A DNA stretch of 64,000 nt, from assembly GCF_027451485.1 (NCBI RefSeq), contig NZ_DAIDJE010000048.1, forward strand, positions 1 to 64,000, given 5' to 3'. Positions 1 to 64,000 of this stretch are shown piece after piece. This stretch comes from Bradyrhizobium sp. GTDB lineage: Bacteria > Pseudomonadota > Alphaproteobacteria > Rhizobiales > Xanthobacteraceae. The notes beneath the pieces are model-generated. The model saw only the letters and a program-made list of their open reading frames with translations, ran no database searches and had not been told where the DNA came from. How positions within the stretch are numbered: position 1 is the stretch's first letter; each line of letters begins with the position of its first letter. The position numbers were made by a program, and so were the translations under genes.

Positions 1-345
1 GGGAGCGGACGGCAAAGCCGCGTGGTCTTAGCGCCTCGACGCTGGCGCGAACCTGGCTTGATGCTGCGCATCACGCCGGGGACGGTGACAAAAAAGCCCG
101 ATCGCCGGAGAGAGCGCGGAATAAGCCGTAAAACCATTGCGCGGGGAATGCCGGGCGTTTCCCGGTGGACCTGTGGTGACTACTCATGTGCATTTTTCTC
201 GCACATGAGGCTGCGGGTGCAACGGGCACCCGGCATTCCCTGCTCCCTCCGCTTTTCGAGGGACAATGTCTTGCAGCGGCCCGGAGGCGGTTTGCCTCGC
301 GGGGACGTCGACGCGCAGGTCGACGCACGTCACGCGGCGAGCGAC
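1..345. repeat. Structured non-coding intergenic repeat at the left edge
   Basis: No convincing gene is present in the first 450 bases. Two nested inverted repeats are visible. The outer one is a perfect 12-base pair (144-155 with 229-240), and inside it lies a 9-base pair (183-191 with 201-209) around an AT-rich 9-base loop. Open frames exist on both strands, but they lack a plausible ribosome binding site and have the composition of frame shadows. The sequence resembles an intergenic element I remember from several Bradyrhizobium genomes; that is memory, not a search. The outer limits are estimates. The element lies downstream of the minus-strand His-rich gene and may continue beyond the window. 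Confidence 0.5.
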
Positions 346-354
346 CCGACGGAG

Positions 355-388
355 CCATGCACCGAGATGAATCGGCCCCGGTGCATGG
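355..388. repeat. Perfect 10-base inverted repeat
   Basis: Bases 355-364 are exactly complementary to 379-388, leaving a 14-base loop. There is no T-run on either side, so it is not a standard intrinsic terminator. It lies just downstream of the His-rich gene on the minus strand and could stabilise that transcript's 3' end. Confidence 0.45.
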
Positions 389-450
389 ACGCACCAGGGC
401 CCGGCTTCAGTGAGGACCCCTCGTGATGCAGTGGGTTCAGATCGGCGGTA

Positions 451-759
451 CTAGTCCGGCGCCTTCCGCGACACCGGCTTGCCGCCCGGCCTCGTCTCAT
501 CCATCTGCCGGCGCGAATAGCCCATGTTGTGCGTGTGGTGATGGTGTGATGTGTGATGCATTGTGTGATGGTGCATCGTGTGGTGATGCATTGTCTGGGG
601 CGTGGAATCCATTGCCATGGCGTTGGGCGCGGACGTGCCGGCCTTGGCGGACACATTTGCGCCCGGCACTCCCTCCGCGGCCGATGCGGCCGGCACGAAT
701 GCGCCCGCCCCGAGCAGAGCGGCGGCCGCGAGAGCTGAGAAAACGAACTTGGATCGCAT
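451..759 (-). CDS. Secreted histidine-rich small protein
   Basis: A 102-residue protein with an N-terminal signal peptide (residues 1 to about 28, ending in an Ala-rich ASAA-type site). A histidine-rich segment follows at residues 58-77, built from a repeated HHHTM unit with 13 histidines, then a basic tail. The start at 759 was chosen over upstream in-frame starts because it opens the signal peptide directly and follows a GGGAGA ribosome binding site. His-rich periplasmic proteins commonly bind Ni, Co, Cu or Zn, so metal buffering is the likely role; the metal is unknown. The gene is divergent from the 68-residue gene at 972. Confidence 0.75.
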   Translation of the reverse strand: MRSKFVFSALAAAALLGAGAFVPAASAAEGVPGANVSAKAGTSAPNAMAMDSTPQTMHHHTMHHHTMHHTSHHHHTHNMGYSRRQMDETRPGGKPVSRKAPD

Positions 760-971
760 GAAGGTCTCCCTGATTTCAATCAAACGACGCAGGAACAGAA
801 ACCTGCCAAACGGGGTTGTGTTCCCTTGTGCATCCAACAAACCGCTGGTGCACCGCACTCTCCTAGCCGTCGACCGGGTGGAAGCCTCTGATCCAGATCA
901 AAACGCCCGCCGGCTCTGGATGATAGTCGGCTCTTCCGCTAACTTGCTTCAGCCTCAGGGGGCCCCATCGC

Positions 972-1178
972 ATGACCGACTTCAGCCAGCTATCCGACGG
1001 CGAAATCGCCAACCGCGTCGCGGTTTTGCGCGACAACCTTCGCCAGCTCACCGAGCAGGCAGCCGCCCAGTCCGGCGCTGCCAACGAGGAGCGGCTGGCG
1101 AACCGGATCGAGGACCAGAGCAAGGAGCTCGACGATCTCCTGAAGGAGCAGGAGCAGCGGGCGCGGGCGCGCAAGTAA
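972..1178 (+). CDS. Small charged coiled-coil-like hypothetical protein
   Basis: A 68-residue protein with no signal peptide or membrane segment. It is rich in Glu, Asp, Arg, Leu and Gln with heptad-like spacing, so it is probably a helical or coiled-coil protein. A G-rich ribosome binding site lies about 8 bases before the ATG. The family looks like a conserved hypothetical of Bradyrhizobium, but I cannot assign a function. It converges on lpxB, with only 20 bases between the two stop codons. Confidence 0.65.
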   Translation: MTDFSQLSDGEIANRVAVLRDNLRQLTEQAAAQSGAANEERLANRIEDQSKELDDLLKEQEQRARARK

Positions 1179-1198
1179 CGTCTCGCCTCGGATCGGCT

Positions 1199-2392
1199 CT
1201 AGGCGCTCCTGCGCGATCGTCTCAGCGTCGCCAGGACAATGTCCGCGGCGCGGACGCTCGGCGGCTGGTTGCCGGTCGACATGACGCCGTCGAGGCGCGC
1301 GAAGGCCTCGAGCTGGCGCCGGCGCATCGGCGAATCGGACAACACCTCGCCAAGCGCTCCGGCAAGCTTCTCGGCGGTGCAGTCTTCCTGCAGGAATTCC
1401 GGCACCACGTTTTCGCCGAGCACGAGGTTGGCCAGGATCACCGATGTGACGGTCACTGCGCGGCGGACGATGAAGGCCTCCAGCGCGCCGGTCCGGTAGG
1501 CCGTCACCATCGGCACCCCCGCCAGCGCGAGTTCCAGCGTCACCGTCCCGGACTTGGCGAGCGCGGCAGTGGCGATTCGAAATGCCGCCCGTTTCTCCTG
1601 CTCGCCAACCACAATTCTCGGCGCGACCTGCCAGGAGGCGACGCCTTCCCTGATGCCCTCCAGGAGATGCGGCATGGTCGGCAGGATCAATTCGAACTCC
1701 CGGCCCGCGGCGTTCAGCCTGTCCAAGGCCTCGCCGAACACAGCCATGTGGTGGCGAATCTCGCTGCGCCGGCTTCCCGGCAGAACCAGCAGCACGGGCG
1801 GCGTTCCGTTGCGCCGCGCAGTCTCCTCGGCGTTCGGCCTGAGCAAGCCAAGCTGCTCGGTCAGGGGATGGCCGACATAGCTGCACGGCGGTCCACTAAG
1901 CCGCCGGTATTCTTCCGGCTCGAACGGCAAGAGCGCCAGAACGTGATCGATATAGACCCGCATGGCCCGCGCCCTGCCCGGCCGCCACGCCCATACCGAG
2001 GGCGAAACGTAATCCACGATCGGAATCGAGGGATCGCGAGCGCGCACCCTTCGCGCCACCCGATGGGTGAAATCGGGGCTGTCGATGATGACCAGCACGT
2101 CGGGGCGCGCGGCAAGGACCGCCCGAACGGTTTGCCGGATCAAACGCAAGACTTTCGGAAGCTGCTTGATGACGGCTGAAAAGCCGATGATTGACAACTC
2201 CTCGATCGGAAACAGGGACCTCAGTCCCTCTTTCGCCATCGCCAGACCGCCGACGCCCTCGAAGTTGACGGCATCGCCGAGCCGCTGGCGAAGCACTTTC
2301 ATCAGATGGGCGCCCAGCCGGTCGCCGGATTCTTCCGTCGCGATCAGAAAGATCTTGCGCGCGACCCTGCTGCTTGCCGGGCCTGCCATCAA
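1199..2392 (-). CDS. lpxB: Lipid-A-disaccharide synthase
   Basis: Glycosyltransferase family 19 enzyme, 397 residues. It condenses UDP-2,3-diacylglucosamine with 2,3-diacylglucosamine-1-phosphate (lipid X) to form the lipid A disaccharide at the inner face of the cytoplasmic membrane. Recognisable family segments are the N-terminal EESGDRLGAHLM (about residues 18-29), the central VLPGSRRSEIRHH and the C-terminal AKSGTVTLELAL motif. It is the last gene of the minus-strand lpx run. Its ATG overlaps the lpxI stop by 4 bases, which suggests translational coupling and fits the metabolic order, since LpxI makes its substrate. Confidence 0.96.
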   Translation of the reverse strand: MMAGPASSRVARKIFLIATEESGDRLGAHLMKVLRQRLGDAVNFEGVGGLAMAKEGLRSLFPIEELSIIGFSAVIKQLPKVLRLIRQTVRAVLAARPDVLVIIDSPDFTHRVARRVRARDPSIPIVDYVSPSVWAWRPGRARAMRVYIDHVLALLPFEPEEYRRLSGPPCSYVGHPLTEQLGLLRPNAEETARRNGTPPVLLVLPGSRRSEIRHHMAVFGEALDRLNAAGREFELILPTMPHLLEGIREGVASWQVAPRIVVGEQEKRAAFRIATAALAKSGTVTLELALAGVPMVTAYRTGALEAFIVRRAVTVTSVILANLVLGENVVPEFLQEDCTAEKLAGALGEVLSDSPMRRRQLEAFARLDGVMSTGNQPPSVRAADIVLATLRRSRRSA

Positions 2393-3246
2393 AACCGCAA
2401 GCCCGTCACGAAAAGGCCGGCCGCATCGGCGGCCTCGATCATGGCCTGCGCATCGGCAACGATTGTATTGCCGGCAGCGACCGCCACGCCGGACAGTCCG
2501 GCGGCCGCGGCGCCCTCGATGGTGCGCGAACCTACGGTCGGCAGATCGTAGCGCAGATCCTGCGTGCTCTTTGGTGTTTTCACCAGCACCCCGTGTCCGG
2601 CGGGCGCGCGGATGCGACCGCCCTTGCGCAGCTCTGCGATGCGCCTCAGCAGTTCGTCCGTGCCCTCGACGCCTTCGACGCCCACGACGTGGCCGTCGAT
2701 CACGACGACCGCCTGGCCGATATCGAAGGGGCTAAGCGCGCCGAGCACCTCGCGCCCCCGCGCGATGTCGGCCAGGGCATTTTGATCGGCCGCAGCATGC
2801 GTGACGTTTCCTTCAGGCATCAGCAGATCCGGTGCGGCATCTTTAACGCCAAGGAGACGAAAGCCCTCCTGCTCGAAAAGCCGTCCTACGCCCGACAACA
2901 GGTGGTCGTCGCCGCCCCGAAAGGCCGACCATATCCGCCCCATCACACGAAGCGTTCCCCAATCGAGCCGGATTTCCGAGAGCGCCGGGCGCACCAGCGT
3001 TCCGATAAAGATCAGGTCTTTGCATTTTTCCGCGCGAAGCAACTTCGTCATCCGCCCGTATTGACCCACCGTGATCCAGTGGTGACGAAAGCGTTCGATG
3101 GCGACGGGATCGCAAACTCCCTTCAGCGCAAACAACACAGGACCATGGCCTCGCGCCTTCAAGGAATCGGCAACCGCGAACGGCATCACACCGCCGCCCG
3201 CAATGACGCCGATCGGCGATGAATTTTCGGGAGCCGCTGCTGTCAT
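2389..3246 (-). CDS. lpxI: UDP-2,3-diacylglucosamine pyrophosphatase LpxI (DUF1009)
   Basis: A 285-residue LpxI-type hydrolase that cleaves UDP-2,3-diacylglucosamine to lipid X plus UMP. It replaces the unrelated LpxH used by enteric bacteria, as is usual in Alphaproteobacteria. The N-terminal PIGVIAGGGVMPFAVAD segment and the C-terminal Gly/Ala-rich GVAVAAGNTIVADAQ region are typical. The start at 3246 gives the usual family length and lies 19 bases after the lpxA stop; a longer upstream reading frame would run into lpxA. The gene is between lpxA and lpxB and shares 4 bases with lpxB. Confidence 0.93.
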   Translation of the reverse strand: MTAAAPENSSPIGVIAGGGVMPFAVADSLKARGHGPVLFALKGVCDPVAIERFRHHWITVGQYGRMTKLLRAEKCKDLIFIGTLVRPALSEIRLDWGTLRVMGRIWSAFRGGDDHLLSGVGRLFEQEGFRLLGVKDAAPDLLMPEGNVTHAAADQNALADIARGREVLGALSPFDIGQAVVVIDGHVVGVEGVEGTDELLRRIAELRKGGRIRAPAGHGVLVKTPKSTQDLRYDLPTVGSRTIEGAAAAGLSGVAVAAGNTIVADAQAMIEAADAAGLFVTGLRF

Positions 3247-3265
3247 GGCTGCGACTGCTCCGCCA

Positions 3266-4081
3266 TCAATCTTCGGCGTTGCGGCCGGACGGCAAACACA
3301 AAGGGCGATGTTTACCGGCCTCGATAAATCGCAGAATTTCCGCAATCGCAGGATCCGTCGCCGCAAGCGACTGCACCGCACTCAGCCGCTCGGAAAAGAC
3401 TCCCGGGGCTTCGAACAGCTTCTGGTAAAATGAACGGACGATGGCGAGCCGCTCGCGGGTAAACTTGCGGCGTCTCATGCCGATGATGTTGAGGCCTTCG
3501 AGACGAGCATATTGGCCATTGGCCAATCCAAAGGGGATAATGTCGCCCCGAACACCGCAGACGCCGCCGATCATCACCTGCGACCCTACCCGGGTGAACT
3601 GATGCACGGCTGACAAGCCGCCGATATAGACGAAATCGCCGATTTCGCAGTGGCCACCGAGAGTCGCCGACGTCGCGAAGATCACGTCGTTGCCGACCAC
3701 GCAGTCGTGCCCGACATGGCTGTTGTTCATGAAGAAGCCGCGCTCGCCGACGCGGGTGAGACCGCCGCCCTTCACCGTGCCGACATTCATCGTGACGCCC
3801 TCGCGAATCGTGCAGCCGGCACCAATCTGAAGACGCGTCGGCTCGCCTCGATAGCTCAGGTCCTGCGGTGCGCCGCCCAAGGAAGCGAACGGATAGACCG
3901 TACAGTCGTCACCGACGGTGGTGTGCCCCATTACATGGGCATGCGAGATCAGCTTACAGTTCGCACCGATGACGACGTCGCGGCCGACCACGCAATAAGG
4001 ACCAATCGTCGTGCCCTCGCCGATCACGGCGCCGTCTTCCACCCGTGCGGTCGGATCGATTGTGGTCATCGAGAGGCCCAT
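3266..4081 (-). CDS. lpxA: UDP-N-acetylglucosamine O-acyltransferase
   Basis: First step of lipid A synthesis: transfer of a 3-hydroxyacyl chain from acyl carrier protein to UDP-GlcNAc. The 271-residue protein shows the left-handed beta-helix hexapeptide pattern throughout its first two thirds (for example VIGEGTTIGPYCVVG), followed by a helical C-terminus. A catalytic-His segment of the form HVGHDCVVG is visible in the middle. Initiation may be at 4081 or at the internal ATG at 4069, giving 271 or 267 residues. The cytoplasmic homotrimer needs hydroxyacyl-ACP, drawn from the same pool that FabZ, encoded just upstream, dehydrates. Confidence 0.96.
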   Translation of the reverse strand: MGLSMTTIDPTARVEDGAVIGEGTTIGPYCVVGRDVVIGANCKLISHAHVMGHTTVGDDCTVYPFASLGGAPQDLSYRGEPTRLQIGAGCTIREGVTMNVGTVKGGGLTRVGERGFFMNNSHVGHDCVVGNDVIFATSATLGGHCEIGDFVYIGGLSAVHQFTRVGSQVMIGGVCGVRGDIIPFGLANGQYARLEGLNIIGMRRRKFTRERLAIVRSFYQKLFEAPGVFSERLSAVQSLAATDPAIAEILRFIEAGKHRPLCLPSGRNAED

Positions 4082-4191
4082 CGTCTCGCAAAGACTGAAG
4101 TCATTTGTTAGATTTTTCCGTGGTTAGCGCGGGCTGCCGGGACTGTCCAGTGACCCACCGGGGCGCTGCCCGGCTTGGGTGACTCGCTGCG

Positions 4192-4491
4192 CTAATTCAT
4201 CGTTCGCTGCACGAAGGCAGAGCCACGGGTCACGACGCATACGTAGGAAAAAGTCTGCTCGTCACCTTGGGATTCAACATCCAGGTCGATCATGATGGGC
4301 TTCGACTGGCCTCTCCAGGTGGCCAGGACGGCAGGCGATACCGGTCGCGTCCGGAATCCCTTGACGACAAGGCCAGCAATTTTCGGCAAGGCTTCGGTCG
4401 CGCTGGCAACGCATGTCTTTCCGGCAGAGGCTGGACTATTGGCGGCGACCAGCAAAGCTGCGGAAGCCGCCCATATCGTCACGTTCCGCAT
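4192..4491 (-). CDS. Secreted small hypothetical protein between fabZ and lpxA
   Basis: A 99-residue protein with a clear signal peptide (about residues 1-23, ending SPASAG) and two cysteines in the mature part (CVASA near the start and YVCVV near the end), which could form a disulfide. A good GGAAGGA ribosome binding site precedes the ATG. No known domain is recognised. It interrupts the otherwise standard fabZ-lpxA pair, with 105 bases to fabZ and 110 to lpxA, so it may be a species-level insertion or a periplasmic accessory. Confidence 0.65.
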   Translation of the reverse strand: MRNVTIWAASAALLVAANSPASAGKTCVASATEALPKIAGLVVKGFRTRPVSPAVLATWRGQSKPIMIDLDVESQGDEQTFSYVCVVTRGSAFVQRTMN

Positions 4492-4596
4492 CTATCCTTC
4501 CCCGCGCCGGACCGAAAAACTAGAACACAGAAAGCGCAGCATGTCGATTGCAGCTTGTGCGGCATCGGCTGCAAGCGCCGGCTAGTTAAAACCGGC

Positions 4597-5052
4597 TCAG
4601 TCGGCCAGCATGGCACCCACATCCGCCTCGGCAACGACCGTGCCGTTGACCTTAGCATCACCATGAAACCACCACATCGCCTTGCGCCGCGAGATGCTGC
4701 GCATGTGATATTCGATGGTGTCGCCCGGCAGAACGGGCTTGCGGAACTTGCACTTGTCGATGGTTAAAAAATAAACAGCGCCCGGCTTGTCCGTCTCCAT
4801 CGCCTTGATGCCAATGACGCCTGCCGTCTGCGCCATCGCTTCGATCATGAGCACGCCCGGGTAGACGGGGCGCTCAGGAAAATGGCCGAGAAACACCGGT
4901 TCGTTGTAGGTGACGTTCTTGATGCCGATTCCGCTGTGGTCCGAACGAACATTGATCAGCCGGTCGATCAGCAGCATCGGATAGCGATGCGGCAATGTCT
5001 TGAGGATCTCGTTGATATCCACGAGCTCGTATTTGACCGACGCCTCGTCCAT
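4597..5052 (-). CDS. fabZ: 3-hydroxyacyl-[acyl-carrier-protein] dehydratase
   Basis: Hot-dog-fold dehydratase of type II fatty acid synthesis that removes water from 3-hydroxyacyl-ACP. It competes with LpxA for that intermediate, which explains its place beside lpxA. The catalytic region reads [17 protein letters not shown], with the active-site His and the Glu about 14 residues later; [10 protein letters not shown] near the N-terminus is also diagnostic. The start at 5052 gives 151 residues, the usual length, and follows an AGGAGAGG ribosome binding site; an upstream in-frame start (5124) would add an Arg-rich tail of no family resemblance. bamA lies 210 bases upstream with no lpxD between. 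Confidence 0.95.
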
Positions 5053-5108
5053 CTTCCCCGATCCTCTCCTTTTCACCACTCTGCGCTGGCGCGAAGACCG
5101 GCCCCTTT

Positions 5109-5132
5109 CCGAACCCTCATCCAAGGGTTCGG
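5109..5132. repeat. Hairpin between bamA and fabZ
   Basis: Bases 5109-5117 are exactly complementary to 5124-5132, giving a 9-base stem and a 6-base loop. No T-run follows on the minus strand. It lies in the 210-base gap where lpxD would be expected. It could be a transcript-processing site or the scar of a deletion. Confidence 0.4.
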
Positions 5133-5262
5133 AGAGCCGACGTCTCCCCGACTTTGAGGTCGTTGACAGTCCTTGGCAATCCCCGGGGTGGCCCGAGCCA
5201 AAGCGACTCGTGGCCCCGCCACCCTTCTGTTGACGCTGCGCGATGAAACCGTGGGATACGGC

Positions 5263-7827
5263 TTAGAAGGTGGTGCCGCCGCCGAACTTGAACTCCATCG
5301 GGATGTCGTATTTGCCCATGGTGATCGGGATCGCATAATCGAAGCGGAGCGGACCGAAGGGCGACTGCCAGATCAGGCCAACACCGACTGACGTTCGCAC
5401 CACGTTTTGCGCGGCATATTGCAATCCCAGGCAGGTTCCGGGTGCGGCAGGGAGGCCGAAACCATTATTCGTCGGCGGAATACAGCCCGGCCTGTTAATT
5501 TCACCCGTCGCAGCCCACTCCGTCGGTCCCTGATAATCGCCGAGCCAACCAGCGTCCGCATATATGGCACCCTTCATGCCCAGCTCCTTGGGCAGGAACC
5601 AGAACGGCATCTGGAATTCCCATGAAGCGCCCCAGTATTGCGTGCCACCGAGCGCGTCCTGTGTACCATAGGGATTGATGTCACGCGGACCGATACCGTT
5701 CGGCGCAAAGCCGCGCACGAGGTTCGGGCCCATCTGGAACTGGTCCAGCATCCGGATCTGGTTGTCGCCGATCTTGGTCAGGATGCCGCCCTGGAGGTGG
5801 ACCAAGCTGACAATGTCAGCAACCAGAGGTGTGAAGTACTTCGCGTCGACTGCCGATTTCAGATAGGTCACGTCGCCGCCGACGCCCGCGAAATCCTGTT
5901 TCCAGTCGATCAAGAGACCGTCAGTCGGGTTCTTGTTGTTATCCAACGTATTGTAGTCGAACGAATAGCCAACCGACGACGTGATTATCGCACCCTGAGC
6001 CAGTTCCTTGCGAATGGGCAGAGAGGCCTGGCTATAAGAATAACACCAAAGCCCCTGACCTGATGGATCCGTTGCGCCGAGCGCCGTTGCCGCCGCCGCC
6101 CCGTTGGCCGCGATCCAGGCGGGCGAAGGATTGAAGGCAAGAAGGCCGTTACCCGGATTCATGTTACAGTTATCCAGATAGCTCGGCAGCGATATCTCTT
6201 GCTGGTAGATCGAATAGCGCAGCTGCAGCGTCATGTCTTCGCGCAACTGAAGTCCAACCCGCGGGCTGAAACCGATCGTCCTGGTTCCATAGGCGATAAA
6301 TGGGTTCGACAACTGCTCGTTGTAATAGGCATCAAGACCAAGTCCAATGCGATAGTCGAGCAGGTAAGGCTCGACAAACGAGAGCGATACGCCGCGGGCA
6401 TATTCGCCGTAGGTCACCGAAGCTTTGCCAAAAAGACCGCGTCCCAACAGGTTACGTTCGGAAATGCTAACCTCGGCGAGTGGTCCGTCGATCGTAGAAT
6501 AGCCGCCCGATACCGAGAAGTCGCCGGTCGATTTCTCTTCCAGATCAACATTGAGAATCACGCGATCGCTGGATGAACCCGGCTCAGTCGTGATTTTGAC
6601 GCTCTTGAAGAAATCAAGATTCTTCAGGCGGCGCTCGGCGCGATCCACAAGCGCACGGTTATAGGCGTCGCCTTCGGCGATATCGAATTCCCGGCGGATC
6701 ACGTAGTCGCGCGTCCGCGTATTGCCGCGCACGTTGATTCGCTCGATGTAGGTGCGCGGTCCTTCGTCGATCGAATAAACGATCGAGACAGTATGATTAT
6801 CGAAGTTGCGGTCGCCACGGGGCTTGACTACCGCGAATGCGAAGCCACGCCGCGAGGCTTCGATTTGCATTTCCTCGACCGACTTCTCCAGCGCCTCGGC
6901 GTTGTAGAGCGATCCGACACTGACGCGTGAATAACTGGCGAGCGCATTGCCGTTCAATCCGGGAATGCTCGATTCGAAATTGACCGAACCGACGCGATAC
7001 TGCTGGCCTTCCTCAATCTTGAAGGTGACCAAAAAGCCCTTCTTGTCCGGATCGTATTCCGTCAACGCAGCGACAACCTGCACGTCGGCAAAGCCGTGCT
7101 TCAGATAGTACCGCCGAATCAGGTCGCGGTCGGCTTCGATGCGGTCCGGATCGTAGACGTCGTTGCCGCCGAGAAAACTCAGAAAATTCGATTCGCGCGT
7201 CTTGATGACGTCCTTCAGGCGGTACGACGAATAAAACTTGTTGCCGACGAATTCGATCGAACTGATGCCGGTCTTTTTGCCCTCGTTGATGGTGAAGATC
7301 AGATCGACCCGGTTGTTCGGCTGTTCGATGATTTCCGGGACGACGGTCACGTCATAGCGGCCGGAGTGACGATAGATTTCGACGATTCGCTGGGTATCCG
7401 ACTGAACCATCGGACGCGAAAATGTTCCGCGCGGCTTCGACTGAATTTCCGACGAGAGCTGCTCGTCCTTGATCTTCTTGTTACCTTCGAAAACCACACG
7501 GCCAAGGACCGGATTTTCGACCACCGACACGATGATTCGGCCGCCAGCCTGATTGATCTTGACGTCCTGGAACAGGCCCGTCTCGATCAGGGCCTTCAGA
7601 CCGTCATCGATATTCCCCTTATCGAGCTTTCCGTTGGGACCGGCCTTGAAATACGAACGGATCGTGGCGGCCTCGACCCGCCGGTTGCCTTGAACCTCAA
7701 TCGAATCCACCGTCTGGGCTGAAGCCGGCGACGACGCCAACCCGACCGCTAGCGTTGCAGCAAACGGCGTCGACAACATGACCAAGGCGGCCAGCAAGCC
7801 CCCCCGCACCCGCATTCCAACCTTCAT
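5263..7827 (-). CDS. bamA: Outer membrane protein assembly factor BamA
   Basis: Central subunit of the BAM complex, which folds beta-barrel proteins into the outer membrane. The 854-residue precursor has a signal peptide (about 1-37, ending SPASAQ), five POTRA repeats (about 39-436) and a 16-strand Omp85 barrel ending in the expected C-terminal Phe. Two predicted extracellular loops are enlarged, each with two cysteines (near residues 552 and 593, and near 780 and 799), which suggests surface disulfides. It follows rseP, 175 bases downstream, in the usual alphaproteobacterial order. The next gene should be lpxD but is fabZ. Confidence 0.97.
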   Translation of the reverse strand: MKVGMRVRGGLLAALVMLSTPFAATLAVGLASSPASAQTVDSIEVQGNRRVEAATIRSYFKAGPNGKLDKGNIDDGLKALIETGLFQDVKINQAGGRIIVSVVENPVLGRVVFEGNKKIKDEQLSSEIQSKPRGTFSRPMVQSDTQRIVEIYRHSGRYDVTVVPEIIEQPNNRVDLIFTINEGKKTGISSIEFVGNKFYSSYRLKDVIKTRESNFLSFLGGNDVYDPDRIEADRDLIRRYYLKHGFADVQVVAALTEYDPDKKGFLVTFKIEEGQQYRVGSVNFESSIPGLNGNALASYSRVSVGSLYNAEALEKSVEEMQIEASRRGFAFAVVKPRGDRNFDNHTVSIVYSIDEGPRTYIERINVRGNTRTRDYVIRREFDIAEGDAYNRALVDRAERRLKNLDFFKSVKITTEPGSSSDRVILNVDLEEKSTGDFSVSGGYSTIDGPLAEVSISERNLLGRGLFGKASVTYGEYARGVSLSFVEPYLLDYRIGLGLDAYYNEQLSNPFIAYGTRTIGFSPRVGLQLREDMTLQLRYSIYQQEISLPSYLDNCNMNPGNGLLAFNPSPAWIAANGAAAATALGATDPSGQGLWCYSYSQASLPIRKELAQGAIITSSVGYSFDYNTLDNNKNPTDGLLIDWKQDFAGVGGDVTYLKSAVDAKYFTPLVADIVSLVHLQGGILTKIGDNQIRMLDQFQMGPNLVRGFAPNGIGPRDINPYGTQDALGGTQYWGASWEFQMPFWFLPKELGMKGAIYADAGWLGDYQGPTEWAATGEINRPGCIPPTNNGFGLPAAPGTCLGLQYAAQNVVRTSVGVGLIWQSPFGPLRFDYAIPITMGKYDIPMEFKFGGGTTF

Positions 7828-8002
7828 GCGCCGAGCGCCCTTACATTCTTGTGCCGGTCCATCGAACCCCCGCGAACCGGCAAATCCCCAGATGCCGCAC
7901 TGCTTGTAGCTAATTTTACCTAGCCGGCAAACCTTATGTGGCAGCGCGATTTCATTTTCATTCCAAGACGTTGCCTATTGGCCACGTCACAAAAAAGCCG
8001 CT

Positions 8003-9154
8003 TCAAGATGACGTCAAATGCAGGATATCGTTGTAGGTGACGAACACCATCAGCATCAGCACCAGCCCTAACCCGATTCGCGCCCCCATTTCCTGGGCCC
8101 TCGGAGATAATGGACGCCCCCGTACGGCTTCCACCAAATAGAACAAAAGATGACCGCCATCGAGCAACGGCACCGGAAACAAGTTCAGCAGGCCAATTGA
8201 TACGGAAAGCGCGGCGCAAAGTTGCAACAGGAACTGGAAGCCGAGGCTCGCCGCCTGTCCGGAAAGTTGCGCGATCCGCAAGGGACCGCCGAGGTCACCC
8301 GTGCTGCCGGCACCGACAAACAGCGATCCTACGAACTTGAACGTGCTGTCGATGATGAACCAGACCTGATCGACGCCGATCTTCAGCGATTCGAGATAGC
8401 CAACAGGAGTAGTCTTCGGATCACTGGGCTGAGCATTGTACTGGATGCCCAGCACGCCGATCTTGTGGCTGTTGCCGAAGATGTCCTTCATTTCCTTCAG
8501 CGCAGGCGTCGCCGTCAGCGTCACAATGCCCCCATCGCGCTTCACGCGAAAAGTCAGCTTGGACCCGGCATTGGTGGAAACGATTCGCTGCATATCGGCA
8601 AAACTCTCGATCGCACTCCCATCGATCGCGAGCACGACATCGCCGACCTGAAAACCTGCAGAGGCGGCGACGCTGCCGGGCTGAACGAGATCTACGCGCG
8701 GAATTGAGCTCGGCTTGCCGTAATAAAGCGCCATCCCGGCGAAGATCACGATCGCCAGCACGAAATTCGCAATTGGTCCGGCAGCCACGATCGCCGCTCG
8801 CGGAAAGACCTTTTTATGGTGAAAGCTGTCGGCCTGTTCTTCCGGCGTCATATTGCCCAGCGTCTCCAGATCGGGCGTCGAGGCCTCGCTGTCATCGCCG
8901 AAAAACTTGACGTAGCCGCCGAGTGGCACCGCCGAAATCCGCCAGCGGGTGCCGTGCCGGTCGTTAAATCCGGCCAATTCCGGGCCAAATCCGAGCGAAA
9001 ACGTTAACACTTTCACGCCCGCCCAGCGCGCAATCAGGAAATGGCCGAGTTCGTGAAAAAAGACGACGACCGTCAGCACGAACAGGAAGGGAACGAGATA
9101 TCCGATCAGCCCATGACCTAACACGTTGAAACTGTGCTGAAAAAACTCAGACAT
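8003..9154 (-). CDS. rseP: RIP metalloprotease RseP (site-2 protease)
   Basis: Intramembrane zinc protease, 383 residues, that cleaves anti-sigma factors and other membrane substrates in regulated proteolysis. The zinc site HELGH is at residues 34-38 in the first membrane helix. The third ligand region is LDGGH near residue 330, and a single PDZ domain lies at about 140-220. At least four hydrophobic helices are visible. Located between dxr and bamA, it fits an envelope biogenesis and stress operon. Family assignment is secure; the substrates cannot be read from the sequence. Confidence 0.95.
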   Translation of the reverse strand: MSEFFQHSFNVLGHGLIGYLVPFLFVLTVVVFFHELGHFLIARWAGVKVLTFSLGFGPELAGFNDRHGTRWRISAVPLGGYVKFFGDDSEASTPDLETLGNMTPEEQADSFHHKKVFPRAAIVAAGPIANFVLAIVIFAGMALYYGKPSSIPRVDLVQPGSVAASAGFQVGDVVLAIDGSAIESFADMQRIVSTNAGSKLTFRVKRDGGIVTLTATPALKEMKDIFGNSHKIGVLGIQYNAQPSDPKTTPVGYLESLKIGVDQVWFIIDSTFKFVGSLFVGAGSTGDLGGPLRIAQLSGQAASLGFQFLLQLCAALSVSIGLLNLFPVPLLDGGHLLFYLVEAVRGRPLSPRAQEMGARIGLGLVLMLMVFVTYNDILHLTSS

Positions 9155-9196
9155 TAAAATTCCCTCACCCGAAGCCGAAGGCTCCGCCCCAACGCT

Positions 9197-10417
9197 CTAG
9201 GATGCCTTTAAGGCAATTTGAGGCAATAGGGTGGCCGCCTTATTTCGCGCATTATAGTCAACGGCAATTGCATCATCGGCTGACGCCAGTGGCGCCAGAT
9301 TTCCAGCGCTAATCCAGGCTTCCAAGGTCGCCTCGACAAGGCGTGCAATGGCGCCAAACCGAATCTTACCGGCGATGAACGCGGCGACCGCAACCTCGTT
9401 GGCCGCATTATAAACGGTTGTTGCGCCGCGGCCTGTCCGCAAGGCCTCATAGGCCAGTTTGAGGCCAGGGAAACGCGAAAAATCCGGAGCCTCAAAAGTC
9501 AGCTGCCCGATCTTGGCGAGGTCGAGCTTCGCCGCGGGACCTATGATTCGATCCGGCCAGCCCAGGCAATGCGCGATCGGCGTACGCATGTCCGGCGCAC
9601 CCAGTTGCGCCACTACTGAGCGATCGGAGAACTCGACCATTCCGTGGATGATCGATTGCGGATGGACGAGAACATCGATCTCTTCCGCCGTCAGACCAAA
9701 CAGGCAAGCTGCCTCGATCACCTCGAGGCCCTTGTTCATCATCGAAGCCGAATCGATGGTGATCTTCTGTCCCATGCTCCAGTTCGGATGCTTCAGGGCC
9801 TGCGCCAACGTTGCCTGCTCGATGTCGGCGCTCGACCAGGTTCGGAAGGGGCCACCCGATGCGGTGATGATCACGCGAACCAGCTCTTCGCGATTTCCGG
9901 AAGCCAACGCCTGAAACAATGCATTGTGCTCGGAATCGGCCGGGAGGATGCAGGCGCCGGCCTGCGCTGCGCGTTGCATGAAGAAATCCCCGGCGCAGAC
10001 CAGGCATTCCTTGTTGGCCAGCGCGACGGTCGCGCCACGATCGACGGCGGCAAGCGCCGGCTTCAGCCCGGCAGCGCCGCTGACTGCTGCCATCACCCAC
10101 TCCGCCGGCCGTGCGGCGGCTTCAACGACCGCACTTTCGCCGGCGCCGCATTCTGTTCGCGTGCCTGCGAGGGCGTCTTTCAGCTCCTGCAACCGGCCGG
10201 GATCGGCGACAGCGACATAGCGGGCGCCGAATTCCCGCGCGAGATCGGCAAGGGCCTTGACGTTGGTGTGGGCCGTCAATGCCTCTATGCGGTAGCGGTC
10301 TTTCGACGCCCGCAGCAAGTCCATCGTGCTGTCGCCGATCGAGCCGGTCGCACCGAGCACGGTGACCGAACGAACTGCGAGAGCCGCTTTGTTGTTACGC
10401 AAGGGAACGGCGCTCAT
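9197..10417 (-). CDS. dxr: 1-deoxy-D-xylulose 5-phosphate reductoisomerase
   Basis: Second enzyme of the MEP isoprenoid pathway, converting DXP to MEP with NADPH. The 406-residue protein has the N-terminal nucleotide motif [12 protein letters not shown] (about residues 19-30), the metal and substrate segment [10 protein letters not shown], the flexible-loop motif SGGPFRTW, and [15 protein letters not shown]. The gene lies 3 bases after cdsA, so the two are probably coupled. Together with uppS and cdsA it links isoprenoid supply to the lipid carrier and phospholipid synthesis. Confidence 0.97.
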
Positions 10418-10420
10418 ATC

Positions 10421-11263
10421 TCACCAAACCATAAGACCGCGGCCGACGCTATCGGCGCCGCCACGCAAAAAGCCGAAAATCGCCGCCAGTACGATAGCGG
10501 CAACGAAACCATCAAGGCGATCCATCAATCCGCCATGCCCGGGAATGAGATGGCTCGAATCCTTGACACCGAACTTGCGCTTCACCGCGGACTCAAAGAG
10601 GTCACCGAGCTGCGCGACAGTCGAAAGCACAGCCGCCAACGGCAGCAGCGCAACCGTCCTTCCGAAACCGCAGGCGGCAAATCCGGCGGCAATGCCGAGG
10701 CTTGCTGCAAATCCGCCGATGGACCCCGCCCAGGTCTTCTTCGGACTCACCCGCGGCCATAACCTTGGACCACCGATCAGCCGGCCGGCAAAGTATCCGC
10801 CGATATCGGTCGCCCAAACCACCAGCAGCACAAACATCAGCGCCACGAAACCCAAAGCAGGGTCGCGCCGTAATGCGCTCGAGGCAATCGAGGCCGCCAA
10901 GGAATAGCCGATTCCGGCCACCGCCCAGCTGCGCCGGTCGCGGGCGAATAGGGCGGCGACCGCCACTCCCAGAGCAACGAGGGCAGAAACATCCATGACG
11001 TGGAAACGTTCGGTTTCGGCCCAGCCCATAGCAAGCAGGACGACGACGCCGAGCATCGCCAGCGGGAGCCGGCGTTCGCCAATGACGGTAAGCCATTCAA
11101 GGTAAAGCCCGATCGCGGCGGCCGTGACAAGGCCCGTCCAGAACCATCCGCCGATGTAAGCCACGGCCACAGCCAGCGGCGCGAGCACCAGCGAGGCGGC
11201 GACCCGCAGCAGAAGGTTTCGTCCCTCCTGGCCGGCGGTCGATTCTGCGTTGCCGCCGGTCAC
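10421..11263 (-). CDS. cdsA: Phosphatidate cytidylyltransferase
   Basis: Integral membrane enzyme, 280 residues, making CDP-diacylglycerol from CTP and phosphatidic acid. The family signature is present near the C-terminus as [20 protein letters not shown] followed by GLMDR. Several hydrophobic helices precede it. Its start overlaps the uppS stop by 4 bases and its stop is 3 bases from dxr, so uppS-cdsA-dxr reads as one tightly packed unit. Confidence 0.96.
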
Positions 11264-12021
11264 GATCCGGTTTTCGCAACCAGCCCGCCAAACCGGCGCT
11301 CGCGCCTGGCGTATTCCGCGATTGCGCTCTCGAGCGCCGCTTTGTCGAAATCCGGCCAGTGCACCGGAACAAAAACCAGTTCGCTATAGGCTGCCTGCCA
11401 CATCAGAAAATTGGACAGCCGCTGTTCGCCGCTGGTGCGGATGATCAGGTCCGGATCTGGCACTTCGGGCGCATCGAGGTATCTGCCGAGCACATCGGCA
11501 TCGATCGAGGCTGGATCCCGTTTACCTTCGGCGACCTCCGCGGCGAGCCGCTGCGCCGCGCGGGCGATTTCCTGTCGCGACCCATAGTTGAACGCGACGA
11601 TCAGATTCATTCGATCGTTATTGCGCGTCAGGTCTTCAGCCTCCTTGAGAAGCGCGCAGATGTCGGGCTCCAGTCCCTCCCGTTCCCCGATCACGCGGAC
11701 ACGGACTCCATCGCGATGCAGAGTTGCAAGATCATTGCGGATAAATCGCCGAAGCAGTCCGAACAGATCGCCGATTTCAGACGCGGGCCTCGACCAGTTT
11801 TCTGAACTGAAGGAGAAAATCGTCAAATAGCGAATTCCCAGCTCGCCGGCCGCCCGAACTACCTGACGAAGGGCCTCAACGCCGCGCCGATGCCCCTCCA
11901 CGCGCGGAAGTCCCCGCGCCGCGGCCCATCGCCCATTGCCGTCCATGATGATCGCCACATGCATGGGAGCGTCCCCCCGGTCCGGTCCTTCTGTCACGGG
12001 CGCTGCGGCATTCGACATCAC
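11260..12021 (-). CDS. uppS: Undecaprenyl pyrophosphate synthase (isoprenyl transferase)
   Basis: Cis-prenyltransferase, 253 residues, that extends farnesyl-PP to the C55 carrier used for peptidoglycan and polysaccharide export. The catalytic motif [10 protein letters not shown] (Asp and substrate-binding residues) is at about 24-33, and the C-terminal [11 protein letters not shown] region is diagnostic. Either of two adjacent Met codons could start the protein. It is downstream of frr and overlaps cdsA by 4 bases. Confidence 0.96.
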
Positions 12022-12083
12022 TCAATCCCTCAAGGTGCGACTTCTAACACGAGCGGTTCGACGGATCGCACCCGAACAAAAGG

Positions 12084-12647
12084 CTATACGGTCAGGATTT
12101 CTTTTTCCTTTGTCGCCAGCAACTGATCGATTTCCGATATCGTGCTGTCGGTGGCCTTCTGCACGTCGTTTGCAAGACGCTCCTGATCGTCCTCGGACAT
12201 CTCGTGACTCTTTTCCAGCCTCTTGAGTATATCGAGACCGTCGCGCCGCACATGGCGAACCGCAACACGGGCAGCTTCCGCATATTTATGCGCGACCTTT
12301 ACCAGTTCCTTGCGCCGCTCCTGGTTGAGTTCAGGAATCCGCAGGCGCAGCACCTGCCCTTCCGTCGCCGGGCTCAAGCCCAGGTTGGAATCGATGATTG
12401 CCTTTTCGACGGCCTTCACCATCGACTTGTCCCAGACCTGGACAGATAACAGACGTGGCTCGGGAACGCTGACGGTCGCAAGTTGATTGAGTGGCATGTG
12501 CGAGCCGTATGCTTCGACCTGAACCGGTTCCAACATTGAGGCCGCCGCGCGCCCGGTCCTCAGGCCGCCGAGTTCGTGCTTGAGAGATTGCGTGGCGCCG
12601 TGCATGCGGCGCTTCAATTCGTTAATGTCGAAATTACCGGCGGACAT
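12084..12647 (-). CDS. frr: Ribosome recycling factor
   Basis: A 187-residue RRF that, with EF-G, splits post-termination ribosomes. The family pattern is seen in [17 protein letters not shown] near the N-terminus and in the conserved [23 protein letters not shown] region. Length is typical. It sits in the standard rpsB-tsf-pyrH-frr order, 77 bases after pyrH. A purine-rich ribosome binding site precedes the ATG. Confidence 0.97.
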
Positions 12648-12724
12648 GACGCTCTCTCCTCCTGAATGCGGTTGCCACGACGCCCTGCCCGCATCCTCTG
12701 GCGGCTGCAGAGCTGCGGGAGCGG

Positions 12725-13441
12725 CTAACCGGTGACGATGGTGCCGCGACCGCTACCGGTCAGAATGGCCCCGATCGAGCCCGGCTCGGCAATCGAAAAC
12801 ACGATGATAGGCAGCGAAGTCTCCCGGGCAAGCGCAAATGCGGTCGCATCCATCACCTTGTACCCGCCGCTGATAGCCTCCGAATGCGTCAGGCGGTCAA
12901 ATCGCTTGGCGGACGGATCCTTCTTCGGATCGGCGCTGTAGACGCCATCGACATTGGTCGCCTTGAGTACCGCCTCTGCGCCGATTTCGGCTGCCCGCAG
13001 CACCGCCGTCGTATCGGTGGTGAAAAACGGATTACCGGTTCCACCGCCGAGCAGCACGATCCGTCCCTCGGCCAGGTATTTGTGCGCTGCACTTCGCGTG
13101 AAAAGCTCGGAAATCTGCGGCATCACCTGAGCTGACAGGGTCCGCGCCGGCGCTCCCTTGCGCTCGATCGCGGCCTCCAACGCTAGACAGTTCATCACGG
13201 TCGCCAGCATGCCCATGGTGTCGCCGGTCGGGCGCGAAAGGCCGCGGGATGATACATCCACGCCGCGAACGAGGTTTCCGCCGCCAATGACGACGGCAAT
13301 TTCAACCCCCAAAGCCTTGGCCGCGATCAGGTCCCCGGCGAGGCGGTCGATCGTTGGCTGGTCGAACCCCGACGGGTTCGGACCGGCAAAATATTCGCCG
13401 GACAGTTTGATCACCACGCGACGATAGACCGGCCCTGCCAT
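12725..13441 (-). CDS. pyrH: UMP kinase
   Basis: Hexameric UMP kinase of the amino acid kinase fold, 238 residues, producing UDP from UMP. The phosphate-binding KLSGEYFAG motif is near the N-terminus, and IGGGNLVRG plus the C-terminal TGSGRGTIV segment are also seen. The family is usually inhibited by UTP and activated by GTP. It lies between tsf and frr in the conserved translation cluster. Confidence 0.97.
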
Positions 13442-13516
13442 CTGCTAACCGCTTTCCCTGTCCCGCCAGGCAGCTCCCCGGCGCAAACAGCCCGTAAGCG
13501 CTAATCCCAAAGGCAG

Positions 13517-14440
13517 TTATTTCTGACCGCTGGCGGCCGCAACCTCGGCCGCGAAGTCGGTTTCCTGCTTCTCGATTCCTTCGCCGAGAGCATAGCGCAA
13601 GAATCCGGACACCTTGATTGGACCGCCGACCTTACCCTCAGCTTCCTTGACCGCCTGGACCACCGACTTGGCGCTGTCGTGGATGAAGGCCTGCTCGAGG
13701 AGACAGACCTCCTTGTAGTAGGTCTTCAGCCCGGACTCGACGATCTTTTCAATCACGTTTTCCGGCTTGCCCTGCTGGCGATATTTGTCGGCCAGCACGT
13801 CCTTCTCGCGCCTGACGGCCGCCGGATCGAGGCCGGCCGGATCGATGGCGAGAGGGTTTGCCGCGGCCACATGCATCGCCAGTTGCTTGCCCAGAACGGC
13901 GAGTTCATCGGTCTTGCCGGGCGATTCCAATGCGACGATCACGCCCATCTTGCCGGCGCCTTCGATCACCGCATTGTGGACATAGCTCGACACCACGCCC
14001 TTGCTGACCTCGAGCGAAGCGGCACGGCGCAGTGTCATGTTTTCGCCGATCGTGGCGATGGCATCGGCAATTGCCGTCTCAATCGTGACGTCGCCGGCCT
14101 TGGCGGCCTTGATCTTGTCGATATCGGCGCCGACATCGAGCGCAACCTGCGCGATCATCTTCACCAGGCCCTGGAAGTGCTCGTTGCGCGCGACGAAATC
14201 GGTCTCCGAGTTGACTTCGACGACCACACCCCTGGTGCCCTTGGTCAGAGCTGCGATCAGGCCTTCGGCCGCGACGCGGCCGGCTTTCTTGGCGGCCTTC
14301 GACAGGCCCTTCTTGCGCAGCCAATCCTGCGCGGCCTGCATGTCGCCACCGGTCTCGGTCAGTGCCGCCTTGCAATCCATCATGCCCGCGCCGGTGGATT
14401 CGCGCAGGTCCTTGACCATCGCTGCCGTGATTGTCGCCAT
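13517..14440 (-). CDS. tsf: Translation elongation factor Ts
   Basis: Guanine nucleotide exchange factor for EF-Tu, 307 residues. The N-terminal UBA-like domain and the conserved [16 protein letters not shown] segment are present, as is TDFVARNE of the core. The start at 14440 matches the family N-terminus ([10 protein letters not shown]) and follows AAAGGA; a longer frame from 14536 has no family support. It follows rpsB by 126 bases. Confidence 0.97.
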
Positions 14441-14566
14441 GTCGCTATGTCCTTTGCCTGTGACGGCGGCTGCATGCGGTTCGAAACCGCAGCTGCCCAC
14501 CGTCACCAATGCCGTCAACTGGAATGTGCCGGTCATGCCGGCCGGGTTGTTCCGGCCGGCATCCTG

Positions 14567-15571
14567 TTACTCCGCCTCAGCGGTAAGGGCCTTGGCCTGG
14601 GCCACCCAGGCGTCTGCGCGGGCCGGAAGACCGACCTCTTCGCCAATCTGGTGGGCCGTATCGTGATTAAGCTCGGCCAGCTGCCAGTAGTGGAAAATGC
14701 CGAGATCGTTGAGCTTCTTCTCGATGGTGCCGGATACGCCGGTGAGCTTCTTGAGATTGTCCGGCGCGCCGCGCGGACCAGCCAGGCCCTGGAAGCCGGA
14801 AGCTGCTGCCGCTGCTGCTGCTGGAGCTTCCTGGGCTGCCGGGTGTGCCGAAGCGCCGATATCGATGCCGGCGTCGCCCTGCGCGCGCGAAATGCCGTCG
14901 ATCGCTGCGCGGGCCACCAGATCGCAATAGAGCGAGATCGCACGGCCGGCATCGTCGTTGCCGGGCACGACATAGGTGATACCCTTGGGATCGCAATTGG
15001 TGTCGACGATCGCCGCCACCGGAATGTTGAGCCGCTGGGCTTCCTGGATCGCGATGTCTTCCTTGTTGGTATCGATCACGAAGATCATGTCCGGCAAGCC
15101 GCCCATGTCCTTGATGCCGCCGAGCGAGCGGTCGAGCTTGTCGCGCTCGCGCTGCAACGTCAGCCGCTCCTTCTTCGTGTAGGCGTTGGCATCCCCGGAG
15201 TTGAGCACCTCATCGAGGTGGCGAAGCCGCTTGATCGACGCCGAAATCGTTTTCCAGTTCGTCAGCGTACCGCCGAGCCAGCGCGAATTGACGAAGTACT
15301 GAGCCGAGCGCTTCGCAGCCTCGGCAACGCCGTCCTGCGCCTGCCGCTTGGTGCCGACAAACAGGATACGGCCGCCCTTGGCGACAGTGTCGCTCACCGC
15401 CTGAAGGGCGCGATGCAGCATCGGCACTGTCTGGGCGAGATCGATGATATGGATGTTGTTGCGCGCGCCGAAAATGTAATCCGCCATTTTCGGATTCCAG
15501 CGGTGCGACTGGTGGCCAAAGTGAACGCCAGCTTCCAGCAGCTGACGCATGGAAAAATCGGGTAGTGCCAT
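14567..15571 (-). CDS. rpsB: 30S ribosomal protein S2 with C-terminal extension
   Basis: Ribosomal protein S2, 334 residues, essential for 30S assembly. Residues 1 to about 230 match the usual S2 core ([17 protein letters not shown] at about 12-28, and [10 protein letters not shown]). About 100 extra residues follow: an Ala-rich linker, then a compact domain starting near 270 with a helix-hairpin-helix-like [15 protein letters not shown] segment. Such extensions occur on S2 in Rhizobiales, but their role is not established to my knowledge. The start at 15571 matches the family N-terminus. Confidence 0.96.
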
Positions 15572-15681
15572 TGTCTGAGTTCTCCGGTTGGTTCCTCCGG
15601 AAACGTGTGAGCAAACGGGCTTGATAGCCCGGCTGCCACCGGACGGCCTTTTGAGCCATGTTTCCGTGTGAGATGGCGCGC

Positions 15682-15709
15682 TATATAGCGCGATTTTTGC
15701 GAGAAGCAA
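15682..15709 (-). promoter_or_regulatory. Probable promoter of the rpsB-tsf operon
   Basis: On the minus strand a TTGCTT box (15704-15709) is followed after 16 bases by TATATA (15682-15687), giving a sigma-70-like promoter with a leader of about 100 bases before rpsB. The -10 region lies inside a 16-base perfect palindrome (15678-15693). Confidence 0.45.
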
Positions 15710-16025
15710 GGAAATCCGGGGTCTCTTGGGCCAGACTGGCCGCCAAATCGTCCAGAATCGACCCGGATCAGGAGCCTATCCTGCGATCGGCGTCCCAAAA
15801 TGACGCGGAGCGAAATCCAGCCCCGCCGGCGCCAAAACTGCTGACCAACGGCTCCCGATCGCTTCTTCGCGGCCGCGCCGTCTACCCGGCAAGAAGCTCA
15901 ACGCCGTTTCGCTGCGTTTGAGCCGGTGGCGGTCGGAATCGAGCCTCCCACGAGCCCAGCCGCCATCGGACCTTTTCGGCCAGATCCCGCGCGTCCTCCG
16001 GCCTCCGGGATGAGCAAAACAGCCT
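15710..16025. other. Gap between rpsB promoter and dnaE
   Basis: No supported gene, tRNA or clear T-tailed terminator is seen in these 316 bases. Open frames here overlap the dnaE end or lack start signals. Confidence 0.5.
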
Positions 16026-19000
16026 TCAGAGCGTCTCCACCATCTCGACGCCGGCCACCGCCTTGATGGCGCCGGCGATCTGCGGCGACACCTGGAACCG
16101 GCCTTCCAGCTTGAACTCGACCTCGGTCTGCATGTCGAGCCGCAAGACGAGGGCGATATCGCCGCTGCCCGATTGGCCTGCCGGCGGCGACAGCCGCCGC
16201 GCAATCGACTCCAGCGGCTTGGTATCGCGCAGGAAGATGCGCAGGCCCTTTTGCGTCTTGGCTGCCGCATCATCGAGCGCTTCGGCATGCAGCACGCGCG
16301 CGCGTACGTCCTCCCCCTGCAACTCCGCCCCCAATTGCAACAATACGGCTGCACCGGGCTCCAACAGATCGCGGTATTGCGCGAGGCCTTCCGAGAACAG
16401 CACCGCCTCGAAATGACCGGTGGGGTCCGATAGCCCGATGATCCCCATCTTGTTGCCGGTCTTGGTGCGCCGCTCCATGCGAGACACCACCGTGGCCGCG
16501 ACTTTGCCGGCGGTGGCGCCGGTTTTCACCGCGCGCGAAAACTCGGCCCACGACTGCACGCGCAGCCGCTTGAGCACGGTCGCATAATCGTCGAGCGGAT
16601 GTCCCGACAGGAAGAAGCCGATCGCATCATATTCGCGCCGCAGCCGTTCGGCCGGCAACCAGGGCTCGACCTGCGGCAGAATGATCGTCGGCGCATCGGC
16701 CGCTCCGCCGAACATGTCGTTCTGGCCGGACGTTGCCGCCTCATGGCTGCGCTGACAGGCGGCAAGTATGGCATCCGCTCCCGCAAAGACGCGCGCCCGG
16801 TTCGGCTCGAGCGTGTCGAAGGCGCCGGCCGCCGCGAGGCTTTCGATGATCCGCTTGTTGATGGCGCGCGGATTCACGCGTGAGGCAAAATCGGCCAGAG
16901 ACGTGAACAGTCCGTTGCGGCGTGCCTCGACGATCAATTCCACCGCTTGCTGGCCGACGCCCTTGAGCGCGGCGAGCGCGTAATAGATCGTGCCGTTGCT
17001 GACATCGAAGACAGCGCCGGAACGGTTGATGTTCGGGGCTTCAACCTTGATGCCGAGGCGCTGCGCCTCGGCACGGAATTCCGAGAGTTTGTCGGTGTTG
17101 TTCAGGTCGAGCGTCATCGACGCGGCCAGGAACTCGACCGGGTAATGCGCCTTCATATAGGCGGTCTGATAGGACACCAGCGCATACGCCGCGGCGTGGC
17201 TCTTGTTGAAGCCATAGTCGGCGAATTTCGCGAGCAGTTCGAAGATGGTTTCCGCCTGCCCCTTGGGAACGTTGTTCTTGACCGCACCGGCGACGAAGAT
17301 CGCGCGCTGCTTCTCCATCTCGGCGCGGATCTTCTTGCCCATCGCGCGGCGAAGCAGATCGGCATCGCCGAGCGAATAGCCGGCCATCACCTGTGCGATC
17401 TGCATCACCTGTTCCTGGTAAATGATGACGCCGAAGGTCTCCTTGAGGATCGGCTCCAGGATCGGGTGAAGGTACTCCGGCTCCTCGTCTCCGTGCTTGC
17501 GCGCGCAATAGGTTGGAATGTTCGCCATCGGACCAGGACGATAGAGCGCGACCAGCGCGATAATGTCCTCGAAGCGGTCCGGCCGCATGTCGACGAGCGC
17601 CCGCCGCATGCCCTGACTTTCCACCTGGAACACGCCGACCACATCGCCCCGTGCCAGCATCTGGTAACTCGGCGCATCATCGAGCGGCAGCGTCGCCAGG
17701 TCGATCTCGATGCCGCGCTGCTTCAAGAGCTTCACTGCGACATCCAGCACCGTGAGTGTCTTCAGTCCCAGGAAGTCGAACTTCACGAGGCCTGCAGGCT
17801 CGACCCATTTCATGTTGAACTGGGTGACCGGCATGTCGGACTTCGGATCACGGTAGAGCGGCACGAGCTCGCTCAACGGGCGGTCGCCGATCACGATACC
17901 TGCCGCGTGGGTGGAGGCATGACGCGTGAGGCCTTCGAGGCGCTGCGCGATATCGAAGGCGCGCGCCACCACAGGATCCTCGTCGCGAAAAGCCTGGAGT
18001 TTCGGCTCGCCTTCGATCGCGGCGGCAAGCGTGACCGGAGCGGCCGGGTTCTGCGGCACCAGCTTGGTCAGCTTGTCGACCTGCCCGTAGGGCATCTGCA
18101 GCACCCGCCCCACGTCGCGCAGCACGCCGCGAGCCTGCAAGGTTCCGAATGTGATGATCTGGGCGACCTGGTCGCGCCCGTAGCGCTGCTGGACGTAATT
18201 GATCACCTCGCCGCGGCGGTCCTGGCAGAAATCGATGTCGAAGTCGGGCATCGACACGCGTTCCGGATTAAGGAAGCGCTCGAACAGCAGCCCAAAGCGA
18301 ATCGGGTCGAGATCGGTGATCGTGAGTGCGTAGGCGACGAGCGAACCGGCGCCCGAACCGCGGCCGGGCCCAACCGGAATCCCGTGCGCCTTGGCCCATT
18401 TGATGAAGTCTGACACGATCAGGAAGTACCCCGCGTAATTCATGCGGGTGATGACGTCGAGCTCGAAGGCAAGCCGCCTTCGGTAATCCTCCTCGGAGCT
18501 TCCCTGCGACATTCCGTGGACAGCGAGCCGCCGAGACAGGCCCTCCTCGGCCTGCCGGCGCAACTCGGCGGTTTCCTCCTTGGCGGCATCCTCGGCGTTG
18601 GTGCCCGCGCCCACCGTGAAACGCGGCAGAATCGGTTTGCGTGTCTTCGGGCGAAACGCGCAGCGCTCCGCGATCTCGACGGTGGAACTGAGGGCCTCCG
18701 GAATATCGGCGAACAGGACCGCCATTTCCGCGCGCGTCTTGAAGCGATGATCGGGCGTCAGCTGCTCGCGGTCAGTTTCGGCGATCAGCCGGCCACCGGC
18801 GATGCACAGAAGCGCGTCATGGGCTTCGTAGTCGTCTGATGTCGCAAAATACGGCTCGTTGGTGGCGACGAGCGGCAACCCCTTTGCGTAGGCAAGCTCG
18901 ATCAGCCCGGTCTCGATGCGCCGTTCCTTTTCGATGCCGTGGCGCTGTAATTCGACATAGAGGCTGTCACCGAACAGGCTGGCCAGGCGCTCGCAGCGCG

Positions 19001-19502
19001 AGGCGGCCAGCGCTGGCTGGTCGGCGGCGAACGCCAGGGAGACCGGGCCATCCGGGCCGCCGGTCAGCGCGATCAGGCCTTCGGCATGGCCCTCCAGCCA
19101 ATTGAGCTTGATGTGCGGGGTTTGATGGACCGGCGTCTCCAGAAAAGCGCGGGAGTTGAGGTGCATCAGGCTGCGATAGCCTCGCTCGCGCGCTGCGAGC
19201 AGCACGATTCGCGCCGGCGCTGCCGCCAGCGCATTGCGCGCGTTCGGGTCTTGATCGCCGAAGTCGACGGCAATCTCACAGCCCACGATCGGCTGGATGC
19301 CGTAGCCGGCCATCTTGTCGGAGAATTCCAGCGCCCCGAACATGTTGTCGGTGTCGGTCAATGCCAGGGCCGGCTGACGGTCGGCCTTGGCCAGCTCGCC
19401 GAGCCTGGCGATCTTGATCGAGCCCTTCAGCAGCGAATACGCCGAATGGACGTGGAGATGGACGAATCCGGGATTGGAGGACGGCGCCACGGGCTTTGAC
19501 AT
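16026..19502 (-). CDS. dnaE: DNA polymerase III alpha subunit
   Basis: Replicative polymerase catalytic subunit, 1158 residues from the chosen start. Domains in order: PHP domain (FVHLHVHSAYSLLKGS near residues 13-28), polymerase palm with GPGRGSGAGSLVAYAL near 380 and the catalytic PDFDIDF near 420, fingers, tandem HhH, and a C-terminal OB fold near 1000. The DnaE1-type architecture has no exonuclease insertion, so proofreading must come from a separate epsilon subunit. The start at 19502 gives the usual N-terminus; a GTG at 19595 would add 31 residues of no family resemblance. It is separated from its neighbours and probably transcribed alone. Confidence 0.96.
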   Translation of the reverse strand: MSKPVAPSSNPGFVHLHVHSAYSLLKGSIKIARLGELAKADRQPALALTDTDNMFGALEFSDKMAGYGIQPIVGCEIAVDFGDQDPNARNALAAAPARIVLLAARERGYRSLMHLNSRAFLETPVHQTPHIKLNWLEGHAEGLIALTGGPDGPVSLAFAADQPALAASRCERLASLFGDSLYVELQRHGIEKERRIETGLIELAYAKGLPLVATNEPYFATSDDYEAHDALLCIAGGRLIAETDREQLTPDHRFKTRAEMAVLFADIPEALSSTVEIAERCAFRPKTRKPILPRFTVGAGTNAEDAAKEETAELRRQAEEGLSRRLAVHGMSQGSSEEDYRRRLAFELDVITRMNYAGYFLIVSDFIKWAKAHGIPVGPGRGSGAGSLVAYALTITDLDPIRFGLLFERFLNPERVSMPDFDIDFCQDRRGEVINYVQQRYGRDQVAQIITFGTLQARGVLRDVGRVLQMPYGQVDKLTKLVPQNPAAPVTLAAAIEGEPKLQAFRDEDPVVARAFDIAQRLEGLTRHASTHAAGIVIGDRPLSELVPLYRDPKSDMPVTQFNMKWVEPAGLVKFDFLGLKTLTVLDVAVKLLKQRGIEIDLATLPLDDAPSYQMLARGDVVGVFQVESQGMRRALVDMRPDRFEDIIALVALYRPGPMANIPTYCARKHGDEEPEYLHPILEPILKETFGVIIYQEQVMQIAQVMAGYSLGDADLLRRAMGKKIRAEMEKQRAIFVAGAVKNNVPKGQAETIFELLAKFADYGFNKSHAAAYALVSYQTAYMKAHYPVEFLAASMTLDLNNTDKLSEFRAEAQRLGIKVEAPNINRSGAVFDVSNGTIYYALAALKGVGQQAVELIVEARRNGLFTSLADFASRVNPRAINKRIIESLAAAGAFDTLEPNRARVFAGADAILAACQRSHEAATSGQNDMFGGAADAPTIILPQVEPWLPAERLRREYDAIGFFLSGHPLDDYATVLKRLRVQSWAEFSRAVKTGATAGKVAATVVSRMERRTKTGNKMGIIGLSDPTGHFEAVLFSEGLAQYRDLLEPGAAVLLQLGAELQGEDVRARVLHAEALDDAAAKTQKGLRIFLRDTKPLESIARRLSPPAGQSGSGDIALVLRLDMQTEVEFKLEGRFQVSPQIAGAIKAVAGVEMVETL

Positions 19503-19695
19503 GTCGTTCAGCAGTTCACGGCTGGGAAGGGAATCAAGCCGCTCCAGGCGACTCGGCTGGGCGCTATGGTGGGACTTCCGAAACGCTGAGTCCACGCGCC
19601 TCTGTCCCCTCGGCGTCCGCTATTGGTCTTTTCCCCAGCGCCAAATCAGCCCAGCAAACCCCGTCAGCCGGGAGTGCCGAAAACCGGCCAAAGCC

Positions 19696-19794
19696 TCACA
19701 ATTGCGGGATCAATTGCGCCCATACCGCGATCATCCCGACAAACAGGCCGATCGATGCCAACGCCGCTGCTTCCTCGACAAAAATGCGCAACAT
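19696..19794 (-). CDS. Tiny one-helix membrane protein
   Basis: A 32-residue protein that is almost entirely one hydrophobic helix (AALASIGLFVGMIAVWAQLI) after a short N-terminus with Arg and two Glu. A strong GGGAGG ribosome binding site lies 5 bases before the ATG, which is the main reason to accept it. I remember similar peptides in Bradyrhizobium; this is not verified. Single-helix peptides of this size often associate with larger membrane complexes, but no partner can be named here. Confidence 0.65.
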   Translation of the reverse strand: MLRIFVEEAAALASIGLFVGMIAVWAQLIPQL

Positions 19795-19927
19795 GAAAAC
19801 CTCCCGCTTTAGAACATATAGAGAACATAGTTCTCTTTTTGTTCTTACGCAAGAGGCAAGCCTGCGTTGGCTCGCAATCCGGGATCGTTGGTTAATCGGG
19901 AATGCGGGGACGAACACACCCGGGCCC

Positions 19928-19960
19928 AAACAAAAACCCCGGCCACAAGGCCGGGGTTTG
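19928..19960 (-). terminator. Intrinsic terminator of the porin-like gene
   Basis: An 11-base stem (19934-19944 with 19949-19959, AAACCCCGGCC type) with a 4-base loop, followed on the minus strand by a T-rich run. It lies about 20 bases after the stop of the outer membrane protein gene. Confidence 0.85.
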
Positions 19961-19981
19961 CAATCTCAGGCGAGCCTGATC

Positions 19982-20701
19982 TCAGTAGCGGGGCATCATC
20001 GGTCCGCCGAACTTGTAGTTCAGGCGGGCAGTGAAGATATCGACATCCTGCTTGATGTGATCGACAGTGTTCGACGCAAACGTGACGTCGTTGCCGCCCA
20101 TGAACAGGTGATCATATTCGAAGCCCAGCGACACGTTCGGCATGATGGCATATTCGAAGCCGGCGCCGAGCGCAGCGCCCCACCGGGATTCGCTGGCATT
20201 GTCTTGCAGGAAGCCACCATTATAGACGTTGTACCGATTGTCCGTAACCGCAGCACCGCCGTTCACGTAGAATAGCGCGCGATCCCAAGCGTAGCCGATC
20301 TGACCGGTGAACAGGCCGAACGCATTAACCTTGGTTTGGTTATCAAAGCCGGTCTGCAAGCTGATGTTATCGCCCTTGAAGTCAGCCCAGTTGCCCTGCG
20401 CTTCCAGGCCGAAGACCCAGGAGGCCATCTGCCAGCGGTAGCCGACCTGGGCGCCGAACGTGGCTCCGGACGGATTGTGGCTGCCTTCATCACCGAAGCC
20501 GATTTCGTTCCAGTCCACGTTGCCTGTGGCGCCGCCGCCGTTGATACCAATATAGAAGCCGCTCCAGTCATAGGCGGCTTGAACCATCGCGGGCGCCTTT
20601 GTGTACGGTGCAGGCGCTCGAGCGGGAAGATCCGCGGCGAAGGCTGGTGCAGCGGCGCCTACCGCAAATGCAACCGCCGCGAGAATGGTGACTCTTTTCA
20701 T
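19982..20701 (-). CDS. Porin-like outer membrane beta-barrel protein (Omp25/Omp31 type)
   Basis: A 239-residue protein with a signal peptide (1 to about 22, ending AFAAD). The YDWSGFYIGINGGG segment near residue 45 is typical of the rhizobial Omp25/Omp31 family. Alternating aromatic/polar strands follow, with an Asn-Tyr-Lys-Phe strand close to the end. An AGGGA site lies about 10 bases before the start at 20701. It is expected to be an abundant structural or porin-like protein of the outer membrane. A strong terminator follows, so it is monocistronic. Confidence 0.85.
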   Translation of the reverse strand: MKRVTILAAVAFAVGAAAPAFAADLPARAPAPYTKAPAMVQAAYDWSGFYIGINGGGATGNVDWNEIGFGDEGSHNPSGATFGAQVGYRWQMASWVFGLEAQGNWADFKGDNISLQTGFDNQTKVNAFGLFTGQIGYAWDRALFYVNGGAAVTDNRYNVYNGGFLQDNASESRWGAALGAGFEYAIMPNVSLGFEYDHLFMGGNDVTFASNTVDHIKQDVDIFTARLNYKFGGPMMPRY

Positions 20702-20999
20702 ATCAAAATATCCCTGCTTTCGAAGCTGTGAGAGTGCCCCAGTGACCCCGATAACATTCATAGCGATGTTCACGCAGAATGCTGTAACTCGCTCGCAACA
20801 CCCTCAGGGAAATCCGTGTTAAAAAACTTTAAGAAACCCTTGTGGAACCTTGTCTTTCTGCAACATACGGAAACAAAAAGCCGCCACATTTGCGCCGAAA
20901 TTGGTGCAGCGCATCGTTCTTTGGAACGAATCCTCCGGCAAGCGTTTCAGCGAGTTTAGGTTGCGCGGAGAACCGCGTCCGCGGCAGCCGGGACAGTTG

Positions 21000-21203
21000 T
21001 TAGACCGGCTTTATCGGCGTTTCGAAGGTCTTTTCCGGCTGAACTGTGAGACGGATCGCGACATTGGTCGAACCGTCAAAGGTCTCAAGCACCACATCGC
21101 ACATCAGACAACGGTACTCGCCTTTGATCCCCGGGCGTGAGGTCAACTCGATGCGGCGGTAGCCCGCGTGACATACCGGGCAGCTGAGATCTGATTTTTT
21201 CAT
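21000..21203 (-). CDS. Small zinc-ribbon protein
   Basis: A 67-residue protein with two Cys-X2-Cys pairs (CPVC near residue 8 and CLMC near 32), the pattern of a structural zinc ribbon. The C-terminus is a short beta-rich tail. The start at 21203 begins just before the first Cys pair. No further function can be assigned. It lies between the porin-like gene and lolD without close spacing to either. Confidence 0.7.
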   Translation of the reverse strand: MKKSDLSCPVCHAGYRRIELTSRPGIKGEYRCLMCDVVLETFDGSTNVAIRLTVQPEKTFETPIKPV

Positions 21204-21355
21204 AGGATTGAATGCGGCTTTCGGGTCCCAGGAGGATAATGCCGCTTTGCGGCAAAGCTTTCCAGCCCGTGCCGGATCACTTTTCTCTCCGGTCCACCCT
21301 GGCAATTCTCAGGAAAGATCGGCCGAGGTCGATTCTTCCAGCGAATCGAACCAAC

Positions 21356-22054
21356 TCAATCCAGTTCAACGACCTCGCCGTCCACAAGCGACACCCGGCG
21401 GTCCATGCGGCCCGCCAGTTCCATGTTATGGGTCGCAATCAGCATCGCCACCCGGGTCGCCTTCACAAGCTGCATCAGAGCCTGAAACACGTGGTCGGCC
21501 GTGTGCGGATCGAGATTGCCGGTCGGTTCGTCGGCGAGGAGTGCCCGCGGCGCATTGGCAACTGCGCGTGCGATCGCCACCCGCTGCTGCTCGCCGCCGG
21601 ACAGCTCCGCCGGCCGATGCTTGATTCGGTCGCCGAGGCCGAGATAGGCGAGAATCTCGGTTGCGCGCTTGACGGTTTCGGAGCGCTTCAGGCCGCGAAT
21701 CATCTGCGGCAGCATCACGTTCTCCAGCGCCGAGAACTCCGGCAGCAGCCGATGCGACTGATAGACAAAACCGATTTCGGTACGGCGGATCTGCGTGCGC
21801 TCGACATCCGAAAGGCCCGAGGTCGGAGTGCCCCCGACATAGACTTCACCTTCGTCCGGCGATTCGAGCAGGCCCGCAATATGGAGCAGCGTCGATTTGC
21901 CGGTGCCCGATGGGGCCACGAGCGCGACCGACTGCCCGGCCCACAGTGCGAGCTTGGCACCATTCAGAATGACCAACGGCGCGGCGCCCTGCATGTACTG
22001 TCGTTTGATCTCGTGGAGATAAACGACCGGTACCTCCTCCGCCCCCTCCACCAT
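21356..22054 (-). CDS. lolD: Lipoprotein-releasing system ATP-binding protein LolD
   Basis: ABC transporter ATPase, 232 residues, that powers release of outer-membrane lipoproteins from the inner membrane to LolA. Walker A is APSGTGKST, the signature is LSGGEQQR and Walker B ends in [11 protein letters not shown]. The start at 22054 lies 7 bases after the lolC stop and matches the family N-terminus; an upstream start (22105) would lie inside lolC. It works with the membrane component encoded just upstream. Confidence 0.95.
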
Positions 22055-22061
22055 CTCTCCC

Positions 22062-23342
22062 TCACTCGTACCGCAGCGCTTCGACCGGGTCGAGGCGGGC
22101 AGCACGCCAGGACGGATAGAGCGTAGCCAGGAAGGACAGGGTCAGCGCCATGATCACGACAGCGCTGGTTTCTCCGAAATCGATCTCGGCCGGCAGTTTG
22201 GAAAGAAAATAGATCGTCGGATCGAAGATTTCAGTGCTGGTGAGCCAGGACAGAAACTGGCGGATCGATTCGATGTTCATGCAGATCAGCACGCCGACCA
22301 GAAACCCGGTAATCGTGCCGACCACGCCGATCGATGCGCCGGTGATCAGGAATATCCGCATGATCGCCCCCTGTGAGGCGCCCATGGTGCGCAGGATCGC
22401 GATGTCGCTGCCCTTGTCTTTCACCAGCATGATCAGACCGGAGATGATGTTCAACGCGGCGACTAGCACGATCAAGGTCAAAATCAGGAACATGACGTTG
22501 CGCTCGACCTGAAGCGCGTTGAAGAACGTCGCATTTCGCTGCCGCCAGTCGACCAGGAAGATCGGCCGCCCTGCCGCCTCGGTCACGCTTTTTCGAAAAG
22601 CTTCGATCTTGTCGGGGTTGTTGGTAAACACCTCGATCGCGGACACATCGTTGTTACGGTTGAAATAGGCCTGCGCTTCCTTCAGTGGCATGAATACGAA
22701 ACCCGAATCGTATTCCGACATGCCTATCTCGAACACGGCCGCAATCCGGTAGGGCTTGATGCGCGGCGTGACGCCCATCGGCGTCACGGCTCCCTTCGGC
22801 GAAATCAGCGTAATCATGTCACCGGCGTGCAGCGACAGCGAGTCGGCCAACCGGCGGCCGATCGCAACCCCCTGCCCTTCATCAAACCCCTCGAGCGAAC
22901 CTTGCTTGATGTTCTTGGCAATGGACGGAAGACTGTTGAGATCCTCGCCGCGAATGCCGCGAATGAAAATGCCGGACGCGTTATAGGGTGAAGATCCGAG
23001 CCCCTGACCGTCCACCACGGGCGCGGCAAGCTTGATTCCGGGCACCTGACTGATCCTGTCCGCCACGTCCTTCCAGTCCGTTAAAGGCGATTCCAGGGGC
23101 TGCACCAGAAGGTGGCCGTTGAGACCAAGGATCTTGTCCAGCAGTTCCTTGCGAAAGCCGTTCATCACGGCCATCACGATGATCAGCGTCGCAACGCCAA
23201 GCATGATGCCAAGGAACGAGAACCCGGCGATAACGGAGATGAAGCCTTCCCTGCGGCGGGCCCGCAAATAGCGTCCAGACAGCAGCCACTCGAAGGGCGC
23301 GAAAGGCCGGGTTTGAACTGTCTCGCTCATGGCTTGATCCAT
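22062..23342 (-). CDS. lolC: Lipoprotein-releasing system permease LolC/LolE
   Basis: FtsX-like permease of the Lol exporter. The 426-residue protein (or 422 from the ATG at 23330) has an N-terminal membrane helix after [20 protein letters not shown], a large periplasmic domain (about 55-270) and three C-terminal helices. In Alphaproteobacteria a single gene usually supplies both permease positions, so the transporter is probably a homodimer with two LolD subunits; that is family knowledge. Confidence 0.93.
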
Positions 23343-23417
23343 GTCCGATTTTCACACGATTCGGGGCCAATTGTGGCCACAGCGGTCGGTATTCCCACCG
23401 GCCCGCGGTGGATAATC

Positions 23418-24734
23418 CTAAATCATCCGCGCCAGCACGTCCGCCGCGCTCAAGTTCTCGCGCGTGCCGTCGGCGCGCCGCTTGAGTTCGAACTTGCCCT
23501 CGGCAAGTCCTTTCGGGCCTACGAGGATTTGCCAGGGAATGCCAATCAAATCGGCGGCGGCAAACTTCGCTCCTGCCCGCTGGTCCGTATCGTCGTAGAG
23601 CACCTCGACGCCCTTGGCCGTCAGTTCACGATAGAGCTGCTCGCAGGCACCATCGGTGTCTGCCGATCCCTGCTTCAGATTCAGGATCACCGCCTTGAAC
23701 GGCGCGACGGCCTCCGGCCATTTGATGCCGGCGTCGTCATGACAGGCCTCGATGATCGCACCCAGCAGCCGGGAAACGCCGACCCCATAGGAGCCGCCGT
23801 GAATGGCGACCTCGGCGCCATCAGGTCCGGCCACCAGGGCCTTCATCGGCTCGGAATATTTGGTGCCGAAATAGAAGATCTGGCCAACCTCGATGCCCCT
23901 CGTGTGCACGCGCTTCTCTGCCGGGACTTCGCGCTCAAAGCGGGCCGCATCGTGCACGTCCTCGGTGGCCGCATAGACCGATGTCCATTGCTTGATGATC
24001 GGCGTGAGGTCGCCATCGTAATCGACGTTCTCGCCGGGCACCGGGAGGTCAAGCACGTCGCGGTCGCAGAACACGGCGGACTCGCCGGTCTCGGCGAGCA
24101 CGATGAATTCGTGGCTGAGGTCGCCGCCAATCGGGCCGGTCTCGGCGCGCATCGGTATCGCTTTCAATCCCATCCGTGCGAAGGTGCGCAAGTAAGCGAC
24201 AAACATGCGGTTATAGGCGCGCCGCGCGCCGGCCTCGTCGAGGTCGAAAGAATAGGCATCCTTCATCAGGAATTCACGCCCGCGCATGACGCCGAATCGC
24301 GGCCGCTGCTCGTCGCGGAACTTCCACTGGATATGGTAGAGGTTGAGCGGCAGGTTCCGGTACGACTTGATATAGGCGCGGAAGATCTCGGTGATCATTT
24401 CCTCGTTCGTCGGCCCGTAAAGCAGCTCGCGCTTGTGCCGATCGGCGATGCGCAGCATCTCGGGGCCGTAGGCGTCATAGCGGCCGCTCTCGCGCCAGAG
24501 ATCGGCAAGTTGCAACGTCGGCATCAGAAGCTCAAGCGCGCCGGCGCGGTTCTGCTCCTCGCGCACGATCTGCTCGATCTTCTTCAATACCCGCAAGCCG
24601 AGCGGCAACCAGGCGTAAATGCCGGCCGCTTCCTGCCGGATCATGCCTGCGCGCAGCATCAGCCGATGGGAGACGATTTCCGCCTCTTTCGGATTCTCCT
24701 TCAGGATCGGGAGAAAGAAACGCGACAGTCGCAT
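23418..24734 (-). CDS. proS: Prolyl-tRNA synthetase (short, bacterial type 2)
   Basis: Class II aminoacyl-tRNA synthetase charging tRNA-Pro. At 438 residues it is the short form typical of Alphaproteobacteria, lacking the INS editing domain of the about 570-residue enteric enzyme. Class II motifs are seen in [16 protein letters not shown], in the motif 2 region [17 protein letters not shown] and in the motif 3 stretch [13 protein letters not shown], followed by the anticodon-binding domain. It lies 75 bases upstream of lolC, a common order in this group. Confidence 0.96.
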
Positions 24735-24865
24735 GGGCCTCGCCTCGACGGAATCAGTCGGAATTGCAGGAATTTGCGGCAGTCAAACCGGATCGGCCGG
24801 AAAAACACAAGGGCGCAGGCCCAAGAGGCCGCGGTTTTCAGGCCGATTTTGCGGCTCCGCGCCCC

Positions 24866-25372
24866 TTACATTTTCATACCGGGCGCCATCTTCATGCCGC
24901 CACCAGCCGGCCCCATCGCACCGATGCCCTCAACGTCAAACGTGACGGTGACCTTGCCTGCCCGCTCGAACTGAAGCGTCAGCGGCACCTTCTCGCCTTG
25001 CTTGAGAGGGGCTTTCAAATCCATGATCATCAGGTGATAGCCATTCGGTGCGAACTTGACGGACTTGCCGGGATCAATGGTCAGACCTCCCTCGACAGGG
25101 CGCATTTTCATGACACCGTTCGTCATCGACATCTCATGCACCTCGATTTTGTCGGAGATGTCGCCGGTCACGCCGACCAGCTTGTCGGCCGTCGTGCCCT
25201 TGTTCTCGATGGTCAGGTAGCCGCCGCCAACCTTGGCACCGCCGGGCGTCGCGCGGCTCCAGGCCTGGCTGATGACGAGATCACCGGCCTTCACTTGGTC
25301 CGCCTGGACGGGCGCCGTCAGGAGAGCCGCCGCACAAACAATGCCAGAGAGCACACTAATGATCTGTTTCAT
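24866..25372 (-). CDS. Periplasmic copper chaperone of the PCu(A)C family
   Basis: A 168-residue protein with a signal peptide (1 to about 24, ending APVQA) and a PCuAC fold. The conserved His/Met copper(I) site is visible as VHEMSM, then VMKMRP, and later GYHLMIM. The C-terminus adds a Met-rich tail (MKMAPGMKM), which may widen metal binding. Known members deliver Cu to cytochrome oxidase assembly or bind it in copper stress. The gene is divergent from the DUF2946-copCD operon, so shared copper control from the 184-base gap is likely but not shown. Confidence 0.92.
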   Translation of the reverse strand: MKQIISVLSGIVCAAALLTAPVQADQVKAGDLVISQAWSRATPGGAKVGGGYLTIENKGTTADKLVGVTGDISDKIEVHEMSMTNGVMKMRPVEGGLTIDPGKSVKFAPNGYHLMIMDLKAPLKQGEKVPLTLQFERAGKVTVTFDVEGIGAMGPAGGGMKMAPGMKM

Positions 25373-25556
25373 GCGAAATTCCACGTCTGCCAGCTTTTGT
25401 TTTCCTTTGCGCTACCGCAAAGCACGTCATGGCCGGGATTGCTAGGTTGAAATCGTCTACTATACTCCCGGCGCGCGTTCAGCGGTCGCATCCGCTCGAA
25501 CCGTCGCCAAACCAAGCCAGAACCTAACTCCCGTAACCCTGCATAGCAGTACGCTT

Positions 25557-25970
25557 GTGAGCATGCCAACCGGAGCAAATCAAGGATGCGCGAGGCTGCG
25601 CCTGTTCTGGCGGAGGCTGGTCGGCGCGGCTGCGATCTACGCCCTGGTCATGCAGCCGCTGCTGCTGGCGGCCGGAGCCCAGTTCGCCGAAGCGTCGGTC
25701 CTTGATAACGTTGCGTTCTCCCAGCTTTGCCAGCATAACGCCGACGGCAGTCCGGTTTCACCTGCCAACCAGGAACACCACCGGGCCCACCAACATTGTC
25801 TGCAATGCTTTTCCGGCGCCTTTGCGCTCTTGGGCGCCCCGCAGTCCTTCGTCGTCGCGTCTATTGATCGCCAGTTCCGCAAATTACGGGAATCCGGGCG
25901 ATCGCTGCGCCTGCCGTCGTTGTCGCAGTATTCCGTCGCCCGTCCGCGAGGGCCTCCGCTCAGCGTGTGA
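25557..25970 (+). CDS. DUF2946-like small membrane-associated protein
   Basis: A 137-residue protein whose N-terminal hydrophobic segment (about 20-45) could be a signal anchor. It is followed by a His/Cys-rich stretch, with HHRAHQHCLQCF near residues 78-89, which resembles the DUF2946 metal-site region. This family is repeatedly found beside copper genes, but its function is unknown. It is the first gene of the plus-strand copper operon, 63 bases before the next gene. The start is uncertain: a second Met lies two codons downstream. Confidence 0.65.
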   Translation: MSMPTGANQGCARLRLFWRRLVGAAAIYALVMQPLLLAAGAQFAEASVLDNVAFSQLCQHNADGSPVSPANQEHHRAHQHCLQCFSGAFALLGAPQSFVVASIDRQFRKLRESGRSLRLPSLSQYSVARPRGPPLSV

Positions 25971-26033
25971 TGCAATCCAGCCCTTTCGGCTGGCCAAACC
26001 TTGCGTTCACGTATTCTGACCGGAGAAATCCCG

Positions 26034-26990
26034 ATGTCTCGGCTCTTGCCACGTCTTCTTGCGCTTGCGGGCGTTATGGCGCTGTCCTGCACGTCGCACG
26101 CCTTAGCCCACTGCTTTGTCGGCGCGCGCTTCTTTCCTGCCACCCTTGCCACCGATGATCCCTGCGTCGCAGACGAGATGTCATTGCCCACTGTCGGATG
26201 GTCGAAAACCGGCGACGTCCCGGCCGCCACCGAATGGGACTTTTCCGGCGAACTCTCGAAACGCATCACGGATAATTTCGGCATCTCGATCGGCCAGGGC
26301 TGGACGTCCATTCGTCAGGCCGACGGCACGCTGACACAGGGCTTCGATAACTTCGAGACGGCATTCCAGTATCAAATCGTCAAAGACCGCGAGCACGAGC
26401 TCGCCGTCCTGTCGGGCCTGGTCGTGGACTGGGGGCACACCGGTTCAACCGGTTCGGGCCTGGCCACCGACTACAGTCTTGTGACTCCGACGGTTTATAT
26501 CGGAAAGGGGTTTGGCGATCTGCCCTCGGAGTTCGGTTGGTTCCGCGCCTTCGCCGTCACTGCTCAGGTCGGCTATCAAATTCCGACGAACTCTTTCGAC
26601 ATCGCCCAGAACATCTTCATTCCCCAGCAGCTGATTTATGGCGCCTCACTCCAATACAGCATGTCCTACCTGAAATCGGAGATCGTCGATCTGGGGCTTC
26701 CGGATTTCATCAACCACCTGATGCCGATCGTTGAGTTGAGCTTGACGACACCGGTCGCCAACAACTTCGGTAATCCCTACACCACCACAGGTACAGTCAA
26801 CCCCGGCGTGATCTACGTGGGAAGCGGATTTCAGGTCGGGCTCGAGGCGATGGTTCCTGTCAACCGAGCCAGCGGAACGGGAGTCGGCGTTCTCGGGCAG
26901 CTGCACCTCTATCTCGACGACATGTTCCCCTCGACTTACGGCCAGCCGCTGATTGGCGGATTGGCAACGAACACCCCCCGTAAACTCTGA
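26034..26990 (+). CDS. Uncharacterised outer-membrane-like protein of the copper operon
   Basis: A 318-residue protein with a signal peptide (1 to about 24, ending ALA before HCFVGARFF). The rest is beta-rich, with alternating aromatic residues, many Gly/Thr/Ser and no membrane helices, consistent with an outer membrane barrel. No TonB box, plug domain or named family was recognised. A GGAG site precedes the chosen ATG. It lies 8 bases before copC, so it is almost certainly co-expressed with copC and copD. A role as the outer-membrane entry point for copper, or as a sensor, is an inference from position only. Confidence 0.75.
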   Translation: MSRLLPRLLALAGVMALSCTSHALAHCFVGARFFPATLATDDPCVADEMSLPTVGWSKTGDVPAATEWDFSGELSKRITDNFGISIGQGWTSIRQADGTLTQGFDNFETAFQYQIVKDREHELAVLSGLVVDWGHTGSTGSGLATDYSLVTPTVYIGKGFGDLPSEFGWFRAFAVTAQVGYQIPTNSFDIAQNIFIPQQLIYGASLQYSMSYLKSEIVDLGLPDFINHLMPIVELSLTTPVANNFGNPYTTTGTVNPGVIYVGSGFQVGLEAMVPVNRASGTGVGVLGQLHLYLDDMFPSTYGQPLIGGLATNTPRKL

Positions 26991-26998
26991 GGCAAACT

Positions 26999-27352
26999 AT
27001 GCGTATCCTGACTCTCGCGACCACAACGTTTTTCGTAACCGCGGCAGCCGCGGCTGCCCACGCCCACGCTTTTCTCGATCACGCCGAACCGCGGGTGGGA
27101 AGCACCGTCCCCTCCGCTCCCAGGGAAGTCGTGCTGACATTCTCCGAGAGCCTGGAGCCGGCATTCAGTTCGGTCGAGGTGAGCGACGCCAGCGGCCACA
27201 GCGTCGGCCAAGGCAAACCAAGGATAAGCGCGACCACCATGCGGGTCGGCCTCAAGCCGCTGCCGCCGGGCACGTACCGCGTTCGCTGGCATGTTCTATC
27301 GGTAGATACCCATACCACGGAGGGCAACTTCACCTTCCAGGTTGGCCGTTAA
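26999..27352 (+). CDS. copC: Copper resistance/uptake protein CopC
   Basis: Periplasmic copper-binding protein of 117 residues. The signal peptide ends in an AHA-type site so that the mature protein starts HAFLDHAEP, which provides the N-terminal His ligand of the Cu(II) site. The C-terminal SVDTHTTEGNFTF segment matches the conserved Asp-X-His motif. The single-domain form acts with CopD to move copper across the inner membrane. It starts 8 bases after the outer-membrane-like gene. Confidence 0.93.
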   Translation: MRILTLATTTFFVTAAAAAAHAHAFLDHAEPRVGSTVPSAPREVVLTFSESLEPAFSSVEVSDASGHSVGQGKPRISATTMRVGLKPLPPGTYRVRWHVLSVDTHTTEGNFTFQVGR

Positions 27353-27430
27353 CTGTCCGCCCGCTTCCGACATCAGCCCCGCTCAGCGGGTCGTATGCGC
27401 GGCCGGCTTCCTCCTTCCGGCCAACGCTCA

Positions 27431-28420
27431 ATGGAGAGCATGTTGATCGATCCGCTGATTGTTGTGCGGGACCTCCACCTGGCGTCGACGATCGCCGTCG
27501 CCGGCGTGATCTTCTTTGACCTCTTCATCGCCACGCCGCTCCGGCGAACGGGATCGCCGTCCACCAAAGCAGGAGTGGCCTTGCAATCCTCCCGCGGGAA
27601 AATTCTTTGGATCGGCCTGGCGTTGTCGATTGTATCCGCGCTGGCCTGGCTGTGCCTGGTATCCATGCGGATCGTCCACGAGGACTTCAACGACGTTTTG
27701 ACCGACGGCACGGCCTGGCTCGTGCTGACGCAAACCCAATTCGGCTTGGCCTGGCAAATGCGGCTGCTGCTCGGCGTCGGGCTTGCTGCCTGCTTGCTCA
27801 TGCAGAGAGCAACCGGCAGCCGCGTCGCCAATGTCCTGGCGATTTTCGCGAGCTTGCTTGCCGCGGCGTATCTCGGTTCTCTTGCCTTTGCGGGCCATGG
27901 CGCGAAAGGGCTCGGCCTCGAGCACAACATCCATCTTGCCGCCGATTTTCTGCACCTGATCGCAGCCGGTCTGTGGCTCGGCGCACTCGCGCCGCTGCTG
28001 CTCTGGCTCGTCTATCTCTGCCGCTTTCAGGAAAACGGCTGGGCGTCCGCCGCGGCTCGCGCGGCCGGCAGCTTCTCGCTGATTGGTATTTTTGCCGTCG
28101 GAATCCTGCTGGTCAGCGGGCTCGTCAATGCCGCCTTCCTGCTCGGCGGGATGCACAGCCTGATCAACACTCCTTATGGCCGCCTGCTGCTCCTGAAGGT
28201 CGTGCTGTTCGCCGCCATGGTAGGCTTGGCTGGAATTAACCGGCAGTACCTTCTTCCCCGCCTGTCCAGCGACTTGCATGCCGACGGCTCCTCCGTTGCC
28301 CTCCGCTGGCTGATCCGCAGCGCGCTGCTCGAAATTGCGCTTGGTCTTGCGATCGTCTGCATTGTCGGCGTGCTCGGCATCATGCCTCCGGCCGCTGACA
28401 TGGCCGCCCACATACACTGA
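27431..28420 (+). CDS. copD: Copper transport membrane protein CopD
   Basis: A 329-residue polytopic inner-membrane protein with about eight hydrophobic helices. Family features include LASTIAVAGVIFFDLF in helix 1, the HNIHLAADFLHLIAAGLWLG segment near 175-195 and the C-terminal RYL-type helices. It pairs with CopC to import copper. The start at 27431 opens the first helix directly and follows a purine-poor region, so initiation at the second Met (27440) is also possible. It is the last gene of the plus-strand copper operon. Confidence 0.9.
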   Translation: MESMLIDPLIVVRDLHLASTIAVAGVIFFDLFIATPLRRTGSPSTKAGVALQSSRGKILWIGLALSIVSALAWLCLVSMRIVHEDFNDVLTDGTAWLVLTQTQFGLAWQMRLLLGVGLAACLLMQRATGSRVANVLAIFASLLAAAYLGSLAFAGHGAKGLGLEHNIHLAADFLHLIAAGLWLGALAPLLLWLVYLCRFQENGWASAAARAAGSFSLIGIFAVGILLVSGLVNAAFLLGGMHSLINTPYGRLLLLKVVLFAAMVGLAGINRQYLLPRLSSDLHADGSSVALRWLIRSALLEIALGLAIVCIVGVLGIMPPAADMAAHIH

Positions 28421-28560
28421 GCGGCAACTGGGCGGCGAAAGCAACTGAGGTAAGCCGTTCAATAGATTACTGAAATACCTTCATTCGGGTTTTCAATGCC
28501 GAAATTCCATTCATTTCGCTGCATGCTGTATTTTTGAACATTCGTTGCCGGAATGGGTGA

Positions 28561-28753
28561 CACGGCAGAAATTTTGGTCTAGGAATGCCCCCCTCAGACG
28601 GGTCGAGAGGCTGTCTGGTGGTCCAAGTCTCGGGAGGAGCCCTGGCGCGCAAAAAGGCAGCGTCGACCCGTCAATCAAGATCAATCCACGATACGGGAAA
28701 ATAGGGACGACACAATTTTCGGAGCAGGACTTCGCAGGTCCTGCTCCTTTTTT
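28561..28753 (+). ncRNA. Candidate structured small RNA or long copD 3' UTR
   Basis: The 378-base gap after copD has no gene. It holds a 9-base perfect inverted repeat (28598-28606 with 28663-28671), extended inward by a second short pairing (GCTG at 28610-28613 with CAGC at 28658-28661). A strong intrinsic terminator follows at 28721-28753. This could be an independent sRNA or the 3' end of the copper operon mRNA. It does not match the core motifs I know for SRP RNA, 6S RNA, RNase P or tmRNA. The 5' end is a guess. Confidence 0.4.
28721..28753 (+). terminator. Intrinsic terminator
   Basis: A perfect 10-base stem (28721-28730 with 28738-28747, GGAGCAGGAC type) with a 7-base loop, followed by six T on the plus strand. 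The opposite strand has no T-run, so the direction is plus. It is the first clear terminator after copD. Confidence 0.85.
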
Positions 28754-28798
28754 ATTTCCGACCTGTTGTCGCTATCCCACCGATCGGAAAGGCACCGG

Positions 28799-29146
28799 TC
28801 AATCGCGATCGAGAAAACTCGAGCCAATGCTCGCCTTCTTCTTGATCGGATCGAAATCGCAAAAAACGCCGTCGGCAACGAGGGTGTAGCTGGCGACGAC
28901 GTTGTACTTGTCGAGCTTCACCGAGTTCAGACCAATCACGCGGGTGCTGGAGCCCCCGTTCCACTTGAAAGGCGTGGTGCTGGACGCCCGCTCGCAAGCT
29001 GCCACCGCGTCCGCAAACACATAGCCCTCGACGAAGCTTCTCAGCGTCTGAAGCTGGCCGCTGACCTTCCAATCGATATATGCAGTCGTGGCGAGGCCTG
29101 CGACGGCGAGCAACAACAACGCGACCACGATTCGCTGAAACCACAT
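28799..29146 (-). CDS. Small membrane-anchored hypothetical protein
   Basis: A 115-residue protein with an N-terminal helix (about residues 5-22) that is a signal anchor or signal peptide, then a soluble domain with two cysteines (AACERASS and GVFCDFD) that could pair outside the cytoplasm. No family was recognised. The ATG at 29146 was preferred; a TTG four codons upstream is possible. It lies 40 bases downstream of the DUF1467 gene, on the same strand. Confidence 0.65.
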   Translation of the reverse strand: MWFQRIVVALLLLAVAGLATTAYIDWKVSGQLQTLRSFVEGYVFADAVAACERASSTTPFKWNGGSSTRVIGLNSVKLDKYNVVASYTLVADGVFCDFDPIKKKASIGSSFLDRD

Positions 29147-29186
29147 CTTTGCCCCCAATCACAAAAAACGCGCTGACCTAAAGCCC

Positions 29187-29462
29187 TCAGAACGGCATAC
29201 CAATCAATTTCGACAATCGATCGATATTAAGCCATCCTTCGTAGTATGCCGTCATCCCCGCAGCATAGATCACCGCTGACAACAGCGTGGTCCAGATCAG
29301 CTTGCGGCCCATGCGCGTTGCGATCGGCGCCCCCGGATCGGTGCCGGGACTTCCGCCACCGTCTTCGTGCAGGCTCCGCACGCCGAAGGGCAGCGTCACG
29401 AACAACGTGATCCACCATATGACGAAGTAGATCGCAAAGCCGGTTGAAATGGTATAGGCCAT
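29187..29462 (-). CDS. DUF1467 family membrane protein
   Basis: A 91-residue protein with two membrane helices (about 5-25 and 55-75). The YFVIWWITLFVTLPFGVRS segment is the hallmark of DUF1467, whose function is unknown. In many Alphaproteobacteria it sits directly downstream of mce, as here. The upstream region carries a large inverted repeat (29476-29526). Confidence 0.9.
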   Translation of the reverse strand: MAYTISTGFAIYFVIWWITLFVTLPFGVRSLHEDGGGSPGTDPGAPIATRMGRKLIWTTLLSAVIYAAGMTAYYEGWLNIDRLSKLIGMPF

Positions 29463-29475
29463 GGCTAGCAGTCCA

Positions 29476-29526
29476 ATTCTAACATTCGCATCCCTTCTCA
29501 GCAGCCGCTTTTGCGAATGTTAGAAT
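29476..29526. repeat. 15-base perfect inverted repeat upstream of DUF1467
   Basis: Bases 29476-29490 (ATTCTAACATTCGCA) are exactly complementary to 29512-29526, with a 21-base spacer. It lies 14 bases upstream of the DUF1467 ATG, so it would fold in the mRNA leader or act as a binding site. There is no T-run. Confidence 0.8.
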
Positions 29527-29556
29527 CAAAGGGACCACTGGAAAATATTGGTTTGT

Positions 29557-29619
29557 GGTGCAGTCTTGGATTTGACATTCGGCTGGTGAACTCGCGGCTA
29601 GGGTCAAATCCACTGCACC
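29557..29619. repeat. Imperfect inverted repeat at the mce 3' end
   Basis: Arms at 29557-29576 and 29603-29619 pair over 17 bases except for a 3-base bulge (CTT at about 29565) in the left arm, around a 26-base loop. It lies 4 bases beyond the mce stop on the minus strand and adjoins the repeat at 29476-29526. The pair looks like a compound intergenic element of about 145 bases. Confidence 0.7.
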
Positions 29620-29623
29620 GGGT

Positions 29624-30025
29624 TCAGGCCTGCTCGATTTCGACAAGCGCGCCGGAAAAGTCCTTCGGGTGCAGGAAGAGCACCGGCTTGCCATGCGCGC
29701 CGATCTTGGGAATGCCGTCGCCGAGAACGCGCGCGCCCTCCTTGATCAACAGGTCACGCGCCACAGTGATATCGGGCACTTCATAGCAGATGTGATGAAT
29801 GCCCCCGTCGGCGTTGCGCTCCAGAAATTTGGCGATCGGCGACGTCTCACCCAGCGGCTGAATGAATTCGATCTTGGTGTTCGGCAAGGTGACAAACACG
29901 GTGATGACGCCGTGCTCGGGCAACGGCACTGCCGGCGAAATATCCGCGCCGAGAGAGCCATATATCCTGGCGGCCTTTTCGGCGTCATTGACCGCAATTG
30001 CCACGTGATTGAGCCGGCCAAGCAT
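29624..30025 (-). CDS. mce: Methylmalonyl-CoA epimerase
   Basis: Vicinal-oxygen-chelate fold metalloenzyme, 133 residues, interconverting (S)- and (R)-methylmalonyl-CoA in propionyl-CoA metabolism. Typical segments are LNHVAIAVND at the N-terminus with a metal-binding His, the central GGIHHICYEV with a second ligand, and C-terminal SGALVEIEQ with the Glu ligand. The start at 30025 matches the family; the longer frame adds only a few residues. It follows rnj and precedes DUF1467. Confidence 0.94.
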   Translation of the reverse strand: MLGRLNHVAIAVNDAEKAARIYGSLGADISPAVPLPEHGVITVFVTLPNTKIEFIQPLGETSPIAKFLERNADGGIHHICYEVPDITVARDLLIKEGARVLGDGIPKIGAHGKPVLFLHPKDFSGALVEIEQA

Positions 30026-30095
30026 TGGCGCCTCCCTCATCCTTTATAGCCAGGAGAGCCGCGCCGCAAAAGCCCGCGTGCCCGTTCCAGCTTCA

Positions 30096-31766
30096 TCAGA
30101 CCGTGAGCACATGCACGAAGCATAGCGGCTTCTTGCCCCAGTGCTCGTTTACGGAAGCGCGCACGGCCCGCCTCACCGACTCGGCCAGTGCATCGGGATC
30201 GCGCCGACGCGCCCGGGGCAGGCCCTCCACGGTCGAGACGATGACATCGAACACGATTTCGTCGATGACCTCGCCCGCCGCGTTCTTTTCGGGGATTCCG
30301 ATCAGGTCGATCTCGGGATCGTCGGCGAGTTCGCCCTTTTCATCCATCGCCAGGGCGATGAACGCGCAGCCGGCGAACGCCATTCTCCGCCGCTCGACGA
30401 CCGCACGCGAATTGGAATCCTCGAGGATCGTCCCATCCTTGTACAGACGGCCCGACGGCACCTCGTCAATGATGCCGGCCTCGCCCGGCCCTAGCTTCAC
30501 CTGGTCGCCGTTGCGGCAAATCAGCACCCTCGGCACACCGGCGGCGCGCGCCAGCTTGGCATGCTCGAACAGGTGCAACGCTTCGCCGTGGACCGGGATC
30601 AGCAGTTCAGGGCGCACCCAGCCGATGAGTTCCCGCAATTCATCGCGGCGCGGATGACCCGATACATGAACGAGATGTGTCCGGTCGGTAATGACTTCGA
30701 TGCCCTGCGTGATCAGTCCATTGATGATGGATCCGACCGCCTTCTCGTTGCCCGGAATGGTGCGCGAGGAAAAAATCACGCAGTCGCCCTTGTTCAAGGT
30801 CACCTGCGGATGATCGTCATTGGCGATGCGGGCGAGCGCCGCGCGCGGCTCGCCCTGGCTTCCCGTGCACAGCGCCAACACCTTGTCCGGCGGCAAATGA
30901 CCGTAGAATTCAGCACTGCGGAAATTCTGCACGCCATCGAGAAAACCGGTTTCTCTTGCCACCTGGACGACGCGGTCCATGGCGCGTCCGACCACCACCA
31001 CCTCGCGCCCGGACAGGCGCGCCGCATCCGCGACAGAGCGAATACGGGCGACGTTAGAGGCAAACGTCGTTACGGCAACCCGGCCCCTGGCGGCTTTCAC
31101 GAGCTCGATGATGGTCTTGGCCACTTCGGTCTCCGACGGCGAGCGACCGTCGCGCACGGCGTTGGTCGAGTCGCCGATCAGCGCCAGCACGCCCGAGGCG
31201 CCCAGTTCGCGCAGCCGCCGCTCGTCCGTTGGGGGGCCTGTGACGGGCGTCGGGTCGAGCTTCCAGTCACCGGTATGCAGCGCCGTTCCCGCGGCCGTGT
31301 GTATGGCAAGCGCATGCGATTCCGGAATGGAGTGCGCAACCGGAATGAACTCGACGCCGAAGGGCCCGAGGTCGATCCGGCCGCCTGAAGGCACAACGGT
31401 AACCGGAATCTTCGGCGGATTGCGCTCGGCGGCGCATTTCGCTTCAAACAGCGCGGCACTGAATTTGGTCGCATAAATTGGGCATTTGAGCCGCGGCCAG
31501 AGATCGATGATGGCGCCGAAATGATCCTCGTGGGCATGCGTCAGCACGAGTCCAACCAGATTCTTGCGCTCCTGCACCAGAAAACTGATGTCGGGCATGA
31601 TGGTATCGATGCCCGGAAGGTGCTCCTCATCGCCGAACGAGACACCGAGATCCACCGCGAGCCACGACCGCTGCCGGCGACTGCCAAACCCGTAGACCGA
31701 AAGGTTCATGCCAATTTCGCCGACACCGCCGAGCGGAGTAAAGGTGAACTCGTCGCCGTCAGACAC
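30096..31766 (-). CDS. rnj: Ribonuclease J
   Basis: Metallo-beta-lactamase/beta-CASP nuclease, 556 residues, with 5' exonuclease and possible endonuclease activity in RNA decay and rRNA processing. The zinc motif HAHEDH is at residues 77-82. The beta-CASP domain and the VHVSGHPRRDELRELIGW segment follow. It starts with GTG, whose first G is the last base of the birA stop, so the two genes are coupled. nuoN-birA-rnj-mce is a conserved order in this group. Confidence 0.95.
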   Translation of the reverse strand: MSDGDEFTFTPLGGVGEIGMNLSVYGFGSRRQRSWLAVDLGVSFGDEEHLPGIDTIMPDISFLVQERKNLVGLVLTHAHEDHFGAIIDLWPRLKCPIYATKFSAALFEAKCAAERNPPKIPVTVVPSGGRIDLGPFGVEFIPVAHSIPESHALAIHTAAGTALHTGDWKLDPTPVTGPPTDERRLRELGASGVLALIGDSTNAVRDGRSPSETEVAKTIIELVKAARGRVAVTTFASNVARIRSVADAARLSGREVVVVGRAMDRVVQVARETGFLDGVQNFRSAEFYGHLPPDKVLALCTGSQGEPRAALARIANDDHPQVTLNKGDCVIFSSRTIPGNEKAVGSIINGLITQGIEVITDRTHLVHVSGHPRRDELRELIGWVRPELLIPVHGEALHLFEHAKLARAAGVPRVLICRNGDQVKLGPGEAGIIDEVPSGRLYKDGTILEDSNSRAVVERRRMAFAGCAFIALAMDEKGELADDPEIDLIGIPEKNAAGEVIDEIVFDVIVSTVEGLPRARRRDPDALAESVRRAVRASVNEHWGKKPLCFVHVLTV

Positions 31767-32554
31767 TAGCCGGCCCTCGCGGAAGCGGCTGCGCCGAAAT
31801 GCACGTCGCCGGCCGCGACCGGCACGCTGTTGCCGCTGGAAGTCCTGACGATCATGCAGCCCGTTTCGTCGATGGTGTCAAAGATGCCCGACACCGTGGC
31901 AGTGCCGGTATGGACCGCGACAGGCTGTCCGAGTCCCGCCGCCAGCGCCAGCCAGCGCCGGCGGATTTCGCCGAACCCCCTGCCTTGATCCCAGATAGCG
32001 CGGCACTCGGCCCAACTGTCGGACAGCGCCGCAAACAGCGCCTCGGCCGTAACCTGCAGCCCGAGGGCCTTGAGCGACGTGGCGGGGATTGGCATGCCCT
32101 CAGGCGCGGCAACGACGTTGGTACCCATCCCGACCACGACGGCAAGCCGGCCGCCCGTCAACGCCTGGGCCTCCAGCAGGATGCCGGAGAGCTTGGCCTG
32201 CCCTACAAGTACGTCGTTCGGCCACTTCAGCGAAAACCCGGTCAAACCCGGCCCAGCCACATCCCGCAGCGCCGCCTCCAGCGCAAGCCCGGCGGCAAAG
32301 CCCAGCGTTGCCGCGATCGAGGGTGCGACGTCAACGGTCTCCAGCACGCTGGCGGCGAGGTTGCCCCGGGGCGCGATCCAAGCCCGGTGGCGCCGCCCGC
32401 GGCCCGCCGTCTGCTCGGTCGTGACGAACCACATCGGTCCGCCCTCACCGGATCGGGCCCGCGCCATCGCTTCGGAATTGGTCGAGCCGATCTGATCGAA
32501 ACTTGCGAGCCGGTAACCGGCCGATATGGCCTTCGGACCGAGCGTGAACACCAT
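31766..32554 (-). CDS. birA: Biotin-[acetyl-CoA carboxylase] ligase
   Basis: Monofunctional biotin protein ligase, 262 residues. It activates biotin as biotinyl-AMP and transfers it to the AccB carrier. The adenylate-binding GRGRRHRAW (about 52-60) and SLKWPNDVLVG motifs are present. There is no N-terminal helix-turn-helix, so it is not a repressor of biotin genes. Its ATG directly abuts the nuoN stop and its stop overlaps the rnj GTG by one base. Confidence 0.95.
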   Translation of the reverse strand: MVFTLGPKAISAGYRLASFDQIGSTNSEAMARARSGEGGPMWFVTTEQTAGRGRRHRAWIAPRGNLAASVLETVDVAPSIAATLGFAAGLALEAALRDVAGPGLTGFSLKWPNDVLVGQAKLSGILLEAQALTGGRLAVVVGMGTNVVAAPEGMPIPATSLKALGLQVTAEALFAALSDSWAECRAIWDQGRGFGEIRRRWLALAAGLGQPVAVHTGTATVSGIFDTIDETGCMIVRTSSGNSVPVAAGDVHFGAAASARAG

Positions 32555-33991
32555 CTAAAACAGGGATTTTGCCGCTGCTGAAGCCACGCTCACCAGCGGT
32601 CCGGGATAAATAAAGAAAAAGAGATTGAAGAGGCCGGCCACAGCCAGCACCGCGCGCAATTCAACGCGGACGGGATCAAGCCGGGTCAGCTGCTCGTCGA
32701 AATACATCACCTTGACGATCGAGAGATAGTAATAGGCGCCGATCACACTCGTGATCACGCCGATCACCGCAAGCGTGAACAGGTGCGCCTGGATGGCCGC
32801 GACGAACACATAGAATTTTCCAAAGAAGCCCGCGAGCGGCGGAACGCCGGCCAGCGAAAACAGCAACATGGCAAAGAAGAAGGCCAACAAAGGATTGGTG
32901 CGGGAAAGGCCGGCAAAATCGCTGATATTCTCCACATGCCGCCCCTCGCGCTTCATCGCCAGGATCACGGTGAAGGCGCCCAGCGTCATCGCGACGTAGA
33001 TTGCGATGTAGACCAACACGCCCTGTGCGCCCTCCGCCGTGCCCGAAGCGAGGCCAACCAGGGCAAAACCCATATGACCGATCGAGGAGTAGGCCATCAG
33101 GCGTTTGATGTTCTTCTGTCCGATCGCCGCAAACGAGCCCAGAGCCATCGAGGCAATCGCGACGAACACGACGATCTGCTGCCATTCCGGAATGATTCCC
33201 GGAAACGCCGTCAGCGTCACCCGTGTGAACACGGCAAGCGCCGCGACTTTCGGTGCCGATGCGAAGAAGGCGGTGACCGGGGTCGGCGCGCCCTCGTAAA
33301 CGTCGGGCGTCCACATATGGAACGGCACGGCAGAGACCTTGAAGCAAAGCCCGGCGAGCAGGAACACGATGCCGAACACGATGCCGATCGAACCGGTCTT
33401 GGCGGCCGCCGCGATGCCGGCAAAGCTGACCGTGCCGGTGAAGCCGTAGATCAGGGAAGCGCCGTAGAGCAGCATGCCCGAGGAAAGCGCGCCCAGCACG
33501 AAATACTTCAGGCCCGCTTCGGTCGATTTGACGTCGTCGCGGTTTGAGGCCGCTACCACGTAAAGCGCGAGGCTCATCAGTTCGAGACCCAGATAGAGCG
33601 TGATCAGGTCGCCGGCCGAGATGAGGACCATCATCCCGAGTGTCGAAAGCAGGACCAGGATCGAATATTCGAAGATGCGCCGCGATGGATCAGCCAGAAA
33701 TTCCGCCGACAGGATCAGCGTCGCGCCCGAGCCGATAAGCGCCAAAATCTTCAGGAACCGGGCAAAGTCGTCGACGATGAAGCTGCCATTGAAGGTCACA
33801 AGCTTCCCGGCAGGCAACGTCAGCTCCAGGACGCCAACGATCACGAGAAGGACGACGGCCAGCGCGGTGACAAGGCCCGTGACGCGGACGCCCTGAAAGG
33901 CCCCAATCATCAACAGCACCATGGCTCCGGCCGCCAGAACAAGCTCCGGCAAGACGGGCAGCAATTGATAACCTGCGCTTTGAAAGCTCAT
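32555..33991 (-). CDS. nuoN: NADH-quinone oxidoreductase subunit N
   Basis: Antiporter-like proton-pumping subunit of complex I (ND2 homologue), 478 residues, almost entirely hydrophobic with the roughly 14 helices of the family. The HMWTPDVYEGAPTPVTAFF segment of the proton-translocating core is clear. Last nuo gene of the operon, directly joined to birA. Confidence 0.96.
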   Translation of the reverse strand: MSFQSAGYQLLPVLPELVLAAGAMVLLMIGAFQGVRVTGLVTALAVVLLVIVGVLELTLPAGKLVTFNGSFIVDDFARFLKILALIGSGATLILSAEFLADPSRRIFEYSILVLLSTLGMMVLISAGDLITLYLGLELMSLALYVVAASNRDDVKSTEAGLKYFVLGALSSGMLLYGASLIYGFTGTVSFAGIAAAAKTGSIGIVFGIVFLLAGLCFKVSAVPFHMWTPDVYEGAPTPVTAFFASAPKVAALAVFTRVTLTAFPGIIPEWQQIVVFVAIASMALGSFAAIGQKNIKRLMAYSSIGHMGFALVGLASGTAEGAQGVLVYIAIYVAMTLGAFTVILAMKREGRHVENISDFAGLSRTNPLLAFFFAMLLFSLAGVPPLAGFFGKFYVFVAAIQAHLFTLAVIGVITSVIGAYYYLSIVKVMYFDEQLTRLDPVRVELRAVLAVAGLFNLFFFIYPGPLVSVASAAAKSLF

Positions 33992-34007
33992 GGCGTCTTA
34001 TCCAATG

Positions 34008-35516
34008 TCACTGCGTCAGCGCGGCCGCCTTCACGGCCGTCACTGCGGTATTGTAATTGTTGACCAGTTGCTGCACCGACGTTGCCGACATGTCGAGGAT
34101 CGGCTTGGGATAGACCCCGAACAGGATCGTGAGGGCGACCAGCGGCACGAGCGTCAGACTCTCACGGAAGGTGAGATCCTTGATGGTGGCAAGCGACGGC
34201 TTGACCAGCGCGCCGAAGACCACTTTGCGATAGAGCCACAGGGCGTAGGCCGCCGACAGGATCACGCCGGTGGTGGCGAATACGGTCGTCGGCAGCGAGA
34301 CTTTGAAGGTCCCGAGCAGGGTCATGAATTCGCCGACGAAGCCCGACGTGCCTGGCAGACCGACATTCGCCATGGTGAAGACCATGAAGACCAATGCATA
34401 AAGCGGCATGCGGTTGACCAGGCCGCCATAGGCGGCGATTTCGCGGGTGTGCATGCGATCGTAAACGATGCCGACGCAGAGGAACAACGCGCCTGACACG
34501 ATGCCGTGCGAGATCATCTGGAACACGCCGCCCGCCACGCCCTGAGTCGTGCCTGCGAAAATGCCCATGGTGACGAAGCCCATATGCGCCACGGACGAAT
34601 AGGCGATCAGCTTCTTCATATCCTCCTGCATCAAGGCGACGAGCGAGGTGTAGATGATCGCGATCACCGACAGCGAGAAGACCAGCGGCGCAAAGTATTG
34701 CGATGCCAGCGGGAACATCGGTAGCGAGAAGCGCAGGAATCCATAGCCGCCCATTTTCAGGAGAATGGCGGCCAGGATCACCGAGCCCGCCGTCGGCGCC
34801 TCGACATGCGCGTCCGGCAGCCAGGTGTGCACCGGCCACATCGGCATCTTCACCGCAAACGAGGCGAAGAACGCGAGCCAGGCCCATATCTGCAAGGAGC
34901 GTGGCACCGCAGCGTGCATCAGGGTCGGGATGTCGGTCGTGCCCGCGTTCCAGTACAGCGCCATGATCGCGAGCAGCATCAGCACTGAGCCCAGGAACGT
35001 GTACAGGAAGAACTTGAAGGAGGCGTAGACGCGCCGCGGTCCGCCCCAGATGCCGATGATCAGGAACATCGGGATCAGGCCGCCCTCGAAGAACAGGTAG
35101 AACAGCACGAGGTCGAGCGAAGAGAATGTGCCCACCATCAGCGTTTCCAGGATCAGAAACGCCATCATGTATTCGCCGACCCGAAGCTTCACCGATTTCC
35201 AGCTGGCCACGATGCAGAACGGCATCAAGGCAGTGGTCAGGATGACGAAGGGCAGCGAAATGCCGTCGACGCCCATGTGGTAGGTAATGGCGTTGGCAAG
35301 CCAGGGCGCCTTCTCGACGAACTGGAAGTCGGCCTGCGTCGGATCGAAACGCGCGACCAGAAGCAGCGACACCGCAAACGTCACCAGCGTCGTCCAGAGC
35401 GCGATCCAGCGCACGTTGCGCTGTGCCGCCTTGTCATCGCCTCTGACGAGATAGACCAGCAGCGCACCGACCGTCGGCAGGAAGGTAACGACCGAAAGAA
35501 TGGGCCAGGTCGTCAT
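34008..35516 (-). CDS. nuoM: NADH-quinone oxidoreductase subunit M
   Basis: Antiporter-like subunit (ND4 homologue), 502 residues. The conserved [20 protein letters not shown] region is present, as is the SSVAHMGFV helix typical of the family. It works in series with NuoL and NuoN to move protons as the quinone is reduced. It lies 3 bases after nuoL. Confidence 0.97.
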
Positions 35517-35519
35517 CGG

Positions 35520-37622
35520 CTAGCCTCCCACACCGAACATGAACCAGGTGATGAAGCCGGCGACCCCGATCAGCATCGCAAAGGCGTAGTGATAGAGATA
35601 GCCGGTCTGAAGTTTGACGGCGCTTCGGGTCACATCGAGCACCCGCGCCGAGACGCCGTCCGGACCGAGACCGTCGATGATCTTGCCGTCGCCGACCTTC
35701 CAAAGGAAGCGCCCGATCCATTTCGCCGGACGGACGAAGATCACATCGTACAGCTCGTCGAAGTACCACTTGTTGAGCAGGAACTTGTAGAGCAGCGGCT
35801 GCTGGTTCGCCAGTTCGACCGGCAGATACGGCCGGCGAATATAGAACAGCCAGGACACCGCAAAGCCGATGACCATCATCAGCGTCGGCAACAACCCGAG
35901 CAGATACGGCATCCGCTCCATATCCTCCAGGATATGTGGGTTCATCTTCACGGATTCGCGGAAGAATTCTTCGACCCCGTGCGGGCCGGTGAATATCTCC
36001 TTGAAGGGGAAGCCGGCCAGGATTGAGCCGACGGCAAGCAGGCCGATCGGAACCAGCATGGTCAATGGCGATTCATGCGCGGCTTCGTAATGCTCCTGGT
36101 CGTGCGGCTCGCCGTGGAAGGTCTTGAAGATCAGACGCCACGAATAGAACGAGGTGAGTCCGGCCGCGACCACTGTGGCCAGATAGCCGTAGGTCGCAAA
36201 CGGATTATGCGAGGCGAAAGCGGACTCGATGATCGCGTCCTTTGAGAAGTAGCCGGCGGTCAGCGGGAATCCTGTCAATGCCAGCGTACCGACGACCATG
36301 ACGAGATAGGTGAAGGGAATCCGGTCCTTCAGGCCGCCCATGTTGCGGATGTCCTGCTCGTGATGCATCGCATAGATCACCGAGCCCGAGCCCAAGAACA
36401 ACAGTGCCTTGAAGAAGGCGTGAGTGAACAGGTGGAACATGCCCACCGAGTAAGCGCCCGCCCCCATCGCCACGAACATGTAGCCGAGCTGCGAACAGGT
36501 TGAATAGGCGACGATGCGCTTGATGTCGTTCTGGACGAGGCCGATGGTCGCGGCAAAGAACGCGGTCGTGCCGCCGATGAACATCACGAAGGCCTGCGCG
36601 TCCGGCGCCAGTTCGAATAGCGGCGAAAGCCGTGCCACCATGAATACGCCGGCGGTGACCATGGTCGCGGCATGGATCAGTGCGGAGACCGGCGTCGGGC
36701 CCTCCATCGCGTCGGGCAACCAGGTGTGCAGCAGGAACTGGGCAGATTTGCCCATCGCCCCCGTGAACAGCAGCAGGCAAGCCAGGGTCAGCGCATCAGG
36801 ATGCCAGCCGAACAGATTGATCGTCTTGCCGGTCAGAGCGGGCGCCGCGCCGAAGATTGTTTCGAAGTCGGTCGACCCGATCAGCATGAATACGGCGAAG
36901 ATGCCGAGCGCAAAACCGAAGTCGCCGACGCGGTTCACCACGAAAGCCTTTATCGCCGCCGCATTCGCCGACGGCCTCTGATACCAGAAGCCGATCAAGA
37001 GATAGCTCGCCAGACCCACGCCCTCCCAGCCAAAAAACAGCTGCACGAGGTTGTCGGCCGTCACGAGCATCAGCATCGCGAAGGTGAAGAGCGAGAGGTA
37101 ACCGAAGAACCGCGGCTGGTTCGGATCCTCGTCCATGTAGCCAATCGAATAGAGATGGACGAGCGAGGACACCGTGTTGACCACCACCAGCATCACGGCG
37201 GTCAGCGCATCCACCCTCAGCGTCCAGGAGACCTGGAGATCGCCGGACGTGATCCACGGGAACAGGGCCACCCTGACGTCGTGATGGGCAAAGCCCACGT
37301 CGTAGAGCATGAACCAGGACAGCGCCGCGGAAACTAGCAGAAGTCCCGTGGTGATCAGCTCGGCCGCGCGTGATCCGACGGCCGGCGGCTCGCTCACATG
37401 GTCGCCATGACCATGCCCGTGGTCATCATGGGCTGTCGGTTCATGGCTCGGGTTGTGGATGACGCTTGCGTCGCCGCCGACCGGCGCTCCTCCGTGGCCG
37501 TGCACATCGTCGTGATGTTCCACCTCGTCGCCGCTTGGATTGCGCCCGTGCGCGCCAACGACCGAGATCACGCCTGCGATGACGGCGCCGATCAACGGCA
37601 GAAAAACGATTGCCTGAATCAT
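35520..37622 (-). CDS. nuoL: NADH-quinone oxidoreductase subunit L
   Basis: Largest antiporter-like subunit (ND5 homologue), 700 residues, with the long C-terminal lateral helix that spans the membrane arm. The HTWLPDAMEGPTPVSALIHA motif marks the proton channel. An unusually His/Asp-rich loop (about residues 33-75, with many His-Asp and His-Gly-His groups) lies near the N-terminus on the first loop. It is a notable insertion with possible metal binding, compared with the short loop I expect in enteric NuoL. Confidence 0.97.
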   Translation of the reverse strand: MIQAIVFLPLIGAVIAGVISVVGAHGRNPSGDEVEHHDDVHGHGGAPVGGDASVIHNPSHEPTAHDDHGHGHGDHVSEPPAVGSRAAELITTGLLLVSAALSWFMLYDVGFAHHDVRVALFPWITSGDLQVSWTLRVDALTAVMLVVVNTVSSLVHLYSIGYMDEDPNQPRFFGYLSLFTFAMLMLVTADNLVQLFFGWEGVGLASYLLIGFWYQRPSANAAAIKAFVVNRVGDFGFALGIFAVFMLIGSTDFETIFGAAPALTGKTINLFGWHPDALTLACLLLFTGAMGKSAQFLLHTWLPDAMEGPTPVSALIHAATMVTAGVFMVARLSPLFELAPDAQAFVMFIGGTTAFFAATIGLVQNDIKRIVAYSTCSQLGYMFVAMGAGAYSVGMFHLFTHAFFKALLFLGSGSVIYAMHHEQDIRNMGGLKDRIPFTYLVMVVGTLALTGFPLTAGYFSKDAIIESAFASHNPFATYGYLATVVAAGLTSFYSWRLIFKTFHGEPHDQEHYEAAHESPLTMLVPIGLLAVGSILAGFPFKEIFTGPHGVEEFFRESVKMNPHILEDMERMPYLLGLLPTLMMVIGFAVSWLFYIRRPYLPVELANQQPLLYKFLLNKWYFDELYDVIFVRPAKWIGRFLWKVGDGKIIDGLGPDGVSARVLDVTRSAVKLQTGYLYHYAFAMLIGVAGFITWFMFGVGG

Positions 37623-37630
37623 CTCGCGCG

Positions 37631-37939
37631 CTAGCCCTTCATCAGATTGACGTCTTCAACCGCGATCGAGCCGCGATTGCGGAAATATACCACCAGGACC
37701 GCAAGGCCGATCGCAGCTTCCGCCGCCGCCACCGTCAGCACCAGAAGCGCGAACACCTGGCCTACGATATCGCCGATGAAGGTCGAGAAAGCCACGAGGT
37801 TGACGTTGACCGCAAGGAGGATCAGCTCGATCGACATCAGGATGACGATGATATTCTTGCGGTTGAGGAAGATGCCGAGAATCCCGAGCGTGAACAGGAT
37901 GGCGCCGACCGCCAGATAGTGCCCCAGACCGACCGTCAT
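37631..37939 (-). CDS. nuoK: NADH-quinone oxidoreductase subunit K
   Basis: ND4L homologue, 102 residues, three helices. The membrane-embedded Glu of proton transfer is seen in [14 protein letters not shown]. The start at 37939 gives the standard length and overlaps the nuoJ stop by 4 bases; a start three codons upstream is less likely. Confidence 0.96.
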
Positions 37940-38574
37940 CGCACCCACTCCGCCTGGTCCGCATCCTGCAAGCCCTGGCCCGAGGCAACCTTGCGCACGG
38001 ACATCACCATTTCCACCGTCCGTGCATTCTGCACGCTGATGTCCTGCCGCTTGACGTACGCCTTATGCCGTAGCGTCAGCACGATCGCGCCTATCATGGC
38101 AACCAGGAGCACCATGCCCGCAATCTGGAAGTAATGGATGTATTTCGTGTAGAGCACGAGACCCAAGGCTTCCGTGTTGCTGACGTTGGCGGGGATTGCC
38201 GACGTGATCGATTTGGCGACGTTGGGGCTGATCACCCAGCCGCCGCCGATCAGAAGCAATTCGACGAGAAAGATGCCTCCAATCACGAGCCCGACCGGCA
38301 AATATTCGATGAAGCCCTCGCGCAACTCGGCAAAGTCGACGTCGAGCATCATGATCACGAACAGGAACAGCACCGCGACCGCGCCGACATAGACGACGAC
38401 CAAGATCATCGCCAGGAACTCGGCCCCCATCAGCACGAACAGGCCCGACGCGTTCACGAAGGCGAGGATCAGGAACAGCACGGAGTGCACGGGATTGCGC
38501 GAGACGATCACCATGACCGCGGAAGCCACGCAGACGCCCGCAAAAAGATAAAAGAACAGGGCCGGAAGGATCAT
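37936..38574 (-). CDS. nuoJ: NADH-quinone oxidoreductase subunit J
   Basis: ND6 homologue, 212 residues, about five helices with the conserved [16 protein letters not shown] stretch (third helix, with the pi-bulge region). It connects quinone reduction to the membrane-arm channels. The C-terminal tail is longer than in E. coli. It lies 9 bases after nuoI. Confidence 0.96.
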
Positions 38575-38583
38575 CCCCTCACC

Positions 38584-39078
38584 TCACCGGTATGGCGCGT
38601 CTTGAGCGATCGACTTGGCAATCTCGCGCTCCCAGCGGTCGCCGTTCGCCAGCAGCTTCGCTTTGTCATAATAAAGCTCCTCGCGCGTCTCCGTCGCGAA
38701 TTCGAAGTTCGGTCCCTCGACGATGGCATCGACCGGGCAGGCCTCCTGGCACAGCCCGCAATAGATGCATTTCACCATGTCGATGTCGTAGCGCACCGTG
38801 CGGCGCGTGCCGTCATTGCGACGCGGACCCGCCTCGATCGTAATCGCCTGTGCCGGACAGATCGCCTCGCACAGCTTGCAGGCGATGCAGCGCTCTTCCC
38901 CGTTCGGATAACGGCGCAGTGCGTGCTCGCCGCGGAAGCGCGGCGAGATCGGGTTCTTCTCAAACGGATAGTTGATGGTCGGCTTCGGCTTGAAGAAATA
39001 GCGCATGGCGAGAACGAACGCCGAGACGAATTCCGTCAACAGAAGCGAGCGGGTGGTGGCGTTGATGTTGATACTCAT
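38584..39078 (-). CDS. nuoI: NADH-quinone oxidoreductase subunit I
   Basis: Peripheral 8Fe ferredoxin-type subunit carrying clusters N6a and N6b. The 164-residue protein has the two cluster motifs [12 protein letters not shown] and [12 protein letters not shown]. The start at 39078 matches the family N-terminus. The gene begins 7 bases after nuoH. Confidence 0.96.
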
Positions 39079-39085
39079 AGCGACC

Positions 39086-40156
39086 TCATTTCGGCGCGAT
39101 CCCCGCAAGTTGCAGTACGCCCGCAACGACGACCACCATCGCGAGCGACAACGGCAGGAACACCTTCCAGCCGAGTCTCATCAACTGGTCGTAGCGGTAG
39201 CGCGGGACGATGGCCTTGGCCATCGCGAACAGGAAGAACATGAAAAACAATTTCAGCGCGAACCAGATCACGCCCGGCACCCAGGTGAAGGGCGGCAAGT
39301 TCACCGGCGGCAGCCAGCCCCCCAAGAACAGGATCGTCGCCATCGCGCACATCGTGGTGATCGCGACGTATTCTCCCAGCATGAACAGCAGGTAAGGCGT
39401 CGAGCCATACTCGACCATGAAGCCGGCAACCAGTTCGGATTCAGCCTCGACCAGATCGAATGGCGGACGGTTGGTTTCCGCCAGCGCCGAGACGTAGAAC
39501 ACGACGAACATCGGAAATAGCGGCCACACATACCAGTTCAGGATGGTGAGCTGCGGCAGGCCGATCAGGCTCGCCAACCCCCGCGCCTGCTGCGCCTCGA
39601 CCACGCCCGACAGGTTGAGCGTGCCGGCGCACAACAGAACGGTGATGATGACAAAGCCGATCGAGACTTCGTAACTCACCATCTGCGCCGCCGAGCGCAA
39701 GGCCGCAAGGAACGGATATTTCGAGTTCGACGACCAGCCGGCCATGATGATGCCGTAGATCGACAGCGAGGAAATCGCGAAGATGTAGAGAATGCCGACA
39801 TTGATGTCGGCGATCGCCCAGCCGAAATTGGTCGGGATCACCGCCCAGGCGGCCAGCGCGAGCACGCAGGAGACCAGCGGCGCCAGCAGGAAAACGCCCT
39901 TGTTGGCGCCGGCGGGAATGGTCGGCTCCTTCAGCACGAACTTCAGAAGATCGGCGAACGACTGGAACAGGCCGAACGGCCCGACCACGTTAGGGCCACG
40001 CCTGATCTGTACCGCCGCCCAGATCTTGCGGTCGGCCAGCAGGATATAGGCGATTGCGACCAGGAGAACGACCAGCAGGAGCAGGCTCTCGGCCACCATG
40101 ATGATCAACGGCCACAGGAAGCCGGTCCAGAATGCGCTTGCGAAGAATTCAGTCAT
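39086..40156 (-). CDS. nuoH: NADH-quinone oxidoreductase subunit H
   Basis: ND1 homologue, 356 residues with about eight membrane helices, forming the quinone entry chamber together with NuoB and NuoD. The conserved [19 protein letters not shown] segment and the charged loop [18 protein letters not shown] are present. It starts 10 bases after nuoG. Confidence 0.97.
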
Positions 40157-40166
40157 CTGGTCACGC

Positions 40167-42242
40167 TCACTCCGCTGCCGTCAGCATGCGCCCGGAGGCA
40201 AGACGCGAGCATTCCGCCATTACGGCAGACGCCCGTGCGATCGGGTTGGTCAGATAGAAGTCCTCAACCGACGCCTTGAACGGCACCTTTTCAACCTCGC
40301 CGCCGCGGGTGGCAAGCGCCTTGATGGCCGCCGCATCGCCCGCCGCGATCTGGTCGAGGCGCATCAGATGCGGCGCTGTCTTGAAGAGGGCCTGACGCAG
40401 CGACGCCAGCGAGTCGAACGGCAGCTTTTTCCCCAAAACTTCCGACAGTGCGCGGATGATCGCCCAATCTTCGCGCGCTTCCCCGGGCGGGAAACCGGCG
40501 CGGTTGGCCATCTGCGCCCGGCCCTCGGTATTGACGAAGATACCGGACTTTTCGGTGTAAGCTGCGCCGGGCAGGATGACATCGGCCCGGTGTGCGCCGG
40601 CATCGCCATGGGTGCCGATATAAACCACGAAGGTCCCGTCCGGCACCTTCACCTCGTCGGCGCCCAGCAGGAACAGGACGTCGAGCGTTCCGAAGGTCGT
40701 CATCTGCGCCGCGTTCAATCCATCCGCTCCGGCAGCAAAACCGATGTCGAGTGCGCCGGCGCGCGAAGCGGTATCGTGCAAGACGGCAAAGCCGTCCCAG
40801 CCGTCCTTGACTGCGTCGATAGCCAACGCGAGTTTCGCGGCGCGTGCCAAAATTGCCGCCCCGTCGTGACGCCCAAACGCGCCGGCGCCAACCAGCACGA
40901 TCGGCTTCTTCGCATTCTTCAGGACGTCGGCAAAGGAATGCTTGCCGGCGGCGAGATCGCCGAACGAATCCGCTCCTGCGCCGATGTAATCATAGTCGTA
41001 GGTCAGATCGGCCTTAATCCCGATCACGCCGACCTTGAGCTGACCGGTGCGCCAGCGCTTGCGAATGCGCGCGTTGAGAACCGCGGCCTCCTTGCGCGGG
41101 TTCGAGCCCACAATCAACAGCGCATCGGCCTGGTCGATGCCGGCAATCGTCGGATTAAAAAGATAGGACGCGCGTCCGGCCTTCGGGTCGAAGGCATCGC
41201 CGCCCTGGACGGCGAGATTGACCGAGCCGAACTTGGCCAGAAGCTCTTTCAGGGCAAACATCTCTTCCACGGCGGCGAGATCGCCGGCGATGGCACCGAT
41301 GCGCTTTCCGTCGGTGCGCGAAACCTTGGCGGCAATCGCGGCAAAGGCCTGCTGCCATGAGGCCGGCTGGAGCTTGCCGTTGGCGCGGATGTAGGGCCGG
41401 TCAAGCCGCTGCGTGCGCAACCCATCGACCACGTGGCGGGTCTTGTCGGAAATCCACTCCTCGTTGATCGCCTCGTTGACGCGCGGCAGGATCCGCATCA
41501 CCTCGCGCCCGCGCGTATCCACCCGGATCGCCGAACCCACGCCGTCCATCACGTCGACCGACTGGGTCTTGCCCAGTTCCCACGGCCGCGCGGCGAAGGC
41601 GTAAGGCTTCGACGTCAACGCGCCGACGGGACAGATATCGACAAGATTGCCCTGCAACTCGGAGGTCAGCGCGCTCTCGAGATAGGTCGTGATCTCCATG
41701 TCCTCGCCGCGGCCGGTTGCGCCCATTTCCGGCGCCCCGCAAATTTCAGCCGAGAAACGGACGCACCGCGTGCACTGGATGCAGCGGGTCATCGACGTCT
41801 TGACCAGCGCGCCGAGATATTTGTCCTCGACAGCGCGCTTGTTCTCGGCGAAGCGCGAGCTGTCGACGCCATAGCCCATCGCCTGGTCCTGCAGGTCGCA
41901 TTCCCCGCCCTGGTCGCAGATCGGGCAGTCGAGCGGATGGTTGATCAGCAAAAATTCCATCACGCCTTCGCGCGCCTTCTTGACCATCGGCGAGCGGGTG
42001 GAGATCTCCGGCGGCTCTCCATTCGGTCCCGGACGGCAATCGCGCACGCCCCAGGCACAGCTGGCGACCGGCTTCGGGCCGCCCTTCACCTCGACCAGAC
42101 ACATCCGGCAATTGCCGGCGATCGAGAGCCGCTCGTGGTAGCAGAAGCGCGGGATTTCGGCGCCTGCCGCCTCACACGCCTGAAGCAGCGTGTATTCGGC
42201 GGGCACATCGATTTCTTTGCCATCGACAACGAGTTTGGTCAT
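40167..42242 (-). CDS. nuoG: NADH-quinone oxidoreductase subunit G
   Basis: Large iron-sulfur subunit of the hydrophilic arm, 691 residues. N-terminal [2Fe-2S] ligands are in the CYHERL to CRMC region, followed by the His-coordinated cluster at [18 protein letters not shown] and [10 protein letters not shown] for the [4Fe-4S] site. The rest is a molybdopterin-oxidoreductase-like domain without the cofactor. It follows the 162-residue gene by 7 bases. Confidence 0.97.
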
Positions 42243-42249
42243 TGCTGTC

Positions 42250-42738
42250 TCAAGTCTTTCCCAGCTTGCAGTCCGGCGGCATGACGCTGGCGGATATGAA
42301 GGATTTCTTCACCCAGTCCTGGGTGACGGTGCCGTAGGTCGCGAGATAGGTGGGCTCGGACTGGTTCTTCTCGCAGAGAAACGGCAGATGCGGCTTCAGG
42401 TCGTAGTCGCAGGAGGCGAGCCATTCCCGCCGGTCCGAAAAGGCGGCGAAGGCTTCCTCGCATGCATAAAGGAAATACGACACGAAGCTTTCGTACTGGA
42501 CCTGAAGATCATGCCCGCCCGCCTTGATCGCCGCGTAATCGGGCGATGAAAACTTCGGGTTCTTGAAAGCAAGATCGGTGTAGGCAAGAAACGCCTGCCG
42601 CGCGGCGACGGCGCGGTTGTTGGAACGGATTTCGTTGATCTGGAACAGGATCGCGACAAAGCCGAGCAGCGCCACGGCCGCCTGCGCCATCTGCGCCAGC
42701 GTCCCGAACTTCTGCCAGAATGTTGCGGGCAGCGCCAT
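42250..42738 (-). CDS. Unknown one-helix protein inside the nuo operon
   Basis: A 162-residue protein between nuoF and nuoG, 5 and 7 bases from its neighbours, so it must be co-transcribed. One membrane helix (about residues 17-33) is near the N-terminus, followed by a soluble domain with Cys at 93, 110, 122 and 157 and many aromatic residues. No iron-sulfur or known domain pattern was found. A short N-terminus before the helix suggests a signal anchor, with the domain outside or inside undetermined. It is a candidate accessory subunit or assembly factor of complex I; that is inference from position. Confidence 0.8.
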   Translation of the reverse strand: MALPATFWQKFGTLAQMAQAAVALLGFVAILFQINEIRSNNRAVAARQAFLAYTDLAFKNPKFSSPDYAAIKAGGHDLQVQYESFVSYFLYACEEAFAAFSDRREWLASCDYDLKPHLPFLCEKNQSEPTYLATYGTVTQDWVKKSFISASVMPPDCKLGKT

Positions 42739-42743
42739 ATATC

Positions 42744-44069
42744 CTACTCCGCCGCGACCATATGTTGGGGGTCAAGAATGCCCTGATCGTCGAGGTCGGC
42801 CTTATGCGAATATTGATCGATGCGTTCTTCGATCTCATGACGGAAATGCGCGATCAGGCCCTGGATCGGCCAGGCTGCGGCATCACCGAGCGCGCAGATG
42901 GTGTGGCCCTCGACCTGCTTGGTGACTTCCAGCAGCATGTCGATTTCGCGCTTGTGGGCACGACCTTCCGCCATGCGGGTCAAGACGCGCCACATCCACC
43001 CCGTGCCTTCGCGGCAAGGCGTGCACTGGCCACAGCTCTCATGCTTGTAGAAATAGGAGATGCGGGCGATCGCGCGGATGAGGTCGGTCGATTTGTCCAT
43101 CACGATCACGGCGGCGGTGCCAAGCCCCGAGCGCAGCTTTCCGAGACTGTCGAAATCCATCGGCGTGTCGATGATCTGCTCGGCCGGCACCATGCGCACC
43201 GACGAGCCGCCGGGAATTACCGCCTTCAGATTATCCCAGCCGCCGCGAATGCCGCCGCAATGTTTTTCGATCAGTTCGCGGAACGGAATGCCCATCGCCT
43301 CTTCGACGTTGCATGGCCGCTGCACGTGACCTGAGATGCAGAACAGCTTGGTGCCGACATTGTTCGGCCGGCCGATGGCGGCGAACCAGGCTGCCCCCCG
43401 GCGCAGGATATCGGGGGCGACGGCGATCGACTCGACGTTGTTCACCGTCGTTGGGCAGCCGAACAGCCCAACATTGGCCGGGAACGGCGGCTTCAGCCGC
43501 GGCTGGCCCTTCTTGCCTTCGAGGCTTTCCAGGAGCGCCGTCTCTTCGCCGCAGATATAGGCGCCGGCGCCGTGAGTGACGTAGAGATCGAACGGCCAGC
43601 CATGGACGTTATCCTTGCCGATCAGCTTGGCCTCGTAGGCCTGGTCGACCGCGGCCTGAAGATGCTCCCGCTCGCGGATGAACTCGCCGCGCACGTAGAT
43701 GTAGCACGCGTGCGCGCCCATCGCGAAGCTCGCGAGCAGGCAACCCTCGATCAGCAGATGCGGATCGTGCCGCATGATCTCGCGGTCCTTGCAGGTGCCG
43801 GGCTCGGATTCGTCGGCGTTGACCACGAGATAGCTCGGGCGCCCGTCCTTGGATTCCTTCGGCATGAAGGACCATTTCATCCCGGTCGGGAATCCGGCGC
43901 CGCCGCGGCCGCGCAGGCCGGAGGCCTTCATCTCGTTGATGATCCAGTCGCGCCCCTTCTCGATGATCGCCTTGGTTCCATCCCAGGCGCCGCGACGCCG
44001 AGCACCCTCGAGGCCCCAGTCGTGCAGGCCGTAGAGATTTTTGAAGATGCGGTCCTTATCCTCGAGCAT
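42744..44069 (-). CDS. nuoF: NADH-quinone oxidoreductase subunit F
   Basis: NADH- and FMN-binding subunit with cluster N3, 441 residues. The Gly-rich FMN/NADH region is [13 protein letters not shown] and the cluster ligands are in [12 protein letters not shown]. It takes hydride from NADH and passes electrons to NuoE and NuoG. Its start shares one base with the nuoE stop, indicating coupling. Confidence 0.97.
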
Positions 44070-44680
44070 CAGGTGGTTTCCTTCAGCGTAGTCGGTCCGC
44101 CGACAGGCGCGGAGAACTGGCGATCAATCTGCGGCCCGGGCTTCGGCGGCTTGCCGGTGGCAAAGCCGTCCAGCACCTTGCCGAAGCTCTCCTTGGTCAA
44201 GTCCTCATAGGTATCCTTCCCGATCAGGACCATCGGTGCGTTCACACAGGCGCCGAGACACTCGACCTCCTCCCAGGAAAAATTGCCGTCCTTCGACAGA
44301 TGGAAGGGATCGTGATGGATCCGGCTCTGGCAGACCTCGATCAGATCGCCCGCCCCGCGCAGGCGGCACGGCGTCGTGCCGCAGACCTGCACGTGCGCCT
44401 TCTTGCCGACCGGCGCCAGCTGGAACATGGTGTAGAAGGTCGCAACTTCGAGCACGCGGATATAGGGCATGTCGAGCAGGTCGGCGACCGCGCGGATCGC
44501 CGCTTCCGACACCCAGCCCTCGTGCTGCTCCTGCACCCGCCACAGGATCGCGATGACGGCCGAGGCCTGACGTCCGGGCGGATACTTGGCGATTTCCTTC
44601 TTCGCCCATTCAAGATTCTCCGGCGTGAACGTAAAGCTCGCAGGCTGGACTTCCTTGGGCGCAAGGCGACGAACGGACAT
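44069..44680 (-). CDS. nuoE: NADH-quinone oxidoreductase subunit E
   Basis: Thioredoxin-like [2Fe-2S] subunit (cluster N1a), 203 residues. The ligand pattern is [11 protein letters not shown] and CLGACVNAP. The C-terminal tail beyond the fold is longer than in E. coli. It follows the FkbM methyltransferase gene by 13 bases. Confidence 0.96.
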
Positions 44681-44693
44681 CGTATTCAGTCTC

Positions 44694-45656
44694 TCATTGC
44701 ATGCGGCGGCCGGCGCTGGCGTTCAGGGCAGCAATTCGCTCCTGCCAGAACGCGCTTGACGTGCCGAAGACGTTGTAGCCGATGTGGGAGGAAACCTTGA
44801 TGCGGTCGAGGATCGAAAGCTCGGTCACGGTCTCAAGGCGGTTGGAACGGGGGTCGTAGACGATCAGCTGAAGCGGTGTCTGATCGAGGATATAGCGCGA
44901 CACGGTGTGGTCGGGGTCGTTGCCGTGCTCCTCGCAAATGATCACGCTGTCGCCGGCAAGCAATTTCGTGCCGCCCTTGATGGCGTCGATTTCGACGCCC
45001 TCGACGTCGAGCTTGATAAGGTACTTGCCGCCCGGCGCGATCCTGCCTTCAGCGAGGAGATCATCGAGCGCCATCACCGGCACTTCTTCGCCGCCGACCG
45101 TGCCGCCGGCGATGCTGAACGCCTCGTGCTTGGTACCCGACAGCCGAGCGGTGCCCTTCGCAGCGCCGATGGCGCACTTCAGCGTCTCAAAGCGGCTGCC
45201 ATTGACCTTCGCGTTATTGGCGAGCTTGGCAAAATTTTCCGAGGATGGTTCGAAGGCGATAGCCTTGTGCGCGCCGAAGGGCTTGCTCGTCACCAGTACC
45301 GACCAGTAGCCGTAATTGGCGCCGCAATCGAGCAGCGTGTAGTCGACATCGACGGAATGACGGAACAGCAATTCGAGTTCGTCTTCGTAATGATAGGAAC
45401 GGTCGAGCAGCTTGCTCCAATAGCCGTCACCATAGGGAAACTCGAACGTCGCATCCTCATTTAGCCTGATGGCGATGTTCCGCTCCGGCAGCGTCTTGCG
45501 CAGCAGGTTGGCGCAACCGTTGTAGCCGCGATGGAAGAAATGAGAGGAGATTTTCGAGCCCGTCACCAGCGCCAAGGCAGCCGTCCGCTCCCACAGGTTG
45601 GCCCCTTCGAGGGCGCCCGAGGCTCGGTCGAACTGGATGGGCGGCGTTGCGATCAC
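44694..45656 (-). CDS. FkbM family SAM-dependent methyltransferase within the nuo operon
   Basis: A 320-residue protein whose central domain matches FkbM-type methyltransferases. The SAM motif [14 protein letters not shown] is near residues 108-121 and the [14 protein letters not shown] motif near 215. No signal peptide or membrane helix is seen, so it is cytoplasmic. It lies between nuoD and nuoE: its ATG overlaps the nuoD stop by 4 bases and its stop is 13 bases from nuoE. The family normally O-methylates sugars, phenols or other small molecules, so its target here is unknown. Possible targets are a quinone precursor, a complex I subunit or an unrelated molecule whose gene became trapped in the operon. 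Confidence 0.88.
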
Positions 45657-46849
45657 CGATCAACCTCTCCGAACACGATGTCGAGGGAGCCGAGAATGGC
45701 CGAGACGTCGGCGAGCAGGTGGCCGCGGCAGATGAAATCCATCGCCTGCAAATGTGCAAAGCCCGGCGCGCGAATCTTGCACTTGTAGGGCTTGTTGGAC
45801 CCGTCGGCGACGAGATAGACGCCGAACTCGCCCTTCGGCGCTTCGACGGCCGCATAGACCTGACCGGCCGGGACGTGAAAACCTTCCGTGTAGAGCTTGA
45901 AGTGATGGATCAGGGCCTCCATCGAGCGCTTCATTTCGCCCCGGCGAGGCGGGAAGATTTTGTGATCCTGGATCGCCACCGGCCCCTGCCCGTCGGGGCT
46001 GCGCAATTTGGCGATGCACTGCTTCATGATTTTCACCGACTGCCGCATTTCTTCCATGCGGATGCAGTAGCGGTCGTAGCAGTCGCCGTTTTTGCCGATC
46101 GGAATATCGAAATCCATCTCGGCATAGCATTCGTAAGGCTGGGCCTTGCGAAGATCCCAGGCCGCGCCGGAGCCGCGCACCATGACGCCCGAGAAACCCC
46201 ATTCCCAGGCCTGTTGCAGCGTGACGACGCCGATGTCGACGTTGCGCTGCTTGAAGATGCGGTTGCCGGTCAGCAAGGTTTCGAGGTCGTCGATGACCGT
46301 CGGGAACGCGTCGCACCAGGTGTCGATATCGTCGATCAGTTTCGCCGGCAGATCCTGGTGCACGCCGCCGATGCGGAAATAGGCCGCATGCATGCGCGAG
46401 CCCGAAGCGCGCTCGTAGAACACCATCAGCTTCTCGCGTTCCTCAAAGCCCCACAGCGGCGGGGTGAGCGCGCCGACATCCATCGCCTGTGTCGTGACGT
46501 TGAGAAGATGCGAAAGGATGCGTCCGATCTCGCAATACAGAACCCGGATCAACTGGCCGCGGCGCGGCACCTCGATGCCGAGCAGCTTTTCCGCCGCAAG
46601 GCAGAATGCGTGCTCCTGATTCATCGGCGCGACGTAGTCCAGCCGGTCGAAATACGGAATCGCCTGAAGATAGGTCTTGGCCTCGATCAGCTTTTCGGTG
46701 CCGCGGTGAAGCAGGCCGATATGGGGGTCGACGCGGGCGACGACCTCGCCGTCCAGTTCCAGCACGAGACGCAGCACACCGTGCGCCGCCGGATGCTGCG
46801 GGCCAAAATTGATGGTGAAGTTGCGCAAGCTTTGCGGTTGCTCGTTCAT
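45653..46849 (-). CDS. nuoD: NADH-quinone oxidoreductase subunit D
   Basis: The 49-kDa subunit that lines the quinone site with NuoB, 398 residues. The [20 protein letters not shown] segment near the N-terminus contains the conserved quinone-contact His, and [18 protein letters not shown] is also diagnostic. NuoC and NuoD are separate genes here, unlike the E. coli fusion. Its stop overlaps the methyltransferase ATG and its ATG overlaps the nuoC stop. Confidence 0.97.
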
Positions 46850-47463
46850 GACTTCGGCTCCGCCTTCGCTTTCTCGTCACCCGGGAGCGGGTAGTCAGCG
46901 CCTTCCCATGGCGACATAAAATCGAATTTCCGGAATTCCTGATTGAGCCGGACCGGCTCGTACAGCACCCGCTTCTCCTGGTCGTCGTAGCGTACCTCGA
47001 CAAACCCGGTGAGCGGAAAATCCTTGCGCAGCGGGTGGCCGTCGAAACCGTAATCCGTCAACAGACGGCGCATGTCCGGGTGGCCAACGAAGATCACGCC
47101 GTAGAGATCGTAGGTTTCGCGCTCGAACCAGTCGGCGCCCGGAAACACGCCGATGATCGAAGGCACCTGCGTCGTTTCGTCAGCTTCGCCGCGCAGACGG
47201 ATGCGGGTATTCAAGGTCGGCGACAGCAGGTGGTAAACCACATCGAACCGCTTCTCGCGGCCGGGATAATCGACTGCCGTGACATCCGTCAGATTGACGA
47301 AGCGGCAGGCCGGATCGTCCCGGAGATAGCGGACGACATCGACGATGCGTTCGATCCGCACATCCACCGTAAGCTGGTTGAACGCCACCGAATGGCCCGT
47401 CGCCGCACCCGATAGCGCGCCAACGATCGTCTGCCCCAAAGCGTCAAGCTTGCCGTCGTCCAT
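46846..47463 (-). CDS. nuoC: NADH-quinone oxidoreductase subunit C
   Basis: The 30-kDa subunit, 205 residues, with the family signature [20 protein letters not shown] and the following [13 protein letters not shown]. It stabilises the connecting module with NuoD. It overlaps nuoD by 4 bases and starts 13 bases after nuoB. Confidence 0.96.
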
Positions 47464-47476
47464 CCCAAAACCCTAG

Positions 47477-48073
47477 CTAGCGTTCGATGGTTCCCGTGCG
47501 CCGGATCTTCTTCTGCAACAAGAGGACCCCGTAGAGCAGCGCCTCTGCCGTGGGCGGGCAGCCGGGCACGTAGATGTCGATGGGCACGATGCGGTCACAG
47601 CCGCGAACCACCGAATAAGAATAGTGGTAATAACCGCCGCCATTGGCGCACGATCCCATCGAGATCACGTAGCGCGGTTCCGGCATCTGGTCGTAAACCT
47701 TGCGCAGCGCCGGCGCCATCTTGTTGGTCAGCGTGCCGGCGACGATCATCACGTCCGATTGCCGGGGCGAGGCCCGCGGCGCAAAGCCGAAGCGCTCGAC
47801 GTCATAACGCGGCATTGACACCTGCATCATTTCGACCGCGCAACAGGCAAGGCCGAATGTCATCCACATCAGCGAGCCGGTGCGCGCCCAGGTGATCAGG
47901 TCGTCGGCGGCGGCAACGAAGAAGCCCTTGTCCGAAAGCTCGTGATTGATCTCCAGGAAATAGGGGTCCTTGGCGCCGACCGGTTTTCCGGTGGAAGGGT
48001 CAATAATGCCGCTCGCAGCGGGCGCAACCGCCGGCGCGAACCCTGGCTTGGTGGGAGCTTGGCTCAATCCCAT
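47477..48073 (-). CDS. nuoB: NADH-quinone oxidoreductase subunit B
   Basis: Carries the terminal cluster N2, which reduces quinone. The 198-residue protein shows the tandem Cys of the cluster in [10 protein letters not shown], plus [10 protein letters not shown] and [14 protein letters not shown]. The start at 48073 overlaps the end of nuoA by 10 bases and leaves an Ala/Pro-rich N-terminal tail. Confidence 0.97.
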
Positions 48074-48429
48074 TCCAGCGCCCCTTTCTTCCATTCATAG
48101 GCAAAACCGACCGTGAGCACGGCCAGAAACACGAACATGGACCAGAACCCGGTCGCCCCCAGCTTTCCGTAGGCAACCGCCCACGGGAACAGAAAGGCGA
48201 CTTCAAGGTCGAAGATGATGAAGAGGATGGCGACCAGATAGAAGCGGACGTCGAACTTCATGCGGGCATCGTCAAAGGCATTGAAGCCGCATTCATAGGC
48301 CGAAAGTTTTTCCGGGTCCGGCTGCTGGAACGCCACCAGGAAGGGCGCAATCAGGAGCACCAGGCCGATCAGGCCGGCGACGCCGATAAACACCACGAGG
48401 GGAAGATAATTCTGGAGGATGCCGGTCAT
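48064..48429 (-). CDS. nuoA: NADH-quinone oxidoreductase subunit A
   Basis: ND3 homologue, 121 residues, three helices. The conserved loop [17 protein letters not shown], with the Cys that switches exposure during turnover, is present. It is the first gene of the nuo operon; the start at 48429 gives the usual length. Confidence 0.96.
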
Positions 48430-48749
48430 CGGCGGAGCCTTGGTTTCGCTGCGGTCATCGGGGTCCGCAGATTCGTTGATTAGAATTGTTCCGAGCCTTA
48501 GCGCAGCGCACCAAGAGGCGCAAGACAAGCTATCTTGACGCCGTTTCGGAGTTCAGCCGGCGTGGAAAACTCCGTCGGACGTTTGGCCGGCGTCCAGTTC
48601 GTGGCTGCAACTTTGATTTCTGGCAACAGCCGCGCGTTCAGAGCGTCCGGCCAGAATGAAACCAATTTCATCGATATCCGAAACCAACCGGAAACAAATC
48701 AAGGGTACACGGGAACCAACAAACGGCGCCAAGACGCCCGGGAGGCTCC
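48430..48749 (-). promoter_or_regulatory. Upstream region of the nuo operon (320-base gap)
   Basis: No gene is seen. The promoter of nuoA must lie here on the minus strand and the promoter of the small gene at 48750 on the plus strand. A TCTTGC/GCTAAG pair near 48495-48525 (minus) is a weak sigma-70 candidate; no clear operator was identified. Confidence 0.3.
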
Positions 48750-48944
48750 ATGAACCACTCCATTCATTCCGCGGACCGTGCCACCCACCTGAAGATCGTC
48801 GTGACGGCGCTTGTGGCGGGAATCGCGGTTGCCGGTCTTGGAATTTTTGCCCGCACAGGCTCTGAATACCCCCCGAGCGCCGGAGTTCAGAAGGCTGGCC
48901 AGCCGATTGCCCTGTCCAGCTCCGACAGCCTGGGAGTCCGGTAG
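48750..48944 (+). CDS. Small one-helix hypothetical protein
   Basis: A 64-residue protein with one hydrophobic helix (about 16-33) between a polar N-terminus and a Ser/Gly-rich tail. A GGGAGG ribosome binding site is 8 bases before the ATG. It is divergent from the nuo operon. I have no family assignment; it resembles small proteins of Bradyrhizobium from memory. Confidence 0.65.
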   Translation: MNHSIHSADRATHLKIVVTALVAGIAVAGLGIFARTGSEYPPSAGVQKAGQPIALSSSDSLGVR

Positions 48945-49085
48945 CCGTAGCTTTTGTCCCCGAAGTACCCCGTTCACCAAGGGCGCCAGATAGCCGCTTG
49001 CGGCAGCAGCAGATACGTTTAACGGGCGACACCCCCCAGATAGGGTCAACAAGCTGAGAATCCAGATGGTTAGGCGGGTTTCCTG

Positions 49086-49382
49086 TTAAACCGCTTCCTC
49101 CAGCTCCTTGGCCGCGCGGAACGCGACCTTCTTGCTTGCCTTGATCTGGATCTGTTCGCCGGTCGCGGGGTTGCGGCCGACGCGGGCGGCGCGCTTGCGC
49201 ACCTGGAGGATGCCGAGGCCGACGATGCGAATACGCTCACCCTCCTTCAGGTGTTTGGTGATCCGCTCCACGAGGTCAGTCAGGATGGTTTCCGCCTGTT
49301 TCTTGGGCAGCTCGTGCGCCTCGGCGATGTCAGCGGCGAGGTGCTTGAGCGTGATGGTGGCGGGGGTCGCAGCTTTCGCCAT
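49086..49382 (-). CDS. HU-like DNA-binding protein
   Basis: Histone-like protein of the HU/IHF fold, 98 residues. The beta-arm region GRNPATGEQIQIKASKKV is typical of HU. It bends DNA and compacts the nucleoid. The basic N-terminus is slightly longer than in E. coli HU. It appears to be a single-gene unit next to tRNA-Asp. Confidence 0.93.
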   Translation of the reverse strand: MAKAATPATITLKHLAADIAEAHELPKKQAETILTDLVERITKHLKEGERIRIVGLGILQVRKRAARVGRNPATGEQIQIKASKKVAFRAAKELEEAV

Positions 49383-49605
49383 GTTTGGCCTCCCTGTGTT
49401 AATGGTCTTCGAGAAACCAGGAAGCCGAAGCTATGGACGATTCGTGGTTTCGCTCCCCGTGTGGCTTTGCCTGCAAATAGCGCCTTTTTTGCATCGTACG
49501 TGGCGGAAAGCCCGGCGAAACAGCTGGTTTTGCAACAACCTTGACTAAAGACAGACACCCCTTTAATTCCTGCTCCGTTGCGGACCGGTCTTGATCGGAG
49601 CATCC

Positions 49606-49682
49606 GCGGGAGTAGCTCAGTTGGTTAGAGCGCCGCCCTGTCACGGCGGAGGCCGCGGGTTCGAGTCCCGTCTCTCGCGCCA
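49606..49682 (+). tRNA. tRNA-Asp (GTC)
   Basis: A 77-base cloverleaf. The acceptor stem 49606-49612 pairs with 49672-49678, with one G-T pair. The anticodon loop CTGTCAC gives GTC, the T-loop is TTCGAGT, and a CCA is encoded at the 3' end. Confidence 0.97.
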
Positions 49683-49718
49683 TCTCCCCTCAGGCGCGAT
49701 TTTCTGTTACTCGCGGGC

Positions 49719-50981
49719 ATGACCGCGAACTCCTCCCGCCTCGCCTTTGCCCATACCGTGACCGAGCGCTTCCTGCGCTATGTGGTGATCGACACCCAGT
49801 CCGATCCGGAATCGCCGACCTGCCCCTCGACCGAGAAGCAGAAGAATCTGGGACGTCTGCTCGCTGCCGAACTCCAGGAGATCGGCCTGTCCGATGCCCA
49901 CCTCGACGATTACGGCTACGTCTATGCGACCCTGCCGGCAAATTCCGACAAGCAGGTGCCGGTGATCTGCTTCTGCTCGCACATGGATACGTCGCCCGAC
50001 TGTTCCGGCGCCAATGTCAGACCCCAGGTCGTGAAGAACTACCGGGGCGGCGACATCGTGCTGCCGGCCGATCCCTCGCAAGTGATCCGTTATGCCGAGC
50101 ATCCCGCGCTGGCGAGCCAGATCGGCCACGACATCATCACGACCGACGGCACGACGCTGCTCGGCGCCGACAACAAAGCCGGCGTCGCCGAGATCATGGA
50201 TGCGGTGCATTTCCTGTTGAAGAACCCGCAAATCAAGCACGGCACGATCAAGGTGCTGTTCACACCGGACGAGGAGATCGGCCGCGGCGTCGACAAGGCC
50301 GACTTGAAAAAGCTCGGCGCCGATTTCGCCTATACGATCGATGGCGAGAGCGCGGGTCAGATCGAGGACGAGACGTTCTCGGCGGACGCAGCGACCATCA
50401 CAATCCAGGGCGTTTCCGCGCACCCCGGCTTTGCCAAGGGCAAGATGGAGCACGCGATCAAGATCGCAGCCGCCATCGTCGAGCGCCTGCCGAAAAATAC
50501 CTGCTCTCCGGAGACCACCGCAGGCCGGGAGGGATTTTTACATCCCACCGGCATATCCGGGACGCTCGAAGCGGCGACACTGGGCCTGATCGTCCGCGAC
50601 TTCACCGAGGACGGTCTGCGCGACAAGGAAGCGCTGCTGGAGCGCATCGTCAAAGAGGTGATGAAGGACTTCCCGCGCTCGAGCTACCAGATCGAAATCA
50701 AGCAGCAGTACCGCAACATGAAGCAGGTGATCGATCGTCACCCGGAGATCGTCGAATATGCGGTAGAGGCGGTTCGGCGCGCAGGATTGACGCCGGCGAA
50801 GACCGCGATCCGCGGCGGCACCGACGGCTCGCGGCTGTCGTTCATGGGGCTGCCCTGCCCCAACATGTTCGCCGGCGAACACGCTTTCCATTCGCGGCTC
50901 GAATGGGTCAGCCGGCAGGACATGGAAAAGGCCGTGCAGACCATCGTGCATCTTGCGATGATCTGGGAAGAACGGGCGTAA
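49719..50981 (+). CDS. pepT: Peptidase T (tripeptide aminopeptidase)
   Basis: M20 family di-zinc aminopeptidase, 420 residues, that removes the N-terminal residue from tripeptides. Metal-ligand segments are visible: CSHMDTSPD, GADNKAG, PDEEIG with the catalytic Glu, and GEHAFHS. It starts 37 bases after tRNA-Asp and converges with the methyltransferase gene. The product is cytoplasmic and recycles peptides. Confidence 0.95.
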   Translation: MTANSSRLAFAHTVTERFLRYVVIDTQSDPESPTCPSTEKQKNLGRLLAAELQEIGLSDAHLDDYGYVYATLPANSDKQVPVICFCSHMDTSPDCSGANVRPQVVKNYRGGDIVLPADPSQVIRYAEHPALASQIGHDIITTDGTTLLGADNKAGVAEIMDAVHFLLKNPQIKHGTIKVLFTPDEEIGRGVDKADLKKLGADFAYTIDGESAGQIEDETFSADAATITIQGVSAHPGFAKGKMEHAIKIAAAIVERLPKNTCSPETTAGREGFLHPTGISGTLEAATLGLIVRDFTEDGLRDKEALLERIVKEVMKDFPRSSYQIEIKQQYRNMKQVIDRHPEIVEYAVEAVRRAGLTPAKTAIRGGTDGSRLSFMGLPCPNMFAGEHAFHSRLEWVSRQDMEKAVQTIVHLAMIWEERA

Positions 50982-51009
50982 ACCGCAGGCCTTGCTCGAC
51001 GCCTTCTGG

Positions 51010-51867
51010 CTATGCCTTGGCTGTCACGATCCAGATCGCGCCGTCGAGCGGTACCGAAGGTCCCTTGGCATAAGGCGCGAGCGCGTCGCGGACCGACTGG
51101 GTTGCGGCCGCGACGATCTCGGCTGGCTGATCCGTGAGCGCGCGGGAGGCAGGCCCCATCTGGATGCCGCTTTTGACCGCCGCCTCCAGGCCCTGCCCAA
51201 TCGCCATGTCGAACGAAAGGTTGCAGGGCTCCATCGCAATTCCGGAAAAGCCGGCGGCCGTGAGAATGCGCCTCACGCGCTCCGCGGAGGCGAAGGCGAA
51301 CGGGCCCGGCTCGTCGGGACCGACCGGCGGCATTTTCGGAACGTGACGGTAAACAGCCTGCAGCGGAACCATGAAGAACGGATTTTCACGCGGCTCCCGC
51401 CAGCAAGCAAAAGTGACCCGACCTGTTCGCCGCATCGCGCGATGCATATTGGTGAAGGATATTGCGGGATCGGCGAAAAACATCACGCCGAAGCGCGAGG
51501 CGAGCAGATCGAAACGGTCCGGCGGGAACGGATGCACGGTGGCGTCGGCGAGAATGAAATCGATCGGCGCATCGGGTGGGGCGAGCTCCCGGGCACGGGC
51601 CAGCATCGGCGCCGAAATATCGACGGCCGTGACATGTCCAGTCCGCCCCGTGCGTTCCGCAAACGCGCGCGAGGTGGCGCCGCTGCCGCACCCGATGTCG
51701 AGAATTTGCTCGCCGGGAGTGATCCGGGCGCGGTCGATCAGCAGATCGACCACTGGTCGCAGCAGAATGTCCTGGCTGGCCTGCCGATCGACCCAGCGCT
51801 GGCCTCCGGGACCATTCCAGTAAGCAATCTGATCGGCATTCTTCTCGTGACCTTGAGGTGCATCCAT
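51010..51867 (-). CDS. Class I SAM-dependent methyltransferase
   Basis: A 285-residue protein with motif I ILDIGCGSGATSRAF (about residues 55-69), motif II and the following Rossmann strands. The acceptor-binding C-terminal part gives no clear substrate. It is similar to the UbiE/Arsenite-type superfamily only at the fold level, so no reaction is named. It converges with pepT and diverges from the Cys-rich gene at 51976. Confidence 0.8.
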   Translation of the reverse strand: MDAPQGHEKNADQIAYWNGPGGQRWVDRQASQDILLRPVVDLLIDRARITPGEQILDIGCGSGATSRAFAERTGRTGHVTAVDISAPMLARARELAPPDAPIDFILADATVHPFPPDRFDLLASRFGVMFFADPAISFTNMHRAMRRTGRVTFACWREPRENPFFMVPLQAVYRHVPKMPPVGPDEPGPFAFASAERVRRILTAAGFSGIAMEPCNLSFDMAIGQGLEAAVKSGIQMGPASRALTDQPAEIVAAATQSVRDALAPYAKGPSVPLDGAIWIVTAKA

Positions 51868-51975
51868 GTCTCAGACCCGTGTTAACGCCTGCTGCCCGGC
51901 AACTTTGTCGTCGCTGTCAATATCACATAATCTGCGTTGTGGTGGTCAAAGCCATGTTGCGAAAGGGCGCCGATC

Positions 51976-52296
51976 GTGAAGTTCGTCCATTCCATGCTGC
52001 TGGCAACGTTGCTTGCCGGCGCCGCTCAGGCGGAGTGGTCGAAAAAGGACTATTCCGCCGAATATGATGCCTGCCTTCCCGCGTGTGACAAGAACCACCC
52101 GAACGAGCACGAAAAGTGCGTCAACTATTGCAAATGCGTTACCGGCGGCATGCAGGCGCAGTTCGCTGACCACGAACAGATGACACGGCAAGTGGCCCAG
52201 CAAAAAATGAAGGACCGGATCGCAAACCTTCAGAAGATGGCCAACTCCTGCAATCACAAGCAGTGGGGCAGTCCCGCGTGGAAGTTGAGATTTTAG
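51976..52296 (+). CDS. Secreted twin CX3C-type small protein
   Basis: A 106-residue protein starting with GTG. A signal peptide (1 to about 19, ending AAQA) precedes a twin Cys-X3-Cys pattern: C33, C37, C48, C52, plus C54 and one more near the C-terminus. GAAAGGG lies about 13 bases before the start. The twin CX3C spacing resembles disulfide-stapled helical hairpins known in eukaryotic small Tim proteins; that is a shape analogy, not homology. Function unknown. Confidence 0.7.
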   Translation: MKFVHSMLLATLLAGAAQAEWSKKDYSAEYDACLPACDKNHPNEHEKCVNYCKCVTGGMQAQFADHEQMTRQVAQQKMKDRIANLQKMANSCNHKQWGSPAWKLRF

Positions 52297-52475
52297 TGAC
52301 AGCCGCGCCAACGATTGTCTGCACGAAAGCAGGTCACATCGCATTGCCGCCGCGCCGAGATCGGGCGGGGACTAGCCCTATGTCCACAACGTTACACACA
52401 ATCACGAACGGGACTTTGTAGGAACGTCGCGCCGACGCACTTCTTATCCTCCGATCAGAGAGAATAGAGGACGAC

Positions 52476-52823
52476 ATGAAGATCACGACAGTAATTCTGG
52501 CAACGGCGCTCGTCGCATCGGGCAGCGTGGCTTTCGCCCAGGGCGGCGGTGGTGGCGGAGGAGGCGGCGCGGGTGGCGGCGGCGCGGGTGCTGCCGCGGG
52601 CGGTGGCGGCTCCTCGGGAGCAGCGGGCGCAGGCTCAGTCGGCGGCACAGCGTCGCCGGGGATGACTTCGCCCGGCAGCATCACGTCGGGCAACAGAGCA
52701 ACCGGCGGGACCACGGGCATGGGAACGGGTAATGACCCGGCTACCCGGGCAAATCCCGGACTCAATGCAAACGGACCTTGCAACGGTGCCAAGTCGACGA
52801 CGGGTAATACACCGTCTTGCTAG
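52476..52823 (+). CDS. Secreted glycine-rich small protein
   Basis: A 115-residue protein with a signal peptide (1 to about 21, ending AFA) and a long Gly/Ala/Ser-rich low-complexity stretch (residues 23-90), then a Cys near 101 and a C-terminal Cys. Cell-surface or stress proteins often look like this. The downstream CsbD gene, 58 bases away, suggests a shared stress role. Confidence 0.6.
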   Translation: MKITTVILATALVASGSVAFAQGGGGGGGGGAGGGGAGAAAGGGGSSGAAGAGSVGGTASPGMTSPGSITSGNRATGGTTGMGTGNDPATRANPGLNANGPCNGAKSTTGNTPSC

Positions 52824-52881
52824 CGGGAACTTCTCTTAACCGCGGACGCTTATCCCACCAGCAACGAGATGGAGACACACG

Positions 52882-53061
52882 ATGGATAAGGAACATGTAA
52901 AAGGCGCCGCTGACAAGGCAAAGGGCGCGATCAAGGATATCGCCGGGAAGGCGACGGGAGACAAGGAACTTCAATCCGAAGGCAAGATGGATAAAGCGAA
53001 AGGCGATGTGCACAAAGCCGCCGGAGACGTAAAGGACGCGGTGAAGCACGCGACCAAGTAG
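52882..53061 (+). CDS. CsbD-like stress protein
   Basis: A 59-residue protein made of Lys/Ala/Gly/Asp-rich repeats (KGAADKAKGAIKD, then DKAKGDVHKAAGD). This is the pattern of the CsbD family, which is induced by general stress in several bacteria. It is hydrophilic, without signal peptide. The ATG at 52882 follows GGAGAC. The gene is short enough to be missed by length-filtered gene callers. Confidence 0.9.
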   Translation: MDKEHVKGAADKAKGAIKDIAGKATGDKELQSEGKMDKAKGDVHKAAGDVKDAVKHATK

Positions 53062-53212
53062 ATTGGCTTCGCGTCATATTCCGGAAATGGGCCGCCCCCG
53101 GGCGGCTCATTTCGTTACCAAGGGTGTAAGAGGTTTAGGAAGTTCGCAGAGATCCAAGCGCGGCTGTGCTGACTTGGCCGCTGCTGGGAGTGTTCTTCAA
53201 AAACCGAAAGCA

Positions 53213-53289
53213 TGGTGGGCGGCTACGGATTCGAACCGCAGACCCTCTCGGTGTAAACGAGATGCTCTAACCAGCTGAGCTAGCCGCCC
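53213..53289 (-). tRNA. tRNA-Val (TAC)
   Basis: A 77-base cloverleaf on the minus strand. The acceptor stem GGGCGGC begins at 53289 and the anticodon loop TTTACAC gives TAC. The T-loop TTCGAAT and an encoded CCA end are present. Confidence 0.97.
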
Positions 53290-53363
53290 GTAGGAGGAGT
53301 GTTTAGCCTCGCGCACCCCTTTGGCGCAAGGTCCGATCCGGCCGCCCTTTCCCGGCAGGGCGG

Positions 53364-53393
53364 AAAAAAACGGCGCCCGAAGGCGCCGTTTTC
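53364..53393 (-). terminator. Intrinsic terminator of lon
   Basis: An 11-base stem (53367-53377 with 53382-53392) with a CGAA-type tetraloop, followed on the minus strand by seven T. It lies 20 bases after the lon stop. The plus strand also has four T, so it may work in both directions. Confidence 0.85.
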
Positions 53394-53412
53394 ATTCAAG
53401 TGTCGAGGGACT

Positions 53413-55842
53413 TTAGTGCGCGGTCAGGCCGCCTGAGGCCTCGTCACCGGCCTCCGGGGTCACCGGCACCTTGGCGGAGTCTTCCTCCCAGACGATCGGC
53501 ACGGGAGGCCGCACCAGCGCCTTGGCCACCACCTCGTCAAGCCGGGTGACCGGGATGATGTTCATCCCGCCCTTGATCGCATCGGAAATCTCCGTGAGAT
53601 CCTTGGCGTTGTCTTCCGGGATCAGCACCGTCTTGATACCGCCGCGCGCGGCGGCCAAGAGCTTCTCCTTCAACCCGCCGATCGGAAGCACCCTGCCCCG
53701 CAGCGTGATTTCGCCGGTCATGGCGACATCATGCCGGACCGGAATGCCGGTCATCACCGAAATGATGGCGGTTGCCATTGCGACGCCGGCCGACGGGCCG
53801 TCCTTCGGGGTTGCCCCCTCCGGCACGTGGACGTGAATGTCCCGCTTGTCGAACAGCGGCGGCTCGATGCCAAAGCCAACCGCGCGCGAGCGGACGAAAG
53901 ATGCCGCCGCCGAGATCGACTCCTTCATCACGTCGCGCAGATTGCCCGTGACGGTCATCTTGCCCTTGCCGGGCATCATGACGCCTTCGATCGTCAAGAG
54001 TTCGCCGCCGACATCTGTCCAGGCAAGTCCGGTGACAATGCCGACCTGGTCGTCGGTCTCGATCTCCCCATAGCGGAACTTCGGCACGCCAAGGAAGTCT
54101 TCGATCGTCTTCTCGGTGACCTTGACCGACTTCTTCTTGGAGATCATCAACTCCTTCACCGCCTTGCGGGCGAGTGTCGAAAGTTCACGCTCCAGGTTCC
54201 GCACGCCCGCTTCGCGGGTGTAACGGCGGATCATCAGAAGCAGCGCGTCATCGTCGATCGACCATTCCTTGGTGTCCAGACCGTGCTTGGAGAGCGCGTT
54301 CGGGATCAGGTGCTTGCGCGCGATCTCCACCTTCTCGTTCTCGGTGTAGCCGGCGATCCGGATGATCTCCATGCGGTCCATCAAGGGTCCGGGAATATTG
54401 AGCGTATTCGCGGTCGTGATGAACATCACGTTGGAGAGATCGTAATCGACCTCGAGGTAGTGGTCGTTGAAGGACGAGTTCTGCTCGGGGTCAAGAACCT
54501 CAAGCAGCGCCGACGACGGATCGCCGCGGAAATCGGCGCCCATCTTGTCGATCTCGTCCAGAAGGAACAGCGGGTTCGACGTCTTGGCCTTGCGCATCGA
54601 CTGGATGATCTTGCCCGGCATCGAACCGATATAGGTCCGCCGGTGCCCGCGGATTTCGGCCTCATCCCGCACACCGCCGAGCGAGACGCGCACGAACTCG
54701 CGCCCTGTCGCCTTCGCAATCGACTTGCCGAGCGAGGTCTTGCCGACGCCGGGAGGCCCGACGAGGCACAGGATCGGCCCGGTCAGCTTGTTGGCGCGCG
54801 ACTGCACCGCCAGATACTCGACGATCCGGTCCTTGACCTTCTCGAGCCCGTAGTGGTCGCTGTCGAGCACTTCCTGCGCGGCAACGAGGTCCTTCTTGAC
54901 CTTGGATTTCTTGTTCCACGGGATCGACAGCAGCCAGTCGAGATAGTTGCGCACGACAGTCGCTTCCGCCGACATCGGCGACATCTGGCGCAGCTTCTTC
55001 AGCTCGTGCTGCGCCTTTTCGCGCGCTTCCTTGGAAAGCTTGGTCTTGGAGATTTTCTCTTCGAGATCGGCGAGTTCGTCCCGGCCCTCGTCGTCGCCGA
55101 GTTCCTTCTGAATCGCCTTCATCTGCTCGTTGAGATAGTACTCGCGCTGGGTCTTCTCCATCTGGCGCTTGACGCGCGAGCGGATGCGCTTCTCGACCTG
55201 GAGCACGGAGATCTCGCTCTCCATCAACCCGAGCACCTTCTCAAGCCGCGCCGTCACCGACAGCGTCTCCAGGATCGACTGCCGGTCGGCGATCTTGACG
55301 GCCAGATGCGAAGCCACGGTGTCGCCCAGCTTGGCGAAATCCGTGATCGCCTGCACCACGCCGACGACCTCTGCCGAAATCTTCTTGTTGAGCTTCACAT
55401 AGCTTTCGAAATCCGACACGACCGAACGCGCCAGCGCTTCCGCTTCGACTGACGTGGCGTCGGTGTCGGCGAGCGCCACCGCGGTCGCCTCATAATATTC
55501 GGTACGCGCGGTGTATTTTTCCACACGTGCGCGTTCGAGCCCTTCCACCAGCACCTTGACGGTGCCGTCGGGTAATTTCAGGAGCTGCAACACGCTTGCA
55601 AGCGTGCCAGTCTCGTAAATCGCATCCGGCGCCGGATCATCGTCAGACGCGTTCTTCTGCGTCGCGAGCATGATCAGCGCATCGTTCTTCATCACCTCTT
55701 CAAGCGCGCGGATCGACTTCTCGCGGCCGACGAACAGCGGCACGATCATGTGCGGGAAAACGACGATGTCGCGCAGCGGCAGAACGGGATAAGCGTGGCT
55801 TTCGCCATGAACGATCGATGGCCGGGGTTTTGGGGTGGTCAT
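53413..55842 (-). CDS. lon: Endopeptidase La (Lon protease)
   Basis: ATP-dependent protease, 809 residues, degrading misfolded and regulatory proteins. It has the N-terminal LON substrate domain, Walker A GPPGVGKT near residue 364, Walker [12 protein letters not shown], and the C-terminal Ser-Lys dyad in KDGPSAG (about 684) and LKEKLLAA (about 725). The start at 55842 follows AAAGGAAAAGG and matches the family; the longer frame has no support. Upstream, at 55996-56028, TTGACA and TAATAT boxes are spaced 21 bases apart, which is wider than a normal sigma-70 promoter. Confidence 0.96.
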
Positions 55843-56131
55843 GGCCTTTTCCTTTTGTTGTGCCCCCTTGCACGCCATCCGCATCATGCGCAACGGCCAC
55901 AAGGTGCCGAGTCCGCCGGAAAACCGGAGCCTGATGAGGCCGCCGTTCCGGCTTTTGCCGGCGCGAATCTTCGAGGTACTTTCACGCCGCCAGTGATATT
56001 AGGTGGCTATCGGCGGGAGGGGTGTCAAGTCGCTGAAAATGCCTGTGGGACAAGGCAAAATAAGGCTTGCAACCTAGCTTGAAACGGCCGCCGAAAAGGC
56101 CCGACAGCGCCCCTGAAGAACACCGATAGCC
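55843..56131. other. Gap between clpX and lon
   Basis: No gene is seen. The region must contain the lon promoter; no confident heat-shock box could be assigned beyond the widely spaced TTGACA/TAATAT pair. Confidence 0.4.
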
Positions 56132-56156
56132 AAGCGCCTGAAGTCTTCAGGCGCTT
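56132..56156. repeat. 25-base near-perfect palindrome over the clpX stop codon
   Basis: The arms 56132-56143 and 56145-56156 are exactly complementary around one central base. The stop codon of clpX (56147-56149) is inside the right arm, so the coding sequence itself provides half of the hairpin. There is no T-run on the minus strand. It may protect the clpX mRNA 3' end. Confidence 0.75.
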
Positions 56157-57421
56157 GCGCTGCTTTCGACCGCACGGTCGGAACGATCGGCGTAGATGTA
56201 GAGCGGGCGCGCCGTTCCTTCCACGACTTCGCGCGAGATCACCACCTCTTCCACACCTTCCAGACCCGGCAGGTCGAACATGGTCTCGAGCAGAATGCTT
56301 TCGAGGATCGATCGCAGACCACGTGCGCCGGTCTTGCGCTCGATCGCCTTGCGGGCGACCGCGCCAAGCGCCTCATCGGCGAAGGTCAGCTCGATGTTCT
56401 CCATCTCGAACAGCCGCTGATACTGCTTGACCAGAGCGTTCTTCGGATCGGTCAGGATCTTCTTCAGCGAAGCCTCATCCAGGTCCTCCAGCGTCGCCAC
56501 GACCGGCAGACGGCCGACGAATTCCGGGATCAGGCCGTACTTGAGGAGATCTTCCGGCTCGACGTGACGGAAAATTTCGCCGGTGCGGCGGTCTTCCGGC
56601 GCCAGCACCTGGGCGCCGAAGCCGATCGAAGTCGAACGGCCCCGCGCGGAGATGATCTTCTCGAGCCCCGAGAAAGCGCCGCCGCAGATGAACAGGATAT
56701 TGGTGGTGTCGACCTGCAAGAATTCCTGCTGCGGATGCTTGCGGCCGCCTTGCGGAGGCACCGATGCGACGGTGCCTTCCATGATCTTGAGCAAAGCCTG
56801 CTGCACGCCCTCGCCCGAGACGTCGCGGGTGATCGACGGATTGTCAGACTTGCGGCTGATCTTGTCGATTTCGTCGATATAGACGATGCCGCGCTGGGCG
56901 CGCTCGACATTGTAGTCGGCCGACTGCAGCAGCTTCAGGATGATATTCTCGACGTCTTCGCCGACATAACCGGCTTCGGTCAGCGTCGTGGCGTCCGCCA
57001 TCGTGAAGGGAACGTCAAGGATACGCGCCAGCGTCTGCGCCAGCAGCGTCTTGCCCGAACCGGTCGGGCCGATCAGCAGGATGTTCGACTTCGCTAGCTC
57101 GACGTCGTTGTGCTTGGTCTGATGATTGAGCCGCTTGTAGTGATTGTGGACGGCGACCGAGAGCACCTTCTTGGCATGGCTCTGGCCGATGACATAATCG
57201 TCCAGCACCTTGCAGATTTCCTTCGGCGTCGGAATCCCGTCGCGCGACTTCACCAGCGAGGATTTGTTTTCCTCACGGATGATGTCCATGCAGAGCTCGA
57301 CGCATTCGTCGCAGATGAAGACGGTTGGACCCGCGATCAGTTTGCGAACTTCGTGCTGGCTCTTGCCGCAGAACGAGCAATACAGCGTGTTCTTGGAGTC
57401 GCTGGCGCCAACCTTACTCAT
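56147..57421 (-). CDS. clpX: ATP-dependent Clp protease ATPase subunit ClpX
   Basis: AAA+ unfoldase, 424 residues, that recognises tagged substrates and feeds them to ClpP. It has an N-terminal C4 zinc domain (CSFC and CDEC), Walker A GPTGSGKT near 120, pore loop AGYVGED, Walker [11 protein letters not shown] and the C-terminal IGF loop that docks ClpP. It lies 453 bases after clpP on the same strand. Confidence 0.97.
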
Positions 57422-57874
57422 TCATGTCTCCGTCCGCAGTTCGATCAAGCAGGCTTGCTCTGATCCCGGCAACTGCCGGCCACGATCTTTGTTCAAGTCG
57501 TTGTAGATAGAGCAAAATCCGTACCAGAAAAGACCCTTTTTTCTTGTCTCGCCGCGGGAATCGCGGCCAACTCGAATCCCATGCAAGCATAACCCAAGCG
57601 ACCTAGCCAACCATGCTCGCACCCGACTATCAAGAATTCGCTAATTGCCGAGGCTACGCTATCCGTGACAATACCGTGATTTGCGCCGCTGCGCGCCAAT
57701 TACCGGTCAAAATCCGCCAGGCGTTGCGCGATTACCACGCCAAACCGGGGCGAAAGCGGAACTTTCGGCCGGACCGGGCAGAAAGGAACGCTTTCGGGAC
57801 CATTTGGCGGGGCAATCCCTATTAACGCCGGTTTGGGCCAACTGGGACGATCAGCTTGGGTTGCCTCGCCCCGT
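57422..57874. other. Gap between clpP and clpX
   Basis: No gene is supported. A 70-codon plus-strand frame (57613-57825) lacks a ribosome binding site and family resemblance. The region probably holds the clpX promoter. Confidence 0.45.
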
Positions 57875-58513
57875 TCAGCTCGCCTTGGCGACGGAAACCG
57901 GGTCATCGGGCCGCTTGTCGATCACCTTGTCGACGAGGCCGAACGCCTGGGCATCGGCGGCGGTGAGGAACTTGTCGCGTTCCAGCGCATCCTCGATCGA
58001 CTTGTAGGTCTGGCCGGTATGCTTGACGTAGATCTCGTTAAGCCGCTTCTTGAGGTTCAGGATTTCCTGCGCGTGCAGCATAATGTCAGTTGCCTGGCCC
58101 TGGAAGCCACCCGAGGGCTGGTGCACCATAATGCGTGAGTTCGGCAGCGAAAAACGCATGTCCTTTTCGCCGGCGGCAAGCAATAGCGAGCCCATCGAAG
58201 CCGCCTGCCCCGTGCACAGGGTCGAGACTGGCGGGCGAATGAACTGCATAGTGTCGTAAATCGCAAGCCCCGACGTCACCACTCCGCCCGGCGAGTTGAT
58301 GTACATGGAGATTTCCTTCTTCGGATTCTCCGCTTCGAGAAACAGAAGCTGGGCGACGATCAGCGTCGACATACCGTCCTCGACCGGCCCGGTGACGAAG
58401 ATGATCCGCTCCTTGAGCAGGCGCGAAAAGATGTCGTAGGCCCGTTCGCCACGGTTGGTCTGCTCGACCACCATCGGCACGAGGTTCATGTAGGTTTCAA
58501 CGGGATCGCGCAT
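57875..58513 (-). CDS. clpP: ATP-dependent Clp protease proteolytic subunit
   Basis: Serine protease, 212 residues, forming the tetradecameric chamber used by ClpX and ClpA. The nucleophile Ser is in [11 protein letters not shown], the His in [12 protein letters not shown] and the Asp in the ALERDKFL region. The pair with clpX and the neighbouring tig and lon make this the protein quality control block. Confidence 0.97.
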
Positions 58514-58812
58514 AAGTCACCCAGGGTTGGCAGGAACAAACATTTGCCGGCGAACGTAAGGCACTGAAACCGAGGCCGGCAGGATGAAGGTTCCGTGATG
58601 CAGGACTTCAAACAGGTTCACAGATAATCTTGGCATTTCCGGCCACAAGACCGGAATCCCCGGCCGTGTGACCGGGCCTGCAGTTGAAGCTGATTCTGGC
58701 GGATACGCCTAGCCAACGGCGCCGGCCCGGCGCCCTTTTGTGCTTCAACCTTAACGCTGAACTTACAGACGCTTAGTGGTGCGGATTCGACATTGGCTGT
58801 CAGTCCGCCCGA
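58514..58812. other. Gap between tig and clpP
   Basis: About 300 bases with no gene. Several short inverted repeats are present (for example 58637-58642 with 58651-58656, and a GC-rich stem at 58718-58734). None has a T-run on the minus strand, so no terminator for tig is claimed. The clpP promoter must be here. Confidence 0.4.
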
Positions 58813-60174
58813 CTAGGCCGCGCTCTTTTCCGCCTCATCCTCTTTGTAGAGTTCTTCGCGCGAAACCTTCTTTTCGGTCACCGTGGCGAGCTCGAGGATG
58901 AAGTCGACCACCTTGTCCTCATAGATGGGTGCACGAAGCTGGGCCAGCGCATTGGCGTTGTTGCGATAAAAATCCCAGACCTCCTTCTCGCGGCCCGGCA
59001 TCTGGCGGGCCCGCTCGATCACGGCACGGCCGACCTCGTCGTCTGTGACGGTGATCTTGTTCTTCTCGCCGATCTCGGACAGCACAAGGCCGAGCCGGAC
59101 ACGGCGGTCCGCGATCTTGCGGTATTCCTCTTTGGCGGCCTCCTCGGTCGTATTTTCATCCGCGAAGGTTTTGCCGGCGGCTTCCATTTCCGATTTGATC
59201 GAGTCCCACATCAGATTGAACTCTTCGTCGACCAGCGTCGGCGGGGCCTCGAAACGATGGGCCTCGTCAAGGCGATCGAGCAGAATGCGCTTGACGCGCT
59301 GACGAGTCGCGCCGGCAAATTCGGCGGCGATCCGCTCACGAGCCGCCTGCTTCAGCTTGTCCAGGGATTCCATTCCCAGCGTCTTGGCGAATTCATCGTT
59401 GATCTCGAGTTCCTGCGGCGCCTCGATCTTGGACGCCGTGGTCTCGAATTCGGCGGCCTTGCCCGCCAGTTCCTTGTTGCCGTAATTGGCGGGGAAACTG
59501 ACTTTCAACGTCCGGGTTTCGCCTGGCGCAATGCCGATCAGTTGATCCTCAAAACCGGGGATGAAGGTGTTGGAGCCGATGGTCACCGGGATATTCTCTG
59601 CGGTGCCGCCCTCGAATGCGGTACCGTCGATCGTGCCCTTGAAAGAGACGGTGACGCGGTCACCGCTGGCCGCCTTGGCTCCCTCGCCCTTGTCGGCGAA
59701 GCTGCGGTTCTGTTCGGCAATCCGCTTGACGGCATCCTCGACCTCGGCGTCGGTGACGTCGGCGACCGGCTTCTCGACCTTGAAGCTCTTGAAGTCAGCG
59801 AGCGCAATCGGCGGGACGACCTCGATCGCGACGGTATATGTCAGATCCGACTTGCCTGCGAGCAGCTCTTCGACTTCCTTCTGCTCGGTTGGCATCGTGA
59901 TCTTGGGTTCCGTCGCGAGGCGGAAGCCGCGCTCGGTGAAAAGCTTGGAATTGGCGTCGCGGATGGTCTGGTCGATCGCCTCGGCCATCACCGAGCGGCC
60001 ATAGATCTTCTTCAGATGGGCGACCGGCACCTTGCCGGGACGGAAGCCATTGAGCCGGACCTTGTCCTTCATCTCCACCAGGCGCTCATCGGCCTTGGCG
60101 TCGAGATCGGCCGCTGGAACACTGATCTGAAACTCGTGCTTCAATCCCTCGGCAACCGTTTCCTTTACCTGCAT
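58813..60174 (-). CDS. tig: Trigger factor
   Basis: Ribosome-associated chaperone with peptidyl-prolyl isomerase activity, 453 residues. The N-terminal ribosome-binding region contains the [10 protein letters not shown] loop (about 40-49), followed by the FKBP-type domain ([14 protein letters not shown] near 170) and a helical C-terminal chaperone domain ending in a charged tail. It is upstream of clpP, as in many Proteobacteria. Confidence 0.96.
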
Positions 60175-60519
60175 GGCTTCAATCTTCTTCTCAAGAAGTC
60201 CGGCACGGGCCGGACGCGTTCAATTTGAAATGGCGCATACCATCGTGGCTTGCGCCGGCGGTTTCGGTAGTCTCCAGAACCCTATGAAATCCTTGCCGTA
60301 TTCCGCGGCCCGGCTGTCTCGACTTCCGAATAATCACAAGCCGCCGGCGGCCCAAAGGCGATGGGTTGTCGCTCGTAACGCAATGGCGGCAGGAGATCAA
60401 CAGTTCCGCCATGGGACAGCGTCCCAAAACGGGGCCGAGCAAGCTATGGTCGCGATCGGCAACCTCCGCCACACACCCCCGTCGAATTGCAACAATTCTT
60501 GCGCAGGGGGAGCGGGAGG
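60175..60519. other. Gap between tig and tRNA-Leu
   Basis: About 345 bases with no supported gene. Open frames on both strands are short and lack ribosome binding sites. The region probably holds the tig promoter. Confidence 0.4.
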
Positions 60520-60604
<85 letters not shown>

Positions 60605-60799
60605 AAGAAGAGCATATCCGCCGCCGTGCCGCGGGCAGCGGCTTATAACATGCGCTGCAAGCCGACAGCAAATGCAGGTCGCGGCCACCGCAATCCAACA
60701 TTCGCACCACTTTCCAACCGGCCCCTCATGCAACCGACAGGAACTTCAATTCGCCGCACTGGCCGCAATACCATGCAAAGACTGGCCGGCATCAACGAT

Positions 60800-62110
60800 A
60801 TGTCTGATCACAAACCGAATGGCATTTTTCGACCGAACCGGCGCGAGGTCATGGCCGGTCTCGCGGCCGCCACGCTGCAAGCACCGAAGCGCGCAGTGGC
60901 GGCGGAAACACCGCTTGCACTTCGCTGCAGGGAAGCCTCGCTCGGCTTACGGGAAACAGGCGCGGCAACACAGACCTGGTCGCTCGGCGATCAGCCGCTT
61001 CATTTCAAGCGCGGCGATCGTCGAGAGGTTACACTGGTCAATGATCTCACGGTTTCGGTCGCGCTCAACTGGCGCGGCCTCGACGGCGCGGCCGCGCTTG
61101 AGCCTCTGCTGGCGCGTTCTCAACTCGCGCCGTCGGCGCGCGACACCTTCGACCTGCCGTTGCGCGACGCCGGGACTTATCTGTGCGATGCTGGCTTGCT
61201 CGGCGACGGCGCGTCGCGGCCATTCCGGGGACTGCCGCTCATTGTGCACGAGAGCGAGCCGGTCGAGGTCGATCGCGACGAGGTGCTCTTCATCGAGGGC
61301 TGGCGGCTGAAGCCGGATGGCACCGCGATCGCACCCGGCACTGATCCCGCGGGCACGCAGGGGATCTACACCGCCAACGGGCTGCCTTTGCGCGAACTTG
61401 AGTTTCGCCGCGGTGAACGCTTGAGGATTCGCTTCATCAATGCTCTCGAGCGTCGGACGATCGCGCTGAAAATGCTGTACCACCGCATCACTGTGATGGC
61501 GCTGGACGGGCAGCCGGCCGAGCCGTTTATGGCGCTCAATGGCGCCTTCACCTTGGCGCCGGGCGGCCGGGCGGACGTCTTTGTCGATGTCGCGCAAGAC
61601 TCCGGCAACACGCCGATCCTCATGCATGACGGAGAAGCGGTTCACCTGATCGGCCGCATGGTCCTGTCAGAGGAGACCCCAATCCGTTCTCAGACCCTGC
61701 CGCCTCCATCCGCCCTGCCCTCGAATGGCTTGCCCGCACGGCTCGACCTCAAGGCCGCATTGCGGGTCGATCTGCCCTTTGGCGACGAACAAAAGAACTG
61801 GCTTCGGCCGGACAGTTTCACACCGACGGCACCGCCCGTCTTTCGCGCCAAGGCCGGCCGCACCGTGGTGCTCTCGCTGATCAACCGCGCGAAAGTGACA
61901 GTCGTCATTCACGTGCACGGGCATCATTTCCGGCTGCTCGACCGGCTCGACGACGGCTGGAAGCCGTTCTGGGCGGATACGATCGCAATCGATGCCGGAC
62001 AGACCCTGCGCGTTGCCTTCGCGGCCGAATATGCCGGGCATTGGCTGATCGAAGCGGCAGAGACGAATTGGAGCGCACCGAAACTCCTGCGCTGGTTCAG
62101 CGTCGAGTAA
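60800..62110 (+). CDS. Multicopper-oxidase-like protein lacking most copper ligands
   Basis: A 436-residue protein with a twin-arginine-type leader (NRREVMAGL near residue 13-21, then AVAAE). It has two or three cupredoxin domains of the multicopper oxidase fold. The usual HWHGL motif is replaced by NWRGLDG (about 90) and the YHSH-type motif by LCDAG (about 128). One HVHGHH cluster near 371 remains, but the final HCHIxxH motif is absent at the C-terminus. It therefore resembles copper-free family members such as FtsP/SufI. The start at 60800 has a weak ribosome binding site; earlier in-frame starts exist. Confidence 0.8.
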   Translation: MSDHKPNGIFRPNRREVMAGLAAATLQAPKRAVAAETPLALRCREASLGLRETGAATQTWSLGDQPLHFKRGDRREVTLVNDLTVSVALNWRGLDGAAALEPLLARSQLAPSARDTFDLPLRDAGTYLCDAGLLGDGASRPFRGLPLIVHESEPVEVDRDEVLFIEGWRLKPDGTAIAPGTDPAGTQGIYTANGLPLRELEFRRGERLRIRFINALERRTIALKMLYHRITVMALDGQPAEPFMALNGAFTLAPGGRADVFVDVAQDSGNTPILMHDGEAVHLIGRMVLSEETPIRSQTLPPPSALPSNGLPARLDLKAALRVDLPFGDEQKNWLRPDSFTPTAPPVFRAKAGRTVVLSLINRAKVTVVIHVHGHHFRLLDRLDDGWKPFWADTIAIDAGQTLRVAFAAEYAGHWLIEAAETNWSAPKLLRWFSVE

Positions 62111-62190
62111 ACTCCATCAGTTGCGATGATCTCGGCGCAAGCGCCATGGTTTGTCGCAAGGAAACCCGCTGCGATGTTCCGGACCATGGG

Positions 62191-63690
62191 CTAATAATCG
62201 ATGCCGAACTCGTCATAGAGATGGCGAGTCACCGCGGGCAACGTCTCCGGCAGGTCTTCCGCGATCAGTCCGGGTCCCGCCTCTTGCGCCGCCTCACCGT
62301 GCATCCAGACCCCGATCGAGGCCGCCTCGAACGCCGGCACGCCCTGCGCCAATAACCCGGCGATCATGCCCGACAGCACGTCGCCGGCACCCGCGGTCGC
62401 AAGCCACGGCGGAGCATTTGCCGCGATGGTCGCACGGCCGTCGGGAGATGCGACCGTGGTATCAGGACCTTTCAACAGCACGACCGCGCCGGCACGTTCG
62501 GCCGCCGCCCTCACCCGCTCGAGCTTGGAGCGGCCCGGATGCTTGTTGCTGATATCGCTGAACAGCCGCGGGAACTCGCCCTCGTGCGGCGTGAGGACCA
62601 CCTGCGGATCGGACGAATGCCGGATCGTCTCGAACAGGCGTTCGGGCGCATCGGCGAAGCTGGTCAGCGCGTCCGCATCCAGCACCAGCGCCTTTTTCGC
62701 TGTGAGTGCCGCGAGCACGAGATCCCGGGATCGCTCACCGATGCCGGCACCCGGCCCTATGACATAGGCGTTAAGGCGCTTGTCGCCCAGCAATTCGCTG
62801 AATTCGATCACCGTGTCGACCGGGCGAACCATTACCGCCGTCAGCGCCGAGGCATTGACGGCAAGCGCATCGCGCGGCGAGGCCAGCGTGACGAGACCGG
62901 CGCCGGCCCGCAGGGCGCCGCGGGCGGAAAGCCGCGCCGCACCGGTTGCGGCAATGCCACCGGAGACGGCGACGACGTGGCCGCGGTCGTATTTGTGCCC
63001 CTCGACGGTCGGGATCGGAAACGCCTTGGCCCAGGACGAGGGAACATTCTCGAACGTTCTCGGTGCGATTTCCACCAGCACGCCGGCATCGATACCGATG
63101 TCGGCGACGCGGACGCGGCCGCAATGAACGCGTCCCGGCAGGAGAAGATGCGCCGGCTTGCGGCGAAAGAAGGTGACCGTCTCGACGGCACGCACGGCAG
63201 TTCCCATGATCGCACCCGACGTGCCGTTGATGCCGCTTGGCAGGTCAACCGCCAGGACCGGCGCGCCGTTGGCATTGATCGCCTCGATCATGTCGAACGG
63301 CTCACCCTTGACCGGGCGATCGAGACCGGCGCCGAACAGCGCATCGATGATCAGCGCCGGTCTGCCGATCGCCTGCGGATTGAACGGCAGCACCGGATAT
63401 TTCCAGCCTCGTGCAGCGGAAGCTGCATCGCCCTGCAAGCTTTCCCGCTCGCACAGCAGGATGACCGAAACTTCCCGGCCGCGCGCTGCGAGTTCAGCGG
63501 CCGCCACAAAACCGTCGCCACCATTATTGCCCGGGCCGGCGATCACCAGGATCGGCCCTTCCGCGACAAGGTCCATGGCGGCCGCGGCAACCGCCTGCCC
63601 CGCGCTCAGCATCAAGGCGAAGCCCGGCGTTCCCGCGGCGATCGCGAGCCGGTCGGCCCGCGCCATCTCAGCCGTCGTCAGAACTTCCAT
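62191..63690 (-). CDS. nnr: Bifunctional NAD(P)H-hydrate epimerase and ADP-dependent dehydratase
   Basis: Repairs hydrated NADH and NADPH. In 499 residues it fuses an N-terminal YjeF epimerase domain (GPGNNGGDGFVAA near 52-64) to a C-terminal ribokinase-like dehydratase (LTPHEGEFPRL, then GAGDVLSGMIAG with the catalytic Asp). The ATG follows a GGGGATTAGG site. Fusion of the two activities is common in bacteria. Confidence 0.95.
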   Translation of the reverse strand: MEVLTTAEMARADRLAIAAGTPGFALMLSAGQAVAAAAMDLVAEGPILVIAGPGNNGGDGFVAAAELAARGREVSVILLCERESLQGDAASAARGWKYPVLPFNPQAIGRPALIIDALFGAGLDRPVKGEPFDMIEAINANGAPVLAVDLPSGINGTSGAIMGTAVRAVETVTFFRRKPAHLLLPGRVHCGRVRVADIGIDAGVLVEIAPRTFENVPSSWAKAFPIPTVEGHKYDRGHVVAVSGGIAATGAARLSARGALRAGAGLVTLASPRDALAVNASALTAVMVRPVDTVIEFSELLGDKRLNAYVIGPGAGIGERSRDLVLAALTAKKALVLDADALTSFADAPERLFETIRHSSDPQVVLTPHEGEFPRLFSDISNKHPGRSKLERVRAAAERAGAVVLLKGPDTTVASPDGRATIAANAPPWLATAGAGDVLSGMIAGLLAQGVPAFEAASIGVWMHGEAAQEAGPGLIAEDLPETLPAVTRHLYDEFGIDY

Positions 63691-64000
63691 GCCTAATCCC
63701 CTGACAGAAACGCCCGTTCCGAAGGCAGTTTTGGCGGTTTAGCCGAAAGCTTGGCCCGGATGGGCGCACACAATTTGGTCTATTTGCCTAATTTTAGTGC
63801 TGCACTATGCTGTGTCGATTCCCATCAACGGCCTTTCGGCACCTTCTAAGAGGTTGATGAAATTCAACAATCTGACACCTTAACGGCTTGGCATAGACCC
63901 TGCTTCCGAGGAAGCCATCTCCGGGTCTGTCGCCATGCAGGCAAATATCAAGCCTGTAACCGGCCACCTGATCCAAGTCATTTCGCGATCCGCGACAACA
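63691..64000. other. Right-edge gap
   Basis: No complete gene. A plus-strand frame opens at an ATG at 63935 (start MQANIKPVTG) and stays open to the window end, but its ribosome binding site is weak and 22 codons are too few to judge. It could be the start of the next gene. Confidence 0.35.

Follow-up and report, generated by a model that had tools for sequence, protein, structure and literature searches.

An FkbM-family methyltransferase gene between nuoD and nuoE in Bradyrhizobium and its copper-associated paralogues

Why does the complex I operon of a Bradyrhizobium sp. carry a methyltransferase gene between nuoD and nuoE, and does the encoded enzyme act on complex I? The question is raised by a stretch of 64,000 nucleotides (hereafter the window), for which an earlier note, made from the letters alone, had considered NuoD, a quinone or a lipid as the target. 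We addressed it by asking what the gene encodes, where it is kept or lost, what else occupies the same junction and in which company its closest homologs are found.

The gene, its operon place and its protein family

The open reading frame (44694-45656, minus strand) encodes 320 amino acids from a GTG start at 45656. It overlaps the stop of nuoD by 4 nt (45653-45656, GTGA on the minus strand) and is followed by a 13-nt spacer (44681-44693, minus strand) before nuoE, which begins at 44680; these positions are as the earlier note had given them, to which we add the strand. nuoD (45653-46849, minus strand, 398 aa; PF00346, E 3.3e-122; NF004739, E 4.5e-191) and nuoE (44069-44680, minus strand, 203 aa; PF01257, E 2.3e-52; NF005724, E 1.4e-116) are well supported, and with Pfam and NCBIfam the neighbors score as NuoD, NuoE, NuoF, NuoC, NuoB, and NuoG. 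Contrary to the earlier note, the operon is not otherwise canonical, since a second, foreign frame of 162 aa lies between nuoF and nuoG (42250-42738, minus strand). This ORF has no Pfam or NCBIfam match and is matched in 14 of the 80 named loci (taken as the best 80 from 220 relatives), with a median dN/dS of 0.20; the nuoF-nuoG junction may be another place at which this operon takes up cargo.

By alignment estimate, the overlap between the methyltransferase start and the nuoD stop is 4 nt long in 68 of the 80 named loci and 1 nt long in another 11, and the spacer before nuoE measures 10 to 14 nt in all 80; only L048 has a longer interval, of 307 nt, between nuoD and the methyltransferase gene. 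The overlap fits translational coupling, and the methyltransferase is probably translated together with nuoD. This much stands of the co-expression with complex I that the earlier note had asserted outright and that is here a prediction. Taken alone, the 4-nt overlap is weak evidence of purpose, because a TGA stop supplies a candidate NTG start to most frames that are open in that register, and because the ORF finder picks the first such candidate.

The assignment to the FkbM family holds, with scores above the curated cut-offs for both PF05050 (56.1 bits versus 22.7; E 6.7e-15) and TIGR01444 fkbM_fam (76.3 bits versus 37.7; E 3.1e-21). At E <= 0.001, PF05050 is the only Pfam domain of the 320-aa protein, PF02636 (the NDUFAF7/MidA domain) is not found, and neither Pfam nor NCBIfam gives a UbiE or UbiG match. 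At the same threshold the genome holds two FkbM-domain genes, the second of them on contig 106. In 49 aligned sequences, the residues of the DCGANYG and KLDVEGVE segments, the SAM-binding and family motifs, are invariant or nearly so. Residues 110 to 119 (45300-45329, minus strand), which we take to be motif I, include D110, G112, A113, and G116 as invariant positions and N114, W118, and S119 at 90% or more; in the family motif KLDVEGVE (residues 215 to 222; 44991-45014, minus strand), L216, D217, G220, and E222 are invariant. The subfamily to which the protein belongs also has in common an N-terminal segment with FDRxTG, a C-terminal GYNVFxTxS..W block and an EEHGND segment (residues 242 to 247; 44916-44933, minus strand), the last occurring in all four types of locus described below, with at least 95% conservation of E242, H244, G245, and D247 among 43 sequences of the subfamily.

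An AlphaFold2 model built on the 49 sequences reached a pLDDT of 91.3 and a pTM of 0.90, with a weak loop at residues 177 to 185, and it describes a class I SAM-dependent methyltransferase. Its top Foldseek match was the FkbM protein 2py6 of Methylobacillus flagellatus (E 4.4e-07, with a TM-score of only 0.39 by query length), which was also matched by sequence profile (E 3.6e-08). In VIA-align, 2py6 scored Z 13.4 over 166 residues, at rank 7 and tied with other class I methyltransferases, and the best Z, 14.2, fell to small-molecule O-methyltransferases such as COMT. The fold cannot name the substrate, because many class I methyltransferases fit the model at Z 12 to 14. The enzyme is thus an FkbM protein by domain scores, fold and sequence profile, and it differs from other FkbM methyltransferases in sitting inside a nuo operon and in having the FDRxTG and GYNVFxTxS..W regions of its subfamily.

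Distribution, selection and loss

The earlier note had proposed a survey of nuo operons in Bradyrhizobium and its relatives, with confinement of the gene to one or two strains as the outcome that would speak against it; the gene is instead held at this site across many strains. At E <= 1e-20, 198 of 391 genomes of the family have a match, among them 103 of the 107 sampled genomes of the genus. Two of these matches (G350 and G364) are not of the nuo type, which leaves a nuo-type copy in 101 of 107, a count taken from the listing in which the site was checked against nuoD and nuoE in the fetched genomes and inferred from the score in the remainder. The order nuoD-gene-nuoE was found in 31 of 31 loci from 30 genomes (L002 to L032, with the window's own gene behind both L002 and L003). 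All 80 named loci show it as well; these were taken as the best 80 from 220 relatives, are tilted to close copies and may repeat genomes of the 107-genome count. Coordinates from 80 chosen genomes show the same placement, with nuoD on one side and nuoE on the other, in 14 further genera. Few genomes beyond the family have the gene: 5 of 385 class genomes match at E <= 1e-20 and 380 do not, two of the five belonging to the same genus and three showing 30 to 35% identity, and a profile at E <= 1e-40 matched 12 of 299 phylum genomes, 9 of them in the same family. One record in the methyltransferase tree, L107, titled Frankia sp. RB7, falls inside Bradyrhizobium, and its label is probably wrong.

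The median dN/dS of the methyltransferase is 0.15 (400 sampled pairs from the 80 named loci), against 0.05 to 0.12 for NuoB to NuoF, and we therefore regard the protein as being in use, under purifying selection. Among close relatives, the gene is not kept wherever the host's complex I is. It is absent from the site, with nuoD and nuoE intact, in six Bradyrhizobium genomes (G349, G350, G364, G365, G383, and G389), in three genomes of g40 and in four of g25, and in these genomes nuoE begins 44 to 80 nt past the last nuoD codon. In G043 a 205-aa remnant persists, with an internal deletion of about residues 122 to 236. The tree thus has at least three parts in which the gene is missing or broken, namely, a Bradyrhizobium subclade, the g25 and g40 genera, and G043. 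In a NuoD tree, made by a quick method and with many weak forks, the six noncarrier Bradyrhizobium genomes are nested among carriers, and 9 changes of carrier label are needed, at least 5 of them forced by starred branches. The simplest reading is that the Bradyrhizobium genomes without the gene represent loss rather than gain, a direction that we infer from this nesting. In four of the six, no homolog was found anywhere in the genome at E <= 1e-8.

Other occupants of the junction and other homes of the subfamily

Is the nuoD-nuoE junction reserved for this enzyme? Of 139 genomes sampled from the class, 117, not counting the window's own, had nuoD and nuoE on one contig, and the gap between them was at most 100 nt in 101, 101 to 200 nt in 4 and 216 to 1152 nt in 12. 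We read 22 junctions chosen for their gaps (the ten largest of the class and twelve wide ones of the family), and in 21 of these an ORF of at least 61 aa has its start on the stop of nuoD; in 18 of the 22 no other ORF of the junction is longer, the exceptions being L238, L242, L186, and L212. These ORFs occupy the same slot with the same kind of start, and they differ from the methyltransferase in being unrelated proteins or small frames without a family. Pfam was run on ten junction proteins, eight ORFs of other genomes and two FkbM genes of g24, and the eight comprised two Uma2 proteins, one each of DUF559, Acyl_transf_3, PIN, and SnoaL, and two without a match. The PIN ORF is not in the register coupled to nuoD. 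In g24, three genomes carry a second FkbM gene in the same slot (FkbM by Pfam in two of the three), about 30% identical over the whole alignment, and a fourth genome, G023, lacks it; this gene is either an ancient ortholog or the product of a separate entry into the slot.

Some individual occupants deserve mention in their own right. Uma2 proteins, identified by Pfam, fill the slot in L205 (G044) and L190 (G021), and Uma2-like ORFs, recognized by eye, fill it in L210 (G009) and L211 (G079), all in genera without the methyltransferase there. In L242 (G395), the PIN-domain ORF has a small ORF upstream of it, which on visual inspection resembles an AbrB-type antitoxin, and both lie within the complex I operon.

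Paralogs that are 41 to 58% identical to the nuo-type protein occur in other contexts, and in the gene tree their clades match these contexts: a copper type (8 rows; support 97/100), a PCuAC type (3 rows; 99/99), and an ATP-grasp type (5 rows; 96/59). The nuo-type rows are paraphyletic, and residence in the nuo operon may be the older state, the root of this tree not being firm. A multicopper oxidase gene accompanies every one of the 9 copper-type loci (8 genomes), recognized by Pfam in L123, L124, L131, L132, and L133 and by similarity in the others; the copper-type label is partly drawn from context, and the 8 rows so labeled form one clade. The ninth locus, L264, comes from a Bradyrhizobium genome that has this copy in addition to its nuo copy, and it was called copper type from 45% identity and its context, outside the tree. 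In g10, the gene lies downstream of the gene for the chaperone PCuAC at 3 of 3 loci in three genomes (PCuAC by Pfam in L120 and L121, by similarity in L122). At 5 of 5 further loci, the next gene encodes one conserved ATP-grasp-like protein, for which the domain matches are weak (CPSase_L_D2, E 1.2e-05 in L118 and 8e-05 in L117; the other three by similarity). More distant homologs lie near a polysaccharide flippase, glycosyltransferases, a radical SAM enzyme or sulfotransferases.

Three annotated conjugative plasmids, pOC167 of Afipia carboxidovorans OM5 and those of Rhodopseudomonas sp. BAL398 and Bradyrhizobium sp. PSBB068, carry members of the same subfamily (42 to 44% identity over 94 to 97% of the query); the pOC167 and PSBB068 copies are probably L124 and L123, so that only BAL398 adds a new locus. 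Their setting differs: instead of nuo genes, the neighbors encode a heavy-metal P-type ATPase, a metal-sensitive regulator, TolC, a copper oxidase, a copper-binding protein and OpgC, with CopC and CopD also present on two of the three. The 43 subfamily sequences have 73 positions with at least 95% conservation; the nuo type has 94 conserved positions, and at 4 of these the copper type has a different residue that is conserved in its turn, which makes a common substrate class likely. The family motifs, too, are retained in the copper, PCuAC, and ATP-grasp paralogs, and the chemistry is thus probably common to the subfamily and independent of complex I. On copper resistance or multicopper oxidases together with FkbM, we found nothing on topic in the portions of the openly licensed literature available to us.

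Several observations stand beside these results. FkbM and OpgC genes occur together in copper islands of Nitrobacteraceae conjugative plasmids (L262, L263, and L261), two of which also have GNAT genes, and in Rhodopseudomonas sp. BAL398 the FkbM gene overlaps the OpgC gene by 4 nt. The window itself holds adjacent copC and copD genes (26999-28420, plus strand), about 16 kb from the methyltransferase gene, and an ORF with multicopper oxidase domains (60626-62110, plus strand; Cu-oxidase_2, E 4.9e-13). As linked partners of the methyltransferase gene, this copC-copD pair was rejected, being absent from that place in 13 of the 14 relatives fetched; the fourteenth, G199, has a CopD-like match of 32%.

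What the enzyme may act on

We consider it somewhat better than an even chance (roughly 0.57) that the gene encodes an FkbM O-methyltransferase for a small molecule or an envelope sugar or lipid, inherited as cargo of the nuo operon. The gene would have been acquired between nuoD and nuoE by an ancestor that Bradyrhizobium shares with its sister genera and would have been passed on mainly vertically as a long-resident passenger, its translation coupled to that of nuoD; the product would be an O-methylated small molecule or envelope sugar or lipid and not a modified complex I subunit, both the activity and the substrate being predicted. The envelope-glycan part of this proposal draws on neighbors (OpgC, and the glycosyltransferases near distant homologs) and on general FkbM chemistry, and a search of the openly licensed literature for sugar methylation by FkbM enzymes found nothing. 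Two observations stand against a mere passenger. Across 15 genera, and in 101 of the 107 sampled genomes of the genus, the nuo copy has kept to one site, which exceeds what one expects of a neutral passenger, and the second FkbM gene in the slot of g24 could hint at a functional pull to the site.

The same observations, together with the fixed place by nuoD and nuoE and the overlapping start, are what favors methylation of NuoD or a neighboring subunit, by which the enzyme would be an assembly or tuning factor of complex I. We regard this as improbable, because the slot accepts unrelated genes and because sister genes sit in copper-handling clusters, some on plasmids, a setting that does not suggest a Nuo subunit as the target; others lie beside the ATP-grasp-like gene. 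The intact nuoD and nuoE of relatives that lack the gene, or hold it broken, also weigh against the NuoD target considered in the earlier note. In NuoB, NuoC, NuoD, and NuoE, the Bradyrhizobium losers share no changed column with any other loss clade. The co-loss comparison flagged 38 columns in NuoF and 19 in NuoG; among the columns listed, 8 of each, the Bradyrhizobium losers retain the carriers' residue in all 8 of NuoF, which therefore look like between-genus differences, and NuoG column 4 changes from L to I in the Bradyrhizobium and g25 losers. The idea that loss of the gene went along with a change in a Nuo residue was accordingly set aside, with no column in common for NuoB to NuoE and only one in NuoG among those listed. 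The earlier note had further suggested that the enzyme would be a different solution to the methylation performed in mitochondria by NDUFAF7. Human NDUFAF7 is reported to methylate Arg85 of NDUFS2 (PMC3829151). NDUFAF7/MidA proteins are likewise SAM-dependent methyltransferases, of another Pfam family (PF02636) than the present gene (PF05050), and the Bradyrhizobium genome carries a separate PF02636 gene (E 8.8e-66); since this homolog is at hand, the canonical route would be available to the host and no different solution would be needed. We presume that the human arginine corresponds to R49 of this NuoD, and R49 is present in the NuoD of the window. In openly licensed literature we found no link of FkbM to the nuo operon or complex I and, in the portions available, nothing on topic about FkbM as a protein methyltransferase. 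PMC4859585 makes no mention of a methyltransferase, and the "unidentified reading frames" of a nuo operon are, in the part of PMC9696053 that we could draw on, not relevant to the FkbM gene.

Modification of ubiquinone or another respiratory lipid used by complex I seems to us the least probable of the alternatives. The operon does encode a quinone-reducing enzyme, and the fold resembles COMT and other small-molecule O-methyltransferases, but that fold is common to many methyltransferases, the protein matches PF05050 and TIGR01444 rather than UbiE or UbiG, the great majority of sampled class genomes have no match, and the nuo slot is without the gene in most sampled nuo-bearing genera of the family. 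Of the alternatives, we would place first, while still thinking it doubtful, that the subfamily serves copper homeostasis by protecting the envelope or the respiratory chain, the nuo copy being its housekeeping version. The constant company of multicopper oxidase at copper-type loci and of PCuAC in g10 argues for such a role; against it, the five ATP-grasp-type loci and the homologs in L265, L266, and L267 have no multicopper oxidase or PCuAC match at E <= 1e-15, the window's own copC and copD hold no fixed place among relatives, and the copper-type label owes something to context, with L264 outside the tree. A bolder variant, in which a single methylated product of an undescribed FkbM subfamily, an envelope component or a small molecule, would protect respiration against copper, and the subfamily would be wired into both the nuo operon and plasmid copper islands, is speculative, and we hold it less probable than a general role in copper homeostasis, though above the subunit target.

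We thus favor the long-resident cargo gene with a small-molecule or envelope substrate. The nuoD-nuoE slot has taken unrelated genes in several lineages, which calls for caution in reading function from operon position. The copper link of the paralogs is the most useful new lead, and an uncharacterized FkbM subfamily common to complex I operons, conjugative-plasmid copper islands and PCuAC operons offers a testable route to its substrate.
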